The notes beneath the pieces were generated by a model. That model worked only from the letters and a program-made list of their open reading frames with translations. It did no database searches and had not been told where the DNA came from. A DNA stretch of 64,000 bases from an uncultured Bacteroidales bacterium. Its GTDB lineage: Bacteria > Bacteroidota > Bacteroidia > Bacteroidales > F082. Positions 1 to 64,000 of this stretch are shown piece after piece. The stretch is taken from NCBI GenBank assembly GCA_946405575.1, contig CAMJHP010000002.1, forward strand, positions 62,001 to 126,000. Reading direction: 5' to 3'. Position 1 is the stretch's first letter, and every line of letters begins with the position of its first letter. The translations under genes were made by a program, and so were the position numbers.

Positions 1-206
1 GGCAGTTGTGGTTTCCCTGCATCAGAAGTATTTCCTATTACACCTGAAAGTAACACTTGTGAATAAGTGTTCCCGTCTGGTGCGGAAACAGATTCAAACG
101 ACAAGTTGTTGCCGTTAAAAGTGGCCGTATAGGTCACTTGTCCTTGGGCAACTATGGCAATCGCCATAATTCCCAACATCATCATGAAAGTAAATAGCTT
201 TTTCAT
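1..206 (-). CDS. Secreted protein, N-terminal fragment cut by the window edge
   Basis: Reverse-strand ATG at 206 reads MKKLFTFMMMLGIMAIAIVAQGQVTYTATFNGNNLSFESVSAPDGNTYSQVLLSGVIGNTSDAGKPQLP..., a signal peptide followed by a secreted-type sequence, open to position 1. Not in the supplied ORF track. Confidence 0.7.
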   Translation of the reverse strand, partial: MKKLFTFMMMLGIMAIAIVAQGQVTYTATFNGNNLSFESVSAPDGNTYSQVLLSGVIGNTSDAGKPQL

Positions 207-465
207 AGCAGTAATTTTTTAATGGTTATTTGAGTATATAGTACTAGTCTGTTCCAAATTTGTTTCTATTGCCAAATTCTTATTCCACATTTTTAGTTCA
301 ATTTTATTCATTATTACGTGCTTAAGTCACAATCTTGGCTTATAATATCTATTCTTCAAATCAGTTCTTCTCCAAAAACTAAATAATACAAATCCAATCT
401 CAATTCTCAGCTTGATGGGCCAGCATCCGTTTCTTTTATAGCCAGCCCACCAAAGCCAAGGTGTT

Positions 466-3400
466 TCATTTATCGTTTACCACTACTCTAGCTACTTGTA
501 TTGTGCCATCAGTAGCCATAACACGCAATATATAAATACCCTGTGGCAAACCTTCCACATTGATTTCATTAGTGCCAAGAACGGTTTTAATCTTTTGGCC
601 AAGCGTATTAAACAACTGCACTTGAGTAACTTCCATACCTTCTAAATGGACAAAGCCTGTGGTAGGATTAGGATAGACGGCAAGAGCTTCTGTGCCACAT
701 TCCAGTTTATCCACTACAGTAATGCCATCGGCGAACATGGGAATACCGTAGTCCTCATTGACTTCCCAAGCTTTGTATAGGCTGGGGCTTTCCTGCATGT
801 CCACCCAAGTATTAAGGGCATCCACCATAATGTTAGTCGAAGTGGAACCTACCATCACGCTTGTTTCCAATTGGCACGGACCAGTAGGAAGAAATTCCGC
901 ACATTCCGAGGCCAAACCCTGATTGTCGCCGAAAAGACCTGCTTGTCCGTAGTTGTTCCAAATATGGCCATAGCAGTTTTCCACCACGCAACCTTTCATG
1001 TTGTAACCCACTACGGAACCTTTGTATTCCATAAAACCATTCAACCCAGAAAGGACTTCAGCAAAGCAATTCTTTACCACGGCTTTGCCGCCCTGACTAT
1101 CTGATTCGTTGAAGCAAACAATCCCGCCAAACGACTGGGCGCTATACGAACCTTTAACGCTTCCATAGAAGAAGCAATTAACCACCTCTGCGTCGGCATA
1201 CCCGCCTTCCGAAAGGTTGTGATATACGATACCTCCTCCGTTCCTTGAAACCAAATAGTCATTATCACCATAGCAATAGGCGCAATTCCTTACAATGGAG
1301 TTTCTGTTCAATCCAACAATCATGCTACATTGGTCATCCCCTCCAGCCCTGATTTTTACCACACAACCGTCCACTACAGAGAGGGAATCGCAAATGCCCA
1401 CCAAACATCCATCAAAAAACTCGCCGCTGTTGATGTGATGGCCTGTAACAAACAAGCCTGTATTGACAACAAAGTCTTTCACGGTTCCGTGTTTAAGACA
1501 ACCGAACACGCCTATATCAAAAGCGGGATCAAAGTCAGGAGAATTATATGCGACATACAAGCCATCGATTGTATGACCGCCACCGTCAAAAGTACCCATG
1601 AAGGGATGTTCGCGGCTGCCGATGGGTGAAAAACGTCGATGCGCCCCGGCGTCAAGGTCGATGTCGCAAGTGAGCCTCACGGTACGCCCATCGAAATTGT
1701 CGGGCTCGCAGCCGTTCAGCCCGTTCACTGCGCTTATCAGCCAAGCCAAGCCTTCGGGCGTGGAGATTTCCGCATTGCCGTTGGCATCCATCACAAAGCC
1801 ATTAGGCTGCACTGTGACAGAATCAATCCATAAAGGATATTCTTCAATATAATGGGGCCATGGGTCTTTATTTCTTTCAATAGGTAACAATGAAAGGGCT
1901 TTCTCACAATTTATTAAATACAACTCGATGGATTCTGGTTTGTATTGTGCAAGTTTTCCTTTTGTTTTTATGCCATTATTTTCCATAGCCAAATATAGAT
2001 TACCCAAATCAATTGTTGCAAAAATGCTGTCAGCAATAGGAGTATCGGGGTTGACAATCAAATCCTCATACCATGCAATTGCGTCGACATAGTTTCCCAT
2101 AACCTCATCACAGCGATTTGCCATTGCGTTAGCCAGATGATTAAGCACTTCGTTGGAAACAATGGCTGTATTAGTCAGGTAATAAGTCTTCAAAGCAGCA
2201 TAGTCGTCTTCAATTAAGGCTTCCAAAGGAAGTAAATCCTTAAGAGCTATCTCTGCACTTGTGGTGTTTGGATACTCCTCTACTACTTGCATATATAGGG
2301 CTTTCGCAGCTACATATTCCCCCTCCTCACAAAGTGAGTCAGCTTGTAAAACAAGGTTTTGTTCTGCTGTCAATCCATCACTACAATCACCCATTATCCA
2401 TTGAGGTCCATACACGATGGAAGTTGTTGGTACATTGCTATACAAATGTTGATCTGGATTGAAGACACCGGTGTTCCCCCAAGCGTTCAAACAGAAATCA
2501 ACAATACCTCTGTCGCTTGGAATTATCGGGACTTCTCCGAAATCAACAAGTCCGTCATAGTAAACATAAGGGGTTGTACCCAATAATGTTTTCTCAATCA
2601 GGTTATAGCGTGTGAGCAATGGGTCACAAGCACTGGTCATATAGATTTCATAAGAAGTATTGTTATAAATATGCTGTGTATCATCTCCTACGAAAGCAGA
2701 ACAATCTCCCTTGAACTCGTTGATATTACACTTATTTAACAATTCAACACCGCGTCCATTATTATGAATCTGATTCATGAGCACCTCGCCCGTAGAGGCA
2801 TACATCCTAAGACCAGTACCAACACATCCTGAAATATCATTGCCATATACTCTCATATCAACCCTACCGCCGGAATTGCTTGAAACAGAGCTTCCACAAC
2901 GAGTTAGTTTGATACCATGATGGTTTGAGGCCTTGATAGTGTCACCTATCAATTTGTATTTTAAACAATTTCGGACATCGATGGCCACGTTTTTGGTCGG
3001 ATTATCAAAAGTACAATTGATCACAGTCAAGTCACCGATAGATGGAGTAGATGCAATAGTTGACAATTGTGGCACGTACACCAACTCTGTATTATAAAAC
3101 CTTGCATTGTCAATGGAAAGGTGGAGCGCATTCCCCTCAACTTTCATATTATGGAACTGCAACTCCGAACCATTATTTTGTATAAAATTCCCTTTGATGA
3201 TTAATGAGTTGTCATTTGCTCCGTTAAAGGTCACTTGTCCATCAATAATTAAAGTGCCACCGTCTTCCACTGTAAAAGTAGCATTATTACATAATGTCAC
3301 ATCACTAATGCCTGTAAAAGTGACGGTTTGGCCATTACACACAGTAAAGTCGCTTGAAACCCCTATGATTCCACGGTGGATTTCCGAGTAAAGAGGAATA

Positions 3401-4350
3401 CCATAAAGTAAAGTTGGATATTGTAAGCAAACATTTGAACCGATGCCGCCAATGTCGTCATAGACAGGGATTTCGTAGTTTGAATCACGATGTGCCATCC
3501 AAGCATAAGCTTCTTGCATGGAAATGAACCCATCATTAATGTTATTATCGGCCGATATGTAAAGTGTATCATCATAATGGATTTCACCGCTAGGCGATTC
3601 TCCATTAACGGCAGAAAACATATGAAAATTAAACTCTCCATGAATAGCAGTATTCTCTTCACAGTTTTCATTCTCTATAATAGAAGTGCCGTATTTAGTT
3701 CTATCATCTGCAGGATATGCAGACTGATTATATTGACAAGCGGCAATAAAAACGGAGTTATTAGATGAAAGATCATCCATAAAACCACCACTATGACACT
3801 GTTGCATCCAAAAGGCTTTTCTATGCACTGGTAACGGATCAAGCAACGCGGCAAACTGGGAATCGCTCATGTTACCATCAATTAAGCAAAAGTAAGAATG
3901 TCCGTTGGAAAAACCGCCATGGTCAAACACCCAAACAAACAAGAAATCATTTTCCGTTAGTTGTGGCATACCATTTGTACCATACCGAAATCCAGTAAAT
4001 ACATTTGTCACATTAGCAACGGTAGCTGCAAAATCCGTAACAATAACGCCTTCAGGCACTTGGTAACGAGGACATTGTGACGGGTAGTCTACACCATCTG
4101 CAAACAACACAAAAATATTCTCCCGACTATATCCATTTGCCTGTAGCAACTCCCACATCAAATACGTATCATTCCAAAATTCTTGCATGGGTGCGTTGGT
4201 GACCCCACCATTACTATCAGATTTCCATCGATCCTGTTCGGGAACATTTTTGGCCGCATAGTCGCCTGTAATCAACACTGCATATTTATTCTGCGCGTTT
4301 ACAGAAAAGGCCATGCAGATAAAAGCCATAATGATTAATACTTTTTTCAT
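466..4350 (-). CDS. Secreted legumain/caspase-like (C13-like) peptidase with right-handed beta-helix-like, TPR-like and GLUG-like regions and a T9SS type A sorting domain
   Basis: Signal peptide; candidate His and Cys of a caspase-fold dyad in VWVFDHGGF and MQQCHSGGF; C-terminus VYPNPTTGFVHLEG...LPQGIYILRV typical of T9SS sorting domains. Confidence 0.85.
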   Translation of the reverse strand: MKKVLIIMAFICMAFSVNAQNKYAVLITGDYAAKNVPEQDRWKSDSNGGVTNAPMQEFWNDTYLMWELLQANGYSRENIFVLFADGVDYPSQCPRYQVPEGVIVTDFAATVANVTNVFTGFRYGTNGMPQLTENDFLFVWVFDHGGFSNGHSYFCLIDGNMSDSQFAALLDPLPVHRKAFWMQQCHSGGFMDDLSSNNSVFIAACQYNQSAYPADDRTKYGTSIIENENCEENTAIHGEFNFHMFSAVNGESPSGEIHYDDTLYISADNNINDGFISMQEAYAWMAHRDSNYEIPVYDDIGGIGSNVCLQYPTLLYGIPLYSEIHRGIIGVSSDFTVCNGQTVTFTGISDVTLCNNATFTVEDGGTLIIDGQVTFNGANDNSLIIKGNFIQNNGSELQFHNMKVEGNALHLSIDNARFYNTELVYVPQLSTIASTPSIGDLTVINCTFDNPTKNVAIDVRNCLKYKLIGDTIKASNHHGIKLTRCGSSVSSNSGGRVDMRVYGNDISGCVGTGLRMYASTGEVLMNQIHNNGRGVELLNKCNINEFKGDCSAFVGDDTQHIYNNTSYEIYMTSACDPLLTRYNLIEKTLLGTTPYVYYDGLVDFGEVPIIPSDRGIVDFCLNAWGNTGVFNPDQHLYSNVPTTSIVYGPQWIMGDCSDGLTAEQNLVLQADSLCEEGEYVAAKALYMQVVEEYPNTTSAEIALKDLLPLEALIEDDYAALKTYYLTNTAIVSNEVLNHLANAMANRCDEVMGNYVDAIAWYEDLIVNPDTPIADSIFATIDLGNLYLAMENNGIKTKGKLAQYKPESIELYLINCEKALSLLPIERNKDPWPHYIEEYPLWIDSVTVQPNGFVMDANGNAEISTPEGLAWLISAVNGLNGCEPDNFDGRTVRLTCDIDLDAGAHRRFSPIGSREHPFMGTFDGGGHTIDGLYVAYNSPDFDPAFDIGVFGCLKHGTVKDFVVNTGLFVTGHHINSGEFFDGCLVGICDSLSVVDGCVVKIRAGGDDQCSMIVGLNRNSIVRNCAYCYGDNDYLVSRNGGGIVYHNLSEGGYADAEVVNCFFYGSVKGSYSAQSFGGIVCFNESDSQGGKAVVKNCFAEVLSGLNGFMEYKGSVVGYNMKGCVVENCYGHIWNNYGQAGLFGDNQGLASECAEFLPTGPCQLETSVMVGSTSTNIMVDALNTWVDMQESPSLYKAWEVNEDYGIPMFADGITVVDKLECGTEALAVYPNPTTGFVHLEGMEVTQVQLFNTLGQKIKTVLGTNEINVEGLPQGIYILRVMATDGTIQVARVVVNDK

Positions 4351-4464
4351 ATTACTGAAGATTTAGCGGGTTGTTATCTGGTTTCTTGATGAATTGAACA
4401 TTTCCCTATCTTTGCCACGCAAAAACAGGTATTATGAAATACTAAGGGCTTATGCCCTTTTTGT

Positions 4465-4596
4465 TTAGATTATCTTGTTTTGCTCTAGGTGCTTTAAAGA
4501 TGAGCGATCTTCCACAACGGCAAAATCTTTGTAAGCACCTTTTTGTATGGCCTCACCAAGGAGGCTAAATCCGATGATTTTATTCTTCCCTTTCAT
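4465..4596 (-). CDS. Possible 43-aa small protein
   Basis: Reverse-strand ATG..TAA reading MKGKNKIIGFSLLGEAIQKGAYKDFAVVEDRSSLKHLEQNKII just downstream of the DUF3244-like gene. No homology seen. Confidence 0.3.
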   Translation of the reverse strand: MKGKNKIIGFSLLGEAIQKGAYKDFAVVEDRSSLKHLEQNKII

Positions 4597-4612
4597 AATA
4601 TAGCTTTATTCA

Positions 4613-5002
4613 TCAATCTGTTACTGTAAACTCACCATAATATTCATCACCATTTGAGAGCGTGAAGGTGACAATGTAATTTCCCGCATTGGGGATGTAA
4701 ACCTGTAGGCCATTCGGCGTAAATACAGAAAGGCATTGTACCGAAACACCGGCAACAGTGGCAACCTCCACTGATACCTGCCCCATGTTTTCATTAAATA
4801 CAACGGTCAGCACATGGCCATCAATAGAAGGGCTGATAGAGCCACTTCTATCTGACCCACTTAGACCGGCATGCTCTTTTACTTCAATGTTTATTCCTTC
4901 TTCTTTCTCGTTTTTAATTTTGGCAAAGCCATGAGCGTAGCATAATGCTCCCGAAAGAAACAAGCAGAGCATCATAACCAATGTTGTTACTTTTTTCATC
5001 AT
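4613..5002 (-). CDS. DUF3244-like small secreted protein
   Basis: 129 aa, signal peptide, beta-rich VYIPNAGNYIVTFTLSNGDEYYGEFTV ending. Confidence 0.6.
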   Translation of the reverse strand: MMKKVTTLVMMLCLFLSGALCYAHGFAKIKNEKEEGINIEVKEHAGLSGSDRSGSISPSIDGHVLTVVFNENMGQVSVEVATVAGVSVQCLSVFTPNGLQVYIPNAGNYIVTFTLSNGDEYYGEFTVTD

Positions 5003-5332
5003 AATTGTTGTTTAAAGGTTACGGAAGCAAAAGTATAGTAAAATATACACTATTTTGCTGGAGAAAAGTTGGAATTTTTTAATATCAGGTGGGGGCAGCT
5101 GATAATCAATAAGTTACGGTTTTGTCAAAAAGGAGAAACGGCACGTTTTCCAACATTTTTCCAACATTTTCACACCAAATGCAAACAAAATGCAATCAAA
5201 AAACCTATTCTGTAAATGGATAAAATAGGGTTTTTCTTCTTTAGTAAGATACCTATGAAACAGAAGATTAGCTATTAATTATCAACTGATTAACGTAATA
5301 ATTGAATAACTGAAAACGACCTATCTTTCAAC

Positions 5333-7654
5333 TTATTCAACCATTTCCCAATATCCACTATATCCACTCCCAACATAATGAATATGCCTCATCATGCTGA
5401 TATGCCGCTTGATAGTGCGCACGCCTTTATGACTTTTTTCGGCAAGTTCCTCAGTGGTAATCTTCGGATTGTCTTTGATTTGCTTCTCTATCCATGCATC
5501 AAGATCATCATCTATGAATCCATTTCTTTGAGTGTCATCTTGGGTGCCATCTTGAGTGCCATTTTGAGCACCACAAAGCCCTTCTGCGACTTTCAAAACA
5601 TAGGCCTCCATGTTTTCTTTTACTCCAAGCTTTCTCTGAAGGCTTTCATTTTGTTTCTTGATGGCCGAGTAAGAAACGTTTTTTAGCGCCGCAATCTCAC
5701 TTCCGCTTAATCCCAACAGATACAGATGACAAAGCGATAAGTCACTATGTTTCAAACTGGAGCATTGGATTAACAGCATATGGTCAAAACCATCATAATT
5801 CCTTGCTACGGCCTCTCCGAGTTGTTCGAAATCCTCGTCTTTGAGAGCAATGCCAAGATCGTGTGCGACATCGCGAGTAGTGACGTGTTTGCCTTTTGTC
5901 TTGTTGAGAATATACCGACATATCGGCTCTTTCAGGAAAGTCAAACGTCGTTGCTTAGCTTCTTCGTGTTGCAGATTCAAGGCTTTTTTCAATATGTTCA
6001 CCTGCTCTTCTCTTTTTTGCAGGTTTTTTCGTAAAGCCTCCTGTTTCTTTTGGAAGGCTAAACGCTCCGTTTCTAATTCTTCTTTATGACGATCCTTAGT
6101 CTTTTCTATCTCTTTTTCTGATTTATCTTTTTGCATCCTTAACTCCTCTTCATGTCGTCTTTGGGTCTCAGTCATCCACTGCAGGTGTTTCCTTTTTACC
6201 TCTTCCAACTTCTGTTCGGTTTCAGCTTGTAATCGTTTCAATTCTTCCTCATACCGCTTTTCAGTTTCTTCCAATGTCTTGCCGGCCTCTGCCTGCCATG
6301 ACCTCAGTTCCTTTTCATGCTCTTGTTCCGTTTCTCCAAGCATTTTATTTGCTTTCTCTTGTTGTTCCTTCAAAAGTTTTTTACTTCTTAGCTGTGCCAC
6401 AATAATAATCGCCAAAACAACTGCAATTACAATGGGAATAATAATTCCAATAGTTTTTCTGATAGACTCTCTTCGAGTTATTTCAACCTCTTTCTCTTGC
6501 TTTTGGTTCAAATATGTTTGAAACATATCTTTGAGTTTAGAGACCATTGCCTTGTTTTCTCCTTCTGACTCCTTATAGCTAGCCAATATATGCATACATA
6601 TATCTTTTTTTTCATTATTTCCAAGGCTGTCATAGACGATACGCAAATAATCCGCAGCTTGTATTTGATATGCTACATTATCTTTTCCTTCAAGAACGGG
6701 TTCCAAATAGAAAAGAGCAGAATCATACACTCTTTCATCCGTATAAATAACACCTATGATCAAGAAACGTACTAGTTGCTCCTTTTGGCTATCTGCCTGT
6801 AAAACAATACGTTTTAGTTTATCTAACGATGAATCACTTCCAAACCCAAGTTGATAGTCACTTAGTGCCTTATTTGACACGATGTCTCTGTAAAGAAGAT
6901 TGTTGGTACTTGTCATTTTTTCTAAAGCCTGTCCAAAGTATAAGCTAGCCTTATCAGGTTCGTTCATTTTATTATATTGTTTTCCAATATGATAAAGTAT
7001 GTTGGAAATACCGTTTGATGTTGTAGGCTCAATCGTACAAAACGCAAAAGCTCTTTCATAGCAAGCAATGGCAGACTCCATAATATACTGCTCAGAAAAT
7101 AGATCTCCCAAACGATTATAAATATTCGCCATAAATTGTGCTTTCTTACCAATCAATGCCTTGTCTTCAAAATGTCCCTCCATTAATTCCAACGTCTTCA
7201 GGTATTCAGAACAAGTTTTCACGACATCGTCATTTTCATCATATCCAACACCATTAACATAATGTGCCCGAGCATCCAAAAACACATTTTGTTCTCGTTG
7301 GGACACATCGGGCGTGTTTGCCATCAATGAATCGAAATAATCCACAGCCCGTAATAAATCTTCTCGGTTACTTTGTTCAAAATAGTTCTTATACAGCAGT
7401 TCCGAAATCAGCAGCTGAACATATTGCCCATTAAACTCATCAAGGCTGTCGGCCTGGGGACTTGCCGCAAACTGTTTCAGCACAGCAAAAGCACTATCTG
7501 GTTGTCGCCACATGAGGCTATCAATGGTAGCCAACTCAGGTAACGGCTTCTCCATCGGCTCTACCATCTTCTTTTTCGGAGGGTCGCAAGCCACCATTAA
7601 AGCCATCAATATCACCGCTATCCAAATACCGGTGAGAGGTATATGTTTTTTCAT
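5333..7654 (-). CDS. TPR lipoprotein-like, membrane-spanning regulator with long coiled coil and C-terminal LuxR-like and winged-HTH-like segments
   Basis: Lipobox-like LMVAC near the N-terminus, TPR region, TM segment IGIIIPIVIAVVLAIIIVAQL, K/E-rich coiled coil, LYLLGLSGSEIAALKNVSYSAIKKQNESLQRKLGV HTH-like segment. Confidence 0.75.
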   Translation of the reverse strand: MKKHIPLTGIWIAVILMALMVACDPPKKKMVEPMEKPLPELATIDSLMWRQPDSAFAVLKQFAASPQADSLDEFNGQYVQLLISELLYKNYFEQSNREDLLRAVDYFDSLMANTPDVSQREQNVFLDARAHYVNGVGYDENDDVVKTCSEYLKTLELMEGHFEDKALIGKKAQFMANIYNRLGDLFSEQYIMESAIACYERAFAFCTIEPTTSNGISNILYHIGKQYNKMNEPDKASLYFGQALEKMTSTNNLLYRDIVSNKALSDYQLGFGSDSSLDKLKRIVLQADSQKEQLVRFLIIGVIYTDERVYDSALFYLEPVLEGKDNVAYQIQAADYLRIVYDSLGNNEKKDICMHILASYKESEGENKAMVSKLKDMFQTYLNQKQEKEVEITRRESIRKTIGIIIPIVIAVVLAIIIVAQLRSKKLLKEQQEKANKMLGETEQEHEKELRSWQAEAGKTLEETEKRYEEELKRLQAETEQKLEEVKRKHLQWMTETQRRHEEELRMQKDKSEKEIEKTKDRHKEELETERLAFQKKQEALRKNLQKREEQVNILKKALNLQHEEAKQRRLTFLKEPICRYILNKTKGKHVTTRDVAHDLGIALKDEDFEQLGEAVARNYDGFDHMLLIQCSSLKHSDLSLCHLYLLGLSGSEIAALKNVSYSAIKKQNESLQRKLGVKENMEAYVLKVAEGLCGAQNGTQDGTQDDTQRNGFIDDDLDAWIEKQIKDNPKITTEELAEKSHKGVRTIKRHISMMRHIHYVGSGYSGYWEMVE

Positions 7655-7743
7655 TCCAAATTCAATTTTCAACATTTCTGCAAAAGTAGTTAAAATCTGC
7701 TATGCTTAGCAAGAATTATTGTTTTACATTAAATTTATCCTAC

Positions 7744-7877
7744 AATTCATAAAAAATGCGAATATCAGAGAAAAATTTCAGCAAGGGAACTCAAAAAATG
7801 TGTCAAAAACATTGCGATTTAGCAAAATTGATGTATTTTTGCATGAAATTTTCCTCCAAATTCATAAAAATTGCGAA
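7744..7877 (+). promoter_or_regulatory. Candidate AbiE operator: two 19-bp direct repeats flanking the promoter
   Basis: AATTCATAAAAAATGCGAA (7744-7762) and AATTCATAAAAATTGCGAA (7859-7877), 18/19 identical, either side of a TATTTTTG promoter-like box and just before the ATG at 7879. Confidence 0.5.
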
Positions 7878-7878
7878 A

Positions 7879-8640
7879 ATGGCATCAAAAATACAGCAAA
7901 TAATGGAGTTGGTTCCCCACGATTCGGTCTTGCTCGGTTCATGGCTCTCCGAACATGGGTTGAATGCCCAAGGCCAGTATGCCTACATGAAAAGCGGTTG
8001 GCTTACCCGGATAACAAAGGGGGTGTATAAAATGAAAGGTGCTACACCGTCTCTCATGGCAATTATATCTTCCTACAACACCCAACTCGACAAGCATTGC
8101 ATCGTTGGAGCCTTCACGGCTTTGCAACTGCGCGGCTATGCACATTATCTGCCGATGGGAAAACCCAAGGCATATCTTTTTACTGACAGGAAAAACAAGC
8201 TGCCCTCGTGGATAGTGAACGGCGATTGGGACATGTCGGTGAAGTACATGACCACTTCCTTCCTCGGCGAGGGTTTGTTGGGTGTCGAATCCATGACCAT
8301 CGAACAATTTGACTTATTAGTGTCGTCGCCCGAGCGTGCCATATTGGAGTGTTTGTACCTGTCTGAGTCCGCTTCTTCATTGCTCGATGTCTATTACATC
8401 ATGGAAGGCCTTACAACACTCCGTCCAAAACTGGTACAGACTTTATTGGAGTCATGCACTTCGCTGAAAGTCAAAAGGCTCTTTCTCTACATGACCGAGA
8501 AAGCCAACCATCCTTGGTACAAGGCACTGGATCTTGATCGTGTAAGCCTCGGAACTTCAAGGTTGATGGTCTCACCAACAGGAAAATACATAAGTAAGTA
8601 TAACATGACCATTCCAAAAGAACTTGCTGAATATGAATGA
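7879..8640 (+). CDS. abiEi: AbiEi-family type IV antitoxin / transcriptional regulator
   Basis: N-terminal winged-HTH-like region (GSWLSEHGLNAQGQYAYMKSGWLTRITKGVYK), overlaps a following nucleotidyltransferase gene as in AbiE operons. Confidence 0.85.
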   Translation: MASKIQQIMELVPHDSVLLGSWLSEHGLNAQGQYAYMKSGWLTRITKGVYKMKGATPSLMAIISSYNTQLDKHCIVGAFTALQLRGYAHYLPMGKPKAYLFTDRKNKLPSWIVNGDWDMSVKYMTTSFLGEGLLGVESMTIEQFDLLVSSPERAILECLYLSESASSLLDVYYIMEGLTTLRPKLVQTLLESCTSLKVKRLFLYMTEKANHPWYKALDLDRVSLGTSRLMVSPTGKYISKYNMTIPKELAEYE

Positions 8641-9553
8641 GAACAATTTAAACAGGCGTATCTACGCGCAGAAAGTGGAGTTGCTGCTTCGCCTCGTTCC
8701 TATTATAATGGATGAAGGTGTGTTCGCCGTTCATGGCGGATCGGCCATTAACCTGTTTCTGAAAAATCTGCCACGGTATTCCGTGGACATAGACTTAACC
8801 TATATACCGTTGGCAGACCGGGCCACAAGCATTGCCGACATCAATCTGCATTTGAAATCCATTTGCGAGAAGGCAAAACGGGCATTCAAAGGGATGCATA
8901 TAGTGCCAAAATTTGACACCTGCAAGTTGCTGTGTGAATATCAAGGTCGGCAAGTGAAGGTTGAGGTTAACCAAACAAAGAGAGGTATCGTTGGCGGTGA
9001 CGTACTTACCTTGCCTTTGAGTGATAAGGCGCAAAACGAGTTTTCCCTCTATTGCGAGGCCAAGATTGTACCGTTAACACTTCTGTATGGCGGAAAAATT
9101 GCAGCCGCCCTGTCGCGCCAGCATCCACGTGATTTGTTTGATGTGAAATATATGGACTTGCCATTAAGTGATTGCCGCGAAGGCTTGATCTTTTGTTTGC
9201 TTGGCAGCGACAGGCCGATACACGAGTCATTGGTGCCAAGCCTCATTGACCAACACGAAGCAATGGCCAATCAGTTTGATGGAATGACCGGCATTCCATT
9301 CACATACGATGAATTTGAAGCTACCCGCTCCAAATTGATTGACGATGTGAAAGCCATAATAACTGAAGCAGATAGGGAGTTTCTTGTCAGCTTTGAGTCT
9401 GGGCAACCTCAATGGGATGGCTATGAGTTTGAATACTTCAAAAATTATCCATCTGTTCAATGGAAGTTTCTCAACCTTCAAAAACTCGCCAAACAGAACC
9501 ATCAGAAACTAAACGAGGAAGCTGATAAGTTGCGTTGTATTTGGAATCAATAA
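8633..9553 (+). CDS. abiEii: AbiEii/AbiGii-family nucleotidyltransferase toxin
   Basis: VHGGSAINLFLKNLPRYSVDIDLTYIPL matches the GGxA..L....R.S.DIDL motif; coupled to AbiEi by ATGAATGA overlap. Confidence 0.9.
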   Translation: MNENNLNRRIYAQKVELLLRLVPIIMDEGVFAVHGGSAINLFLKNLPRYSVDIDLTYIPLADRATSIADINLHLKSICEKAKRAFKGMHIVPKFDTCKLLCEYQGRQVKVEVNQTKRGIVGGDVLTLPLSDKAQNEFSLYCEAKIVPLTLLYGGKIAAALSRQHPRDLFDVKYMDLPLSDCREGLIFCLLGSDRPIHESLVPSLIDQHEAMANQFDGMTGIPFTYDEFEATRSKLIDDVKAIITEADREFLVSFESGQPQWDGYEFEYFKNYPSVQWKFLNLQKLAKQNHQKLNEEADKLRCIWNQ

Positions 9554-9650
9554 CTCCTTGGCTTTACTCAATCAAGGAAATCCATGTCATGGCATGGAGC
9601 CAACGCATTGTCCCTATTGCCCCGCATCCGATGTCAACGATTGAGGCTTT

Positions 9651-10337
9651 TCAAGGCTTTATTTCCAATCTTTCAAAACTAATAATGAAATCCTCGCTAT
9701 TGTTAGCTAACCACATCAAATAACGAATGTCTTTGCCGGCTATCTGCTTTATGGTTTCTCCTTTGTATTTCCCAAAAGTAAGGACATCTTCGGGATATAG
9801 GGTCCTTATGTCCTTTTTCCTTTCTTCAATGACCTTGTCAACATCGAAGAAAAAATGCGAAGAGTTTTCATTCGCCCATTTTACCCAGCCCCAGTCACTA
9901 TGTATGACTTCAACCAATGTCTCTCCCTGGTGTTTCCCCTTTTCCAAAACATCATTGATGCCATAAACCTTGACTGGTTCAACCGTTGGTTCTCCAAGTA
10001 TATCCAGCAACACCCATGATCCGCATGCGGCACAAGGTATCTCTTGTGGTGTTGTATCATCAATCTTACACCAGCTTGCTTCACTGTCCTCCCATGCATT
10101 CGCCCTCTTTCCGTCCCTAAAGTAAAAACCATATGCGGTACCATACCTACCACCTTTCCCACCTGGTTTCACTTGATGCACCTCAACATATTGAGAATAA
10201 TACCAACTCGACACTCTTCCGTCCGGAAATCTTTGAGCCGTGAAAGGCAAGGCTCTTCCTATATTGTAATAGAGAGAGATTAAGCTGTTGCTTAATCCTT
10301 TCTGTTGTATAGCTTTTATTAGTTTTTCTTTTTCCAT
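9651..10337 (-). CDS. Hypothetical protein with two ExoX-C-terminal-like motifs
   Basis: DVLTFGKYKGETIKQIAGKDIRYLMWLANNS plus a second, related copy DVLEKGKHQGETLVEVIHSDWGWVKWANENS. Confidence 0.6.
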   Translation of the reverse strand: MEKEKLIKAIQQKGLSNSLISLYYNIGRALPFTAQRFPDGRVSSWYYSQYVEVHQVKPGGKGGRYGTAYGFYFRDGKRANAWEDSEASWCKIDDTTPQEIPCAACGSWVLLDILGEPTVEPVKVYGINDVLEKGKHQGETLVEVIHSDWGWVKWANENSSHFFFDVDKVIEERKKDIRTLYPEDVLTFGKYKGETIKQIAGKDIRYLMWLANNSEDFIISFERLEIKP

Positions 10338-10502
10338 ATCAATTGCAAAGGTACATTTTTTCTCTTAGCACATCACCCACCGTCATTCCCCTCTTTAAGA
10401 AAGGGTGACCGCAGACTGGGGAAGCAACTCAAAAAAAAGACTCCTAAGACAATTGTCCCTTAACCCGATGTTATAAAACACAACTCTCATAGGCTTTTTG
10501 TT

Positions 10503-11207
10503 TTATTTTTTTCCCATAAAGGTTGCAAATAGGTACTTGGCATAAGTCCACCCTCTTGTTTCTAATAACCGATAGCAGCACACCATCAACAGCACTTGAA
10601 GCACTAATGCAATGGACAAAACCCACCATGACAACCAACCATAGAAGATATTAACAATACCAATAATAATTATGAAAAGAATACTCCAAACGCTTGCACC
10701 AAGATAATTACGACAGAAACCAAACTCAATGTTGTACTGTCTTAAAATCTCATCACCACGACAATTTTGCCTAATTTGGGAAACAGCCTCAATAATAACC
10801 TTTTGGGCCATGCCTATGTCTGCATTTTCCTCCTCTTGCGTAGGAAGTTTTATACCGAAAGTCGCCTTTACCTTGGCAGCAATCTGCTTGTGATACGCTG
10901 GTGAGATAACAGCATTCTGCCAAAGCAGCATTTTAGTGGTAGGCATCTCTGTCTCGTCCTTTTTGAACAGCGGATACTGAAATAGCCACTTCGAGGTCTC
11001 CTTAAACAACTCACTTACCAAATAGCCCACGGACACACTTACCAACGCAGTACCACCAATCAGACACAATATCCACTTTACGTCACCTATCAGTGTCTGA
11101 TACTGAGGAAACCACTTCCCCATGCACATTGCCAGCAATATGCACGTGGGGAACATTCCCAAAACAGCCGGATAGATCCTTGCTATTCTAATGTATTTAT
11201 CCATCAT
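10503..11207 (-). CDS. 4-TM membrane protein, paralogue of 13993..14733 (S-4TM-like architecture)
   Basis: Two N-terminal and two C-terminal hydrophobic helices around a soluble region with MPTTKMLLWQNAVIS...FGFCRNYLG, shared with the other copy. Confidence 0.7.
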   Translation of the reverse strand: MMDKYIRIARIYPAVLGMFPTCILLAMCMGKWFPQYQTLIGDVKWILCLIGGTALVSVSVGYLVSELFKETSKWLFQYPLFKKDETEMPTTKMLLWQNAVISPAYHKQIAAKVKATFGIKLPTQEEENADIGMAQKVIIEAVSQIRQNCRGDEILRQYNIEFGFCRNYLGASVWSILFIIIIGIVNIFYGWLSWWVLSIALVLQVLLMVCCYRLLETRGWTYAKYLFATFMGKK

Positions 11208-11211
11208 TTGT

Positions 11212-12108
11212 TTAGTTTTCCATTATGCTTCCTAAATAATGCATGCCTGAATGATGCCCATGGCTCAAATTTATCACCATTCCATCTCTCTTGTTATATC
11301 CCGACTCCGATACAAAAATATCCAAATAGTCACCGTTTGTCTCAAACAAGATATCCCCAGCAGTATTCTGTGTTATAGTATTCTGACCGCAGTAATAATC
11401 CAGTTCATCACTAGGTGCTTCACCAACAACGACTAACTTCGGCGTCAGCTTATCCATTAGCGACGATGGGATATGACCACTCTTTCTACCATGATGCGGT
11501 GCGAACACTATGGTAACATGCCCATTGTTTACCTCTCTGTCAAACTCCTCCTGCATATCAGTTTCCATATCACCCATCCAGAGAAATGAGAATTTACCAA
11601 CAAGATACTTAATTGCTGGTGAGATGTTGTTTGGACTGCCACCTTCGGCAGCGGTTTTCAGAGCCTCGTTGTATTTCTCGTTATCTGTAATTGGCCAAAG
11701 GCAATTCAATCCAGATGATTTACGTTCATCATCATCCTCATTCATCCACTTGCGCTTGCATCCTTTTTTTAGTGCAAAACTCTTCTTGCTATCATTACGG
11801 AGTTCCTTATATCTCTTGAAATCATCCGTTTCTGTACCTTTCTTGGTCGTATTGTTGTCAACACGATAGAAGTTTAAAATATTGAACTTATCGTCGTAGT
11901 CCACCAACCCACCGATGTGATCATCATCAGGATGGGTAGAGATGAAACGCTGGATTCCTTTACCGGATGATTCCGATTCTATCTCGTCTAAAATATCATC
12001 CTTTGCGTCGTCAGTTAAATAACAGTCGATTGTCGTGAAATTGTCTGAATTGTGGTTGATGTAGAACATGTCTCCATTGCCAACCGAAAAGCTTTTTACT
12101 TTACTCAT
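11212..12108 (-). CDS. Metallo-beta-lactamase-fold hydrolase (ComEC/Rec2-like)
   Basis: ISTHPDDDHIGG, LWMGDME and FAPHHGRKSG metal-binding motifs. Confidence 0.88.
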   Translation of the reverse strand: MSKVKSFSVGNGDMFYINHNSDNFTTIDCYLTDDAKDDILDEIESESSGKGIQRFISTHPDDDHIGGLVDYDDKFNILNFYRVDNNTTKKGTETDDFKRYKELRNDSKKSFALKKGCKRKWMNEDDDERKSSGLNCLWPITDNEKYNEALKTAAEGGSPNNISPAIKYLVGKFSFLWMGDMETDMQEEFDREVNNGHVTIVFAPHHGRKSGHIPSSLMDKLTPKLVVVGEAPSDELDYYCGQNTITQNTAGDILFETNGDYLDIFVSESGYNKRDGMVINLSHGHHSGMHYLGSIMEN

Positions 12109-12432
12109 TATTTTTTTATTTTTATATTCTATCTTCGATTTGTGCAAATTATGCGCCAAAATCAAGAAAGAAATATGAAATAATTGAAATTTTAGTTGTA
12201 AAAGTGGTATATAATGCCCTTATTATCAAAGTAAATCAGGTACATAGGGTAATCTTTGACAGCACTTGACTGACATGACTTACACAGTCTGACACAACGA
12301 GCAACCTTCCTGTCAATTTGACACAAAATGCCCGAATTTCGTCAATAAAATCTAATATTATATGTAAAACAATCTCTTATTCGGGATTTTTTGCTACCTT
12401 TGCATCCGAATAAAACCTACATATACATTAAT

Positions 12433-13728
12433 ATGGTTATCGAATTACGAATCAAGAACTTCCTATCATTCAAAGAGGAAACCGTTCTAAGCTTTGAGGC
12501 CTCAAAAGACACGTTCAAGGAGGATTCTCTATTGGTCACAATGGCAGACGGAACCCGTCTCACCCGCATAGCAATAATATATGGTGCCAATGCAAGCGGC
12601 AAATCTAACCTCCTTGCAGCTTTCGAATATCTTTTTTGGTTTTGGAAACGGAAAACCGAAGACCAGGATGCACTCACAGGGGTAGAGCCTTTCGCATTAG
12701 ATAGTGATACGCCATCCCAACCTACAGAGTTTGAACTCAAGCTCTACGTGAACGACAAAAAGTATGTCTACCAGCTTAGTTTGACAAATCAAACCGTCCT
12801 ATACGAAAAGTTATTTGTTTACAACAGCAACCAGCCCTCCCTGCTCATGCAGCGTGAATTAGTTGATGGCATCACATCCTTGAAATTCAACCCATCGCTT
12901 ATCAAAGTACCAGTTGCTGCAAAAGATGAATTGACTGCAAAATGCCTAAAAAACATGTCATTCTTTGCAGCACGAAAATCAGTTAATTGCAATCTTGGCG
13001 AGATTGACGATGTGAGAGATTGGCTGATCAACCACACACTGCCTGTTATCGAATTAGGACAAAACATGTTCCCGTATGCAGAAAGAAAAATGTTTGAAAG
13101 CCCTAACACAAAGCAACATCTATTAGAATTCAGTCATAACATTGGCCTCGACATTGAGGATATGACGGTTGAAAAGGATTATATGCCAATAACACCAGAG
13201 ATGATTCAGTTCATGCAGGCATCTGGGCAACTGTCAGAAGAAAACCTCAATAAGCTGAATAAAGACCCCAGAATGCAAGCGGGATTCAAGACCGACTTTT
13301 TGGTTTCAGTAATTAATACAAAAGGGAAGGAATTCTATACTTTACCAAAATCATCGCAAAGTGAAGGTACACTAAGATCAATGGGGGTCGAGACCGCACT
13401 CTATGTCGCAGAACAAAACAACAAGTTGCTACCTATCGATGAGATAGAAACATCCATGCATCCATTATTATTAAAGTATATGATAAAGAGTTTTTTGAAA
13501 GCGCCATCAAAAAGCCAACTGCTGCTTACAACTCATTACGATCCTCTTTTCACCGCTGCAGACGAGTATTTACGTAAAGACAGCTTCTGGCTGATGGATA
13601 AGCGTGAAGATGGTAATTCAGTACTTTACCCACTTGTTTCAAAAAATGGGGTCAATAAAATGCGATCGCTTCACCGAGCATACTTAAACAACAAGCTTGG
13701 AGCTCTTCCTCAAATAACAAACATATAA
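12433..13728 (+). CDS. AAA15-family / OLD-like ATPase (RloA/AbiL-like)
   Basis: IKNFLSFKEETVLSF N-terminus, Walker A YGANASGKSN, LPIDEIETSMHP Walker B, LLTTHYDP. Confidence 0.88.
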   Translation: MVIELRIKNFLSFKEETVLSFEASKDTFKEDSLLVTMADGTRLTRIAIIYGANASGKSNLLAAFEYLFWFWKRKTEDQDALTGVEPFALDSDTPSQPTEFELKLYVNDKKYVYQLSLTNQTVLYEKLFVYNSNQPSLLMQRELVDGITSLKFNPSLIKVPVAAKDELTAKCLKNMSFFAARKSVNCNLGEIDDVRDWLINHTLPVIELGQNMFPYAERKMFESPNTKQHLLEFSHNIGLDIEDMTVEKDYMPITPEMIQFMQASGQLSEENLNKLNKDPRMQAGFKTDFLVSVINTKGKEFYTLPKSSQSEGTLRSMGVETALYVAEQNNKLLPIDEIETSMHPLLLKYMIKSFLKAPSKSQLLLTTHYDPLFTAADEYLRKDSFWLMDKREDGNSVLYPLVSKNGVNKMRSLHRAYLNNKLGALPQITNI

Positions 13729-13992
13729 AACCGCCCTTGCGACTTCCTTCCAGAATCAACAAGTGCGAATACTATAGTGGTTCTGTTTGCGCACCTCTAC
13801 TATATCTAATAATTTACTCGTATTCATCTCTTGAATAAGCCCTCTCTTTATGGAGTCAGGGGAAAACCCATGTTTTCTGACAATTTGTCAGCAGGGACGC
13901 ACCATTTACACATTTTCGCTAATTGGCATTTTTGTTGCGATGAAAAATAGAAAAACCAAAGAAATAAAGTTCCAAAATAAACGACAAACCTA

Positions 13993-14733
13993 ATGATTGA
14001 AAAAGTTGAGAAGAAACTAAAAATGGACGATTACGACCTTGAGGCTGTCTTTACGCCGACAGTCATAAACCTTTTAATTGCCGCATTCTTTACTATCTGT
14101 ACACTCAAAGACACGCTACTGACAGCGGAATCAACCATTTGGTGGCAGACCGTTGCAGTCATTGTCGCCCCTATTGCCGTGGAGGTGATATTGTTCAGGT
14201 TCTTCATGCAAGCATTTCGCGAGTCATCCAAACTGTTTGAGTCACTCCTTTACCGAAAAGATCGACTCAACTTCCCCACCACCTCAATGCTGTTACTTGG
14301 CGATAATAGCATCAGTCAGCTACAAAAGAAACGCATACGACAAGTGCTCAAGTCAAAATATAATATCAACCTTCTCTCCAAAACTAAAGAAGAAGCCAAT
14401 GAGATGGAAGCCCGTAGAACGGCAAAGGATGCTGTTGCGCTAATACGCAAAGAAGTAGCCGACAGCGGCGATACCATGACACGCCGCAAACTGAAACGCT
14501 ATGGCACATTCCGCAACTTTCTTGGCGGTGCCTTGTATTGCCTCCCCGTTTGTCTCGCATGCTGGATTGTTAGCCTCTGTCTCAATGGCTCCAGTGTATT
14601 TCCCCTATCAATTGCTTTAACCATATACATAGTGTATTCTTTAGTGGATTTCTTTCTAGTCAAGAGCACCGCTGTCGAATATGCCGAAAGTCTTATAACA
14701 ACCTTTGATAAAAACAATTACGATGAAGCATAG
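13993..14733 (+). CDS. 4-TM membrane protein, first gene of the E2-E1-JAB operon
   Basis: TM helices at both ends; soluble FPTTSMLLLGDNSIS...KLKRYGTFRNFLGG region related to 10503..11207. Confidence 0.7.
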   Translation: MIEKVEKKLKMDDYDLEAVFTPTVINLLIAAFFTICTLKDTLLTAESTIWWQTVAVIVAPIAVEVILFRFFMQAFRESSKLFESLLYRKDRLNFPTTSMLLLGDNSISQLQKKRIRQVLKSKYNINLLSKTKEEANEMEARRTAKDAVALIRKEVADSGDTMTRRKLKRYGTFRNFLGGALYCLPVCLACWIVSLCLNGSSVFPLSIALTIYIVYSLVDFFLVKSTAVEYAESLITTFDKNNYDEA

Positions 14734-14734
14734 T

Positions 14735-15865
14735 ATGAAATTTTACCCCGTAGGCAACGGGGATTGCTGCCTTGTAAACATCGGCGGCCCAACTAAGAAA
14801 ATGATGTTCGACTGTAATTTCCGCCAAAAGGCTGAAAACGAGGATGACGAAATGTTTGATGTTTTAGACGATCTGATCAACCATGAACTCACCAAAAAAT
14901 ACGGACTACCTTTTTTGGATGCATTCCTGCTTACCCATCCTGACCAGGACCACTGCCGTGGCTTTGGTGACAAGTTCTTCCTTGGAGACCCTGACTCCAT
15001 CAACGATAGCGACAAGAAAAAAGGAAAAATTCTCATCGGCGAGCTTTGGTACTCACCTCGTGTTTTTGAAGAATACACCATCGACTTAGGCGATGATGCC
15101 AAAGCATTCAAAAAAGAGGCGGCACGACGGATGGAACTCTACAAGTCCAACAAAAAGAAAGCCGACCGCGAAGGCAACCGTATCCGCATTATAGGATGGT
15201 CGGACAACAAAGATCTTGAAGGTCTCGAAGACCGCATCACGGTGCCTGGAAACTTGATTTCAGAAGTGAACGGCTCTAAATGCAATTACTTCGAAATGTT
15301 TATCCACGCTCCATTCAAGAAAGATATCGAGAACGCCGACCGCAATGAAACCAGCATTGTTTCCCAACTAAGATTCAAATCTGATAAAAAGGATACTCCT
15401 ATTGCTCGGGCTTTCCTCGCTGGTGATGCCGAATGGCACGTATGGGACACCATCATGACTGTGAACAAGAATGATGATTTTTTGAAATGGGACTTATTGG
15501 AGGCGCCTCACCATTGTAGCTATACCTTCTTTGCCGATGACAGAGAAGACGAGCCCAATCAAGCCTCACTTGATTTCTTGGACAAGAGAGAAGAAGGGGC
15601 ATTTGTGGTCTCATCCTCAAAGGTTATCAAGCAGAATTCCGACAACCCACCCTGCCAAAAAGCAAAGAACCGCTATGTGGAGCGAGTTGGTAAAGACAAT
15701 TTCTTCTGCACTAGTGGCGACTCGGAAGATGAGGCCGACAAACCTCTAGTATTTGTCATAGAAGACGGAGCCATCGCCCTTTCTGATGACAAGAAGAAAG
15801 AATCCGACTCAAAGGCCACAATTGCCAAAGAAACGAAACCCCATTATTATGGACAACGTTTCTGA
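14735..15865 (+). CDS. Metallo-beta-lactamase-fold hydrolase with charged C-terminal tail
   Basis: LLTHPDQDHCRGFGD, FLAGDAEW, LEAPHHCSYTFF motifs; tail DDKKKESDSKATIAKETKPHYYGQRF. Confidence 0.88.
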   Translation: MKFYPVGNGDCCLVNIGGPTKKMMFDCNFRQKAENEDDEMFDVLDDLINHELTKKYGLPFLDAFLLTHPDQDHCRGFGDKFFLGDPDSINDSDKKKGKILIGELWYSPRVFEEYTIDLGDDAKAFKKEAARRMELYKSNKKKADREGNRIRIIGWSDNKDLEGLEDRITVPGNLISEVNGSKCNYFEMFIHAPFKKDIENADRNETSIVSQLRFKSDKKDTPIARAFLAGDAEWHVWDTIMTVNKNDDFLKWDLLEAPHHCSYTFFADDREDEPNQASLDFLDKREEGAFVVSSSKVIKQNSDNPPCQKAKNRYVERVGKDNFFCTSGDSEDEADKPLVFVIEDGAIALSDDKKKESDSKATIAKETKPHYYGQRF

Positions 15866-18008
15866 ACAATACTCATGCATAGATAAAACCGCACTCGGAG
15901 CTTTGGCCAAGGAGCTAGATTCCTTGGCCGAAATCTTCGAGAACAGTTATCGCATAGTGGAGTTGGATGGCAACACCCTTGGTGTTTGCGGTGACATTCT
16001 TACCTACGCCAACACAAAGTCACTTCTCCACCGCGTCGAGCCCATGGTGATTGGTGTCAGTAAAACCAATTGGCAAACCGAAACACCTTTTGTTTTTCCT
16101 GACAGAACAAACTTCCCTTTTGAAAAATTCCCGCATGTCAACTATAAGACCAAAAGTCTTCCATCCACACTCTGCTTGGCTCGCGAAAATATAGACGACT
16201 GGTATGCCGAACACACACTGAAAGACTACGTGAATCTGGTGGCTCAATGGCTGCGTGACGCAGCCAAAGGCAAATTAATGAAACTGAACGAAAACGACGA
16301 GTTTGAGCCCCAGCGCAACCACAAAGCGGACTGCCTCCTGATGCGCATCACCTATATGGACCCCATATTAGACTATAAGGAAGAATCCGAATGCTATTTT
16401 TATTCCATTCATGTCAGCGAGGAGATGTCCAAAATTGCATACGGCAACGAACAGCACAAAAAACTAACCGAAAACGCTGTAGGAGTGCGTCTATTTGCCG
16501 GCAAAGACCATGTGGACGACACTTGGTACACCCACTATCCCACTACACTTGGTGAACTCTACCAGTTTATTCAAGACAAGAGTTACCCCTTTGAACTCAA
16601 TAACCTTAAGTCAGTTTTAGACTCAACCAAGAAATATGTTTATTTTCAACTCGCTTTGCACCGACCAAAAAAGATTATAGGCAAAAACACTCGCATCAAT
16701 TATCTTTGCTTCCGTGCCAACGCACAAGATGTAATTAACGACAACACAAACGCACTTGTTGAAGAAATATGCATTATTGATTTTACCGATTATCTCACCG
16801 CACATTATATTTCCGAAACTCCTAGTTCTATCTGGACCAAGCAGATTACCTTATTGGGATGTGGTGCTGTGGGAAGCAAAATTGCCTACCATCTCCACCG
16901 CAGCGGCTTATACAACTTTGACTTAATTGACAGTGACCATTTCCTCCCCCACAATGTTTGCCGTCATGCCTTGGCAGCCTACTATCCTGGCAAATCTTAT
17001 AAAAACAAGGCCGACGCTTTGAAAAATTCTCTTATTGAAATGTTTCACGGGATGCCCCATGAAGGTATCAAAGCATTTGACCACGATGCACTTACTTATC
17101 TTCAGGCCAAAGACCTCAATGAAATTGACCTTATCATTGATGCCACAGCCTCAGTAAGAGTGATGTATGGCATCGACAGTGCAATGCTACCCGAGAAGAC
17201 CCGCGTAGTGAGGGTAGCCCTATCAGAAGGCGGCGACGTAGGAGTGACCTACTTGAACATTGACAATACGCAACCCCTTGCCGACTACTATATGGAGATT
17301 CTTCGTGCTGCCCTTAGAGATGAGCAGATATACAGATGGCTTTCAAACGAAAAAAAGAACTCTACCGAAAATATCCGCATAGGAGAGGGGTGCCATTCGA
17401 ATACCATGCGCATAAGCGACGACACCATTTCTGCCCATGCTGCCCTGATGTCATCGGCCATACGCCATATATATGAGGGTAAACAGACGAACCGCATTCT
17501 TCTTTCCTTTGCACATCGTGATTTTCCAGGCAGCATGCAGACCTGCGTATTACCCGTCAACAGATATATTCAGTTCACGTGTGCCAACGCTAATAAATGG
17601 CAAGTGCGTATTCCTGAAGATTTGCTCAAAGAAATCCGCATCAAGACCAAAGCAAAGGGCAAGAACGAAACTGGAGGTTATCTCTTTGGCCACATCGATC
17701 ACAAACGTAAGACCATTTATGCTCTATCTCATTTCATGCCCACTGATTCACATGGTTCGAAAAACGGTTTCAAATTAGGCACCAGTGGTCTAAAAGACCA
17801 CAAAAAGTTCATTGCCCTACGCTGCATCGGACAGATGGAATACATCGGCGACTGGCATTCACATCCGGAAACCACTCTTGATATGTCGGCCATCGATATT
17901 GCCACATGTCATGAAAAAGTCGTTCACGAACTACCTCATGGCATAGGTGTTTGTGTTATTACAAAGGCAACCCAAACACAGTTTTTCCTAATTAGCCCAC
18001 AAGAATAA
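15849..18008 (+). CDS. E2-like + ThiF/E1-like + JAB/JAMM fusion protein
   Basis: N-terminal E2-like FPHVNYKTKSLPSTLCLARENIDDWYAEHTLKDYVNLVAQWLRDAA; E1 nucleotide-binding LLGCGAVGSKIAYHLHRSGLYNFDLIDSDHFLPHNVCRH; JAMM GDWHSHPETTLDMSAID (HxHx7Sx2D). Start overlaps the MBL stop by 17 nt. Confidence 0.9.
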   Translation: MDNVSEQYSCIDKTALGALAKELDSLAEIFENSYRIVELDGNTLGVCGDILTYANTKSLLHRVEPMVIGVSKTNWQTETPFVFPDRTNFPFEKFPHVNYKTKSLPSTLCLARENIDDWYAEHTLKDYVNLVAQWLRDAAKGKLMKLNENDEFEPQRNHKADCLLMRITYMDPILDYKEESECYFYSIHVSEEMSKIAYGNEQHKKLTENAVGVRLFAGKDHVDDTWYTHYPTTLGELYQFIQDKSYPFELNNLKSVLDSTKKYVYFQLALHRPKKIIGKNTRINYLCFRANAQDVINDNTNALVEEICIIDFTDYLTAHYISETPSSIWTKQITLLGCGAVGSKIAYHLHRSGLYNFDLIDSDHFLPHNVCRHALAAYYPGKSYKNKADALKNSLIEMFHGMPHEGIKAFDHDALTYLQAKDLNEIDLIIDATASVRVMYGIDSAMLPEKTRVVRVALSEGGDVGVTYLNIDNTQPLADYYMEILRAALRDEQIYRWLSNEKKNSTENIRIGEGCHSNTMRISDDTISAHAALMSSAIRHIYEGKQTNRILLSFAHRDFPGSMQTCVLPVNRYIQFTCANANKWQVRIPEDLLKEIRIKTKAKGKNETGGYLFGHIDHKRKTIYALSHFMPTDSHGSKNGFKLGTSGLKDHKKFIALRCIGQMEYIGDWHSHPETTLDMSAIDIATCHEKVVHELPHGIGVCVITKATQTQFFLISPQE

Positions 18009-18316
18009 AAGCGTATAGCTTGATAGAAGGACAATAACTCAGATTATATGTACACGATCGTGCAAACTATTTAGATTCGTGAGATTGATGGCCAAACAAC
18101 TTAAGAATTGTCAAAGGGTGTATTTCGACAAATCGGACAATGATGTTAGAAAAATCGTAATGAAATGACGCAATAATTTGTATTTGAATAATTTACACCA
18201 AATTTAATATTTCTTTCTTTCATGGAAACCATTTGCAAAATAACTAATATAATTCACCTAAATCAAATACCATTGAATTTTCTTTTGTATATTTGCACCA
18301 TTAAAATGCCACTGCC

Positions 18317-19897
18317 ATGCAAGAGAGAAAATATCCCGTTGGTATCCAGACCTTTTCGGAAATAAGAAAAGGAGAATATGTTTACATTGACAAAACACAC
18401 CTCGTCTGGAAGTTAACCCATGAGGCCAAATACATTTTTCTCAGTCGTCCGCGCAGGTTTGGCAAGAGTCTTCTTTCCACCACTTTGGATTCCTATTTCC
18501 AGGGACGCAAAGAACTTTTCGATGGTCTTAAAATCATGGAACTGGAGAAGGAATGGGAAAGTTATCCAGTTATTCACGTGGATTTAAGTGCGGCAAAGCG
18601 CCAACCTTCCGCAGATGAATTGCGGCGCGTATTGTTGCTTTTGCTTGACCCCTTGATTGAGAAATACGGAAAGAAAGAGAACGAAAAATCACCAGGAGAT
18701 GTGTTAAGGGGACTTATTCGCAGAGCGTATGAACAAACTGGCAAACAAGTTGCCGTTATCATTGACGAATATGACGCGCCTCTCCTTGATGTACTTCATG
18801 AATCACAACAACTGGAGCAATTCCGTAATGTGATGCAGGAGTTTTATGTGCAGCTAAAGGCTAGTGAAGCTATGATAAAGTTCTGCTTCATCACAGGTAT
18901 TACAAAGTTTAGTCAGTTGAGTATCTTTTCAACAATCAATAACCTGTTGAACATCTCCATGCAGCCCAAATATGCGGCTATTTGTGGTATCACCGAAGAG
19001 GAATTTGCCTCAGATATGGCTCCAGACATCGCCATATTAGCAGAAAAACACAAATGCACTCCGATAGAAATGCACGCAAAACTGAAACGACAGTATGACG
19101 GCTATCGTTTTTCGGAAGTGTCTCCTGACATCTACAACCCCTTCAGTCTGCTTAAATGCTTCCAACAAGAGAAGGTTGACAACTATTGGTTTGAAAGCGG
19201 TACGCCGACTTTTCTTATCCAACAGATGCAACATTTCCGCACAGATATCACTGTACTTGAAGAACTCCATGTTCAATCCTACGATTTTGACCAGCCAACA
19301 GAGGCGATGAATAATGCCTTGCCGTTACTGTACCAAAGCGGCTACCTGACCATCAAAGACTATGACAAGGAAAGTGAAATGTACACACTTTCCATTCCCA
19401 ATCAGGAAGTGCGCATTGGATTCACGCGTGGCCTGCTTCCAGTCTATATCGGTTTGGATAACAGTCAAGTAGTTTCGGGCTTTGCTTTGAAATTCTGGCA
19501 AGCCTTGAAGAAAAACGACCTCGATCTGGCTTTGCGCGAGATGCAAGCCTACTTTGCTGGATTGCCATACGTGGACGGCTTCAAGAAAAAATTGGAGGAT
19601 GTTTCCAATCTGGAAGGCTTCTATGAGTGGTCAATGATGCTGATTTTTAATATGCTGAATGTGTATGTTCAAACGCAAGTGCGATGTGCTGGTGGGCGTG
19701 CTGATATGGTGGTTAAGATGCCAGACGCCATCTATGTCATCGAACTGAAGGTAAACGGCACGGCACAGGAAGCCATGGATCAGATAGAGAAGAATGGGTA
19801 TGCCACTCCTTATTTGACGGATGGCCGCAAAGTGGTCAAGGTTGGAGTGAAGTTCTCGACGAAGACCAAAACTATCGAGGATTGGATTATCAAATAG
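18317..19897 (+). CDS. AAA-ATPase-like / PD-(D/E)XK nuclease superfamily protein
   Basis: YPVGIQTFSEIRKGEYVYIDKT, Walker-like RPRRFGKSLL, IIDEYDAPL, C-terminal GRADMVVKMPDAIYVIELKVNG. Confidence 0.92.
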   Translation: MQERKYPVGIQTFSEIRKGEYVYIDKTHLVWKLTHEAKYIFLSRPRRFGKSLLSTTLDSYFQGRKELFDGLKIMELEKEWESYPVIHVDLSAAKRQPSADELRRVLLLLLDPLIEKYGKKENEKSPGDVLRGLIRRAYEQTGKQVAVIIDEYDAPLLDVLHESQQLEQFRNVMQEFYVQLKASEAMIKFCFITGITKFSQLSIFSTINNLLNISMQPKYAAICGITEEEFASDMAPDIAILAEKHKCTPIEMHAKLKRQYDGYRFSEVSPDIYNPFSLLKCFQQEKVDNYWFESGTPTFLIQQMQHFRTDITVLEELHVQSYDFDQPTEAMNNALPLLYQSGYLTIKDYDKESEMYTLSIPNQEVRIGFTRGLLPVYIGLDNSQVVSGFALKFWQALKKNDLDLALREMQAYFAGLPYVDGFKKKLEDVSNLEGFYEWSMMLIFNMLNVYVQTQVRCAGGRADMVVKMPDAIYVIELKVNGTAQEAMDQIEKNGYATPYLTDGRKVVKVGVKFSTKTKTIEDWIIK

Positions 19898-20413
19898 GGT
19901 AATTCATTTCTTACTATCAACTTTTATTACTCTATTCATTCAAGCTTTTTGTTATCTTGTGATCGGATAATCAGTAGCGTTTTTGTAGCTATCATTCTGC
20001 GATAGAATACGGCTCGTTCTTTGCTGTATTCCATATCCTATTAACGCTTCTACGCATTTGCCATCCCTTGAATAACAAAAAAGCCCCCGTTCACTCCAAG
20101 CCGCCCCCTGTCGCCGTTGGGGCAGCCTGAGTCTTCGGAGGCTCTTGTTCAAAAACAGCTTACTTCAAACAACCAATCTCATGGCTTGTTTGTTTTACGG
20201 TAATACTTTCTACCCAGTTATTAGTACTAATAACGCTTATTCAACGTCCAAACGCACATGGAAATTGCATGGTATTTTCGATTTTTTACATCATGACACA
20301 TCATGACTTTTATTGATATGATGCTATAAAACTAATGGCAAAGCATACAACAAATCAAGGAAAAGATAGATCTTGCTCAAATAACACAAACTCCTAAGAA
20401 AACCCAACTCAAA

Positions 20414-20517
20414 CTATAGGGGAAACGATTCAAAAAATATATAATATTTTCGCTTTTTTGTATTGTTATTTCGGAATAATTTTGTATCTTTGTAGTGCAA
20501 ACAAACAAAGTTACTAC
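20414..20517 (+). promoter_or_regulatory. Recurrent promoter/leader cassette, copy A (before pcfK)
   Basis: ATAGGGGAAACGATT ... TTTTTTGTATTG(T/C)TATTTCGGAAT.ATTTTGTATCTTTGTAGTGCAAACAAACAAAGTTACTA. Confidence 0.75.
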
Positions 20518-20518
20518 T

Positions 20519-20992
20519 ATGGATACATTCACGAAATCATCTGAATTTTTCAAGGCGAAAATTCAGTCCTATCTCGAAAAGAGAGTCGCCGAAGAACCCG
20601 AATTTGGCGCAAAGTACAACAACCCAGAAAAGAACTTGGACGAGTGTTTCAAGTATATTTGTTCACAAGTCTATGAAAGCGGATGCTGCGGCTTTGATGA
20701 TGATGAAGTCTTCGGTATGGCCGTTCACTATTATGATGAAAAGGACATTACCATCAAAGAAATGCCCGAAATTGACTTGGACAGAAGCAGGATAGTATGT
20801 TTTGACAAAGTGGTGCTATCCGAGGAAGAAATGGCTGAAATCCACGAACAAGCAAGACAGAGAGCCATTGAGAAAGCCACAGAAGAAGCAAGGCGCAAAC
20901 TGGACGAGGCAAGAAAGCCTAAGGTCAAGCCGGTGACTGCCACCACTACAGCAACGGAACAACCACAACTTGACTTGTTTGGAGGAATGTGA
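20519..20992 (+). CDS. PcfK-like family protein
   Basis: KNLDECFKYICSQVYESGCCGFDDDEVFGMAVHYYDEKDI matches PcfK-like proteins of Bacteroidota mobile elements. Confidence 0.85.
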   Translation: MDTFTKSSEFFKAKIQSYLEKRVAEEPEFGAKYNNPEKNLDECFKYICSQVYESGCCGFDDDEVFGMAVHYYDEKDITIKEMPEIDLDRSRIVCFDKVVLSEEEMAEIHEQARQRAIEKATEEARRKLDEARKPKVKPVTATTTATEQPQLDLFGGM

Positions 20993-20993
20993 T

Positions 20994-22298
20994 ATGAGTG
21001 GCTTGACCAAAATTCAAAAGGAAGTGGATTATAAGGCGACATTTTTGCCTTACCACAAAACGATTGATAGGCTTATCAACACAAGATTGTTTCCTTGTTT
21101 GGGGTATCATTCGGGTAAGAAAATTGTCTGTATGGAATGTGGAAGCAGCTTTGACGGCAACCCAACCAAAGGCAAGGCGGTTTGCCCTATATGCGGCAAG
21201 ACCCTCAATGTGGAGGAAAGCAAGAAACGCACCTTTAAGGAAATCCGTTGTTTCCTCTATTCCATGCGGTTTCAAGGTTGGCAGGTCAACCGCTATTTCT
21301 ATGTGCAAAAGGTCTGTAAGCAAGGCAAAGCAGTTTCTATGCAAGTCCACGAGGTTATGCAAAGATGGGTCAATCCCTTGGGAAAATTGGTAGTGAGGGC
21401 AAAGAGTTTCCGCCCTATGTCTTATTATCGGGACGCGTGGAACTACGATAGCGAATTGAAAACAAGACCTTACACGAAGCATATTTCAACCTACTACTAC
21501 GTTGACAAGTACGATATTGGCTATTATCTTTCACACACCGCAAGCGTATTGCCCGAACTGCAACGCAATGGCTATGACGGCAACGACCACGGTGTTGTTG
21601 ATGTGGTGGAACTGCAACAACTTATCCTTACTGACAATCATGTTGAAACCCTTTGGAAATCTGGTTTCTTTGAGTTTGCCAAACTGCATGACAAACTTTC
21701 AGAGTATTGGACTGAGGTCAAAATCTGTATGAGAAACCACTATCATATTGAAGATGTCGGCCTTTGGAAAGACATGGTTTCCAATCTCCGTGAGTTGGCA
21801 AAAGATACCCATAATGCCGCCTATGTCTGTCCCGAAAACCTTCCCATGGCACACGACAGATGGCGTCATAAAGTTGAGGATTTCCGCAAGAAACAGCGTT
21901 TCCTCAAACAGAAAAAGGAAATCCAATCGGAAGAGCCAAATTATTACGAAAGAATGAAGGCTTTCCTTGGTATCGTGATTGAAAATGATGTCTATATCGT
22001 TACTCCTTTGCAGTCAGTGGCCGACTTTTACAGAGAGGGTGAGGCGATGCACCATTGCGTTTTCACCAATGAATACTACAAGGAGGCAAAGAGCCTTATC
22101 TTTTCAGTACGCGACAAGAAAGGGAATCGTGTCTCTACCATCGAGTTTGATTTGGATGATATGAAAATCGTCCAAAACAGAGGCATTCAGAACTCAGTTC
22201 CCAAGGATAAGAAGAACATTGATAAACTGGTAAAGTCTAATATTAGACTAATAGCCAAGGCGAAAGCTTCATCAATCCTGATGGCTCAGGTAGCTTGA
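20994..22298 (+). CDS. PcfJ-like protein
   Basis: Zinc-ribbon CMECGSSF...CPICGK and C-terminal VTPLQSVADFYREGEAMHHCVFTNEYY. Confidence 0.85.
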   Translation: MSGLTKIQKEVDYKATFLPYHKTIDRLINTRLFPCLGYHSGKKIVCMECGSSFDGNPTKGKAVCPICGKTLNVEESKKRTFKEIRCFLYSMRFQGWQVNRYFYVQKVCKQGKAVSMQVHEVMQRWVNPLGKLVVRAKSFRPMSYYRDAWNYDSELKTRPYTKHISTYYYVDKYDIGYYLSHTASVLPELQRNGYDGNDHGVVDVVELQQLILTDNHVETLWKSGFFEFAKLHDKLSEYWTEVKICMRNHYHIEDVGLWKDMVSNLRELAKDTHNAAYVCPENLPMAHDRWRHKVEDFRKKQRFLKQKKEIQSEEPNYYERMKAFLGIVIENDVYIVTPLQSVADFYREGEAMHHCVFTNEYYKEAKSLIFSVRDKKGNRVSTIEFDLDDMKIVQNRGIQNSVPKDKKNIDKLVKSNIRLIAKAKASSILMAQVA

Positions 22299-22312
22299 CG
22301 TTGTGGACTGAA

Positions 22313-22345
22313 GGGAGGTGGCCAATGGGGTCATCTCCCCTTTTT
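22313..22345 (+). terminator. Rho-independent terminator after pcfJ-like gene
   Basis: GGGAGGTGGCC-AATGG-GGTCATCTCCC-CTTTTT hairpin plus T tract. Confidence 0.65.
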
Positions 22346-22814
22346 CAATCTGGTGGCCGTCCAGCGGATCCACCGCTGTCCGGCAACGCAAGCACTTCAC
22401 CAAGTCGGGGTGAAGTGACAACCAAAAGAATCGGCAGGACATCAGGAGGGGCACGGGGTTAGTTTCGGCCATGGCTCCACGGTCACTATGGCGGAAACCA
22501 ACCCTGTGCCCATGACACAAGCTGAAGGGCATGTTGCCGCTCACTTGCGCCCAAGAGGGCGGCGACACGCCCCAAACGCAGAAGCATTCTGTCCCAACCT
22601 TACCGTCATCCCCCGTCCTATGCAGTAATACCGAGACGAGCAATCCCCTTTTCCCTCGCGTCATCGTTTCGGCAATGCTGCATTGACGGACGGGAAAGAT
22701 GCCAGAGGCGGACGGAATGCTTCGACATCAGGAAAGCAAACGAAAAAGTCATACGGCCGTTTGCACGATATAAATACAATACATAAGACCTTAGAAAGAG
22801 GTTGTTTCAATAAC

Positions 22815-22948
22815 AATAGGGGGAACGTTTTTCCTTGCTCAAACAACTAAAAAAGTTCAAAAAAAGTGTAATTTCTCCGCTTTTTTGTATTGCTATTTAG
22901 GAATTATTTTGTATCTTTGTAGTGCAAACAACAAACAAAGTTACTAAC
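22815..22948 (+). promoter_or_regulatory. Recurrent promoter/leader cassette, copy B (before ssb)
   Basis: ATAGGGGGAACG ... CTTTTTTGTATTGCTATTTAGGAATTATTTTGTATCTTTGTAGTGCAAACAACAAACAAAGTTACTAAC. Confidence 0.75.
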
Positions 22949-22967
22949 CTATTAAAATCTTATTACT

Positions 22968-23309
22968 ATGAGTACAATAAGAAATTCGGTCATGATGGTT
23001 GGCCGTCCTGGTGCAGACCCAGAAGTAAAGAACCTGAACAACAACAAGAAAGTGGCTCGTTTCAATCTTGCCGTTCCTGAAAACTACAAGAACGCCGAGG
23101 GCGAATGGGTGAACACAACGCAATGGATCAGCATTGTTGCATGGGGCAATGTGGCTGAACGTGTGGAAAACAAAGTCAAGAAAGGATTGCAAATTGCTAT
23201 TGATGGAAGTTTGCATATCAACGAATGGACAGATGACAAAGGCCAACGCCATTCCAACACTGAAATCTGGATTGACGATTTCTTTGTTATTGACACTGTA
23301 GCAAAGTAA
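22968..23309 (+). CDS. ssb: Single-stranded DNA-binding protein
   Basis: NSVMMVGRPGADPEVKNLNNNKKVARFNLAVPENY...TQWISIVAWGNVAERVENKVKKG. Confidence 0.95.
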   Translation: MSTIRNSVMMVGRPGADPEVKNLNNNKKVARFNLAVPENYKNAEGEWVNTTQWISIVAWGNVAERVENKVKKGLQIAIDGSLHINEWTDDKGQRHSNTEIWIDDFFVIDTVAK

Positions 23310-23521
23310 CGGTTTCGTTCAATGGGTGCTGGCCATCCACGGCTGGCACCCCAATTTTTTCCTTCCATGAAAGCTATTTTGAAAGTGAACTATGGCAGCT
23401 TGAATTTGCTGCCAGGAACACCAGCGCAAAATATGCTTATTTCGATTATCGTATTGCCATTTCAAAAGCTTTTCATACTTTTGTAAAGTCAAACAAAACC
23501 AGAAGGAGAAAGGGTAAAAAC

Positions 23522-23743
23522 ATGAAATTGAAAACATTCTTGTTTAACTACGGTAACAAGAGGATATACATCATAGCGGCGGCTGATGAAGACAAGGCCA
23601 ATGATATATTTGTCAAAGCTGAAACATGGCAAGCCCCTGGTGGAAAAACAGTCGAGCCATGGCTGTCTGAAACCTTTTGTAAGGAAATAGAAGGTGTATT
23701 TAGTGAAGAAGAAGGTATTAAGGACAAACTCGAATTGAAATGA
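23522..23743 (+). CDS. Hypothetical protein
   Basis: 73-aa ORF on the coding strand, overlaps the next ORF by 4 nt. Confidence 0.5.
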   Translation: MKLKTFLFNYGNKRIYIIAAADEDKANDIFVKAETWQAPGGKTVEPWLSETFCKEIEGVFSEEEGIKDKLELK

Positions 23744-23955
23744 AACAAGTCAAACTGGGTACTATTGGTAACGGCGGAGTGTTCCATTTCATTGATGACC
23801 CTGAATCGAGGACTTTTCGTGTCATCGCCAATCGAAAGGATAATATTGTGTTTTACAATGCCATTTCTCGTCCAGATGATGATTTTGAACTGACTTTGGC
23901 CAACAGCCATCCCGATTGGCTTACGCATGATGTAGATGTTTTTATTGAGGATTGA
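23740..23955 (+). CDS. Hypothetical protein
   Basis: 71-aa ORF, ATGA-type overlap with upstream ORF. Confidence 0.5.
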   Translation: MKQVKLGTIGNGGVFHFIDDPESRTFRVIANRKDNIVFYNAISRPDDDFELTLANSHPDWLTHDVDVFIED

Positions 23956-24044
23956 AACCTCATGAAACAGAGTTTTGCCCAAAACCCGATGTCCCCTACC
24001 CTATTATTCATTTCTGATGAGATCCTACTGATACCCCCATCGAT

Positions 24045-24540
24045 GGGCTCCAGACAGATGTAGCAACCCGTCAGCGCACCACCCTCCGACAAGCTCCGAT
24101 GGTGAGCTGCCATCTTCCTCCAACAGTCTTCCGCCGAAACCTTGTCCGACTGCATGGCAAAACAGGAGCCTTGCAGTCGGACATCCCCTTCATGGACATG
24201 GTGGATTGCTTGCAGCAAATCTCCAGATTTTCGGTCCATTTCGCAGGCTGTATGGACAGATAATCCGAGGTATTGTCCGCAGTAACCACCAAGACCCTTT
24301 CGGGGCACGGAGCGGATTTCTTTGTTCGGGCCATCATGCCGGTGGCCATCAACATTCTCACCTGATAAACGAGGCATCAGGTGACCGCCTTAAACATACC
24401 ATAGGACACAAGAAAGATTCTCCATCAACCATAGGGGAAGGTATCAAAATACCTCAAAAAATATGTAATTTTTCTATTTTTGTATTGCTATTTCAAAACT
24501 TTTTCGTATATTTGTAGTGCAAACAAAGTACTAACTATTT
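24045..24540 (+). repeat. GC-rich intergenic repeat family 2, copy 1 (ends in promoter cassette C)
   Basis: Shares CCAGACAGATGTAGCAA, CATCTTCCTCCAACAGTCTTCC, GGCACGGAGCGGATTTCTTTGTTC and CACCTGATAAA blocks in order with 63279..63780. Confidence 0.8.
24429..24540 (+). promoter_or_regulatory. Recurrent promoter/leader cassette, copy C
   Basis: CCATAGGGGAAGGTATC ... TTTTTGTATTGCTATTTCAAAACTTTTTCGTATATTTGTAGTGCAAACAAAGTACTAAC. Confidence 0.75.
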
Positions 24541-24554
24541 AATACCTAAATGCT

Positions 24555-24893
24555 ATGAAATGTATAGTTGATTTTTGGAAAATCGAAAACGCCCTCAAAG
24601 AAACGGCTTATGATTATTTGAAAACCGTCATTGAAGCCCATGGCGGAAAATTCTCGTGGGTCAATGAAAACGGAGATTTCCGCACGGACATTTCCGCTCC
24701 CATTGTTGCGGCTTTCCTTGATTGTGGACCGACCGACATGAAAATCCGTTCTCTTTCCGTCGAGAAAGGGGTAATCACCTGCGAGGCCGAAGACAACGAG
24801 TTTGGCCAAGTGTCGGAACTGGAGATTTCCGAAATTGTTTCTGCTGGACAAATCCAATCCCTTATCGAAGCTATTCCTGAACTTAAAAACTGA
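24555..24893 (+). CDS. Hypothetical protein
   Basis: 112-aa ORF directly after promoter cassette C. Confidence 0.6.
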   Translation: MKCIVDFWKIENALKETAYDYLKTVIEAHGGKFSWVNENGDFRTDISAPIVAAFLDCGPTDMKIRSLSVEKGVITCEAEDNEFGQVSELEISEIVSAGQIQSLIEAIPELKN

Positions 24894-24899
24894 AATGCC

Positions 24900-25241
24900 A
24901 TGGACAACACACTACTTATGCCTAAAACCCTCAAAAATTGGAGAATCGAGGAAGTTACTGGCTACAAGCCGAAAACTACATTCTACACGGATTTTTCATT
25001 GGCGGAACTTTTTGGCGAAAAAGGCATCCGTGAGACCTTTAATATTGCGTTCAAAGAATGGAAAAACAACGTGGTATATATCACTGAGTTTACCATGGCT
25101 TTGAACTGGAAATGTTGGGAACACCAACATAATGCACCATTGTTGGAACTTTATCTCGAACTATACGAGAAAATGGATGCCTGGTGTGTCAATAATCTGA
25201 CAGGTGATGACCTGACCTATTATTACCAGACAACAGACTGA
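24900..25241 (+). CDS. Hypothetical protein
   Basis: 113-aa ORF 6 nt downstream of the preceding ORF. Confidence 0.6.
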   Translation: MDNTLLMPKTLKNWRIEEVTGYKPKTTFYTDFSLAELFGEKGIRETFNIAFKEWKNNVVYITEFTMALNWKCWEHQHNAPLLELYLELYEKMDAWCVNNLTGDDLTYYYQTTD

Positions 25242-25256
25242 TGAAACAGTACCAAA

Positions 25257-25287
25257 GGGAGGTGACCAACCGGTCGCCTCTCTTTTT
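25257..25287 (+). terminator. Rho-independent terminator at the start of repeat family 1 copy 2
   Basis: GGGAGGTGACC-AACC-GGTCGCCTCTC-TTTTT. Confidence 0.65.
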
Positions 25288-25749
25288 CAATTCGGTGGCC
25301 GGACAGCGGAACCACCGCTGTCCGGCAACGCAAGCACTTCACCAAGTCGGGGTGAAGTGACAACCAAAAGAATCGGCAGGACATCAGGAGGGGCACGGGG
25401 TTAGTTTCGGCCATGGCTCCACGGTCACTATGGCGGAAACCAACCCTGTGCCCATGACACAAGCTGAAGGGCATGTTGCCGCTCACTTGCGCCCAAGAGG
25501 GCGGCGACACGCCCCAAACGCAGAAGCATTCTGTCCCAACCTTACCGTCATCCCCCGTCCTATGCAGTAATACCGAGACGAGCAATCCCCTTTTCCCTCG
25601 CGTCATCGTTTCGGCAATGCTGCATTGACGGACGGGAAAGATGCCGGAGGCGGACGGAATGCTTCAACTTCAGGAAAGCAAACGGAAAAGTCACAGCCGT
25701 TTGCACGGAATAAGGAAACAGCAGACCATAGAAAGAATTACTTTGATCA

Positions 25750-25890
25750 ACAGCAGGGGAAACGATTTTCCTGTCCCCCATGATGCAACAAAAAAAGTTC
25801 AAAAACAGTGTAAATTTTTCGATTTTTGTATTGCTATTTCGGAATTATTTTGTATCTTTGTAATGCAAACAAACAAAGTTACTAACCATT
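25750..25890 (+). promoter_or_regulatory. Recurrent promoter/leader cassette, copy D
   Basis: CAGGGGAAACGATTTTCCTG ... TTTTTGTATTGCTATTTCGGAATTATTTTGTATCTTTGTAATGCAAACAAACAAAGTTACTAAC. Confidence 0.75.
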
Positions 25891-25904
25891 TAATTCTTAA
25901 TGCT

Positions 25905-26123
25905 ATGGAAAAAGATAATAGGAAAAGAGTGGATGTTTACAATGTGACCAGCAACGGTTATTCCTTCCACTTGAAAAGAAACGGTGATTGTTCCGTCTTT
26001 TGCCGAAAAGACGAATCATACCGCAGGAACACCCCTTTGCAGAAGGCAATTAGTGAGATTATAAGATGGGCAAGAACGTCTGGAATATATTTCTTCCAGT
26101 GGCACCTTGAACATCCTTTTTGA
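25905..26123 (+). CDS. Hypothetical protein
   Basis: 72-aa ORF MEKDNRKRVDVYNVTSNGYSFHLKRNG... right after cassette D; the longer ORF start runs through the repeat and promoter. Confidence 0.6.
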   Translation: MEKDNRKRVDVYNVTSNGYSFHLKRNGDCSVFCRKDESYRRNTPLQKAISEIIRWARTSGIYFFQWHLEHPF

Positions 26124-26186
26124 TGGAGGGCTAAAGTCACGAAATCAAGCCGTCAAGTTTAATGCAACCACTAAAATTTTAGAGTT

Positions 26187-27662
26187 ATGAGTACCAACTA
26201 TCAGAATATTTTCAATCGGGATTTTTACCCGACACCCGAAAAGGTTATCATTGACATGCTTAAAGTGTCCGATGTCAAAGACAAAATCATCCTTGAACCG
26301 TCAGCCGGTACGGGCAACATTGTGGAATATTGCCTAAAAATGGGCGCAAAGGAAGTCCTGACTTGTGAAATCAACGATGATCTCCGTACCGTTTTGGCCG
26401 AGAAAAGCCAAGTTGTCGGAGCTGATTTCCTCAAACTGAAAGCTGAGGAGATTTCCCACATCGATATGATTGTGATGAATCCGCCTTTCTCCACTATCCG
26501 AAAGCATATCCTTCATGCTTGGGAGATTGCCCCAGGCGGCTGCGAAATCGTGTCATTGGCCAACAGTAACATTTTGGAGTATGGCTATTATGATGACAAG
26601 GACAAACAGAGGATTAACGAGCTGGTGGAGAACTATGGAGGTAGCGAGTATTTGGGCAAGGTGTTTGCGGATTCAGATGAACGGCAGACGAATGTCTGTG
26701 TCAGCGTTCTAAGACTTTACAAGCCAAAGACCGATGAGATAGAGTTTGAGGACTATTTCACCGAGGAAGCCGATGATCCGGAATATGCGGCATATGGTCT
26801 TATGCCTTATAACTTCGTGCGCGACTGCGTCAATCGCTATGTTGAAGCTGTCAGGCAGTTTGATTCGGTGATGGAGGCCTCAAAAACCATCAACGGTTTA
26901 CTGGACGGCATTGGCGCGAAGAGTGTCCAATTTGGAGCCAAAGGCCACAATGCCGAAAGTATTACCCGTGAAAGGTTCAAGAAACAAGTCCAAAAGGATG
27001 CTTGGCGATGGATTTTCAGAAAGTTTAATATCGAGAAGTTCATCACGTCAAAGGTAATGGCCAACATCAATAGTTTTGTCGAACTTCAACAGAACATCCC
27101 ATTTACCATGAAAAACATCTATAAGATGGTGGAGATTATCATCATGAATAGGGATAATTTCTTCCAGCAGGCACTTTGTGATGCTTTTGATAAAATATGT
27201 AGTTTTTCATCCGAAAACTCCACAGCGGGCGAGAAATGGAAAACTAACAGCAATTACATGGTTAACAAAAAGTTCATAATCCCTTATATGTGCAGAATAG
27301 GTTGGCGTGGAGGCGTTAGAATTGATAACAATGAAGGGCTTTATGATATTACCAAGGCTCTTTGTAATCTCATGGGTTATAATTACGATGAGTTTATGAA
27401 AAACAATTATTTTTACAACATAGAAAACCAGTTATGGTTTGGCCAATGGTATAACTGGGGCTTTTTCAGGATTAAATGCTTCAAGAAAGGCACTATGCAT
27501 CTTGAATTTCTCGATGAGGAAGTTTGGTACAAGTTCAACCAAACCGTGGCCAAGGTGCGCGGATGGAGTTTGCCCACCATGAGCAATACCACCAAGAAGG
27601 AAAAAAGGTATCGCAAATCTGCCAAGAACCAAAGCCAACAGTCATTGGCATTGGCCAGCTAA
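26187..27662 (+). CDS. Class I SAM-dependent methyltransferase, DUF4942-like
   Basis: FYPTPEKVIIDML, ILEPSAGTGNIVEYC and IVMNPPFS motifs; long C-terminal region with WFGQWYNWGFFRIKCFKKGTMHLEF. Confidence 0.8.
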   Translation: MSTNYQNIFNRDFYPTPEKVIIDMLKVSDVKDKIILEPSAGTGNIVEYCLKMGAKEVLTCEINDDLRTVLAEKSQVVGADFLKLKAEEISHIDMIVMNPPFSTIRKHILHAWEIAPGGCEIVSLANSNILEYGYYDDKDKQRINELVENYGGSEYLGKVFADSDERQTNVCVSVLRLYKPKTDEIEFEDYFTEEADDPEYAAYGLMPYNFVRDCVNRYVEAVRQFDSVMEASKTINGLLDGIGAKSVQFGAKGHNAESITRERFKKQVQKDAWRWIFRKFNIEKFITSKVMANINSFVELQQNIPFTMKNIYKMVEIIIMNRDNFFQQALCDAFDKICSFSSENSTAGEKWKTNSNYMVNKKFIIPYMCRIGWRGGVRIDNNEGLYDITKALCNLMGYNYDEFMKNNYFYNIENQLWFGQWYNWGFFRIKCFKKGTMHLEFLDEEVWYKFNQTVAKVRGWSLPTMSNTTKKEKRYRKSAKNQSQQSLALAS

Positions 27663-28049
27663 GAAATAGGGTATTTCATAGTTTAGTATTTGTTTGTGAG
27701 GATGGCGGCCATGCGGTCGCCTTCCTTGGTTGTTCGCCCAGGCTGATTTGTCTATCGGTCGGTCAGTGAATGACACCGGCCGACAACATCTTATAGGAAA
27801 CAAAACAATGGTTTCCGACTTATCCAAGGAGACATCATAACATCAGGAAGTCCCCTACCCTACTGTTTACTCAAATTTCTTTGCAAAGTTAAGGGTCTAA
27901 TCCTGATACGAAGCAAGACCAGGCCCTATGGGTGCTTCCAAAAAAATCTTCCTCCATTGAGCGTATTTTTTTGGAAGGTTCTTGCACTTAATCAGACTTA
28001 ACCCTTTGAAGGGGCAAAAAATTTGTCTAATCCTCAAATCTTTAGCCCT

Positions 28050-28535
28050 ATGAAGTACAATTACATTACCACTGGTGAATACTATAGCCATGGAAGAAAT
28101 AGTATCGCTCACGGAATGAAAAACGGTAATCCCAAAAGCATTTCAAGAGCAGCTGCCGAAATGTCAAAGTTCGTTTCTCCTAATGTCATCCTAATACCGA
28201 TGCCAGGCCATTCCGGTGTGGCCACATATACCAAGGACCTTGCAGAACAAATCGCAGGCCTGACAGGTGCCAAGGTCTGTGATATTATGCGAGGCGCTGT
28301 CCGTGAGACATTCTATGACATCAAGAAAAACGGTGGTAATGTACAAAAAGACTATCTCGGTCTCTATCTCACCGAAGAACTTCCTGAAGGTCGGATTATG
28401 ATTGTCGACAACTGCATTTCAACGGGGACGACAGCAGCTGCAGCCCTGGATCTTACAAAACGTGGTATCGTCCTCGCGTATGCCATTGTCGGTAAGGCCA
28501 AACACATCGACGGCCTTACACCGATTGAGACCTGA
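28050..28535 (+). CDS. Phosphoribosyltransferase-like protein
   Basis: RIMIVDNCISTGTTAAAALDL resembles the PRPP-binding loop; VILIPMPGHSGVATYTKDLAEQI. Confidence 0.6.
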   Translation: MKYNYITTGEYYSHGRNSIAHGMKNGNPKSISRAAAEMSKFVSPNVILIPMPGHSGVATYTKDLAEQIAGLTGAKVCDIMRGAVRETFYDIKKNGGNVQKDYLGLYLTEELPEGRIMIVDNCISTGTTAAAALDLTKRGIVLAYAIVGKAKHIDGLTPIET

Positions 28536-28676
28536 ACATTCTCAGAATAACCAATATTAACAAAGGGAAAAGGATGGTCACAGGCGTGAGGTGAACCCAA
28601 GAAATATGAATTATTTACTTTTTTGTATTGTTATTTTTAATATTCTTTGTATATTTGCAGCCTAAAGTATAATTGC

Positions 28677-29252
28677 ATGGAAACAAGAGGAAGGAAGAAA
28701 GAAGACAAAGTTAGAATTTCAATAGCGTTGGGTACTGATTTGATCGATGAAATAAAGGGATACGCCAAGCAATCAGACAAGAACGTATCTGTATTTCTCG
28801 AAGAAGTTCTGGCGCAAAAAGGCAAGAATAATTACAAGTTGGCTGGTTGGATGCGACATGAGCGCAAGCATATATGTTTCAGGTTCCCTCAAGAAACGAT
28901 TGATTACATTAAATCCACTACCAGAAAGGATAATGTGACATACGAAAGCCTTATCGATGCCAAGCTCAGACAATATGCATCCTCACCACAGCCCATGTTG
29001 GAAAAGACAGCACCCATTGCGGTGAAGTTTATCACAACAGGAGAAGAAAGGGACAAGTTTTTCGAGGCTTTCAAGGACTTGTGCTTGGCTTTCGGAACGG
29101 AAACCAATAATAAGGAGAGAACCAAAGACTTTCGCACGATAGTGGGGCAAAAACTGGCGATTAGATGTATTAAGAATTTGACCGATTCACAGTTGCTACG
29201 ACTTGATAAAGTACTGCAAGAATTTTGCGAAGAGGAATGGAAATCAAATTAA
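28677..29252 (+). CDS. Putative DNA-binding (RHH-like) protein
   Basis: METRGRKKEDKVRISIALGTDLIDEIKGYAKQSDKNVSVFLEEVL resembles RHH/CopG type. Confidence 0.5.
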   Translation: METRGRKKEDKVRISIALGTDLIDEIKGYAKQSDKNVSVFLEEVLAQKGKNNYKLAGWMRHERKHICFRFPQETIDYIKSTTRKDNVTYESLIDAKLRQYASSPQPMLEKTAPIAVKFITTGEERDKFFEAFKDLCLAFGTETNNKERTKDFRTIVGQKLAIRCIKNLTDSQLLRLDKVLQEFCEEEWKSN

Positions 29253-29284
29253 TTTGTATATATTTGCATATAATTCAATGATTT

Positions 29285-29581
29285 ATGTTGCAGTATGAGA
29301 TAAATAATAGAATGAAACGCAATGGCCGGATGGAAATGGTGAGGATGATGAAATATGTTGTGTCACCAGAAGAACTGGAAGGAATAAAACGGTATCTTTC
29401 CAAGTTGGACGATGATGCTGTACATAATGTACGAATGGCCATCATCCGGACGAATAGGCCTTATGAGCGCAAGTACCAGAATGATCCTGACGCTCCAATG
29501 GGCTCACTCGCTTTTATCTTGTTTAAATCAGATGCAGCCTGGTTACAAGAGAATTGCCTTAATAAACTATTTACCTACTAA
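29285..29581 (+). CDS. Hypothetical protein
   Basis: 98-aa ORF on the coding strand upstream of repA. Confidence 0.5.
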   Translation: MLQYEINNRMKRNGRMEMVRMMKYVVSPEELEGIKRYLSKLDDDAVHNVRMAIIRTNRPYERKYQNDPDAPMGSLAFILFKSDAAWLQENCLNKLFTY

Positions 29582-29590
29582 ATAACTACT

Positions 29591-29764
29591 ATGATGAACG
29601 CTGTAACAAATATTTTGAGAGGCTTGTTAAAGATGGTGTTGGGAATTGTAAAGGTAATCTGGAAGATTATCCATGTAATGTTGGTATTTATGTTTTCTGT
29701 CGTTTGTGGTACAACTAAGTCTAACAAATGGCAGTATGACGCTGAATATTATGGCTATGAATAA
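29591..29764 (+). CDS. 57-aa single-TM small protein overlapping the repA start
   Basis: ATG at 29591 reads MMNAVTNILRGLLKMVLGIVKVIWKIIHVMLVFMFSVVCGTTKSNKWQYDAEYYGYE*, TAA at 29762-29764 overlapping the repA ATG at 29757. Below the ORF-track length cutoff. Confidence 0.6.
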   Translation: MMNAVTNILRGLLKMVLGIVKVIWKIIHVMLVFMFSVVCGTTKSNKWQYDAEYYGYE

Positions 29765-30812
29765 ACCTGTAAGCAAAAGCGTTGTTGTGCGCAAAAAACA
29801 ACAGACAGATCTGGTATTGGATGATGATTCGGTCAAGACCTGGATCAAGCAATCCAATAATGTCACTAACATGATGGCTGATTATAATGTCATCCAAATG
29901 CGTATTCTCGTTATTGTGATGGAGGCAATGCAAGAGGCCATTAATGGCAACATCAACCATCATAACAGCGCACAACTTGAACTTTTCCAAAATGACATTG
30001 ACAGGTTTGGTAAGATTACCATAGCCGTGCCAATGAAGAATTTTGGTGTCAAGTCCAATCACTACGCAGAACTCCGTTCAGCATTGGAAACGTTCTCTAA
30101 GATTTCGGTGCAGTTCAAGGTGGATAGCCCCTATGCTGGCAAAAACGCAACAAAATACACTCATTTAATGGATGTTACCATCCCTGAGAAGTATCAGAAA
30201 AGTGTTGTGTTCAACATTGATAAGGATATTGCAGAGAAGTTCCTGAATGTTCAAGGCGGCTTTACCAAGTTTCTTAAAGAGGTTGTGTTTGCGCTTGATA
30301 GTCCTTATAACATCAAATTCTATTACATGTGCTGCTCTTGGTTGGCCAAAGGTGGCTGGTCCATGAAAATGGAGGATTTGAGAGAATGGCTTTGTATCGG
30401 AAGCAAATACAAGGAGTTTAAGGACTTCAACCGCAGGATCTTGAAACCGACACAAGAGAATCTGGAAAAAAATGCAAATTGTTGGTTTGAATACAAGCCT
30501 GTCTTTGTCGACGGTGAGAAACAACCTCGTAGGATTGACTTTAAGATCTTTAGGAATGCCATGACAGTAGAGGAAGAGAAGTATTTTAATTCCCATGTGC
30601 AGAATATGAAAACCCTCATGTTTACGCATTTTCAAATTGGAGATGCCGATTTCAACAAGATACTGCCCTTGCTAACGCTTTACAACGTTGAAAAAGCAAC
30701 AGAAAAGCTGATGGATTTGTTTATCTATCTCCAAGAACATGCTGATGAGATAATCAACAAGAAAGAATATCTAATGAAATCTTTGATAACCTATTTGGAT
30801 CCACGACTTTAG
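29757..30812 (+). CDS. repA: Rep_3-family replication initiator
   Basis: IQMRILVIVMEAMQ...; DSPYNIKFYYMCCSWLAKGGWSMKMEDLREWLCIGSKYKEFKDFNRRILKPTQENLEKNANCWFEYKP typical of the Rep_3 winged helices; followed by iterons. Confidence 0.88.
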   Translation: MNKPVSKSVVVRKKQQTDLVLDDDSVKTWIKQSNNVTNMMADYNVIQMRILVIVMEAMQEAINGNINHHNSAQLELFQNDIDRFGKITIAVPMKNFGVKSNHYAELRSALETFSKISVQFKVDSPYAGKNATKYTHLMDVTIPEKYQKSVVFNIDKDIAEKFLNVQGGFTKFLKEVVFALDSPYNIKFYYMCCSWLAKGGWSMKMEDLREWLCIGSKYKEFKDFNRRILKPTQENLEKNANCWFEYKPVFVDGEKQPRRIDFKIFRNAMTVEEEKYFNSHVQNMKTLMFTHFQIGDADFNKILPLLTLYNVEKATEKLMDLFIYLQEHADEIINKKEYLMKSLITYLDPRL

Positions 30813-30885
30813 TCAATGAAAATCAGACAATTTCAAAACGGGTGTGATTATAATTCTCAATCTCACCCGTTTTTTGTTTGCCGCA

Positions 30886-31325
30886 AAATGTTCCCAATCT
30901 GTCTCCGAAATGCTCCCAATCTGTCCCTATCCGTTGAACCGATAAAGTTTCGGTTTCTTTCTCAAAAAAATGCTCCTTATCTGTCACCTTGTTATCATAA
31001 AAGCCTTAGTTTTATGTTGTTATACCAAGAAAATAGCAGGGGTTTTGAGGTCAAAAAATCCTCCCTATTTGTCCCCAACGCACATAAAAACTCCCAATCT
31101 GTCCCCGAAATACTCCCCCAATGTCTCCTGAACATTCCCAACTTGTCCCCAAAATGCTCCCAATCTGTCCCCAAAATGCTCCCAATCTGTCCCCAACGCC
31201 CCACAAACTCCCTATCTGTCTCCAAGAGGCGAAAAATGCTCCCAATCTGTCCCTTAAATGTCACCAAAGTGTCCCCAAAATGCTCCGAATCTGTCTCTAA
31301 AATGCTCCTAATCTGTCCCCGATAC
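30886..31325 (+). repeat. Iteron array, about 14 imperfect 22-bp copies (candidate oriV)
   Basis: Unit ATGCTCCCAATCTGTCCCCAAA and variants read directly from sequence, directly downstream of repA. Confidence 0.85.
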
Positions 31326-31526
31326 AATCATGTAAATTATTGTAAATCAATTAGAAAAATAGTCAATTTTAGCCTTTACTAATATCTACTACTATTAATT
31401 AATTGACTTTCAACTTCTCAATCGGTCTTTTATTTCAATTTCCCACCAACAAAAAGGTCTTTTATCCCATCTCCCACCCCCAACATTAGGGAAAAGACAT
31501 ATAAGGGGCAAAAAATGCCCTTAAAT

Positions 31527-31576
31527 TGAAGCGGGGACAAATACGGAGAATAAAAAGCTCCTTATTTGTCGCTTCA
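31527..31576. repeat. Inverted pair of iteron-like boxes / large hairpin
   Basis: TGAAGCGGGGACAAATACGGAG-AATAAAAAG-CTCCTTATTTGTCGCTTCA. Confidence 0.6.
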
Positions 31577-31703
31577 AAATCCACAAATGCTCCCTAAATG
31601 TTCCTTTTTTCTTTAAATTTTTCCGCCACTTAACATAATAAATGTTATTCGGAACAAAAACATGATGGGGACAAATAGGGAACATTTCAAGCAGTACAAG
31701 GCT

Positions 31704-32450
31704 TCAAGGCTTGTGAGTGAACCTGCAATGAGGATAATTTGAACATCCATAAAACTGACCATATTTTCCTTCCCGCAAAACAAGGTCTCCATCACATTGT
31801 GGACAATGGCCATTTGCAATCGCAATTTCTCTATCACGAACATAACTACTAACATTACTTACTTGAGCCTTTCGAGTATCATCATCCTGAATGTTGGCAG
31901 CTTCGATGGCTGCACAATATTTTGATACCTCTCCCCTATCTATATACACCACCTCATGCTGTTTGATGACTTGGGTAAGCTGGCTAATGTAAACGATGGC
32001 CGAATTATCCACACTCACGTTCAATCTCGCTTCATGTCCGAAGGCCACAATCGAGACAATAGGCATTTTCATCAAACCCTTGAACACAGATTTCAACGCT
32101 ATAATATGTGCCATATTCTGCTTTACTGGGTTTCTCATTTCGTATTTGTGGCCATAGATGTTTTGCGTCCAACTTTCCGAGTTCTCATGTCCACTGATGA
32201 TACCTTGCATGTTTTTTACCTCAATCACAAATGCGCCATACGGTGAAACTACAAGATGGTCAATTTGTGTAGTTCCGTAGTTTGTCGGTAGCATGATGTT
32301 TGAATACACCACATATTCTGATGGCAACCGGTGAAGATACCAGGCAGCAGCATTTTCGCCTCTTTTACCTTTCCTATTGGCTAATGATGGACGAAAGATA
32401 AGGAAGGCAATAAATGCAATCAGTATAATGATAAACAAAAACGACTCCAT
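31704..32450 (-). CDS. NERD-domain protein with C-terminal topoisomerase-type zinc ribbon
   Basis: KRGENAAAWYLHRLPSEYVVYSNIMLPTNYGTTQIDHLVVSPYGAFVIEVKN; CPQCDGDLVLREGKYGQFYGCSNYPHC. Confidence 0.9.
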   Translation of the reverse strand: MESFLFIIILIAFIAFLIFRPSLANRKGKRGENAAAWYLHRLPSEYVVYSNIMLPTNYGTTQIDHLVVSPYGAFVIEVKNMQGIISGHENSESWTQNIYGHKYEMRNPVKQNMAHIIALKSVFKGLMKMPIVSIVAFGHEARLNVSVDNSAIVYISQLTQVIKQHEVVYIDRGEVSKYCAAIEAANIQDDDTRKAQVSNVSSYVRDREIAIANGHCPQCDGDLVLREGKYGQFYGCSNYPHCRFTHKP

Positions 32451-32526
32451 TACTCTACTTTTTCGGTAACAAAGATAGGGACAACGCCTACAACTTCCAA
32501 ATCTTTTTCCCTGATGTCGTCCCTGT

Positions 32527-32770
32527 ATTTCGATATATATTTATATGTTTATTAATTTATATATTTTATAATTTATATATTTGTATTTTCTTTTCTTATC
32601 ATTTTATATATTTATACTAAAATATAAATGTATTATTATATAATTATATATATAAATAATTATATATTTATCGATTTATTAAAATATACATTTCTTTGTA
32701 TTTGTAAATGTATAAATATATATTTATATATTGTTAGAATATACATTTATATATTATTATATTTCTATAT
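32527..32770. repeat. Very AT-rich low-complexity tract
   Basis: Runs of TATATATTTATATA with almost no G/C. Confidence 0.8.
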
Positions 32771-32870
32771 TTTTGATTTTAATAGGTAGTTTCGGGATGG
32801 ATGAGATTTTTTTCAAACACTGATTGATGGTTGTGCAAAAAGTTGTATTTTTGCTGTGGGGGTTTTAATT

Positions 32871-32911
32871 GCAAGATGTGTTTTTGTATATACAAACAAA
32901 AACCAACTTGC
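32871..32911. promoter_or_regulatory. Nested palindrome, candidate operator or oriT element
   Basis: GCAAG-N7-(TTTGTATATACAAA)-N10-CTTGC about 60 nt upstream of the mobilization gene. Confidence 0.45.
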
Positions 32912-32974
32912 TCAAATCCTCGGAGGCTTTGAGAAGAAAAATCTTCGCAACTCAGATTTTTAAACATCATATAA

Positions 32975-33331
32975 ATGGGTAAAGAAAACAAAACGCAATA
33001 CAATTTCAGGATGACGACTGAGGAGAAGAAGCTTCTTCATCAGTTGGCATCTGAATCTGGCAGAACAGTATCAGGTTACATCAGAGCAAAACTATTTGGT
33101 GGGGAGAAGGCTACCCTCAATGCTGTCGAATTTTTGAAAGAGTACAAGGCACAAATTCATGAAATGCAGAAGATTGGTAATAATATCAATCAGTTGACTC
33201 ACTATGCAAATATCTGCATCAATAGTGGTAAACTATCTGAAGCAGTTGTCCAAGAGATGAATGAAAAGCTGGGAGAACTTATTCATTGCGAGAGATCCAT
33301 TGAATCGTTGGAAAAGAAAATCATCAGATAG
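32975..33331 (+). CDS. Plasmid mobilization protein, MobC/MobB-like (RHH)
   Basis: YNFRMTTEEKKLLHQLASESGRTVSGYIRAKLF ... KIGNNINQLTHYANICINSGKL. Confidence 0.85.
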   Translation: MGKENKTQYNFRMTTEEKKLLHQLASESGRTVSGYIRAKLFGGEKATLNAVEFLKEYKAQIHEMQKIGNNINQLTHYANICINSGKLSEAVVQEMNEKLGELIHCERSIESLEKKIIR

Positions 33332-33339
33332 TCCTTAGC

Positions 33340-33500
33340 GTTTTCTTTTATTATATTTTTATAAATATATAAATATACAAATATATAAAATTAGATATTA
33401 TTATCTATATACATATTATATTATAAGTTATAAAAATACAAATATAGTTTTACTTATAACTACATTTATCTATTTAGACAAATATTCAAAATAAGAAATT
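33340..33500. repeat. Second very AT-rich tract
   Basis: ATTATATTTTTATAAATATATAAATATACAAATATATAAA... Confidence 0.7.
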
Positions 33501-33567
33501 ATTTTATTCATAATTATTCGCTATATGAATATTTGTTTATCTTTGCACCGTGATTTGAATATCAAGT

Positions 33568-35109
33568 ATGATTGCAAAGATATTGTCATCGTCCACTACT
33601 TTCAATGCCGTTGAATACAACGAGAAGAAAGATGAAAGAGGTCAAAGTGAATTGCTCGTAGCTAAGAACTTTGGTGGATTGGAGGATAATCCGTCCAAGG
33701 CTGTCTTCAAAAAGTATTTCAGAGCATATGCGATGACAAATACCAACGTCAAAAATCCACAATTCCACGCTACCATTTCAACGAAAAAAAGAGAACATGA
33801 CTTCGACCAATTAGCTAAAATAGGAGAGCAATGGATTGAAAAGATGGGGTATGGCAAGCAGCCCTATATAATTTATGGTCATTCTGACACCGCCAACAAT
33901 CATGTGCATATTGTTTCAATCCGGATTGATGAGAATGGCAAGAAGATTTCTGATAGTTTTGAACGTCTCAGATCTCAAAAGGCATTGAATGAAATCCTCG
34001 GTCTGGATTTCTCACAGCAAGCAGATAAAGACCTGAAAAAATTGTCTGCTTACAATTTCTCTACCATGGCTCAGTTCAAATTGTTGTTTGAACGTGCTGG
34101 TTGGACGGTCATTGAAAAGGATGGTACGATTAACATCATTAAAGGTGGAGAGACTCAAAAAACCATTTCAACTGATAAAGTCAACGAAATAATTTTCCGC
34201 AATAGGGCTAATGAAAAGGATAAAGTTGCAAAAAAGCAGCTTATAGCTTTGTTGCATAAATATAAAGGTGGGGGAGGGTACAACCAAGTTACAGAGATAA
34301 TGAAAAGCAAGTTTGGGATTGATATGGTGTTCCATACAAAAGAAGGCCATGATACACCATACGGTTATACTGTAATTGACCACAAAAACAAGACAGTTTA
34401 CAAAGGTAGTGAGTTGATGAATTTGAAAGATCTGTTAGAACCCAATGAAAAGCAGAACCAAATAAGAACAGCAAAAGAAGTCATTCGTGATTTTATAGGT
34501 CAGGATGATATTCAAAACAATCCAAACTATACACTAAATGAATTGAAGCAAGTCCTGAATAAATATGGATTTGTAATTGACTCGGATGGAAATGTGTTTG
34601 CTGGAAAGGAACAGTTATTTAAGATGGGATATGACTTCAACAGACTGAAATACAATACCATGTTGAGAGATGCCAGAAAATTTCATGTGACCAATGCACA
34701 GGAAGCAAAGTTTATCAGTCGATTGTTCCAAGTCAAGGTTGAGCACTTGACTATTGATCCAAATAGAAGCAGTGATGTTGAAGACTACTATCTGAATCTT
34801 GCCAAAGCTTATGCAAGCAATGGCACATTTGATGATAATGTCTCTGACCAAATCAAAGTGTACAAAAACAATAACCTTTATTTTGTGGTTGATTACGATT
34901 CGATGGAAGTTTATGGAGTCAATGATTATAAGTTAAACCAGAGACTTACTAACACAAGTGCTTATACTACATCAGTAGCAGCTGGAGGACAAAATGTAGC
35001 TTTTGAAATAGCTAAGGTTGTTATGGATTCCGTGTTTGGAATGTTGTCTGTTGATGGTGGCGGTGGCGGTAGTGATGACAAACGAAGAAGAAGGAAGAAA
35101 AAGATATAA
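33568..35109 (+). CDS. Relaxase / mobilization nuclease
   Basis: NPQFHATIST, YGHSDTANNHVHIVSIRID three-His motif. Confidence 0.9.
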   Translation: MIAKILSSSTTFNAVEYNEKKDERGQSELLVAKNFGGLEDNPSKAVFKKYFRAYAMTNTNVKNPQFHATISTKKREHDFDQLAKIGEQWIEKMGYGKQPYIIYGHSDTANNHVHIVSIRIDENGKKISDSFERLRSQKALNEILGLDFSQQADKDLKKLSAYNFSTMAQFKLLFERAGWTVIEKDGTINIIKGGETQKTISTDKVNEIIFRNRANEKDKVAKKQLIALLHKYKGGGGYNQVTEIMKSKFGIDMVFHTKEGHDTPYGYTVIDHKNKTVYKGSELMNLKDLLEPNEKQNQIRTAKEVIRDFIGQDDIQNNPNYTLNELKQVLNKYGFVIDSDGNVFAGKEQLFKMGYDFNRLKYNTMLRDARKFHVTNAQEAKFISRLFQVKVEHLTIDPNRSSDVEDYYLNLAKAYASNGTFDDNVSDQIKVYKNNNLYFVVDYDSMEVYGVNDYKLNQRLTNTSAYTTSVAAGGQNVAFEIAKVVMDSVFGMLSVDGGGGGSDDKRRRRKKKI

Positions 35110-35144
35110 AACATAGATAAGGACAATTCTAAAATATATTGAAA

Positions 35145-35768
35145 ATGATAATTGTATTTGGAAACCAAAAAGGAGGTTGTGGAAAAACCACGAATTGCAT
35201 CCAGTTTGCAAATTACCTCGCCTACAAAGGCAAAAACTGTGTCGTTCTCGATGTCGACTTTCAGAAGTCTATTGTTGACAGAAGGAATCAGGATCTTGAA
35301 AATTTCGACAACAAACCACTGTATGAAGTGATAGATGCCGAAATGAATGATGTCGCAAAGACCATAGCAGATTTCAAAGAAATCAACGATGGCCATTTGC
35401 TGATAGATTTACCTGGTAGGGTAGATGATGAGGCTTTAATCACCATCCTGCAAAATGCTGATGTGGTAATTGTGCCATTCAGATATGACAGATTGACCAT
35501 GGACTCCACAGCTCTTTTCATCAAGATAATGGAGTATTACAAAATCAAAGCCAAGATTTTCTTCTTACCAAATAACATTGAAAGTTCGGTCAAATATGAG
35601 ACCAAAGAACAGGTGAAAGAAATCTTGAAAGAATACGGAATGATTACCGATGAGATACCTTCAAGGGTCATCATGCAGAGGCTTTATACCATTGATATTG
35701 AGAAAAAGGCTATAGAAGTGGTGTCTAAGGCTTATGATTGTATCATAGAAAACGCTGGTATTCAGTGA
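35145..35768 (+). CDS. parA: ParA-family ATPase
   Basis: VFGNQKGGCGKTTNCIQFANYLA deviant Walker A; LIDLPGRVDDEAL. Confidence 0.93.
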   Translation: MIIVFGNQKGGCGKTTNCIQFANYLAYKGKNCVVLDVDFQKSIVDRRNQDLENFDNKPLYEVIDAEMNDVAKTIADFKEINDGHLLIDLPGRVDDEALITILQNADVVIVPFRYDRLTMDSTALFIKIMEYYKIKAKIFFLPNNIESSVKYETKEQVKEILKEYGMITDEIPSRVIMQRLYTIDIEKKAIEVVSKAYDCIIENAGIQ

Positions 35769-35827
35769 TGTGAAAAATTTGTTCGTTTTTTGATATTATT
35801 TGTTCAATCTAAAAATGTATTTTTGCG

Positions 35828-36235
35828 ATGTCAAATTTGAAGCCAAAAAAGAATACAGATGGCACACCCACCTCGATTTCGCAGATCAGTAAAATGTTGA
35901 GGACGAAAGTGGAAGAGCCTAAAGAAGAAGTACAGGTTCAAGAAGTGCCAAAAGAAGAAAGTAAACCAATTAAAAAAGAAAAGCAGCCCCAACAAAACCT
36001 TGTTAGTGGAACAGAATTAGAGAATATGATCCTTGATGCCAAACAACATAGAGGACTTGAAATCGAAAGACGGCCAATAATGGTTGATACGGAACTATAT
36101 GATATTTTCGCTATGCTGAAAGCGAAAAAAAGAGTTCCTGCGGCAGGTTTGGTCTCTTTGATTTGTCGTCAATGGGTGATACAAAACAAGGTGGAATTGG
36201 AGCAAATGCTGGATCAAAAAATCAATGTACAATAA
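35828..36235 (+). CDS. Putative ParA partner / DNA-binding protein
   Basis: Immediately downstream of parA; low-complexity N-terminus then IERRPIMVDTELYDIFAMLKAKKRVPAAGLVSLICRQWV RHH-like. Confidence 0.5.
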   Translation: MSNLKPKKNTDGTPTSISQISKMLRTKVEEPKEEVQVQEVPKEESKPIKKEKQPQQNLVSGTELENMILDAKQHRGLEIERRPIMVDTELYDIFAMLKAKKRVPAAGLVSLICRQWVIQNKVELEQMLDQKINVQ

Positions 36236-36356
36236 ATCGGTCGTTTTACGAAACAGACTTATTTATAAGAGATAAGGGTTCTTTTGTCGAAACAAAATTG
36301 AGGCAAAAGAAGGTGGGCGGCCATCAGTGTCGCCCATTGTTTTTTGGAAAACTTTC

Positions 36357-36373
36357 GGGGACAAATAGGGAGC
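36357..36373 (-). repeat. Isolated iteron-like box
   Basis: GGGGACAAATAGGGAGC, first 16 nt the exact reverse complement of array variant CTCCCTATTTGTCCCC, about 5 kb from the array. Confidence 0.6.
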
Positions 36374-36493
36374 TTTTCTTGTGTTCCGAACAACCTTTTA
36401 TGTGTGATTTTTTTAAGGAATCTATCCAGAAAAAAGTCTTGAGCTTTTGAATAGGGTAGGGGTGGGGCTTTTATTTCGGATGGTTGCATAAGA

Positions 36494-36982
36494 TTAATCC
36501 TCCATTTTAAAGTTATTGGCTAATTCTTCAAATCCGGCTTCACGAAGGTAGTGTTGTAGTTTGTTCACATACAACAAACCCCATCGTTCAAAGTGCAAGA
36601 TATTCTTCCTTTGACCTGGATCCCATTCGAGATGCTTCTCGATACAGATATCGTAGGATGTCGTATCGTCATCTTGCATCCTGATACTGACCGTGGTGAC
36701 TTCTTCCGCTTCGCCTTCGGTTTTTGTCCTTTTTTCAAGGCTGAAATCTTTCAGAAGGTTGGTAACTTGTCTGAATTTGAAACCATTCCGAATCAGGTCA
36801 TCATCAATGACAACTATAGGAAAAAGGTCATCAATTTTGCGCAAAAAGACTTCGTCTCCTCTTTGGCACGAAATAATCTCACCCAGTTCTTTGATTTGTG
36901 CTTGGATGGGTTCACCTATACCATCCGTAGTAAAGCCGTCAAAAACGACCCAATCAAATGCAGTTAATTGTGTTTGTTTCAT
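36494..36982 (-). CDS. Hypothetical protein
   Basis: 162-aa ORF in leftward operon. Confidence 0.6.
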   Translation of the reverse strand: MKQTQLTAFDWVVFDGFTTDGIGEPIQAQIKELGEIISCQRGDEVFLRKIDDLFPIVVIDDDLIRNGFKFRQVTNLLKDFSLEKRTKTEGEAEEVTTVSIRMQDDDTTSYDICIEKHLEWDPGQRKNILHFERWGLLYVNKLQHYLREAGFEELANNFKMED

Positions 36983-37072
36983 ATTGTTTGTTATTGTTTT
37001 AGTGATAATTGTTATCAGTTTTGTTTCTTTTGAGCCATGCCCAGGCTTTGTGTGTGATTATCTTATCATGGT

Positions 37073-37477
37073 TCATTCATTTTGGAAATCATTGTTCTTT
37101 TTAAGCATTTCAATGACATCAACCAATTTTGCAATAATGTCACCCCCCTCACCATCGTAAATGAAATGGTTATATCCCGGCTTCTTTTGTATGGCCTCGT
37201 ACCAAACTCCATCACGATTAACCACCAAGCGAAAGTCGCTGATAAAACCTTGGACAACTGGCGGCATGAGTTCAATAAGTCGCAATGCTGACCAACAGGG
37301 GTAGAGTTTATCCATTGTGGATTTTTTACCTTTCAGCAGGGCATTAAAATCATGGTATTCGATAGTATGTGCGATGGTTGGATTTTTAACAGTACGGTAA
37401 CCATCAGCGGTACAGATGTCAAGGCCAAGTTCAATCAGTTTAGCTGATTGCTCTAATGTTGTGAAACAGTCTTTCAT
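37073..37477 (-). CDS. Hypothetical protein
   Basis: 134-aa ORF directly followed (upstream) by 37479..37778. Confidence 0.6.
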   Translation of the reverse strand: MKDCFTTLEQSAKLIELGLDICTADGYRTVKNPTIAHTIEYHDFNALLKGKKSTMDKLYPCWSALRLIELMPPVVQGFISDFRLVVNRDGVWYEAIQKKPGYNHFIYDGEGGDIIAKLVDVIEMLKKNNDFQNE

Positions 37478-37478
37478 T

Positions 37479-37778
37479 TTATTTCCCTTTCTTTAGTGTG
37501 TCGGAGAGGTCAATAATACAACCATTTTCATCTTTGATGGTGATTTTGCCCTCTTTAAGTTGTTCCACGAAAGCGTCTTTGGCATAAACATTTTCATAGG
37601 TACTGATATACCTGGTTGTATCGTGAAAAGATTTGATATTGAAGTCGCAATAGTCGCCATTGTCGAAATGCAATGTCACCTCATCACGCTTTATTTTACT
37701 GGCATCGACCTTGATAGATACTATAGTGTCCTTTTTCACATGCCAATTGGCATTAACGAGAATTTGAACAGTGTCCAT
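37479..37778 (-). CDS. Hypothetical protein
   Basis: 99-aa ORF just downstream of the inverted promoter cassette. Confidence 0.6.
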   Translation of the reverse strand: MDTVQILVNANWHVKKDTIVSIKVDASKIKRDEVTLHFDNGDYCDFNIKSFHDTTRYISTYENVYAKDAFVEQLKEGKITIKDENGCIIDLSDTLKKGK

Positions 37779-37794
37779 CTTCTATTAGTATTAG

Positions 37795-37935
37795 GTAGTA
37801 ACTTTGTTTGTTTGCACTACAAAAATACGAAAAAGATTTGAATTGGCAATACAAAAAAGCAAAAAAATCATCATTTTTTCAACTTTTTTTGTTGTCTAAA
37901 TGATGATAGAAAATCGTTTTCCCTTATGTTAGATA
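37795..37935 (-). promoter_or_regulatory. Recurrent promoter/leader cassette, copy E (leftward)
   Basis: Reverse complement reads GGGAAAACGATTTTC ... GCTTTTTTGTATTGCCAATTCAAATCTTTTTCGTATTTTTGTAGTGCAAACAAACAAAGTTACTACC. Confidence 0.75.
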
Positions 37936-38057
37936 AAGACTTCCTTTTATGTGTTATACAGCAATTATTTACTGTTTGGAAGTGTAATGAGAAAGATGTA
38001 TAGGGTAGGGGATGCCATAGTTCGATGAAAGGAACTTATGGGAGCATATTAAATGAG

Positions 38058-40469
38058 TTAGAGTTTCATTTTTTGGCTCTGTTCTTGTTTTTCTAATTGT
38101 TTTGACTGTATTAAATCTTCGTTGTAAGAACGGCCAAGTGGATAATGTATTTTCAAATCCTTATCCAAATCATAAAGAATGCTTTTGTCTTTGACATGGG
38201 CGTGTTCCTTGAAGTTTTGAAGGTTGATGTCTTTAATGAGTAGAGAGAATTTGTCGTAATAGGTAGTAAACTCAATCGTATGTTTTGATTCATTTGTTTT
38301 GAATTTGACAGGGCCTATACTGGCCATAGAAGCTGCTGTGATTGTAGAGAGCTGGCCCAATAAAGTGTTTTGAAATGCCGCATGAAGTTGGGCTTCAGGA
38401 AATCTTTCAACCAGGCCGTAGATTTGGTTCCCTCTGGCAAGGTTGCCAACTGAAACCAACGCAGTATTTTTCAAGTCTATGGAATTTCTGTGTATTTCAT
38501 AGAAGCTCATTGCGTCAACAGCGGAGTTGAACATGAAAACATCTTTCACCGATTTAGAAGATTGGGCTTCTGTGGCCATCCAGACACCACCGTTGATTGA
38601 AGCAGTGGTAGTATATGGGGTGACAGGAATGGTTTGGTCTTTGGTGTAACGTTCGTAACCGATTGGGGCGTTGGTATGGTCAGTGAGTTTTTCGCCAAGC
38701 GGCTCTCTTTGGCTGCTCATGGTGGATTGGATGTGTCCTTTTAGGTTGTATTCGTTATCTACTTTGACATAAGGGAAAACGACTATGTCTGCGCTATTAT
38801 CGTTGTGGTTTTTGTTGATAGGATGTGCAGCTTCCATAAAGGTAGCAAATTTGGCTACAGTGTCAGTGTCAAGTTTGAATTTATCCTGAAGTCCATAGAG
38901 AAGATTATCTTTGTGATAAACAGAAGAAGTCTCATAACGGAAAGACTCTATAGGTTGGGTCTCTACGTTGTATTGTGGTTGGTCGTTTGATGTCTTCTGT
39001 TTTGGTGGTTCCATGTTGAAAAACCCATAGATCATTTCATCGACTTTTTGACGGATTTCGGGGTCTTTTGACAGCGTTTCGTATTTGATGTTATGAGGTT
39101 GGGTATCGAGTGCGTCATGAAGTGCGAGGAGGAATTTATCAGCGTCTGTATAGTTGATTTTTTCGTTGGTATCTTTATAAAGGATGGTTCCAATAGTTTC
39201 TAATCTTTCTATTTGTCTTATTGTTTCCTTCTCGTTTTCCATGGCTTTCAGTATTTCTTCTGAGTTAAGGGATTTGGTAAGGGCTACAAAGTCATTGAAA
39301 GAAAGATGAAAGTCGGTGTCTCGTGCGATGGGATTGTTTTTTTCATCAAGATAGGAGTAATTTACTGTAACGGTGTTGATCAAAGGGCTTTCTGCGTTTC
39401 TTATTTCAAGGCTAATGATGGCTGTTTGTTTTTGGCCATTTTCGATAGGATGGAAATCTTGTTGCATAACGGTATCTCCAGATGTTGTTTTACCTTGATA
39501 GGTAAAGCCCATTTGTTTGGCGAGATCCATAATGGAGATTTCATGGTGGTTGGAATCGTATAAGTTCAAAGGCGTTCTTCCTTGTTGTGTATAGTATTCA
39601 ATGGGATTAGGATTACTTAAACCATAAAACTTATAGACAAGATCATCGACTTGTTTGTGAAGTTGAGGGTTTTGGGAGAGGGTTTCATAACCAATGTTTT
39701 GAGGATTGTTTTTCAATCCTTGTTCGAAGGCATTGAGGTATTCGCGTTCGTTGGTGTAGGCAATGGACGGTGTGGATCCATCTTTACTATGGATGAGTCC
39801 GACATAAACGTATGGTTCGTTTGCTTTTATTGCTTCTTTTTTGTCTTGAATGGCCCACGCATCAGTGTGGATGATTTTTGGGTTCTGCTTATGGGTCAGT
39901 TCGTAGTATTTGTAAAGGTCTTGTTGTGCGCCTCTGGGTAAAGTGTTGAATGCATATTCGTTTTTCAGGGGAATTTCATTAAAAACCTTTTCAGCGATTT
40001 TTGAAGCCTGTTCTATCTGTTGTTTTTGTGTGTTTGTGAAGCTGTCGGCTTGCATAGTAGAAACAACAAGCATAGAATTGAAGTCCTTTGGTGCCATCTG
40101 GAGCCTGGCCAATAAATCGTTATTTACATCACCACATATTATTATCCCATGTTGGACTTGGTGATTAAGAACCAGGTTATCTTTTGGTGTATTCTGGTAG
40201 TAATATGTTTCTGCCATTTTCCTATCAAGGAAAAGGCTGTAACTTGTTTCTTGTATTCCAGCTTGAATATCTGTTGTGGTGGATTTCAGAGCATAGATTT
40301 TTTCAGGTCGTAGTTCCTCATAATTGAGGTTCTTCGTTTCCGAACGATTCAACTGCATTGCTGTTAAATAGTTCTTGTTTGGAGTTATATCATATCTTGA
40401 TGACTCTCCATCGAAATGCTTGTCAAGAAGAGTCACCAACTCTGGTTGTTTGAATCCATTAATCTCCAT
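38058..40469 (-). CDS. Large mobile-element protein with duplicated internal module and TOPRIM-like C-terminal region
   Basis: C-terminal GGVWMATEAQSSKSVKDVFMFNSAVDAMSFYEIHRN...VSVGNLARGNQIYGLVERFPEAQLHAAFQN resembles the TOPRIM region of 43038..44168. Confidence 0.7.
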   Translation of the reverse strand: MEINGFKQPELVTLLDKHFDGESSRYDITPNKNYLTAMQLNRSETKNLNYEELRPEKIYALKSTTTDIQAGIQETSYSLFLDRKMAETYYYQNTPKDNLVLNHQVQHGIIICGDVNNDLLARLQMAPKDFNSMLVVSTMQADSFTNTQKQQIEQASKIAEKVFNEIPLKNEYAFNTLPRGAQQDLYKYYELTHKQNPKIIHTDAWAIQDKKEAIKANEPYVYVGLIHSKDGSTPSIAYTNEREYLNAFEQGLKNNPQNIGYETLSQNPQLHKQVDDLVYKFYGLSNPNPIEYYTQQGRTPLNLYDSNHHEISIMDLAKQMGFTYQGKTTSGDTVMQQDFHPIENGQKQTAIISLEIRNAESPLINTVTVNYSYLDEKNNPIARDTDFHLSFNDFVALTKSLNSEEILKAMENEKETIRQIERLETIGTILYKDTNEKINYTDADKFLLALHDALDTQPHNIKYETLSKDPEIRQKVDEMIYGFFNMEPPKQKTSNDQPQYNVETQPIESFRYETSSVYHKDNLLYGLQDKFKLDTDTVAKFATFMEAAHPINKNHNDNSADIVVFPYVKVDNEYNLKGHIQSTMSSQREPLGEKLTDHTNAPIGYERYTKDQTIPVTPYTTTASINGGVWMATEAQSSKSVKDVFMFNSAVDAMSFYEIHRNSIDLKNTALVSVGNLARGNQIYGLVERFPEAQLHAAFQNTLLGQLSTITAASMASIGPVKFKTNESKHTIEFTTYYDKFSLLIKDINLQNFKEHAHVKDKSILYDLDKDLKIHYPLGRSYNEDLIQSKQLEKQEQSQKMKL

Positions 40470-40602
40470 TGCTTGATAGTTTGGAAAATGGAGAGGGAGC
40501 TAGATAGTCTTTTTCGAGAAAATGTAGTTGTTATTTATTGAAAATGAATTGGATTGTATGTAAAAACCTAAAGAAAAAGTAAAAGCTCCCTGCTCCGTAT
40601 GA

Positions 40603-41235
40603 TCATTCTTCGGTGAACATCTTGATTTCCACGCGACGGTTTTTCTTGCGACCTTCAGCTGTATGGTTTGTGGCAACGGGTTCGGATTCTCCCTTGCCAA
40701 TTTCAGTGATATTGGTGATACCATTGTCGCGTAACCGGTTGCCGACAGCCATTGCACGCATTTTTGACAAGTTGAGATTGTATTCGTCGGTACCATAGTA
40801 GTCGGTGTGGCCCACTACCTCTATTCGTGTTGGGATGTCGATTATCACACTTGACAGGTTGTCGATTATTTCAATGGCCTTCGGTGTAAGTTCGAAACTG
40901 TCATAAGCAAACAGGATGTCGCCCATCTCGGCCACAAAGTCGCAAATGGAGTCGTTTTCTCGCGGAATGCGCTTGATTTGGATTCCATCAATATCTTCAA
41001 GCCTTTTGGCACGGTCAAGGTTTTTGGCGTAATCTCTTTTTGCTTTTTCGTGTTTGGCAAGGTTGCCACCTTCACCTACAATGGAAGTAGGAATATAGTC
41101 CGTGCAGATCTGGACCATAAGGGAATCTTTAGTGGTGGGTTGTGCGGTCAGGATGGAAGTCTTTGGGGTTGAACATGAAGTAGCACAAATGCTAAAGATA
41201 ATGATAGAGGCAAATAAGAAGTTGATTGTTTTCAT
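40603..41235 (-). CDS. OmpA-family lipoprotein
   Basis: Lipobox region CATSCSTP; IDIPTRIEVVGHTDYYGTDEYNLNLSKMRAMAVGNRLRDNGI...NRRVEI. Confidence 0.93.
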   Translation of the reverse strand: MKTINFLFASIIIFSICATSCSTPKTSILTAQPTTKDSLMVQICTDYIPTSIVGEGGNLAKHEKAKRDYAKNLDRAKRLEDIDGIQIKRIPRENDSICDFVAEMGDILFAYDSFELTPKAIEIIDNLSSVIIDIPTRIEVVGHTDYYGTDEYNLNLSKMRAMAVGNRLRDNGITNITEIGKGESEPVATNHTAEGRKKNRRVEIKMFTEE

Positions 41236-41247
41236 TTTGATAAAGTA

Positions 41248-41430
41248 TTAGACTCTTCGAATGAGTAAATTAAATTCTGGCGAAGTACCACATTTTGGAA
41301 TGGTCAGAGTTGTTTGCTTCTTAGCATTGTTTGCTAGGATTGAAAATGCTTTATTCATAATTAATTGAACATCTCCTTTACCTATATGTGTGGTATTACT
41401 GACTTTCTGTGTCAATGTTTGTAGATTCAT
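41248..41430 (-). CDS. Short HU-like protein
   Basis: MNLQTLTQKVSNTTHIGKGDVQLIMNKAFSILANNAKKQTTLTIPKCGTSPEFNLLIRRV resembles an HU N-terminal dimerisation region without the DNA-binding arm. Confidence 0.45.
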   Translation of the reverse strand: MNLQTLTQKVSNTTHIGKGDVQLIMNKAFSILANNAKKQTTLTIPKCGTSPEFNLLIRRV

Positions 41431-41469
41431 TTTCGGAAAATTTAGGGTTCTTTTGTCTGTGAAAATGAA

Positions 41470-42345
41470 TCAGAGGATTTTGACAACGAAATCGTCTGAA
41501 AGTATGAGTTGACCTGAGAAGGTTTTGGATTTATCCTTGTTTTTGAAGCCTTCAAGGATTTTTGTAGCTTTTTCTTCGCATAGCTGTTGAACCTCTTCTG
41601 GTGTAATTTTTCGGTAAGCGATTTCACGCCAGATATTGAATGTGCAGCCGGTTGTTTTCCAGTTGGAGCAATTATAGGACTTATTGCCGATTTTGACATC
41701 ACCGCCGCATTTAGGGCATTTACACACGGTAGAATCGAAATGGATGTTACCTTCGTTATCAAGGACAAGGCGGGTAGAAAATAGATTACCTTGGTTGTTT
41801 CTGAAGCCGTCAAGGAAGCTTGTTTTCTTTTCAAGAAGAAGTTGTTCTGCTTCTTTTTCTTTGATGGTACGACCAGCGATGGTTTTACTGATCCAAAGAT
41901 TACACTTTTTTTCTCCATTCTCGTCCGTTTCGTGAATGTTTTTGCAGCCGTAGCCTGTGTTGAAGATATAGACTGGTTCGCCGCAAATGGGGCAAGGTGT
42001 TTCGAGTTGTGGCAAGTTTTCTAAGCCGTTGGCGAACTCCATCTTCACCTCTTTACCCTCAATGGTGAGATAGCCATTGAATTTATTGCCCGCTTGGGAG
42101 GTGAATTCGATGATTTCTGTCTTACCGTTTTCGAGAAGTTGTTTAACATGTTCAGGTGTGATTTCAGCACCATTATAGGTCTTGAATATGTGAAAGTCGC
42201 ATTTGTCGTCCTTAAGGTTTTTAATGTAGTTGCACCTATAAACGACATTGCCTTCCGCAATTTGTCCTTTGCCGCAGATGGGGCAAGGCCCGAGGTAAGT
42301 AACCGCAGGGTTCTTCTTTTGTTCTTGTGATTGTTCTTCTGACAT
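41470..42345 (-). CDS. Topoisomerase C-terminal-repeat / zinc-ribbon protein
   Basis: Three related units with CPICGKG..YRCNY, CPICGEP..YGCKN, CPKCGGD..YNCSN followed by FHIFKT/LWISKT/FNIWRE. Confidence 0.8.
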   Translation of the reverse strand: MSEEQSQEQKKNPAVTYLGPCPICGKGQIAEGNVVYRCNYIKNLKDDKCDFHIFKTYNGAEITPEHVKQLLENGKTEIIEFTSQAGNKFNGYLTIEGKEVKMEFANGLENLPQLETPCPICGEPVYIFNTGYGCKNIHETDENGEKKCNLWISKTIAGRTIKEKEAEQLLLEKKTSFLDGFRNNQGNLFSTRLVLDNEGNIHFDSTVCKCPKCGGDVKIGNKSYNCSNWKTTGCTFNIWREIAYRKITPEEVQQLCEEKATKILEGFKNKDKSKTFSGQLILSDDFVVKIL

Positions 42346-42372
42346 GATATTTAGTATTTAATGATGATTGTA

Positions 42373-43041
42373 TTAGAAATGGAAGTTGTTTACTATTTGT
42401 TCCGCTAGTTGTTGGTTTCTTCTTTCGTATGCAAAAAGTACGGGGAAAAGGGTTTGAAGAACACCATGGCGTTTGGCATATTTCATTCGATAAAGCATCT
42501 GCAAAGAGACACCTTCAAGTTTATTCAGCTTTGTGTCAACATGGTTAATGATTTTGAGTCTTTCGTAGTTGTTTAATAAGTTGCTGGAACCTTCTCCCAA
42601 TGCTATATCAGATATATAGGAAGTCAATGACCGTAATTCATCTGAAAAACTGTTTGACATCTGCAATGCTACAAATGATAGCTCAGGATCACCGTATGCC
42701 AATTCAGCCATCTCAACAATGTTATCACCAATTCTTACTGTCTTTTGTACAATCGTTTCAAGGGTATATACTTGCCTTAATACGGATTGCACTCTTTTCA
42801 TATAGTTTAAAGTTGTGTCTTCTATGGCTTTGATTTGTTCGTTTACAAGATTGGTCACAATGAGTAGTTGGTTTGTCTGATCCTCATTTTCACGTATGTC
42901 TTCATAGGCTTCTTTGTCCAATTCTGACGCTGCTGCAATGGCAGCTACATGGGCGGGGTCAATAACTATCAAATCTCTGTTTTGTGCGTGTAAGCCCAAA
43001 AACAGTAGAGAAAACACAATTAAACAAATACTTTTTCTCAT
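42373..43041 (-). CDS. Secreted conjugation-associated protein, paralogue of 57875..58558
   Basis: Signal peptide; C-terminal FAYERRNQQLAEQIVNNFHF parallels VDYYHRQNTQLAQRIINNFHF. Confidence 0.7.
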   Translation of the reverse strand: MRKSICLIVFSLLFLGLHAQNRDLIVIDPAHVAAIAAASELDKEAYEDIRENEDQTNQLLIVTNLVNEQIKAIEDTTLNYMKRVQSVLRQVYTLETIVQKTVRIGDNIVEMAELAYGDPELSFVALQMSNSFSDELRSLTSYISDIALGEGSSNLLNNYERLKIINHVDTKLNKLEGVSLQMLYRMKYAKRHGVLQTLFPVLFAYERRNQQLAEQIVNNFHF

Positions 43042-44168
43042 ACTTTAATTCCTTTGCTTTGTGATTGTTCCTTTTGTTCTGCACGGACATGTTGGAGCTG
43101 TTCGTTGAAATCCTTGGCTTCACCGGCTGCTTTGAAAACGGTTCCAAAACGGTGTTTCAAGCCAGATTCATCCTTGAATCTGTTCAAAGTAAGCTCTTCT
43201 TGTGGAATTTTGATGCTCTTATTATCCCACTTGAAATTGAAGGTATTGTCATCTTTCGTGACACGGATATCTTTACCTATGGCCACCGCGTATGTAAGGA
43301 CATCATACAGGTGACCGTTGACATCCTTGTCGTATGCAGTGCTGACACGGGCATTTGGGAACTCGTTGAGGACGTTTTTGATTTGGTTGGGTGATACATA
43401 TCCACCGACAGAAACAAATGCTGTATCGGCGAGTTTATAGTATCCTTTTTTGAGTTCGTAGAAGCTCATGGCATCGATGGCAGATTCAAAGAAGATGACA
43501 TTCTTCACCGTTGCCTTTGTATCGGCATTGGTGGCAATCCACGCGGAATTTTCTTTGTCACCACCTGCGGCCATACCTTTGAAACCGTGGTTTCGGATTT
43601 CGTAGTTGGTGACTTCTTCGCTACCAGGCTTGCGATAAGGGAAAGCAACATTGGTGAAATTACCCTTGCTGGCAGTGTCTTGCAATAAGGTGATGTATGG
43701 GAGAAACTTTTCAACAGTTAAAGGATCCAACGCCCTTTCTCTGGTCAGGTACATGAGATTGCTGGTTGTTGGAGTCACTTCTACATACCGACTTCTATCC
43801 AGTTCTTTGTGTTCTTGTGCCTTTTGTACGGTCTCAATCTTTGGTGTATATGGAATATCTGCAAAGTGGCTCAATACCATATTGATTTTTACATAGTCAT
43901 TGGTAGAATTGCCGGTGAATTGGGCAAACTCATTAAGATGTTCTTTGATGAAGTTGATGACATCACCACCTTTATAATTACGGTCGAAATAGTGTTGGTT
44001 AGCATTGTCATTGGGGTTGCGAATGACAATCTGTTCCTTGTCGCCATTTGCATCGGTTCTGGTATAAGTCGGTTGTGTTTTGCCCTTGGACTTGTCAAAC
44101 TCAAATCCTATGGCTTCTGCAACTTGTGCAATGGAAACTTTGGCTTTGTATTCTTCAAATGTAGTCAT
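43038..44168 (-). CDS. TOPRIM / DNA primase-like protein (DUF3991-like)
   Basis: QHYFDRNYKGGDVINFIKEH; VKNVIFFESAIDAMSFYELKKGYYKLADTAFVSVGGYVSPNQIKNVLNEFPNARVSTAYDKDVNGH. Confidence 0.8.
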   Translation of the reverse strand: MTTFEEYKAKVSIAQVAEAIGFEFDKSKGKTQPTYTRTDANGDKEQIVIRNPNDNANQHYFDRNYKGGDVINFIKEHLNEFAQFTGNSTNDYVKINMVLSHFADIPYTPKIETVQKAQEHKELDRSRYVEVTPTTSNLMYLTRERALDPLTVEKFLPYITLLQDTASKGNFTNVAFPYRKPGSEEVTNYEIRNHGFKGMAAGGDKENSAWIATNADTKATVKNVIFFESAIDAMSFYELKKGYYKLADTAFVSVGGYVSPNQIKNVLNEFPNARVSTAYDKDVNGHLYDVLTYAVAIGKDIRVTKDDNTFNFKWDNKSIKIPQEELTLNRFKDESGLKHRFGTVFKAAGEAKDFNEQLQHVRAEQKEQSQSKGIKV

Positions 44169-44186
44169 GGCTTATATTTTTTGATG

Positions 44187-45014
44187 TTATACTTTCATTT
44201 GGTGTTTGTTGTTTGAAATAGTTTGGTCGTTTTGTTGTGTTGCCGCGTGTTTGGCGACATCAAAGGAGATTTCTTTGCCCTTGGAATCTTTATATTCGAT
44301 ACCATTAGAACGGAGCAAGTTCAACTGGATTTGTATGCCGTTTTTGAGTTGGACAGTTTCGCCCATTAAGATGTGGATTTTGTCTTGTGGTGTGAGTTTT
44401 TGCCCCAATATTTCATCAGGCGGGTTGATTTGTGTTTGCTTGACGGAAGATATGCTATTGGTGGCCTTGTCAAATTGCATAAGGACAATTTCATTTCTTT
44501 CGTTTTTATGTTGTATGGTTTCGCCTTTTTTCAGTTGTTTGATTTCACTCCGTAACAATCCCATATTATTTTTTACTTCAAGGCGTTTGGGTATGACTTT
44601 GGCCAAATAGTAAATTGAAATGGCGGCACCAATCAAGGGATTGTCAAGCACGGCCAATACCAATAAGGCATCTTTCAGTTTGAGAAGTTTTTCGTTTTCG
44701 GGAGCTTGCTCGTAATGGATATTTGCCTTTTTGAGTAATTCTATAGTCTCAGGCGTGTTTTGTGCATAATAATTGGCTTCGATGGCGATACGGCCCTCAA
44801 ATTCAAGTTTCTTTATGCCGCCATTTTCACGAATGCTGTACTTGATATTCTCGTTTTTTAGGAAGTCCTCTCTGTCCTTGGTATAATCAATGGAAAAGGC
44901 ATGGACTTCTGTCTTTTCGTTACGAAGCAATCGTGAAATATCTTCTTGGGTTAGGTTTCTTGTATCTAATCCCAATGCTTCAAGTTGCTTATATGGTATT
45001 TCTTGCTCTTTCAT
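44187..45014 (-). CDS. DUF4099/DUF3945-like protein
   Basis: N-terminal EIPYKQLEALGLDTRNLTQEDISRLLRNEKTEVHAFSI; paralogous to adjacent gene. Confidence 0.6.
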   Translation of the reverse strand: MKEQEIPYKQLEALGLDTRNLTQEDISRLLRNEKTEVHAFSIDYTKDREDFLKNENIKYSIRENGGIKKLEFEGRIAIEANYYAQNTPETIELLKKANIHYEQAPENEKLLKLKDALLVLAVLDNPLIGAAISIYYLAKVIPKRLEVKNNMGLLRSEIKQLKKGETIQHKNERNEIVLMQFDKATNSISSVKQTQINPPDEILGQKLTPQDKIHILMGETVQLKNGIQIQLNLLRSNGIEYKDSKGKEISFDVAKHAATQQNDQTISNNKHQMKV

Positions 45015-45721
45015 CCTTGGTTGAATTTCATTTTTTGGCCTTCAGAATGGCTTTCATTTTGTCTTTGAACTTGCATATACTCGTTACGGTTTTCGTCCGT
45101 TTGGAGGTAGCCGATAATGCCAGGATTGACTCTGTCGAAAGCTATCTTCTCGGCCAAAGTCATATCATTGAGGTTCTGGGCTTTTAGGCCACTTCTTGAA
45201 TTAAGGTCAATGCTTACGGCAATCTTGTAATTGGTATCTTCTAGCAAGATAGGATTGCCCTTTTTCAAATGTTCCCTTTGGGTGCTGCTCAATTCGATGT
45301 CGCCAATATTGTGAGGTATCATAATATCTTTGGCTTTGACTTTCAATAGTTCGTTGTTCTCTTTGTCAAGCTGCACCATGTATTTCTCACCTTCTATCTT
45401 TTTGAGGATAACATGGCCTTCTTTCACTTTATTAAGTTCGTAGGCGGAAAGTTTGATGTCATTTTCAATGCTTTCCCTTACCGGATGTATCATCAAAGAA
45501 ACAGAACCATCGCTATTTCGTTTGAGGCTGAATTTAGCTTTGATGTCAAATTCTCGGTCATGGCCTTCAATATGATTGATGGGTAACAACGAAGTTCTCC
45601 GACCAGACAGAAGCTGCTCCAGATTCTTTCTTGAAAGCTCTCTTATCATTTCCCTTGTATAGCCCAACTTGGCAAATTCTTGATAAGGGATTTCATTTTC
45701 TTTGAAAAATTGTTCAATCAT
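45011..45721 (-). CDS. DUF4099/DUF3945-like protein
   Basis: NEIPYQEFAKLGYTREMIRELSRKNLEQLLSGRRTSLLPI; ATGA overlap with 44187..45014. Confidence 0.6.
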   Translation of the reverse strand: MIEQFFKENEIPYQEFAKLGYTREMIRELSRKNLEQLLSGRRTSLLPINHIEGHDREFDIKAKFSLKRNSDGSVSLMIHPVRESIENDIKLSAYELNKVKEGHVILKKIEGEKYMVQLDKENNELLKVKAKDIMIPHNIGDIELSSTQREHLKKGNPILLEDTNYKIAVSIDLNSRSGLKAQNLNDMTLAEKIAFDRVNPGIIGYLQTDENRNEYMQVQRQNESHSEGQKMKFNQG

Positions 45722-45768
45722 ATTCAGAATATATATAATTTTGCGACAAATATACAAACTATATAAAT

Positions 45769-46512
45769 ATGATGAATAAAAAATTGAATTTTTTGTGCGT
45801 TATTTTCGTTTTTTGCATAAATTCTTATGGTCAGTTTAATACTATCATGTCTAAAAAAATCGAGGGAACACCTGTCATCGTACAGCCTTTATATGGTCCT
45901 TGTTTGTACGAAAGCGTGAACGATATAGTAATAGACAGTGTGGCCATTGCAATGCCAGATGAAGACATTGAACCTATAGGCAAGTCAGCAAAAGTTGTAG
46001 CCAACGAGAGGGTAGGGGTGCCTCCAATATCGGGGAAAGCTGTTGCCTATAATGAGGATGAATTGTTCACTTTTAGGCAGCTTGTAGCTTTGCCATTGGA
46101 CACTTGCGTTGTTACTTCAAGATATGGTGATAGGATTCATCCTATTGAAAGAATACTAAGGGCGCACCAAGGAATAGATTTGAAAGCTGATAATAATTAT
46201 GTGTATTCGGTGATGCCGGGCAAGATAATACGAGTAAGTTCCAATCGACGTTCAGGTAACTATGTTGTTGTAGAACATGGCAGTTACCAGTCTATCTATT
46301 GTCATTTGAGAAAAAGCTATGTTGACAAAGGCGATTATGTGAATGCAGGCCAGATAGTTGGTTTGTCAGGTAATACTGGAATGTCAACAGGTGAACACTT
46401 GCATTTTGCACTTAAACAGCAGGGGAAATACATTAATCCTGAACCGTTTTTGACTTTTGTGGCAGCGTTGATTGGGTATGTTGATTTGAAATTATCTGAG
46501 TTGCCGGATTAG
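45769..46512 (+). CDS. M23-family (LytM) metallopeptidase
   Basis: SRYGDRIHPIERILRAHQGIDLKADNN...GNTGMSTGEHLHFAL. Confidence 0.93.
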   Translation: MMNKKLNFLCVIFVFCINSYGQFNTIMSKKIEGTPVIVQPLYGPCLYESVNDIVIDSVAIAMPDEDIEPIGKSAKVVANERVGVPPISGKAVAYNEDELFTFRQLVALPLDTCVVTSRYGDRIHPIERILRAHQGIDLKADNNYVYSVMPGKIIRVSSNRRSGNYVVVEHGSYQSIYCHLRKSYVDKGDYVNAGQIVGLSGNTGMSTGEHLHFALKQQGKYINPEPFLTFVAALIGYVDLKLSELPD

Positions 46513-46952
46513 TCCGAAGAAAGCAGGTTTGATGATTTTTCTATCTTTTCTGATAGTTCTTCATTGATTTGTTGCATCCCTTTATTAAAAGTTTCAGAGA
46601 TTTCATTAGAAAGTTCCGAAATTGATTTTTGGTAATTGGATATCGCTTCATTAATCATACCTTTTGCCATGGTGTTGACATTGGATTTGAGAATGCCCTT
46701 TTCGCCATCAATGCCGTCTATGGAAACAATTTGGAATTTTTCTTGAAAAAGTGAATCAATATATATGTATTGGGAATAGAAACATAGGGTTTTGATAAAC
46801 AACTCGTATGCCATACCTTGCCCCGATTCCATTCTGGAGATAGCCACTTGGCTACAGCCAATGTTGTCTTTGAGCTCCGTCTGTGTGATGGAAAGGAAAA
46901 GCCTTACTTTCTTTAATCTATTGCCTAATTCTTCTTTTGTTATTGTGTACAT
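46509..46952 (-). CDS. XRE-family HTH regulator
   Basis: LGNRLKKVRLFLSITQTELKDNIGCSQVAISRMESGQG. Confidence 0.85.
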   Translation of the reverse strand: MYTITKEELGNRLKKVRLFLSITQTELKDNIGCSQVAISRMESGQGMAYELFIKTLCFYSQYIYIDSLFQEKFQIVSIDGIDGEKGILKSNVNTMAKGMINEAISNYQKSISELSNEISETFNKGMQQINEELSEKIEKSSNLLSSD

Positions 46953-48907
46953 TACCAGTGCTTTTTTACAATTTGCTTTACTTCTTCATTAATCTTGAAG
47001 AAGTTTGCGGTAAGAACTTTTTCGCGTTCCTCCGCCGTGCCAAAATTATAAAATTTAGGTAAGTCCACATACTTTTTTTCTTCCGCCTCGATGGATTTAA
47101 GATCGAGGTTGGTTGCGCAATTATACATAGTAGTTGGAAAATCATCACCTTGACCAAAATCAAGTGCAATTTGACCGACCAGGCTACCAGCTGGTAATGT
47201 TGCAATTTTGGATGCAGGAATGAGATAATCCATATTCTCATTGATATTCAATGATGTTTTGTTTTCGTTTATGGTAAGGCCTTCTCTCTTTTGCTTCACT
47301 TTGCCAAAAATGATTTGCAGCCATTCCAGTGTTTCTTTCGCTCTTGCAGAACCCGAAATAACATTACCAATGACGGAAGTAACAGTTTTGGCAGTAGCTT
47401 TACCATATTGTTCTTCGAGCTGTGGGATTTCCTGCAAACCTAAAAGCACAGATACCTTATTGCTTCGTGCGGTAGATAGCAGATTAGCGATTTGATAGAA
47501 ATATAAAGTCGGAGCTTCATCAACGATGATGGAGGTAGGTAAATTGCCTTTGGTATTGACAAGGCGGGTAAGACGGTTGATGATAAGTGCGTTAAGGGCA
47601 CTATTCATCGCCTGAGTTTTGGGATTGTTGGCTATGATAAGATAGCTAGGGTCATTCGGGTCGCTGACCTTCAGATTGAAGTCATCACCTGAAAAAACCC
47701 AATAGGATTCCTTAGTAGCAAGTCTTGAAATCTGCACTTTCAGACTACCTATCTGACCTTCCAGCTGGTCGAAAGCCTGGTTGTCAAAGGCAGTCTTGAA
47801 AGGACTTAATAATGACTCAAGTTCTGGATTGGAGAATAGGGTTTGGAAGATGTCTTGGTAGGGTTGGTTGATGAATGACAGTACATGAGGCAAGTCTGAA
47901 TACTTACCGTTGTCGTATCGGCTGAAAAAGTAGATACAAGCTGCAAGAAAGTTGACAGCGGATGTCTTGAAAAACTCCGCGTTACCTCCCTGTTTGTCGC
48001 CTTTTTGAAGGCTTTCATAGAGGGCCTCACTGGTTTCCGTGGCATCAGCCAAAATCTCGATGTATTCCCTCTTCAATGGATTGATACGCTTGCTGTATTC
48101 AATATCAGAAAAGTTGATTACATTAAACTTGTACTTGTTATTCAGGATACCCTTCTTTTTGTTAAACTGATACTGATAGTAAGTTATCTTAGCAAGGTCC
48201 GGGAACTTGAAGTCATAGACGACCATTGAGAAACCTTTAGCCGCGTGTTGTCGGATGTAGGAGTTGACCACTGAAAAAGACTTACCAGAACCAGGTGTAC
48301 CCATCAGTAAAGTGCCTCTGAACGGATTGACAATGTTGATCCAGCCTTTGTGTGTCTTTCCGTTGTTATGGAATTTCATTGGGATATTGACGGAATATTT
48401 GTTCTCTACTTTCTTGGTCGTTTGCTCGAAAGACTCGTTTTCGGTGTTGAATTTGTCCTTCAGCAAATTTGATTTGATGTATTTGGATATGTTGTCAAGT
48501 GCGACATTGGTCATAATGGCACCTCCGAATGAGGCAAGAATATAGACAATGTTTTCCCACATCTCAAACCAGGCACTTACGGAGAGATTGTAGATATAGA
48601 TAGAACCAAAGAATAGAAGCAACCCGAAGACAAGAGGCACTACCACTTGTTTACCAGCTTTGAAATTGATGTCTTTTTTTGCCCTGGTCCCGACTGAGGT
48701 TGAAATCAGCATTGCAAGTATAAGGAATTTGCTGTAAAGCATTTCTCGATAGAACACCAATTTTCTGAATGTGTTCAAGAAAATATCAAGGTTTTGCGAG
48801 AAAGGAAACCTCACAAACATCAATACTTCGAGGCATACCAGGAAATACACCACGAATTGCATCATGGTATATAGTTTCTTCAATTCTCTTGATTCTTCCA
48901 TAGCCAA
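46952..48907 (-). CDS. VirD4/TraG-type type IV coupling protein
   Basis: RGTLLMGTPGSGKSFSVVNSYIRQ Walker A, SIIVDEAPTLYFYQIANLLSTARSNKVSVLLGLQEIPQLEEQYGK. Confidence 0.93.
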   Translation of the reverse strand: MAMEESRELKKLYTMMQFVVYFLVCLEVLMFVRFPFSQNLDIFLNTFRKLVFYREMLYSKFLILAMLISTSVGTRAKKDINFKAGKQVVVPLVFGLLLFFGSIYIYNLSVSAWFEMWENIVYILASFGGAIMTNVALDNISKYIKSNLLKDKFNTENESFEQTTKKVENKYSVNIPMKFHNNGKTHKGWINIVNPFRGTLLMGTPGSGKSFSVVNSYIRQHAAKGFSMVVYDFKFPDLAKITYYQYQFNKKKGILNNKYKFNVINFSDIEYSKRINPLKREYIEILADATETSEALYESLQKGDKQGGNAEFFKTSAVNFLAACIYFFSRYDNGKYSDLPHVLSFINQPYQDIFQTLFSNPELESLLSPFKTAFDNQAFDQLEGQIGSLKVQISRLATKESYWVFSGDDFNLKVSDPNDPSYLIIANNPKTQAMNSALNALIINRLTRLVNTKGNLPTSIIVDEAPTLYFYQIANLLSTARSNKVSVLLGLQEIPQLEEQYGKATAKTVTSVIGNVISGSARAKETLEWLQIIFGKVKQKREGLTINENKTSLNINENMDYLIPASKIATLPAGSLVGQIALDFGQGDDFPTTMYNCATNLDLKSIEAEEKKYVDLPKFYNFGTAEEREKVLTANFFKINEEVKQIVKKHW

Positions 48908-48913
48908 TCAGGT

Positions 48914-49306
48914 TCATTCTTCGTATTTGAGAATGATTTTTTCTCCGGATTGTTCAGCAACGGTTACATCATTTATTACCACTTTGCCAATGAGGTTGAC
49001 ATTAACCGTATCGATGTTTTCAACGATTAGTGAATAGGTAAAATCTTTACAGGTCATCAGAGTATATTCCCAAGGGGTAACGGTTTCAACGGTATAGGCT
49101 TGTGGATCTGTGCTAGTGTATTCACCAAGTTGATTGATACGGCCAATGTAAGTAATATTGACTTTGACAGGTGTACCTTCCGCCGAAGTGACTTCGTATT
49201 TGGCAGGTTTTGATTGGGATATTGTATTATGATTTGTTGGATGGCATCCAACAAATGCGATAGCAATTGTGGCCAACACAAAGATGATTTTAATGGTTCT
49301 TTTCAT
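48914..49306 (-). CDS. Lipoprotein (DUF3872/TraQ-like)
   Basis: Lipobox AFVGCHP; beta-rich 130 aa. Confidence 0.5.
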   Translation of the reverse strand: MKRTIKIIFVLATIAIAFVGCHPTNHNTISQSKPAKYEVTSAEGTPVKVNITYIGRINQLGEYTSTDPQAYTVETVTPWEYTLMTCKDFTYSLIVENIDTVNVNLIGKVVINDVTVAEQSGEKIILKYEE

Positions 49307-49766
49307 GGTTGGGTATATTTTGGACTATTGTGTTTTGTTTATTGTCGATTACGAATCCAAACATACGGAGTGTTACGATGGGCTCATTGGTTGCATTGCT
49401 TTTAATGACTACGGCCTTCATCAGATTGCCAAGTTGTTGTGTTTTCACGGAAATTGTGATAGAGTCTGATAGGCCAGGCATCAAAGGATCCTTCGACCAA
49501 TCAATCTTGACACAACCGCATGAAGATATTGCAGACGATAGTAAAAGAGGTTGGTCGCCTGTGTTTGTGTAATAGAAGGTACATTGTGTGCCCTCTGTGG
49601 TGGTGAGGGTATCCAGTTCCGCTTTGGTTTCAACAAAAGAGATTATAGGACCTTCACCAGATACGGTTCTTTCATTGTTGACCGTTTTGGTTTGAGTGTT
49701 ACTATTGGAGTTGCAGCTAGTCATGAAAACTGCCGCAAATAATAATGTGATAATACCTTTTTTCAT
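49290..49766 (-). CDS. DUF1573-family lipoprotein
   Basis: LTTTEGTQCTFYYTNTGDQPLLLSSAISSCGCVKIDWSKDPLMPG. Confidence 0.88.
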   Translation of the reverse strand: MKKGIITLLFAAVFMTSCNSNSNTQTKTVNNERTVSGEGPIISFVETKAELDTLTTTEGTQCTFYYTNTGDQPLLLSSAISSCGCVKIDWSKDPLMPGLSDSITISVKTQQLGNLMKAVVIKSNATNEPIVTLRMFGFVIDNKQNTIVQNIPNHEKNH

Positions 49767-49774
49767 GGTATGGA

Positions 49775-50983
49775 TTATTTGTTGTTTTTGATGATGGTTA
49801 GTATTTCAGAGTAATCGCCAAGATGGTTAGTTTTAAGGGCAACCTTTTTATCAGGTGAAATCAGATAATAGGTGGGATAACTATACATTTCAAGTTGGCC
49901 ATTCAGACCCTTGGCTGAATTTAGGTATTTGGAAACATGGTATTTTTCTCCGATTTGGCTAATCATTTCCATGTTGTCTGAATAGGGGTGAATACTTAAT
50001 ATCTGCACACCTTCTTTTTCAAGGATGGTGTTGCCAATGGAGTCTCTTTCATGTGCAAATTGCTTGAACTGAGCGAAACAAGACCTACAACCAAATTGCC
50101 AGAAGTCAAGCAGCACCCAGCCTTTCATATCGGCCAACTTTGTTACCTGACCTTGCAGGTTAATGATGGGATAGTTCAATATGGTTGAATTGATCTCCTT
50201 ATTATTGGATGTTTTCGTACTGAACGGTGGATTATCTGCATTGTGTCTTGAATAATCGCTATACTTTGAATTGTCAAAGTTTAATTGGCTTGACAAAGTA
50301 TTGAAATCAAAGTTTGTAATATCAGTGATATACTCCTTGTTAATGTATTCTCTGCCGTCACTAAAGGTGCGTTGGTATATCAAGCTGTCTATATTTCCTG
50401 ATGTTTTGTTGATATAGATGGATTTCTTGTAGTACATGGTCCCCAATTTCGTTTTGCCTCTATTATCGAAGTAGTCGTTTGTTTCCTCTGCCACGAACAA
50501 AATACACGGCGTGTATCTTATGGTTAAATCAGTCCTGCTTGTAATCTTGATAGGTTCATAAGGTGTCAGTTTGGAGATAGGATACTGATAATAGTTCAAG
50601 GAATAAATCTTATTCTCCGTATCATACCTATAAACTTGGTATTGTTCACTCTTTTTGTCGTAGTTGGCCAATTCATGTGTTCTATTGTTGACACTGACAT
50701 AATCGTTTTTTGACACTTTAACGATATTCATAAAGGCAGAATCAATCACACAGAAATAGGGGTCTTTCTTGTTATAGTTGCATACTATGGTAAAGTATTC
50801 GCAAACGAAATCCGTATTGGTTCCTCTGACTTGTCGGATTTGTTTCACGGTTATTTGGTTCTTTTCAGCCGTGTTTTTGGACAGGTTGCAATAGTCCAAC
50901 ATGGGTGCTAGCTTTTGTGCCTGCAAGTTATTTATGGCCAAAATCAATACGATGTTTAATAGAAACATTTTAATTGTTTGCAT
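49775..50983 (-). CDS. TlpA-like thioredoxin-fold protein
   Basis: MKGWVLLDFWQFGCRSCFAQFKQFAHERDSIG CxxC motif; N-terminal secreted domain. Confidence 0.85.
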   Translation of the reverse strand: MQTIKMFLLNIVLILAINNLQAQKLAPMLDYCNLSKNTAEKNQITVKQIRQVRGTNTDFVCEYFTIVCNYNKKDPYFCVIDSAFMNIVKVSKNDYVSVNNRTHELANYDKKSEQYQVYRYDTENKIYSLNYYQYPISKLTPYEPIKITSRTDLTIRYTPCILFVAEETNDYFDNRGKTKLGTMYYKKSIYINKTSGNIDSLIYQRTFSDGREYINKEYITDITNFDFNTLSSQLNFDNSKYSDYSRHNADNPPFSTKTSNNKEINSTILNYPIINLQGQVTKLADMKGWVLLDFWQFGCRSCFAQFKQFAHERDSIGNTILEKEGVQILSIHPYSDNMEMISQIGEKYHVSKYLNSAKGLNGQLEMYSYPTYYLISPDKKVALKTNHLGDYSEILTIIKNNK

Positions 50984-51064
50984 AGTATTAGAATTATTAT
51001 GATTAAGTCAAGTCCAAGAAGGAAGGGGCGACAAACAGCCACCCCTTCCGCAGTTATCGAGTCA

Positions 51065-51742
51065 TCAGATGGAAGCAATCATACGCCAGAGGATTCCCCA
51101 TAATCCATTTGGGTTATAGTAAGAGGCATTGCAGATTGGTTGATGTCCTTCTGGAGCCGTTGAAACGCAGTCAGAGCAGTAATAATCGCCATGACCGCCT
51201 GTTGGAGCACAAGTACCTTGTTGGCAGAATTGCTTTTCACAACGTACACACCATGAAGGCGGCAACATATCTGGAGTCGGGTTGTCGTTGACTTCAACTT
51301 CGCCGTTTGTGAAAGTAACCAAAGCCTTACTTTGGTTGGCCTTTCTAGTTTGCACCGAGAAGTTACCAGTCTTCATGTCATTGGTCATGTAGTAGTAGTT
51401 CATGATTTCCTCTACATACTCACCAATAAAGGCAACACTGTAAGCCTTTTCCTCGTTGGCATCGATATAGTCGATGGTAAGAAAGTAAGGATGATCAGCA
51501 GTTGGTTCGGTGATTCTGTAGGATTCGATGACGATGTTTTCATCACCTCTTTCTGCGGTCTGATTGAAACGCGCTTGGATTTCGTCAATACTGACGGTGC
51601 TGACGATGTTGCCGGACGCATCACGCATGGCGATAGGAGTTCTGTCGCCGTGCTGAGGTTGGATATCGGCCTCTTGCTTCTTGCAGGACGCAAAGGCGAG
51701 GGTACCAATAACCAGGGCTAAAAACAAATTTTTGATTTTCAT
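51065..51742 (-). CDS. Lipoprotein with Cys-rich C-terminal tail
   Basis: Lipobox AFASCKK; tail SWCVRCEKQFCQQGTCAPTGGHGDYYCSDCVSTAPEGHQPICNASYYNPNGLWGILWRMIASI. Confidence 0.65.
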   Translation of the reverse strand: MKIKNLFLALVIGTLAFASCKKQEADIQPQHGDRTPIAMRDASGNIVSTVSIDEIQARFNQTAERGDENIVIESYRITEPTADHPYFLTIDYIDANEEKAYSVAFIGEYVEEIMNYYYMTNDMKTGNFSVQTRKANQSKALVTFTNGEVEVNDNPTPDMLPPSWCVRCEKQFCQQGTCAPTGGHGDYYCSDCVSTAPEGHQPICNASYYNPNGLWGILWRMIASI

Positions 51743-51907
51743 TTTAATTCAAATTTAGCGTTAATACTTAGTTATTTGTGCCATCTATAAGCCACTGGCG
51801 TTGCCGAAGTTGTCTATTTGTTCCTTGTAAGCTGACAACCTCTGTTTTCAAGTCTTACAAGACAAAAATACTGATTTTGTTTCATTCCTCCTTTCTTTTA
51901 TGGTTTG

Positions 51908-52564
51908 TTATTTTATTGCTTTCACTGGTCTTACATAGTAGCTTTCAAACTTATGTGATGCCTGAATCCGCCCTTCTTTTATGGACACGATATAGGCATT
52001 AAAGTGCTTGCTTTGTTCGCCTGAATTATCTTCTGTTGAAGACCAATACCAAACCTTATCGAAGCCTTCTCCATCACAAGCTCGTAATGCATTTGTAATC
52101 ACGGCTTTATTGTAGTATATTTCCATTAGTTCCTTTACTGAGGGCAAATGCCAATTGACAATTCCTTCGCTGAAATTCACCGCCATTTCCATTGCTGGAG
52201 CTTTTGCGCCAGTTCTAACCTCAAATGTTTGTAGCATGGCGGTATTGGCCGCACCATCATACTGATCGATGGATGTAGATACTCCTGTTGATACCAACGA
52301 ATCACACCAAATGTTTTTCTTTGCATCACAGAGGCTTACGATATATGCCTTATCTTCAGTGTCAAGGGTATCATTGACCCAGAAAATAACGCCAGCAGCA
52401 TTATTATGGCCCTCCATTTTGTATGTCTCCGGATCGATTACTGAGCCATCAGAACAATATATATTGCCGACTTTTAATGTTCTGTCAGCCACAATGGTGT
52501 GTTTAGTACATCCTGTGGCCAATAGTATTATTAAAGTCATGAATAGTAGATTTTTTGTATTCAT
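51908..52564 (-). CDS. DUF1566/Lcl-like lipoprotein
   Basis: LATGCTK lipobox; WHLPSVKELMEIYYNKAVI...VWYWSSTEDNS...YYVRPVKAIK. Confidence 0.75.
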   Translation of the reverse strand: MNTKNLLFMTLIILLATGCTKHTIVADRTLKVGNIYCSDGSVIDPETYKMEGHNNAAGVIFWVNDTLDTEDKAYIVSLCDAKKNIWCDSLVSTGVSTSIDQYDGAANTAMLQTFEVRTGAKAPAMEMAVNFSEGIVNWHLPSVKELMEIYYNKAVITNALRACDGEGFDKVWYWSSTEDNSGEQSKHFNAYIVSIKEGRIQASHKFESYYVRPVKAIK

Positions 52565-52592
52565 GGTTTTTCCTTTCCGTTTTGGTTACTGG

Positions 52593-53120
52593 TTAGTTTA
52601 ATGGGATCTTGATGCCGACAAGGAGGCCATTCTTAAAGTGGTCTCTTGTCAAAAAACAAAAGTCATTCTTTTGTATCAGGCATAATTGAACCCTGTTTTT
52701 TAAAGTGTAGGATAATTCAAAGCCGACTTCGACACTCATGTAGAAAGTATAGTCGTCTTTTTTGCAATAATCAGCCCCTAAATCAAAGCCCAACCTTGCT
52801 TTGAGATTAGCGTTACGCCACCTTATAAGTTCGTATTTATAGGCCACGCCGATAGCAACGGTTTGGTAGTCCCAGAAGGTTTCTTCACAAAAGAACGTAT
52901 GGTCGTTTTCGCAATACCTGAAAGTATTGCAGAAATCCAAGTACACATTCCAAGAATGGAAGTATCTGCTTTCAAATTCCAGTTCCAGAACGCCATTAAA
53001 GCCTTTTTGGTAAAATGCTCCAAATTGAGGATTGAGCATGATGCCACCCTCTCCAGCTTGTACAATGATTGTGAGGGAAAAAATAGTCACAAAAGTTAGT
53101 AGTATTTTTTTCATAGTCAT
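52593..53120 (-). CDS. traO: TraO-like conjugal transfer protein
   Basis: Signal peptide, outer-membrane-protein-like beta sequence, position downstream of TraN. Confidence 0.65.
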   Translation of the reverse strand: MTMKKILLTFVTIFSLTIIVQAGEGGIMLNPQFGAFYQKGFNGVLELEFESRYFHSWNVYLDFCNTFRYCENDHTFFCEETFWDYQTVAIGVAYKYELIRWRNANLKARLGFDLGADYCKKDDYTFYMSVEVGFELSYTLKNRVQLCLIQKNDFCFLTRDHFKNGLLVGIKIPLN

Positions 53121-53959
53121 TCAATTATAAAATTGTCGGCTTTCAGTACATCGGCATAACTGATACGGAGAATGATGGTTCTGCCAGAGATTTGTTTCTC
53201 CGAAATCTCAATGGTGAATACCTTGTCTTCGGGGAAAGTGAATTTCTCAAAGACAAAGATATTACGGTAATTTCTCTTGAAGGAAATGTCACCTAGGTAG
53301 GTAATAATAGGTTTGATTTCAACACTTTGAAGATTGGTTGCCTTGGTCATCCTCTTGTCTTCCACTTTGAAACGGATTTGGTCAATGTCAAATTGAATGT
53401 TGGACCTATTCTTCAGGGATAAGTCGATAAAGAAATATTTGTCAACGGTATAGATGTTATTCAGTGTGACTTTCAGCCTTTTAGATACCGTCGAAACATC
53501 ATAGTACCGTTTTTTCTGCACAAACATCTTACTGGCATAGTCGTACATGTCAGCTTTGGTTAGTACCTTTTCAGGATCCATGAGGCTTCGCAATTCGGAA
53601 TATTGGATGTTGTGCCTGGTATAGACTTTATCCAGCTCGTCTGTGTAAACCAACATGTACTGGACAAAATATCTTTCAGTGACAATAGTTACAATGCCGT
53701 TTGCACCTTCCTCGATGGGTTTAAGGCGTAGTACGTTGCCAACTGGAATGTCGCCGACAATCTTGTTGTTAGAAATGTCAACATAGGAGATTTCTTCCAA
53801 AGCAATGAAATGCGTTGAAACATCCTTGTTGATGTACATTACTTTGAGTTCTTCCATATCATCCTGTTCTTGTTTGAGGATGACAGGTTGATTCTGATTT
53901 TGAGCCATCAGGTTAATCGTAACGATGGCCAGTAGTGCGGTTATGAAATACTTTTTCAT
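53117..53959 (-). CDS. traN: TraN-like conjugal transfer protein (DUF4138)
   Basis: KYYDVSTVSKRLKVTLNNIYTVDKYFFIDLSLKNRSNIQFDIDQIRFKVEDKRMTKATNLQ. Confidence 0.9.
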   Translation of the reverse strand: MKKYFITALLAIVTINLMAQNQNQPVILKQEQDDMEELKVMYINKDVSTHFIALEEISYVDISNNKIVGDIPVGNVLRLKPIEEGANGIVTIVTERYFVQYMLVYTDELDKVYTRHNIQYSELRSLMDPEKVLTKADMYDYASKMFVQKKRYYDVSTVSKRLKVTLNNIYTVDKYFFIDLSLKNRSNIQFDIDQIRFKVEDKRMTKATNLQSVEIKPIITYLGDISFKRNYRNIFVFEKFTFPEDKVFTIEISEKQISGRTIILRISYADVLKADNFIIE

Positions 53960-53974
53960 TGTTATTTAGTTTGA

Positions 53975-55189
53975 TTATTGTTCGTCTTTGTTGACCAAAT
54001 AGACCTGTGTGGCATATTTCAGTTTGGCCTTATTTTGGCGAATGTTCTTGCTGATGGCCTGTGTACTTGATTGATACAAGTCTTGAAGCAACTTATAAGT
54101 AAACTGCGTTACTCCAGTACCTCCGGCATTAACGGTTATGTTCTGGTTAGAAGCTTTACTACCAGTTTCTTTGGTATAATCTCTGAAAGCCGATTCGGGA
54201 ATGTAAAAACCTTCCATACCATCAATGTCATAGACACTCAGATTGACCTTGGTAGGGGCGCCATTTAACATAATAGAGGTTATATTGATTAATACTCTTT
54301 GAGCCGTAAAGCCACTGACGATGCCATATAGATATTCTCCAGGTTGTATTTTAAATTCTCCGATTGTTGCTTCTTCAAGAAGTCGGATACGTACCCTTGA
54401 ACCTTGTACGACTTTCAGACCTTCATCAAGAATTGCAGAGATACCAAGGTTGTAATCATAGTTGCCAACGGTATTGAAATAAGCATTGTTTACTTCTTTT
54501 GACCGTTTGACTTCTGCAACTTGTTCCTGATACCTATTAGTCTGTTGTTCTGGGTTTTCTATCATTTCTGCCGTGGTTTCTTCAACCTCTTTTTTGGCAT
54601 TTTGACCAACCTTGATAGTCCTTGCTTCGGTGATGGAATCAAGCCTTCTCATTTGTTCCTCGATTTTTCTTCTTTGGATTTCCTCTGGCGATAATTGTTC
54701 ACCATCTGGATTTTGCTGTGTGAATGGGTCATTTGTTACAGAAGGTGCCTGTGAGATGGTAGGATTTTCTTTTGTGAAGTCTTGACTTCTGTATCTGTCA
54801 ATACCTTGCCTTAATTCTTCGGCTCTGATAGCATTTACCTGGTTGATGCTGTCGATGGCACGCATTTCCTCTGTGGTGTAAAGAGAAGATGAATTTTGAA
54901 CCATTTCATCTTGAATGACCTCGGTTTCAACATTTTGAATTCCCGTAAAATCACCTTCTCTTTTCAATCGATTTTTGAGTGCTTCCAATTTGCCGCCAGC
55001 GGTGCTGTTAGATGAAACTGGTGTCGAAGTAGGATCCTGAAGTTGTGCATTAAGTTCTTCCACCTCGACTAAGTTAGAAGGCTCCCTCGTTGGTTTGAAT
55101 TGATTTATCATATAGGCTATGAAAATCAGGAACGGTAGTGCAATGAGAGGCAGCACATATTTCTTTTGAAGAAAGTTAATCTTATTCAT
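53975..55189 (-). CDS. traM: TraM-like conjugative transposon protein
   Basis: Single N-terminal TM, coiled/Pro region, VVQGSRVRIRLLEEATIGEFKIQPGEYLYGIVSGFTAQRVLINITSI. Confidence 0.9.
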   Translation of the reverse strand: MNKINFLQKKYVLPLIALPFLIFIAYMINQFKPTREPSNLVEVEELNAQLQDPTSTPVSSNSTAGGKLEALKNRLKREGDFTGIQNVETEVIQDEMVQNSSSLYTTEEMRAIDSINQVNAIRAEELRQGIDRYRSQDFTKENPTISQAPSVTNDPFTQQNPDGEQLSPEEIQRRKIEEQMRRLDSITEARTIKVGQNAKKEVEETTAEMIENPEQQTNRYQEQVAEVKRSKEVNNAYFNTVGNYDYNLGISAILDEGLKVVQGSRVRIRLLEEATIGEFKIQPGEYLYGIVSGFTAQRVLINITSIMLNGAPTKVNLSVYDIDGMEGFYIPESAFRDYTKETGSKASNQNITVNAGGTGVTQFTYKLLQDLYQSSTQAISKNIRQNKAKLKYATQVYLVNKDEQ

Positions 55190-55607
55190 AAGTGCCTTGT
55201 TCTATTAGGATGTTGTACAATTCATAAACACGCAGACTATCTTGTGCGGTCAAGGTTTCTTTACCCATTAGGGTTTCAATTTCTTTTTCGTACTCACGAA
55301 GCGTTTGATAGTCAAGAACTTTTAATCGGATTTCCGTGGATTTTTGGCTTTTTTCGTGTCGTAGGCTATCATGGACAATGGATAAGTTTTCTCTAGCTGC
55401 TTTGGATTTGCTTATGCTTGTTACTGTGAAGATGACCGAAACGACTACCGAGCAAAACAGGAATGAAATGGTAATCACGAACAGTTTCTTCCTGTTGTTG
55501 GATGCCCAGTCAACGAGCCAGTTTGACATTGACTTTGCTTTGTCGGCGATTTTATGGCTTTCGCCGATTTTGTCAATTCTTTCTTGGATTTTATCTTTGA
55601 TTCTCAT
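55182..55607 (-). CDS. TraL-like small membrane protein
   Basis: One TM, position between TraM- and TraK-like genes. Confidence 0.55.
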   Translation of the reverse strand: MRIKDKIQERIDKIGESHKIADKAKSMSNWLVDWASNNRKKLFVITISFLFCSVVVSVIFTVTSISKSKAARENLSIVHDSLRHEKSQKSTEIRLKVLDYQTLREYEKEIETLMGKETLTAQDSLRVYELYNILIEQGTYE

Positions 55608-55609
55608 GA

Positions 55610-56224
55610 TTAGATGGTTTTTTTGACTGTATACTCAAGATCTCTGTTCAATTCAGTGCGCCACTTGGTAATAATCAATCCGTGTGGGTTGTTGTCCGAA
55701 CGCATACTTGTTTGGAAATATCCCGAAGTGATAAGTTGTCTTTTCAGGATGGAAGTAGGTCTTTCGATTCTTTGCACTCCATAGTAAGTAAAGCCTTGTG
55801 TTTCATTGTCAATGACAATGGAATCTGTCATGATGGTAAGAATGGCGGAACTTGACAAAATGGAGCTGTAGAACCCTTGTTCGTTCAAAGTGTTGTATTG
55901 TTTCAATGCCGATTCATCAGCTAGGTACATTGCTTTTTCAATGTTTCTGTGCATGTACTTGTCATCAGGCGGCAAGGTGAAGAAAAGCTGGTGAAACAAC
56001 TCGATATGTGCCTTGGCTTCGATTTCAAGATTCAACTCAACATCTGATTGTGAAGCTGTCAATGGCGTGGCGCCGTCAAGAATGTAGATTTTCTTTCTTT
56101 CAATCATGGCTGACTTATGGGCGTATGACAACACCATGCCAACGATGATTAGGCTTACCAGAAAGCTTCCGATAGAAACGATTCCGGCAAGTTTGATTTT
56201 GTTTTCTAGGTTTTTAATCATCAT
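55610..56224 (-). CDS. traK: TraK-like conjugal transfer protein
   Basis: NTQGFTYYGVQRIERPTSILKRQLITSGYFQTSMRSDNNPHGLIITKW. Confidence 0.88.
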   Translation of the reverse strand: MMIKNLENKIKLAGIVSIGSFLVSLIIVGMVLSYAHKSAMIERKKIYILDGATPLTASQSDVELNLEIEAKAHIELFHQLFFTLPPDDKYMHRNIEKAMYLADESALKQYNTLNEQGFYSSILSSSAILTIMTDSIVIDNETQGFTYYGVQRIERPTSILKRQLITSGYFQTSMRSDNNPHGLIITKWRTELNRDLEYTVKKTI

Positions 56225-56243
56225 AACTGTTCAAATTGAAGTG

Positions 56244-57248
56244 TTATGCAATAGCTGCCGCAACCGCTTTTGCCCCTGCTGCCACATTGCGTTTGCTGCT
56301 GGAAGCTGCTTGTGAAGTGCCTGATGACGGAACTATCCATTCTGCTACTTTTGGTATCAAAAGCAAGCTGATGGCACTTACAATCAATGCGGGGATAAAG
56401 TTGTTATGGAAACCAGAGGCGAAACAGGTAAACAATGTAAAGGCCTCGTCTTCGAGGTTGGCCTGTGTAAGTACGTCAATATCATCCTCAATACCATACT
56501 GGATAATGGCCATACTTACGGCCAAGTCGATGTATGCAATAAATCCGTACAAACTGACCGTGATATACTTAGACAACCATGAACTCCATGCGTCTCTCCA
56601 ACTTGGTAATAGGCTGAATGCAAAAGCAAGCGGTCCAGTTATGGCAAGTACAGACTTAAAGAAAATCATGCCTAAAAACATGATTAGGTAAACTATGGCT
56701 TGCCAGAGGGTTATGATAATTGTTTCAAAGACATTGAAAAGTATTTGCCTGATTTTACCGACTACATAGATGCCCAAATTCTGGATTTTATCTACTATGC
56801 CATCAAGACGAATACCAAGCCTATGAACCTCTTCATCTGTCGATAATGCTTCAGCTTCTTCGGACTCTGCCGATTGTTTTACGATTTTCATGGTGATACT
56901 GTCAGCTACAGCTGCCCTGGTTCTTTGCAACTGATTGACGGTTTGGATTTGGTTTTCAAAGATTTCCTTGCCTGCTTGTGTCAAAGCGTTGCAAGGTGCA
57001 TCTATTACGCCCAAGAAGGGTACCCATAGCATGATGACCAAACCGATTAGGAAAGGCCTCAGAATGGTATTTACCTTTAGCTCTGTTTCGCCCATCATCA
57101 TTTTGTAGCTCTCAATGCCGAGAAAGATAAGGGCGAAAGTTCCGGCAAGGACTGTTGAGATTCCGATGAAGGAGCCAAATAGTTCACTGATGGTATTACC
57201 CAGACCTTCAATCAGATACAGCATAGAATTGTCTATAAATTCGTACAT
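56244..57248 (-). CDS. traJ: TraJ-like polytopic membrane protein
   Basis: Multiple TMs, GPLAFAFSLLPSWRDAWSSWLSKYITVSLYGFIAYIDLAVSMAI. Confidence 0.88.
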   Translation of the reverse strand: MYEFIDNSMLYLIEGLGNTISELFGSFIGISTVLAGTFALIFLGIESYKMMMGETELKVNTILRPFLIGLVIMLWVPFLGVIDAPCNALTQAGKEIFENQIQTVNQLQRTRAAVADSITMKIVKQSAESEEAEALSTDEEVHRLGIRLDGIVDKIQNLGIYVVGKIRQILFNVFETIIITLWQAIVYLIMFLGMIFFKSVLAITGPLAFAFSLLPSWRDAWSSWLSKYITVSLYGFIAYIDLAVSMAIIQYGIEDDIDVLTQANLEDEAFTLFTCFASGFHNNFIPALIVSAISLLLIPKVAEWIVPSSGTSQAASSSKRNVAAGAKAVAAAIA

Positions 57249-57260
57249 GGCAATTAGGTT

Positions 57261-57869
57261 TTAGTTATTGTGTCTGTTGATTATTTCGTTTGCTCTAATA
57301 AGCTTTTGAACCACCGCGATTAGTTTTACAAAATCCTTTTCTGTTTTTTGGTATGCTTCTCTTTTTTCGGCTGATTCGGCGGTTGATAGGTTTAATGTGT
57401 GTATGTCGCTGATTAGGGTTTTATACCTGTCATCAAGGATGGCACTATTGTATTCACAATCGGGCGCACCGCTGTACCTATATATGTCAATGGCATTTCT
57501 ACATGTTCGTTTCAATGTGTCGAGTGTGTTGTATTCCATGAGGTATGCTACATCGACCATTTGATCCAAAAAGATGTCTGTCTTTTTGCTGGCTATTGTA
57601 TCTGTGCTGGTCTTTTCCTTTTCCTTATAGTTTGCTTTAAAGGACTCGAACATGTCCAAAGGAATCCATTGTGTGGCGTTGTTGTTATAGTCTCTTTGAT
57701 ACCTTCTATACCATAGATTGTACCACCACTCAGGATGATGTTCCCAAGCACCAACATGGTAATGACTTTGGATTTGATAGATATAGGATGAATCTACCAC
57801 CTCCCGTTGTGCGTATATCTCGAATTTACCCACAAACACAAATAGTAATATAAGTAGTGCTTTTTTCAT
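57261..57869 (-). CDS. Secreted tra-operon protein
   Basis: Signal peptide; conserved position between TraJ and TraI-like genes. Confidence 0.6.
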   Translation of the reverse strand: MKKALLILLFVFVGKFEIYAQREVVDSSYIYQIQSHYHVGAWEHHPEWWYNLWYRRYQRDYNNNATQWIPLDMFESFKANYKEKEKTSTDTIASKKTDIFLDQMVDVAYLMEYNTLDTLKRTCRNAIDIYRYSGAPDCEYNSAILDDRYKTLISDIHTLNLSTAESAEKREAYQKTEKDFVKLIAVVQKLIRANEIINRHNN

Positions 57870-57874
57870 GTGTT

Positions 57875-58558
57875 CTAAAAATGGAAGTTGTTGATGATTC
57901 TTTGGGCTAATTGAGTGTTTTGCCGGTGATAGTAATCTACCATGGGGAAATACTCTCTTATCATTTCTTTCAACCAGCCTTGTTTTAAGGCCATAGTCAT
58001 CTGATGTCGTATGGTGTAAACCATTCCTTGTATAATATATAATTCGGTAAGCACATGATTGATTAATGAAGTTCTTTGCACTCCATTCATTAAGTTTACC
58101 CTGCCTCCCGTGATGGACAAAACCAGGTAATCTTTCAATCCGACTAGCCTATCTATCAAGGCCGCTTCGGTTCTGTTGGCAATCAGAATGAGTTCAGGAT
58201 GACCGACAACCAAAGTGTCGATGGCAATCACGTCATCTGTTATTCTGGTAATGATGTTCCAGGCATACACTAAAGAATGTGCGTTCTGAATGGCGGTGTT
58301 GACTTCGGTTAATCCTCTGTAGATTTCCGTTTGGATGGCTGCTATTTTTTCGACTTTTGCCTTAACACTGTCTTGTAGATTCATCATCTTAAATTCTGAT
58401 TCTTTCATTTCAGTGATATAGCCGTATTGTTCTTCGTGATACACCACATCGGCTTCAATGGCAGCATAGTCTACAACCTCTTCTGCCTCTCTAACCTGTG
58501 CTTGCAGCTTCATAGAGAAGCTCAGTAGTATTACTATTATTAATAAGGTGTTTTTCAT
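57875..58558 (-). CDS. TraI-like (DUF4141-like) secreted protein, paralogue of 42373..43041
   Basis: Signal peptide, coiled coil, C-terminal YYHRQNTQLAQRIINNFHF; position after TraG. Confidence 0.6.
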   Translation of the reverse strand: MKNTLLIIVILLSFSMKLQAQVREAEEVVDYAAIEADVVYHEEQYGYITEMKESEFKMMNLQDSVKAKVEKIAAIQTEIYRGLTEVNTAIQNAHSLVYAWNIITRITDDVIAIDTLVVGHPELILIANRTEAALIDRLVGLKDYLVLSITGGRVNLMNGVQRTSLINHVLTELYIIQGMVYTIRHQMTMALKQGWLKEMIREYFPMVDYYHRQNTQLAQRIINNFHF

Positions 58559-58562
58559 AGTA

Positions 58563-61256
58563 TTAGTTTTTATTGGTTTGTACTTTCTTGATATAGGGGT
58601 ATAAAGAATCAGGATATTCATGTTCAAGTTCCTTGAACAAGTTCTTTGGAAGATTCTTTAAGGTTTCAAACACCAATCTTACCCATTCGCCCTGTCCTAT
58701 TTTTGACAGTCTCATATCGGCAATGAATGTTTCGAGCGACTTGCGATAGTCACCATAGACCATTTGGTAAAATGACATGGCATCCTTTTCAATCCTTTCA
58801 GTGGTGAAAGTAAAGTATTCATAAGGTGACACTTCAACACCATACACCTGGCCTTCAGAACCCCTTTTGATATAGACCTCGTTGAAACGGCTTCTTCCAT
58901 CTTTATTAGGTAACTTGTTGATGGTGAAGATTTTCTTTTGTTCGACTTCGTTCAACGAAAGAAGGTCTGCAATTTCCTCATAGTTATCCCTAAATTTGGT
59001 TTGGTCCAAAAGGCAAACTATATCGGAATTGTTGATGATGGAGTTCTTCACCGTAGCATTGGAGATAATATCTTCGAGTTCCTGAGTCACCACCATGGCC
59101 ATACCCCAAAATTTGCGGACGGTTTTGTAGAGATACAGGATGTAGTTGGCCATTGTTGGTGAAGCAATGGCTTTCCAAGCCTCTTCAATAATCAAAGCCT
59201 TTCGGTTTCTCTTCAACCTCATTTTCTGCAAAAAGACATCCATAATGATAAGTGTTACAATGGGGAAAAGCACCTTGTTTTCCTTGATGGAGTCGATTTC
59301 AAAGACGATAAATTTCTCCTCAAACAAAGTGCTGTCAAATTCATCATTCAGGATTTTCTCATACTTGCCGCCCTTATAGAATTTGTTCAACACAAAACGG
59401 AAGTCATCAATATTGAACTGAATCCTATCCTTTTCGACGGATTGCTGAATGGCTTTCAATGCAAACTCAAAGAAACTGTTGAAACTAAGGCTTTCTACCA
59501 CAAGATGGTTTTCCTTTCGGTCTCTTTCGGTGTTGTAGATTTCATAATCGATTGCCTTTTCAAGATCCTCTCTCGTTTGCAAGTTGGCAGGGTGTTTTTC
59601 TTCACCCTCCCATTTTTTGGTCATTGTGTTTCGGATGTTGTCTTTCTCATTGTCTGAAAGCGCGACATTTTGAGGATTCCAATAGGTATTATAATATAAG
59701 GTGACAATATTGGTCATCAGGGTATCTTCCACCTGATTCACTTCTCCATCGGAGCCTTTCCAAAGCATGATGATTAAAGATTTGAGGAAGTCAATTTTTT
59801 CCTCGTTAAACTCCTCTTTCGTGATACGGAAAGGATTCATCGTGATAGGGTTCTCTTCGGTATAAGTGATATATTTACCGTGATAATAGTTGCACAAACC
59901 GATATAACTATGGCCGGTATCGACCAACACAATATCAGTATCGGCCAATACCCATTGCCGTACCTTTGAGTTCACATAGAAAGATTTGCCGGATCCGGAT
60001 GGACCGAGAACGAAAAAATTACTGTTATTGGTAAGCTTCTCTTCGCCTTCCTTACCTGACACATCTATTCCGATGGGCAATCCCCGCCTGTCAGTGAAGT
60101 ATGTCAAGAATGGACTTTTTTCTGTCCTTTGTGGCCGCTCCTTATACAATAGGCATACTGCCGTGTCAGAGGTGGTCAGGAATTTGTCGTAATCCTTGAA
60201 GGTGGTCGAATTCCCAGGTGTGGAACAGGTAAACAGTTCAAGTTGGTTGTAGCATTGTTTTGAGGTGATGATGCCATTGTCGAACATGGAACCCTCGATG
60301 AAGTTGACCGCTTTGCTCAAATCGGTTTCGCTATCACTCATGATGATGACATTGTAATTGGTGTAAACAAGATATTGGCCGTCTCTGGCAATGTCCTTCA
60401 TCACATTGTCAATGTCGTCAACACTCATTTGGTTGGCAGGGTCGGGCATGGAGCTGTGCCTTTTCTTTTTCGCTTCAAGCTTGGCCAATTCGGCCGATTG
60501 GTCAGGAATGGTGATGACTTGGTTATATATGATGGTATCAGTGTTGGGCACTTCGTTCAAGAAAGCCATGATGTCGACAGGATAGCCCTTGCCAATGGCC
60601 ACATTTTTGAACGGCCTGATTGTAGGTGGGAAATTGATTTCGTCAATATCCACCAATGAAATACTTTGTATGGTCTTTTGGCCGACTTTGATGAACTCAT
60701 CTTTTACATTGAAATTGTTGAGTTTGGTGACTTCATCTTTGAAGTTAAGGGTGAGATACTTTCTTAAATAGTCGTCTATTTCCCTTTCGTCAAGCAATCT
60801 TGCCTTCAGCTTCTTGTTGTGTAACAAGTCCAAGACCTTGACCACGTTCTTCAGGAAAATGTCGAATTTCTTTTTGTCGTAGGCAAACATTCTGCCTTTC
60901 GGCAGTTCGTTTGTGATGACAAGATAGGTTTCGACATCGGTGTAGGTCCTTCCGATAAAGTGGTTGAAATAGTTATAAGACAGAAAGTCCGTTTCCTTGT
61001 TATCGATTTCATACCTTTTCTTGCTGAAAATGTCCTGCTTTTGGATGCAGTAATCCTTTCCCAGCATCTTGATGATGTTCACGAACAATTCGTGGAAGTT
61101 GTAGTATGCCTCTATATCGGCAGCGTATTCTATGACCGGGTTCTCACATTTGATGACAACCGAGTAGTCACCGATTAAATTGTACATAATTGAAATGTCA
61201 TCAAGGGTCTCAATTCCGGTGATTGGGGTTTGAAATCGCCTTTTTTTGTCTTTCAT
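58563..61256 (-). CDS. traG: TraG-family conjugation ATPase (VirB4-like)
   Basis: FFVLGPSGSGKSFYVNSKVRQ Walker A; ALIIEEAWKAIASPTMANYILYLYKTVRKFWGMAMVVTQELEDI. Confidence 0.95.
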   Translation of the reverse strand: MKDKKRRFQTPITGIETLDDISIMYNLIGDYSVVIKCENPVIEYAADIEAYYNFHELFVNIIKMLGKDYCIQKQDIFSKKRYEIDNKETDFLSYNYFNHFIGRTYTDVETYLVITNELPKGRMFAYDKKKFDIFLKNVVKVLDLLHNKKLKARLLDEREIDDYLRKYLTLNFKDEVTKLNNFNVKDEFIKVGQKTIQSISLVDIDEINFPPTIRPFKNVAIGKGYPVDIMAFLNEVPNTDTIIYNQVITIPDQSAELAKLEAKKKRHSSMPDPANQMSVDDIDNVMKDIARDGQYLVYTNYNVIIMSDSETDLSKAVNFIEGSMFDNGIITSKQCYNQLELFTCSTPGNSTTFKDYDKFLTTSDTAVCLLYKERPQRTEKSPFLTYFTDRRGLPIGIDVSGKEGEEKLTNNSNFFVLGPSGSGKSFYVNSKVRQWVLADTDIVLVDTGHSYIGLCNYYHGKYITYTEENPITMNPFRITKEEFNEEKIDFLKSLIIMLWKGSDGEVNQVEDTLMTNIVTLYYNTYWNPQNVALSDNEKDNIRNTMTKKWEGEEKHPANLQTREDLEKAIDYEIYNTERDRKENHLVVESLSFNSFFEFALKAIQQSVEKDRIQFNIDDFRFVLNKFYKGGKYEKILNDEFDSTLFEEKFIVFEIDSIKENKVLFPIVTLIIMDVFLQKMRLKRNRKALIIEEAWKAIASPTMANYILYLYKTVRKFWGMAMVVTQELEDIISNATVKNSIINNSDIVCLLDQTKFRDNYEEIADLLSLNEVEQKKIFTINKLPNKDGRSRFNEVYIKRGSEGQVYGVEVSPYEYFTFTTERIEKDAMSFYQMVYGDYRKSLETFIADMRLSKIGQGEWVRLVFETLKNLPKNLFKELEHEYPDSLYPYIKKVQTNKN

Positions 61257-61261
61257 ATCGT

Positions 61262-61561
61262 TTATGTTCTATCGAACTTTGCTATTTTACAGTTAGTTAT
61301 GATGTATATTCCTTTACTTTTGTCTTTACTGTGTAGTCCCTTTTTCTGTTTTGTGGCGATGTAAAACAAACCACCAACCATACCCCCGATAAACACAACG
61401 GCACCGACCAACATCGATACAGTCACCACTATGATGATGCCGAGAACCAAAGACCCCACAAGGATTCCGATGCCCCAATAGATGTATTTACCCTTGAAGG
61501 CTTTGAATACAAGGGGTCTTTGCAACCCCTTGTAAACATTGTAGATAGGTTCTGAAGCCAT
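61262..61561 (-). CDS. traF: TraF-like protein (DUF4133)
   Basis: IYNVYKGLQRPLVFKAFKGKYIYWGIGILVGSLVLGI; start re-set to MASEP. Confidence 0.88.
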   Translation of the reverse strand: MASEPIYNVYKGLQRPLVFKAFKGKYIYWGIGILVGSLVLGIIIVVTVSMLVGAVVFIGGMVGGLFYIATKQKKGLHSKDKSKGIYIITNCKIAKFDRT

Positions 61562-61923
61562 TAGCCGAGACCGAAAAATGCCTTCACTACCAGTGCGCCA
61601 ACCACAAGGAAGACGCAAGAACCCAACCAGGCCATGAGGCTCTTGGTGACATCCTGGTCGCCGTTCTGCCACTTTGAGAAGACCCTAATGGCACCGACAA
61701 GGCCGACGATACCGCCAATAACCATGACGATGTTACACACAGGATCCACATACGTGCGGAGACTGGTTTCAGCGGTGGTCAAACCAGTAACACCAGCACC
61801 AGGGTTCTGAGCCATGACGCTGTTCAACATGCCATAACCTGCTCCGATGGCAAGAACGGCTTGCATTCTCTTGTTTCTTGCGAAACGCGCTGCCTTAGCA
61901 GCCAACTTCTTTCTGAAATTCAT
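61561..61923 (-). CDS. traE: TraE-like protein (DUF4134)
   Basis: YVDPVCNIVMVIGGIVGLVGAIRVFSKWQNGDQDVTKSLMAWLGSCVFLVV. Confidence 0.92.
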   Translation of the reverse strand: MNFRKKLAAKAARFARNKRMQAVLAIGAGYGMLNSVMAQNPGAGVTGLTTAETSLRTYVDPVCNIVMVIGGIVGLVGAIRVFSKWQNGDQDVTKSLMAWLGSCVFLVVGALVVKAFFGLG

Positions 61924-61951
61924 TTGTTTGAAGTTTTAGTTAATAAATGGG

Positions 61952-62317
61952 TTAAAAATTGACACCAGCGAACATCTGCTTGCTTTCGCCGGAGAGTTGT
62001 TTGCCTATTTCGGATAGAAAACTGTTCACGGAAATGCCTTGGTCCTCTACGGTGCCGTTGATGATGTTGGTCTCTTCAGCACTCATCTCGATTTCTCTTC
62101 CCCCCAGAGAACCGTCTTCTGAAAAACTCTCGTCATAGGCAATGTCTTCGACCGAAATCTTTTTCGGTTGTTCGTCATCCTCGATGACAAACTCATCGCC
62201 TTCCTTGTTTTCCTCCACGTCGGTTTTCTTCAGGAAACCATCATAGAGGATGTTCACTGCGTAATACACCACGTAAATGATGGCCACGATAAGAATAAAT
62301 TTGCTCATTTTTATCAA
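61952..62317 (-). CDS. Tra-operon membrane-anchored protein
   Basis: N-terminal TM, acidic body; first gene of the tra operon. Confidence 0.5.
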   Translation of the reverse strand: MIKMSKFILIVAIIYVVYYAVNILYDGFLKKTDVEENKEGDEFVIEDDEQPKKISVEDIAYDESFSEDGSLGGREIEMSAEETNIINGTVEDQGISVNSFLSEIGKQLSGESKQMFAGVNF

Positions 62318-62323
62318 AATTTA

Positions 62324-62355
62324 TAGTTTCACAAAACGACCGATTAATGAAACTA
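62324..62355. promoter_or_regulatory. Candidate recombinase subsite 1
   Basis: TAGTTTCA-N16-TGAAACTA perfect 8-bp inverted arms. Confidence 0.55.
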
Positions 62356-62410
62356 AAATTTGTCCACGGATTTTCTGTACTTTTGCAAAGTAAAAACCTT
62401 TATCCCTTGA

Positions 62411-62441
62411 TAGTTTCACTTTTGATGAGTTTATAAAACTA
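62411..62441. promoter_or_regulatory. Candidate recombinase subsite 2
   Basis: TAGTTTCA-N15-TAAAACTA. Confidence 0.5.
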
Positions 62442-62447
62442 TTGGCT

Positions 62448-63035
62448 ATGAATGTAGGATATGCTCGTGTCAGTTCGACGAACCAAAACATCGATCTACA
62501 AATTAATGCCCTCAACAAGTATGGGGTCGATAAGATTTTCATGGAAAAACAGTCTGCCGTCAAGTACAGACCAGAGCTTGACAGCCTGCTTGAATATGTC
62601 CGTGCCGGTGATACAGTTGTCGTCTGGAAACTGGACCGTATCGCCCGTAGTCTCCGACACCTTATCAATATTGTAGAGACCCTGAAATCGAAAGAGGTCA
62701 ACTTCGTTTCTATCACAGAATCAATAGATACCACTACCTCACTCGGCAAGTTCTTCCTCCAAATCAACGGTGCTTTCGCTGAACTGGAACGCAACTTGAT
62801 TATCGAAAGAACCAAAGCCGGATTACAAGCTGCTCGGGAGAAGGGAAACATCGGTGGTCGCAAGCCAGGCCTCTCCCCCGATGCCATCAAAAAAGCCAAG
62901 GCCGCCAAGAAACTTTACCTCGATCCTGACACCACTTATACGGTCGATGAAATCTGCTCGACACTCCATATTGGCAGCAAAGCGACACTTTACCGTTACC
63001 TCAGATACCTAAAAGTGGAGTTGAAAGGTAAATAG
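62448..63035 (+). CDS. Serine recombinase (resolvase/invertase family)
   Basis: VGYARVSSTNQNIDLQINAL, VVWKLDRIARSLRHL, AFAELERNLIIERTKAGL, C-terminal HTH. Confidence 0.95.
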   Translation: MNVGYARVSSTNQNIDLQINALNKYGVDKIFMEKQSAVKYRPELDSLLEYVRAGDTVVVWKLDRIARSLRHLINIVETLKSKEVNFVSITESIDTTTSLGKFFLQINGAFAELERNLIIERTKAGLQAAREKGNIGGRKPGLSPDAIKKAKAAKKLYLDPDTTYTVDEICSTLHIGSKATLYRYLRYLKVELKGK

Positions 63036-63038
63036 TCA

Positions 63039-63069
63039 TAGTTTCGCTATGCCATAAAAAATGAAACCC
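63039..63069. promoter_or_regulatory. Candidate recombinase subsite 3, downstream of the recombinase gene
   Basis: TAGTTTCG-N15-TGAAACCC. Confidence 0.4.
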
Positions 63070-63278
63070 ATTTTTGCCTTTTTTTTACTTTAAGATGGCT
63101 TTCCTATGCTTTTTTCCCTAATTTTGCAGCCTGCATATTAATAGGGATATATATTAATAAGGTGGTTGTCACACTCCCTTGATTCTCTTGACAACTCATG
63201 GTATTAAGGTAGTAACTTTGTTTGCACTCGACAGCCACCTTTTTCTTTTTCCCTGACGTAAATGTTTTCCAATTGCTG

Positions 63279-63780
63279 GGGTTCCAGACAGATGTAGCAA
63301 TCCGCCTGCACACCATTCTACGACAGGCTCCGATGGCGATGCCGTCATCTTCCTCCAACAGTCTTCCACCCGAAACCTTGTCCGGCTGCATGACCACATA
63401 CCCAAGCCATGCAGCGTCCATCCGCTATATGGATATGGCGGATTACCGACTGCCGTCACTCAAAATTTGTCAGTCCATTTTGCTTCAGGCTGAATGGACA
63501 GAAAACTTTGGTTTTGTTGCGTAACCACCAAACCCATTTCGCGGCACGGAGCGGATTTCTTTGTTCAGGCCATTCGATGGCCATTGACATCTCCACCTGA
63601 TAAATCAAAGCATCAGGTGACCACCTAAACACACTATAGGACGCAAGAAGAAATCTGTTTTAACCATAGGGGAAGGCATCAAAAAAAACGAAAAAAAAGA
63701 TATTTTTTCGCTTTTTTGTATTTCTAATTCAATGCTTTTTCGTATCTTTGTAGTGCAAACAACAAAGTTACTAACTATTT
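63279..63780 (+). repeat. GC-rich intergenic repeat family 2, copy 2 (ends in promoter cassette F)
   Basis: Diverged copy of 24045..24540. Confidence 0.8.
63662..63780 (+). promoter_or_regulatory. Recurrent promoter/leader cassette, copy F
   Basis: CCATAGGGGAAGGCATC ... CTTTTTTGTATTTCTAATTCAATGCTTTTTCGTATCTTTGTAGTGCAAACAACAAAGTTACTAAC. Confidence 0.75.
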
Positions 63781-63793
63781 AATACCTAATCCT

Positions 63794-64000
63794 ATGGAAA
63801 CAATTTGGGGAGAAATCCAAACTTCACATCATTTGGCCGATGGTGTTGTTGATGTCTGCACTGCAAGCCACGGCGGTATTATCGTTGATAAATACGTTGC
63901 CAAAAACTTTCTATCCACAGAAGCCAAACAAGTGGCTACTTACGAAAATGGCCATTATTATTTTGAGGAAGATTGCGATTGGGCGGTTTTCGCCTTTGAA
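63794..64000 (+). CDS. DUF7007-like protein, truncated by window end
   Basis: METIWGEIQTSHHLADGVVDVCTASHGGIIVDKYVAKNFLSTEAKQVATYENGHYYFEEDCDWAVFAFE open to 64000; not in ORF track. Confidence 0.65.
   Translation, partial: METIWGEIQTSHHLADGVVDVCTASHGGIIVDKYVAKNFLSTEAKQVATYENGHYYFEEDCDWAVFAFE

Follow-up and report, generated by a model that had tools for sequence, protein, structure and literature searches.

The closest described relative of the operon analysed here is the 6A-MBL system. In Iyer et al. 2006, a triple fusion of E2, E1 and JAB beside a specialised MBL-fold hydrolase (MBL) is listed as operon type 6a, and the NCBIfam equivalog models NF058523 and NF058524 carry the name 'anti-phage 6A-MBL system'. 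The putative anti-phage activity is asserted by this model name alone, which also supports the defence role assumed in a preliminary description of the locus. Concerning the function of 6A-MBL, we found nothing in the literature beyond Iyer et al. 2006 and a mention in EMBO J 2026, and the source paper of the NCBIfam models could not be traced. In type II CBASS, the cyclase is conjugated via a C-terminal Gly/Ala, and Cap3 cleaves after that residue; this C-terminal signature was found only in the CD-NTases of Cap2/Cap3 operons (Jenson et al. 2023, PMC10097602). The patatin-type CapV is the killing effector in some CBASS operons (PMC10097602), and Bil systems employ a separate ubiquitin-like protein (PMC11354881).

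The window, i.e. the whole stretch of 64,000 nucleotides of DNA from an uncultured Bacteroidales bacterium that was analysed, contains at 13993-18008 three same-strand genes in overlapping frames, which encode a 4-TM protein (TM1), an MBL-fold hydrolase and a single-chain E2-E1-JAB protein (Table 1). Indeed, we could confirm the open reading frames and the tight coupling that had been noted before, with overlaps of 11 nt between the TM1 and MBL genes and 17 nt between the MBL and E2-E1-JAB genes. The catalytic residues are all intact across the MBL and E2-E1-JAB proteins. For the MBL, the ATG at 14723 is preferred over the upstream TTG at 14705 given in the list of open reading frames, because relatives begin with MKHSIKF; the E2-E1-JAB gene starts with the ATG at 15849. 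Both proteins exceed the cutoffs of the 6A-MBL models, the E2-E1-JAB protein with 411.5 bits (cutoff 320) for NF058523 '6A-MBL_cap2_3' and the MBL with 353.7 bits (cutoff 220) for NF058524 '6A-MBL_enzyme'.

Table 1 Features of the operon and its upstream neighbours in the window.
Feature	Position	Strand	Basis or detail
Second 4-TM protein (TM2), adjoins second MBL	10503..11207	-	25-31% identical to TM1
Second MBL, stand-alone type, without E2-E1-JAB partner	11212..12108	-	PADLOC PDC-M48B 398 bits (397.9)
AAA_21 ATPase (AbiLi-like)	12433..13728	+	Pfam AAA_21 109.7 bits, PADLOC AbiLi
4-TM protein (TM1), 246 aa, candidate membrane effector	13993..14733	+	hydropathy, AlphaFold2 model
MBL-fold hydrolase (6A-MBL enzyme), ComEC-like, 380 aa	14723..15865	+	NCBIfam NF058524; PDB profile match
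HxDxDH metal-binding motif (HPDQDH) of MBL	14936..14953	+	H70, D72, D74, H75 invariant in 27/27
C-terminal tail of MBL, ...TKPHYYGQRF	15758..15862	+	Gly codon 15851-15853
Single-chain E2-E1-JAB (fused Cap2-Cap3), 719 aa	15849..18008	+	NCBIfam NF058523; fold matches Cap2, Cap3
E2-like domain	15885..16289	+	Pfam Prok-E2_A 39 bits vs 25; catalytic Cys109 codon 16173-16175
E1/ThiF adenylation domain	16785..17528	+	Pfam ThiF 46.8 bits; catalytic Cys515 codon 17391-17393
JAB/JAMM isopeptidase domain	17583..17957	+	Pfam Prok-JAB 39.6 bits

The preliminary description had taken this arrangement for a distinct, undescribed architecture. This is ruled out by the NCBIfam matches together with Iyer et al. 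2006: the core of E2-E1-JAB and MBL is already known, and the part of the triad without description in the libraries searched is the 4-TM partner. As in 6A-MBL, E2, E1 and JAB are found in this order in a single chain, with the specialised MBL adjacent and with the Cys of E2, that of E1 and the JAMM motif all preserved. Unlike in 6A-MBL, the MBL gene is preceded here by a 4-TM gene, and such a gene goes unnamed in the account of type 6a by Iyer et al. 2006, in NCBIfam and in PADLOC. This 4-TM partner and a Gly in the MBL tail go beyond the descriptions found, and the NCBIfam source paper may already report either.

In the E2-E1-JAB protein, the Pfam domains Prok-E2_A (residues 62-147), ThiF (330-460) and Prok-JAB (589-703) follow each other in one polypeptide, all above the gathering cutoffs, as had been proposed from the sequence. 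The candidate E2 Cys in SLPSTLCLAR is Cys109, which together with His96 is invariant in an alignment of 14 homologues with identities down to 19%. In the same alignment, the GxGxxG nucleotide site, R351, D361, K387, D431 and C515 of the E1 domain are invariant, and so are E607, H670, H672, S680 and D683, which make up the intact JAMM motif reported earlier. A PDB search with the family profile ranks Cap2 first (4e-23). The AlphaFold2 model (mean pLDDT 70.8) matches the Cap2-CdnD02 complex 7to3 over 647 columns (3.3e-17), and its JAB part matches Cap3 bound to a CD-NTase (9ild) with a TM-score of 0.81 to the target, which agrees with the suggested kinship to Cap2/Cap3 of type II CBASS. Against full Cap2, the global TM-score is low, at 0.26-0.32, and confidence in the modelled E2 part is modest; the model therefore does not fix how the domains are placed relative to each other. 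From these results we conclude that the E2-E1-JAB protein is a fused Cap2-Cap3.

In the MBL, D233 and H261 are invariant among the 27 homologues in addition to the HxDxDH motif, and the MBL profile matched ComEC MBL domains in the PDB (9ic4, 3.5e-8), which supports the ComEC-like character assigned to it before. By analogy with the ComEC-like site, its substrate would be a phosphodiester (nucleic acid or nucleotide). The motif and the profile similarity are shared with the MBL domain of ComEC, whereas the window MBL is a stand-alone protein with a flexible tail, in which no TM segments were seen and which has no ComEC channel, and its partner is an unrelated 4-TM protein.

The tails of E2-E1-JAB-linked MBLs are variable and mostly Ala/Gly/Ser-rich, and a Gly is located among the last five residues in 32 of the 32 linked MBLs examined, in the contexts RAG, HG, YG, FG or QG. 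It is the very last residue in 13 of the 32, and in about 60%, including the window's MBL, it sits 1-4 residues before the end, unlike in CBASS, so that for these MBLs a trimming step must be presupposed. One more linked MBL, found later (locus L093, ...STPRAGRSIC), fits the pattern. Among 381 other proteins of the same loci, 24% carry Gly within the last five positions and 4.7% end in Gly; for second or unlinked MBLs, the respective numbers are 4/16 and 2/16, and for upstream genes of overlapping or closely spaced pairs the last-five frequency is 39/129 (30%). The corresponding P values (binomial 2e-20, Fisher 3e-14) overstate independence, since the sequences are related, but most identities are just 24-40% and the codons are mixed. 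As the Gly codons are mixed, comprising all four kinds (GGA, GGC, GGT and GGG), and the closely spaced controls reach 30%, an origin of the Gly from a ribosome-binding site was discarded. In four close loci (the window, L018, L019 and L021), the next gene begins at an ATGGA that overlaps the Tyr-Gly codons; the Gly there is thus partly constrained, and this overlap alone could conserve it, but it does not explain the other loci. The tails of L019 and L021 end in YYG or FYG, compared to YYGQRF in the window, and the window and L018 carry a CAA at the position of the TAA stop codon of L019 and L021. Because QRF follows the Gly, trimming by the JAB domain would be needed for the window MBL. Since the pattern mirrors that of the type II CBASS cyclase, we infer by analogy with Cap2 and its cyclase that it is probably the MBL that becomes conjugated.

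The likeness to type II CBASS comprises E1-E2 and JAB parts homologous to Cap2/Cap3, a variable membrane-directed effector including patatin and, less clearly, a partner protein with a Gly near or at the C-terminus. In contrast to type II CBASS, the MBL replaces the CD-NTase, the JAB domain is fused to E1-E2 in the window protein, and the Gly often precedes the C-terminal residue. No CD-NTase was detected among the operon genes and the 5' neighbours scanned, nor was a cyclic-nucleotide sensor seen; AbiEii at 8633-9553 is the sole nucleotidyltransferase near the operon. With the Bil and Bub systems, the locus shares bacterial E1, E2 and JAB enzymes, but here they are contained in one chain and lack a ubiquitin-like protein, for which no match was obtained among the operon genes.

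TM1 consists of two TM helices, a helical middle domain and two further TM helices, and its AlphaFold2 model is all helical (pLDDT 80.7). The family has a conserved YGxxRN motif and homologues in about 20 loci. The search for a known fold ended negatively, with no match over cutoff in Pfam, no sequence or fold match in the PDB and none in the viral fold (BFVD) comparisons; TM1 relatives are not found in PADLOC either. The 4-TM gene is located directly 5' of the MBL gene in L018 (94-97% identity), in L019 and L021 (56-72%) and on the distant viral contig L065 (~27%), and because the whole gene order recurs in these loci, the arrangement of 4-TM, MBL and E2-E1-JAB is far above chance. Its position varies, being 5' in the window and 3' or divergent in other loci: it lies 3' of the E2-E1-JAB gene in L036, L039, L054, L066 and L093 and close to the operon in L043, L047, L053 and L068. 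Surveys seeded solely by the 4-TM family in overlapping samples of 296, 398 and 295 Bacteroidota genomes gave 8 matches in 7 genomes. All 8 are at MBL loci, and E2-E1-JAB accompanies 4 of the 8; elsewhere patatin occupies the effector place.

In 10 other loci, a patatin phospholipase is encoded beside the E2-E1-JAB gene (L053 has both patatin and 4-TM), and a different 3-4-TM protein accompanies E2-E1-JAB in L040, L046 and L049. No membrane effector is obvious in several operons (e.g. L038, L051 and L060), in which the MBL alone may suffice. Judged from these gene neighbourhoods, the accessory place looks like an exchangeable position for membrane-directed effectors, as in CBASS, and it is plausible that the 4-TM protein is a membrane effector, as first suggested.

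The host of the window, a gut bacterium, is represented by a 3.1-Mb draft genome, and in the region around the operon there are genes for a relaxase and for the conjugative-transposon proteins TraG and TraM. The closest copy of the operon (94% identity in the E2-E1-JAB protein) was found in a red-deer Bacteroidales assembly and more distant copies in other Bacteroidales and Bacteroides assemblies. A second MBL and 4-TM pair, missed in the preliminary description, lies on the opposite strand (10503-12165), about 2 kb away. Its MBL matches PDC-M48B of the PADLOC candidate system PDC-M48, whereas TM2 is without a PDC-M48 model match and the pair is without E2-E1-JAB. The AAA_21 ATPase gene ends 264 bp upstream of TM1. 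Its membership in the system is uncertain, since the ATPases adjoining other 4-TM loci share a mutual identity of just 22-25% and this is a common defence-island gene.

The MBL is above the cutoff in 8 of 398 Bacteroidota genomes. By tblastn, it matched 253 plasmid records, mostly of Klebsiella, Escherichia and Acinetobacter, and DNA resembling the MBL-WYL region of pSE11-2 is present in 34 of 5426 complete E. coli genomes; WYL regulator genes are frequent neighbours of the operon. Viral contigs searched with the MBL alone as query yielded no relatives.

We lean towards the view that the locus is a 6A-MBL anti-phage operon in a 4-TM form, in which a conjugation-primed MBL drives a membrane effector. 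Observed are the gene identities, the intact active sites, the tail pattern and the repeated pairing of MBL and 4-TM genes; from these and the analogy with CBASS, we infer the following course, from the conjugation chemistry through target and trigger to cell killing by the 4-TM protein. The JAB domain would trim the MBL tail (QRF in the window) and thereby expose the Gly, which the E1 domain would adenylate and pass via Cys515 to Cys109 of the E2 domain. The MBL would then be joined via its C-terminus to a target and thus be primed or localised, like the type II CBASS cyclase, and the JAB domain could also undo this bond. Upon infection, the primed MBL would hydrolyse its phosphodiester substrate, and this activity would trigger the 4-TM protein, leading to membrane damage and abortive infection. 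A more far-reaching version, which we put forward tentatively and which may well turn out to be wrong, is that the MBL-fold hydrolase is itself a ubiquitin-like modifier, conjugated by its C-terminal Gly, and drives a 4-TM effector family that has not been described before and that, together with an MBL, also forms a two-gene system free of conjugation, the conjugation cassette being a portable regulator on unrelated immune enzymes.

The main rival is that the MBL is itself the killing effector, a ComEC-like nuclease under conjugation control, with the 4-TM protein as its membrane anchor, sensor or inhibitor. The intact HxDxDH site and the relation to ComEC are in line with this, as are the similarity in PADLOC to MBLs of other defence systems (LmuA, Avs1a and RTasMBL), the operons of the E. 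coli and Klebsiella type, which appear to consist of two genes, and the pairing of 4-TM proteins with MBLs lacking E2-E1-JAB, as in Runella and Bacillus cereus plasmids and in the second pair of the window. We nevertheless consider it rather unlikely, as patatin, a known lipase effector class, fills the accessory place in 10 loci, which suits an upstream role of the MBL. Less probable still is that E2-E1-JAB conjugates a protein other than the MBL, i.e. an unlinked ubiquitin-like or phage protein, and that the tail Gly serves another use: Bil systems do use a separate ubiquitin-like protein (PMC11354881), but the operon has no such gene, all 32 linked MBLs have the Gly, with the others at the background frequency, and Cap2, the closest relative, takes the C-terminus of its operon partner (PMC10097602). 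That an independent MBL and 4-TM unit landed beside a 6A-MBL operon, so that the 4-TM gene is outside the system, is improbable: stand-alone pairs do exist, one of them nearby, but TM1 overlaps the start of the 6A MBL without an intervening second MBL, recurs in all three relatives (3/3) for which 5' context is available as well as on the distant viral contig, and has relatives directly 3' of E2-E1-JAB in L036, L039, L054 and L093.

What appears to be new is the recurring small membrane-protein partner and the conserved glycine tail of the MBL, the latter suggesting that the hydrolase itself gets conjugated. The 4-TM family would represent a new class of membrane effectors, and the stand-alone MBL and 4-TM pairs provide a conjugation-free counterpart for natural comparison. 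If it is the MBL that gets conjugated, such conjugation would not require a ubiquitin fold, and in bacteria ubiquitin-like conjugation would be a regulator of general use, which a short Gly tail can link to various immune enzymes.

At a distance of about 2 kb from the 6A operon, the window carries its second MBL, which resembles the PADLOC candidate model PDC-M48B, together with a separate 4-TM partner; this partner shares 25-31% identity with TM1, the 4-TM protein of that operon. Such a second pair likewise accompanies the 6A operons of four loci carrying homologues (L039, L047, L068, L092). Between the two MBL/4-TM units of the window sits an AAA_21/AbiLi-like ATPase gene; AAA_21 ATPases, only 22-25% identical to it, also adjoin the operon in the close relatives L019 and L021 and in the distant viral contig L065.

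At its 3' end, the MBL gene of the window reads CAA in place of the TAA stop of L019 and L021, which appends QRF after the tail Gly. The same extension is present in the close relative L018 and is therefore stable over some divergence. On a Runella plasmid (L041), an MBL that neighbours a SEC-C protein carries a charged tail with Gly exactly last (AKPWQRG); no E2-E1-JAB gene was found near it in the 10 kb seen.

Small 3-TM proteins adjoin the WYL gene that is divergent from E. coli-type 6A-MBL operons, and they are possible effector candidates of this apparently two-gene form.

Features of the window and of related loci
Feature	Location	Strand
Type IV toxin-antitoxin pair AbiEi/AbiEii (matching Pfam AbiEi_3 and AbiEii)	window 7756-9553	+
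228-aa PF20600 protein	window 9651-10337	-
Second MBL (PDC-M48B-like) and 4-TM partner	window 10503-12165	-
AAA_21/AbiLi-like ATPase	window 12433-13728	+
MBL gene end with CAA	window 15848-15865	
Rep3 initiator, MobA/VirD2 relaxase, TraM, TraG genes	window 29706-61256	
Runella plasmid MBL	L041:3089-4189	
Small 3-TM proteins (172-178 aa)	L045:3469-3987; L072:2183-2719	

The 228-aa protein contains the ExoX-like C-terminal domain repeat in two stretches, and no exonuclease domain was found in it. Since the AbiEi/AbiEii pair adjoins the MBL units, we conclude that the region is a small defence island. Based on the replication initiator, relaxase and Tra genes of the window, its defence genes are carried by a conjugative element or plasmid.
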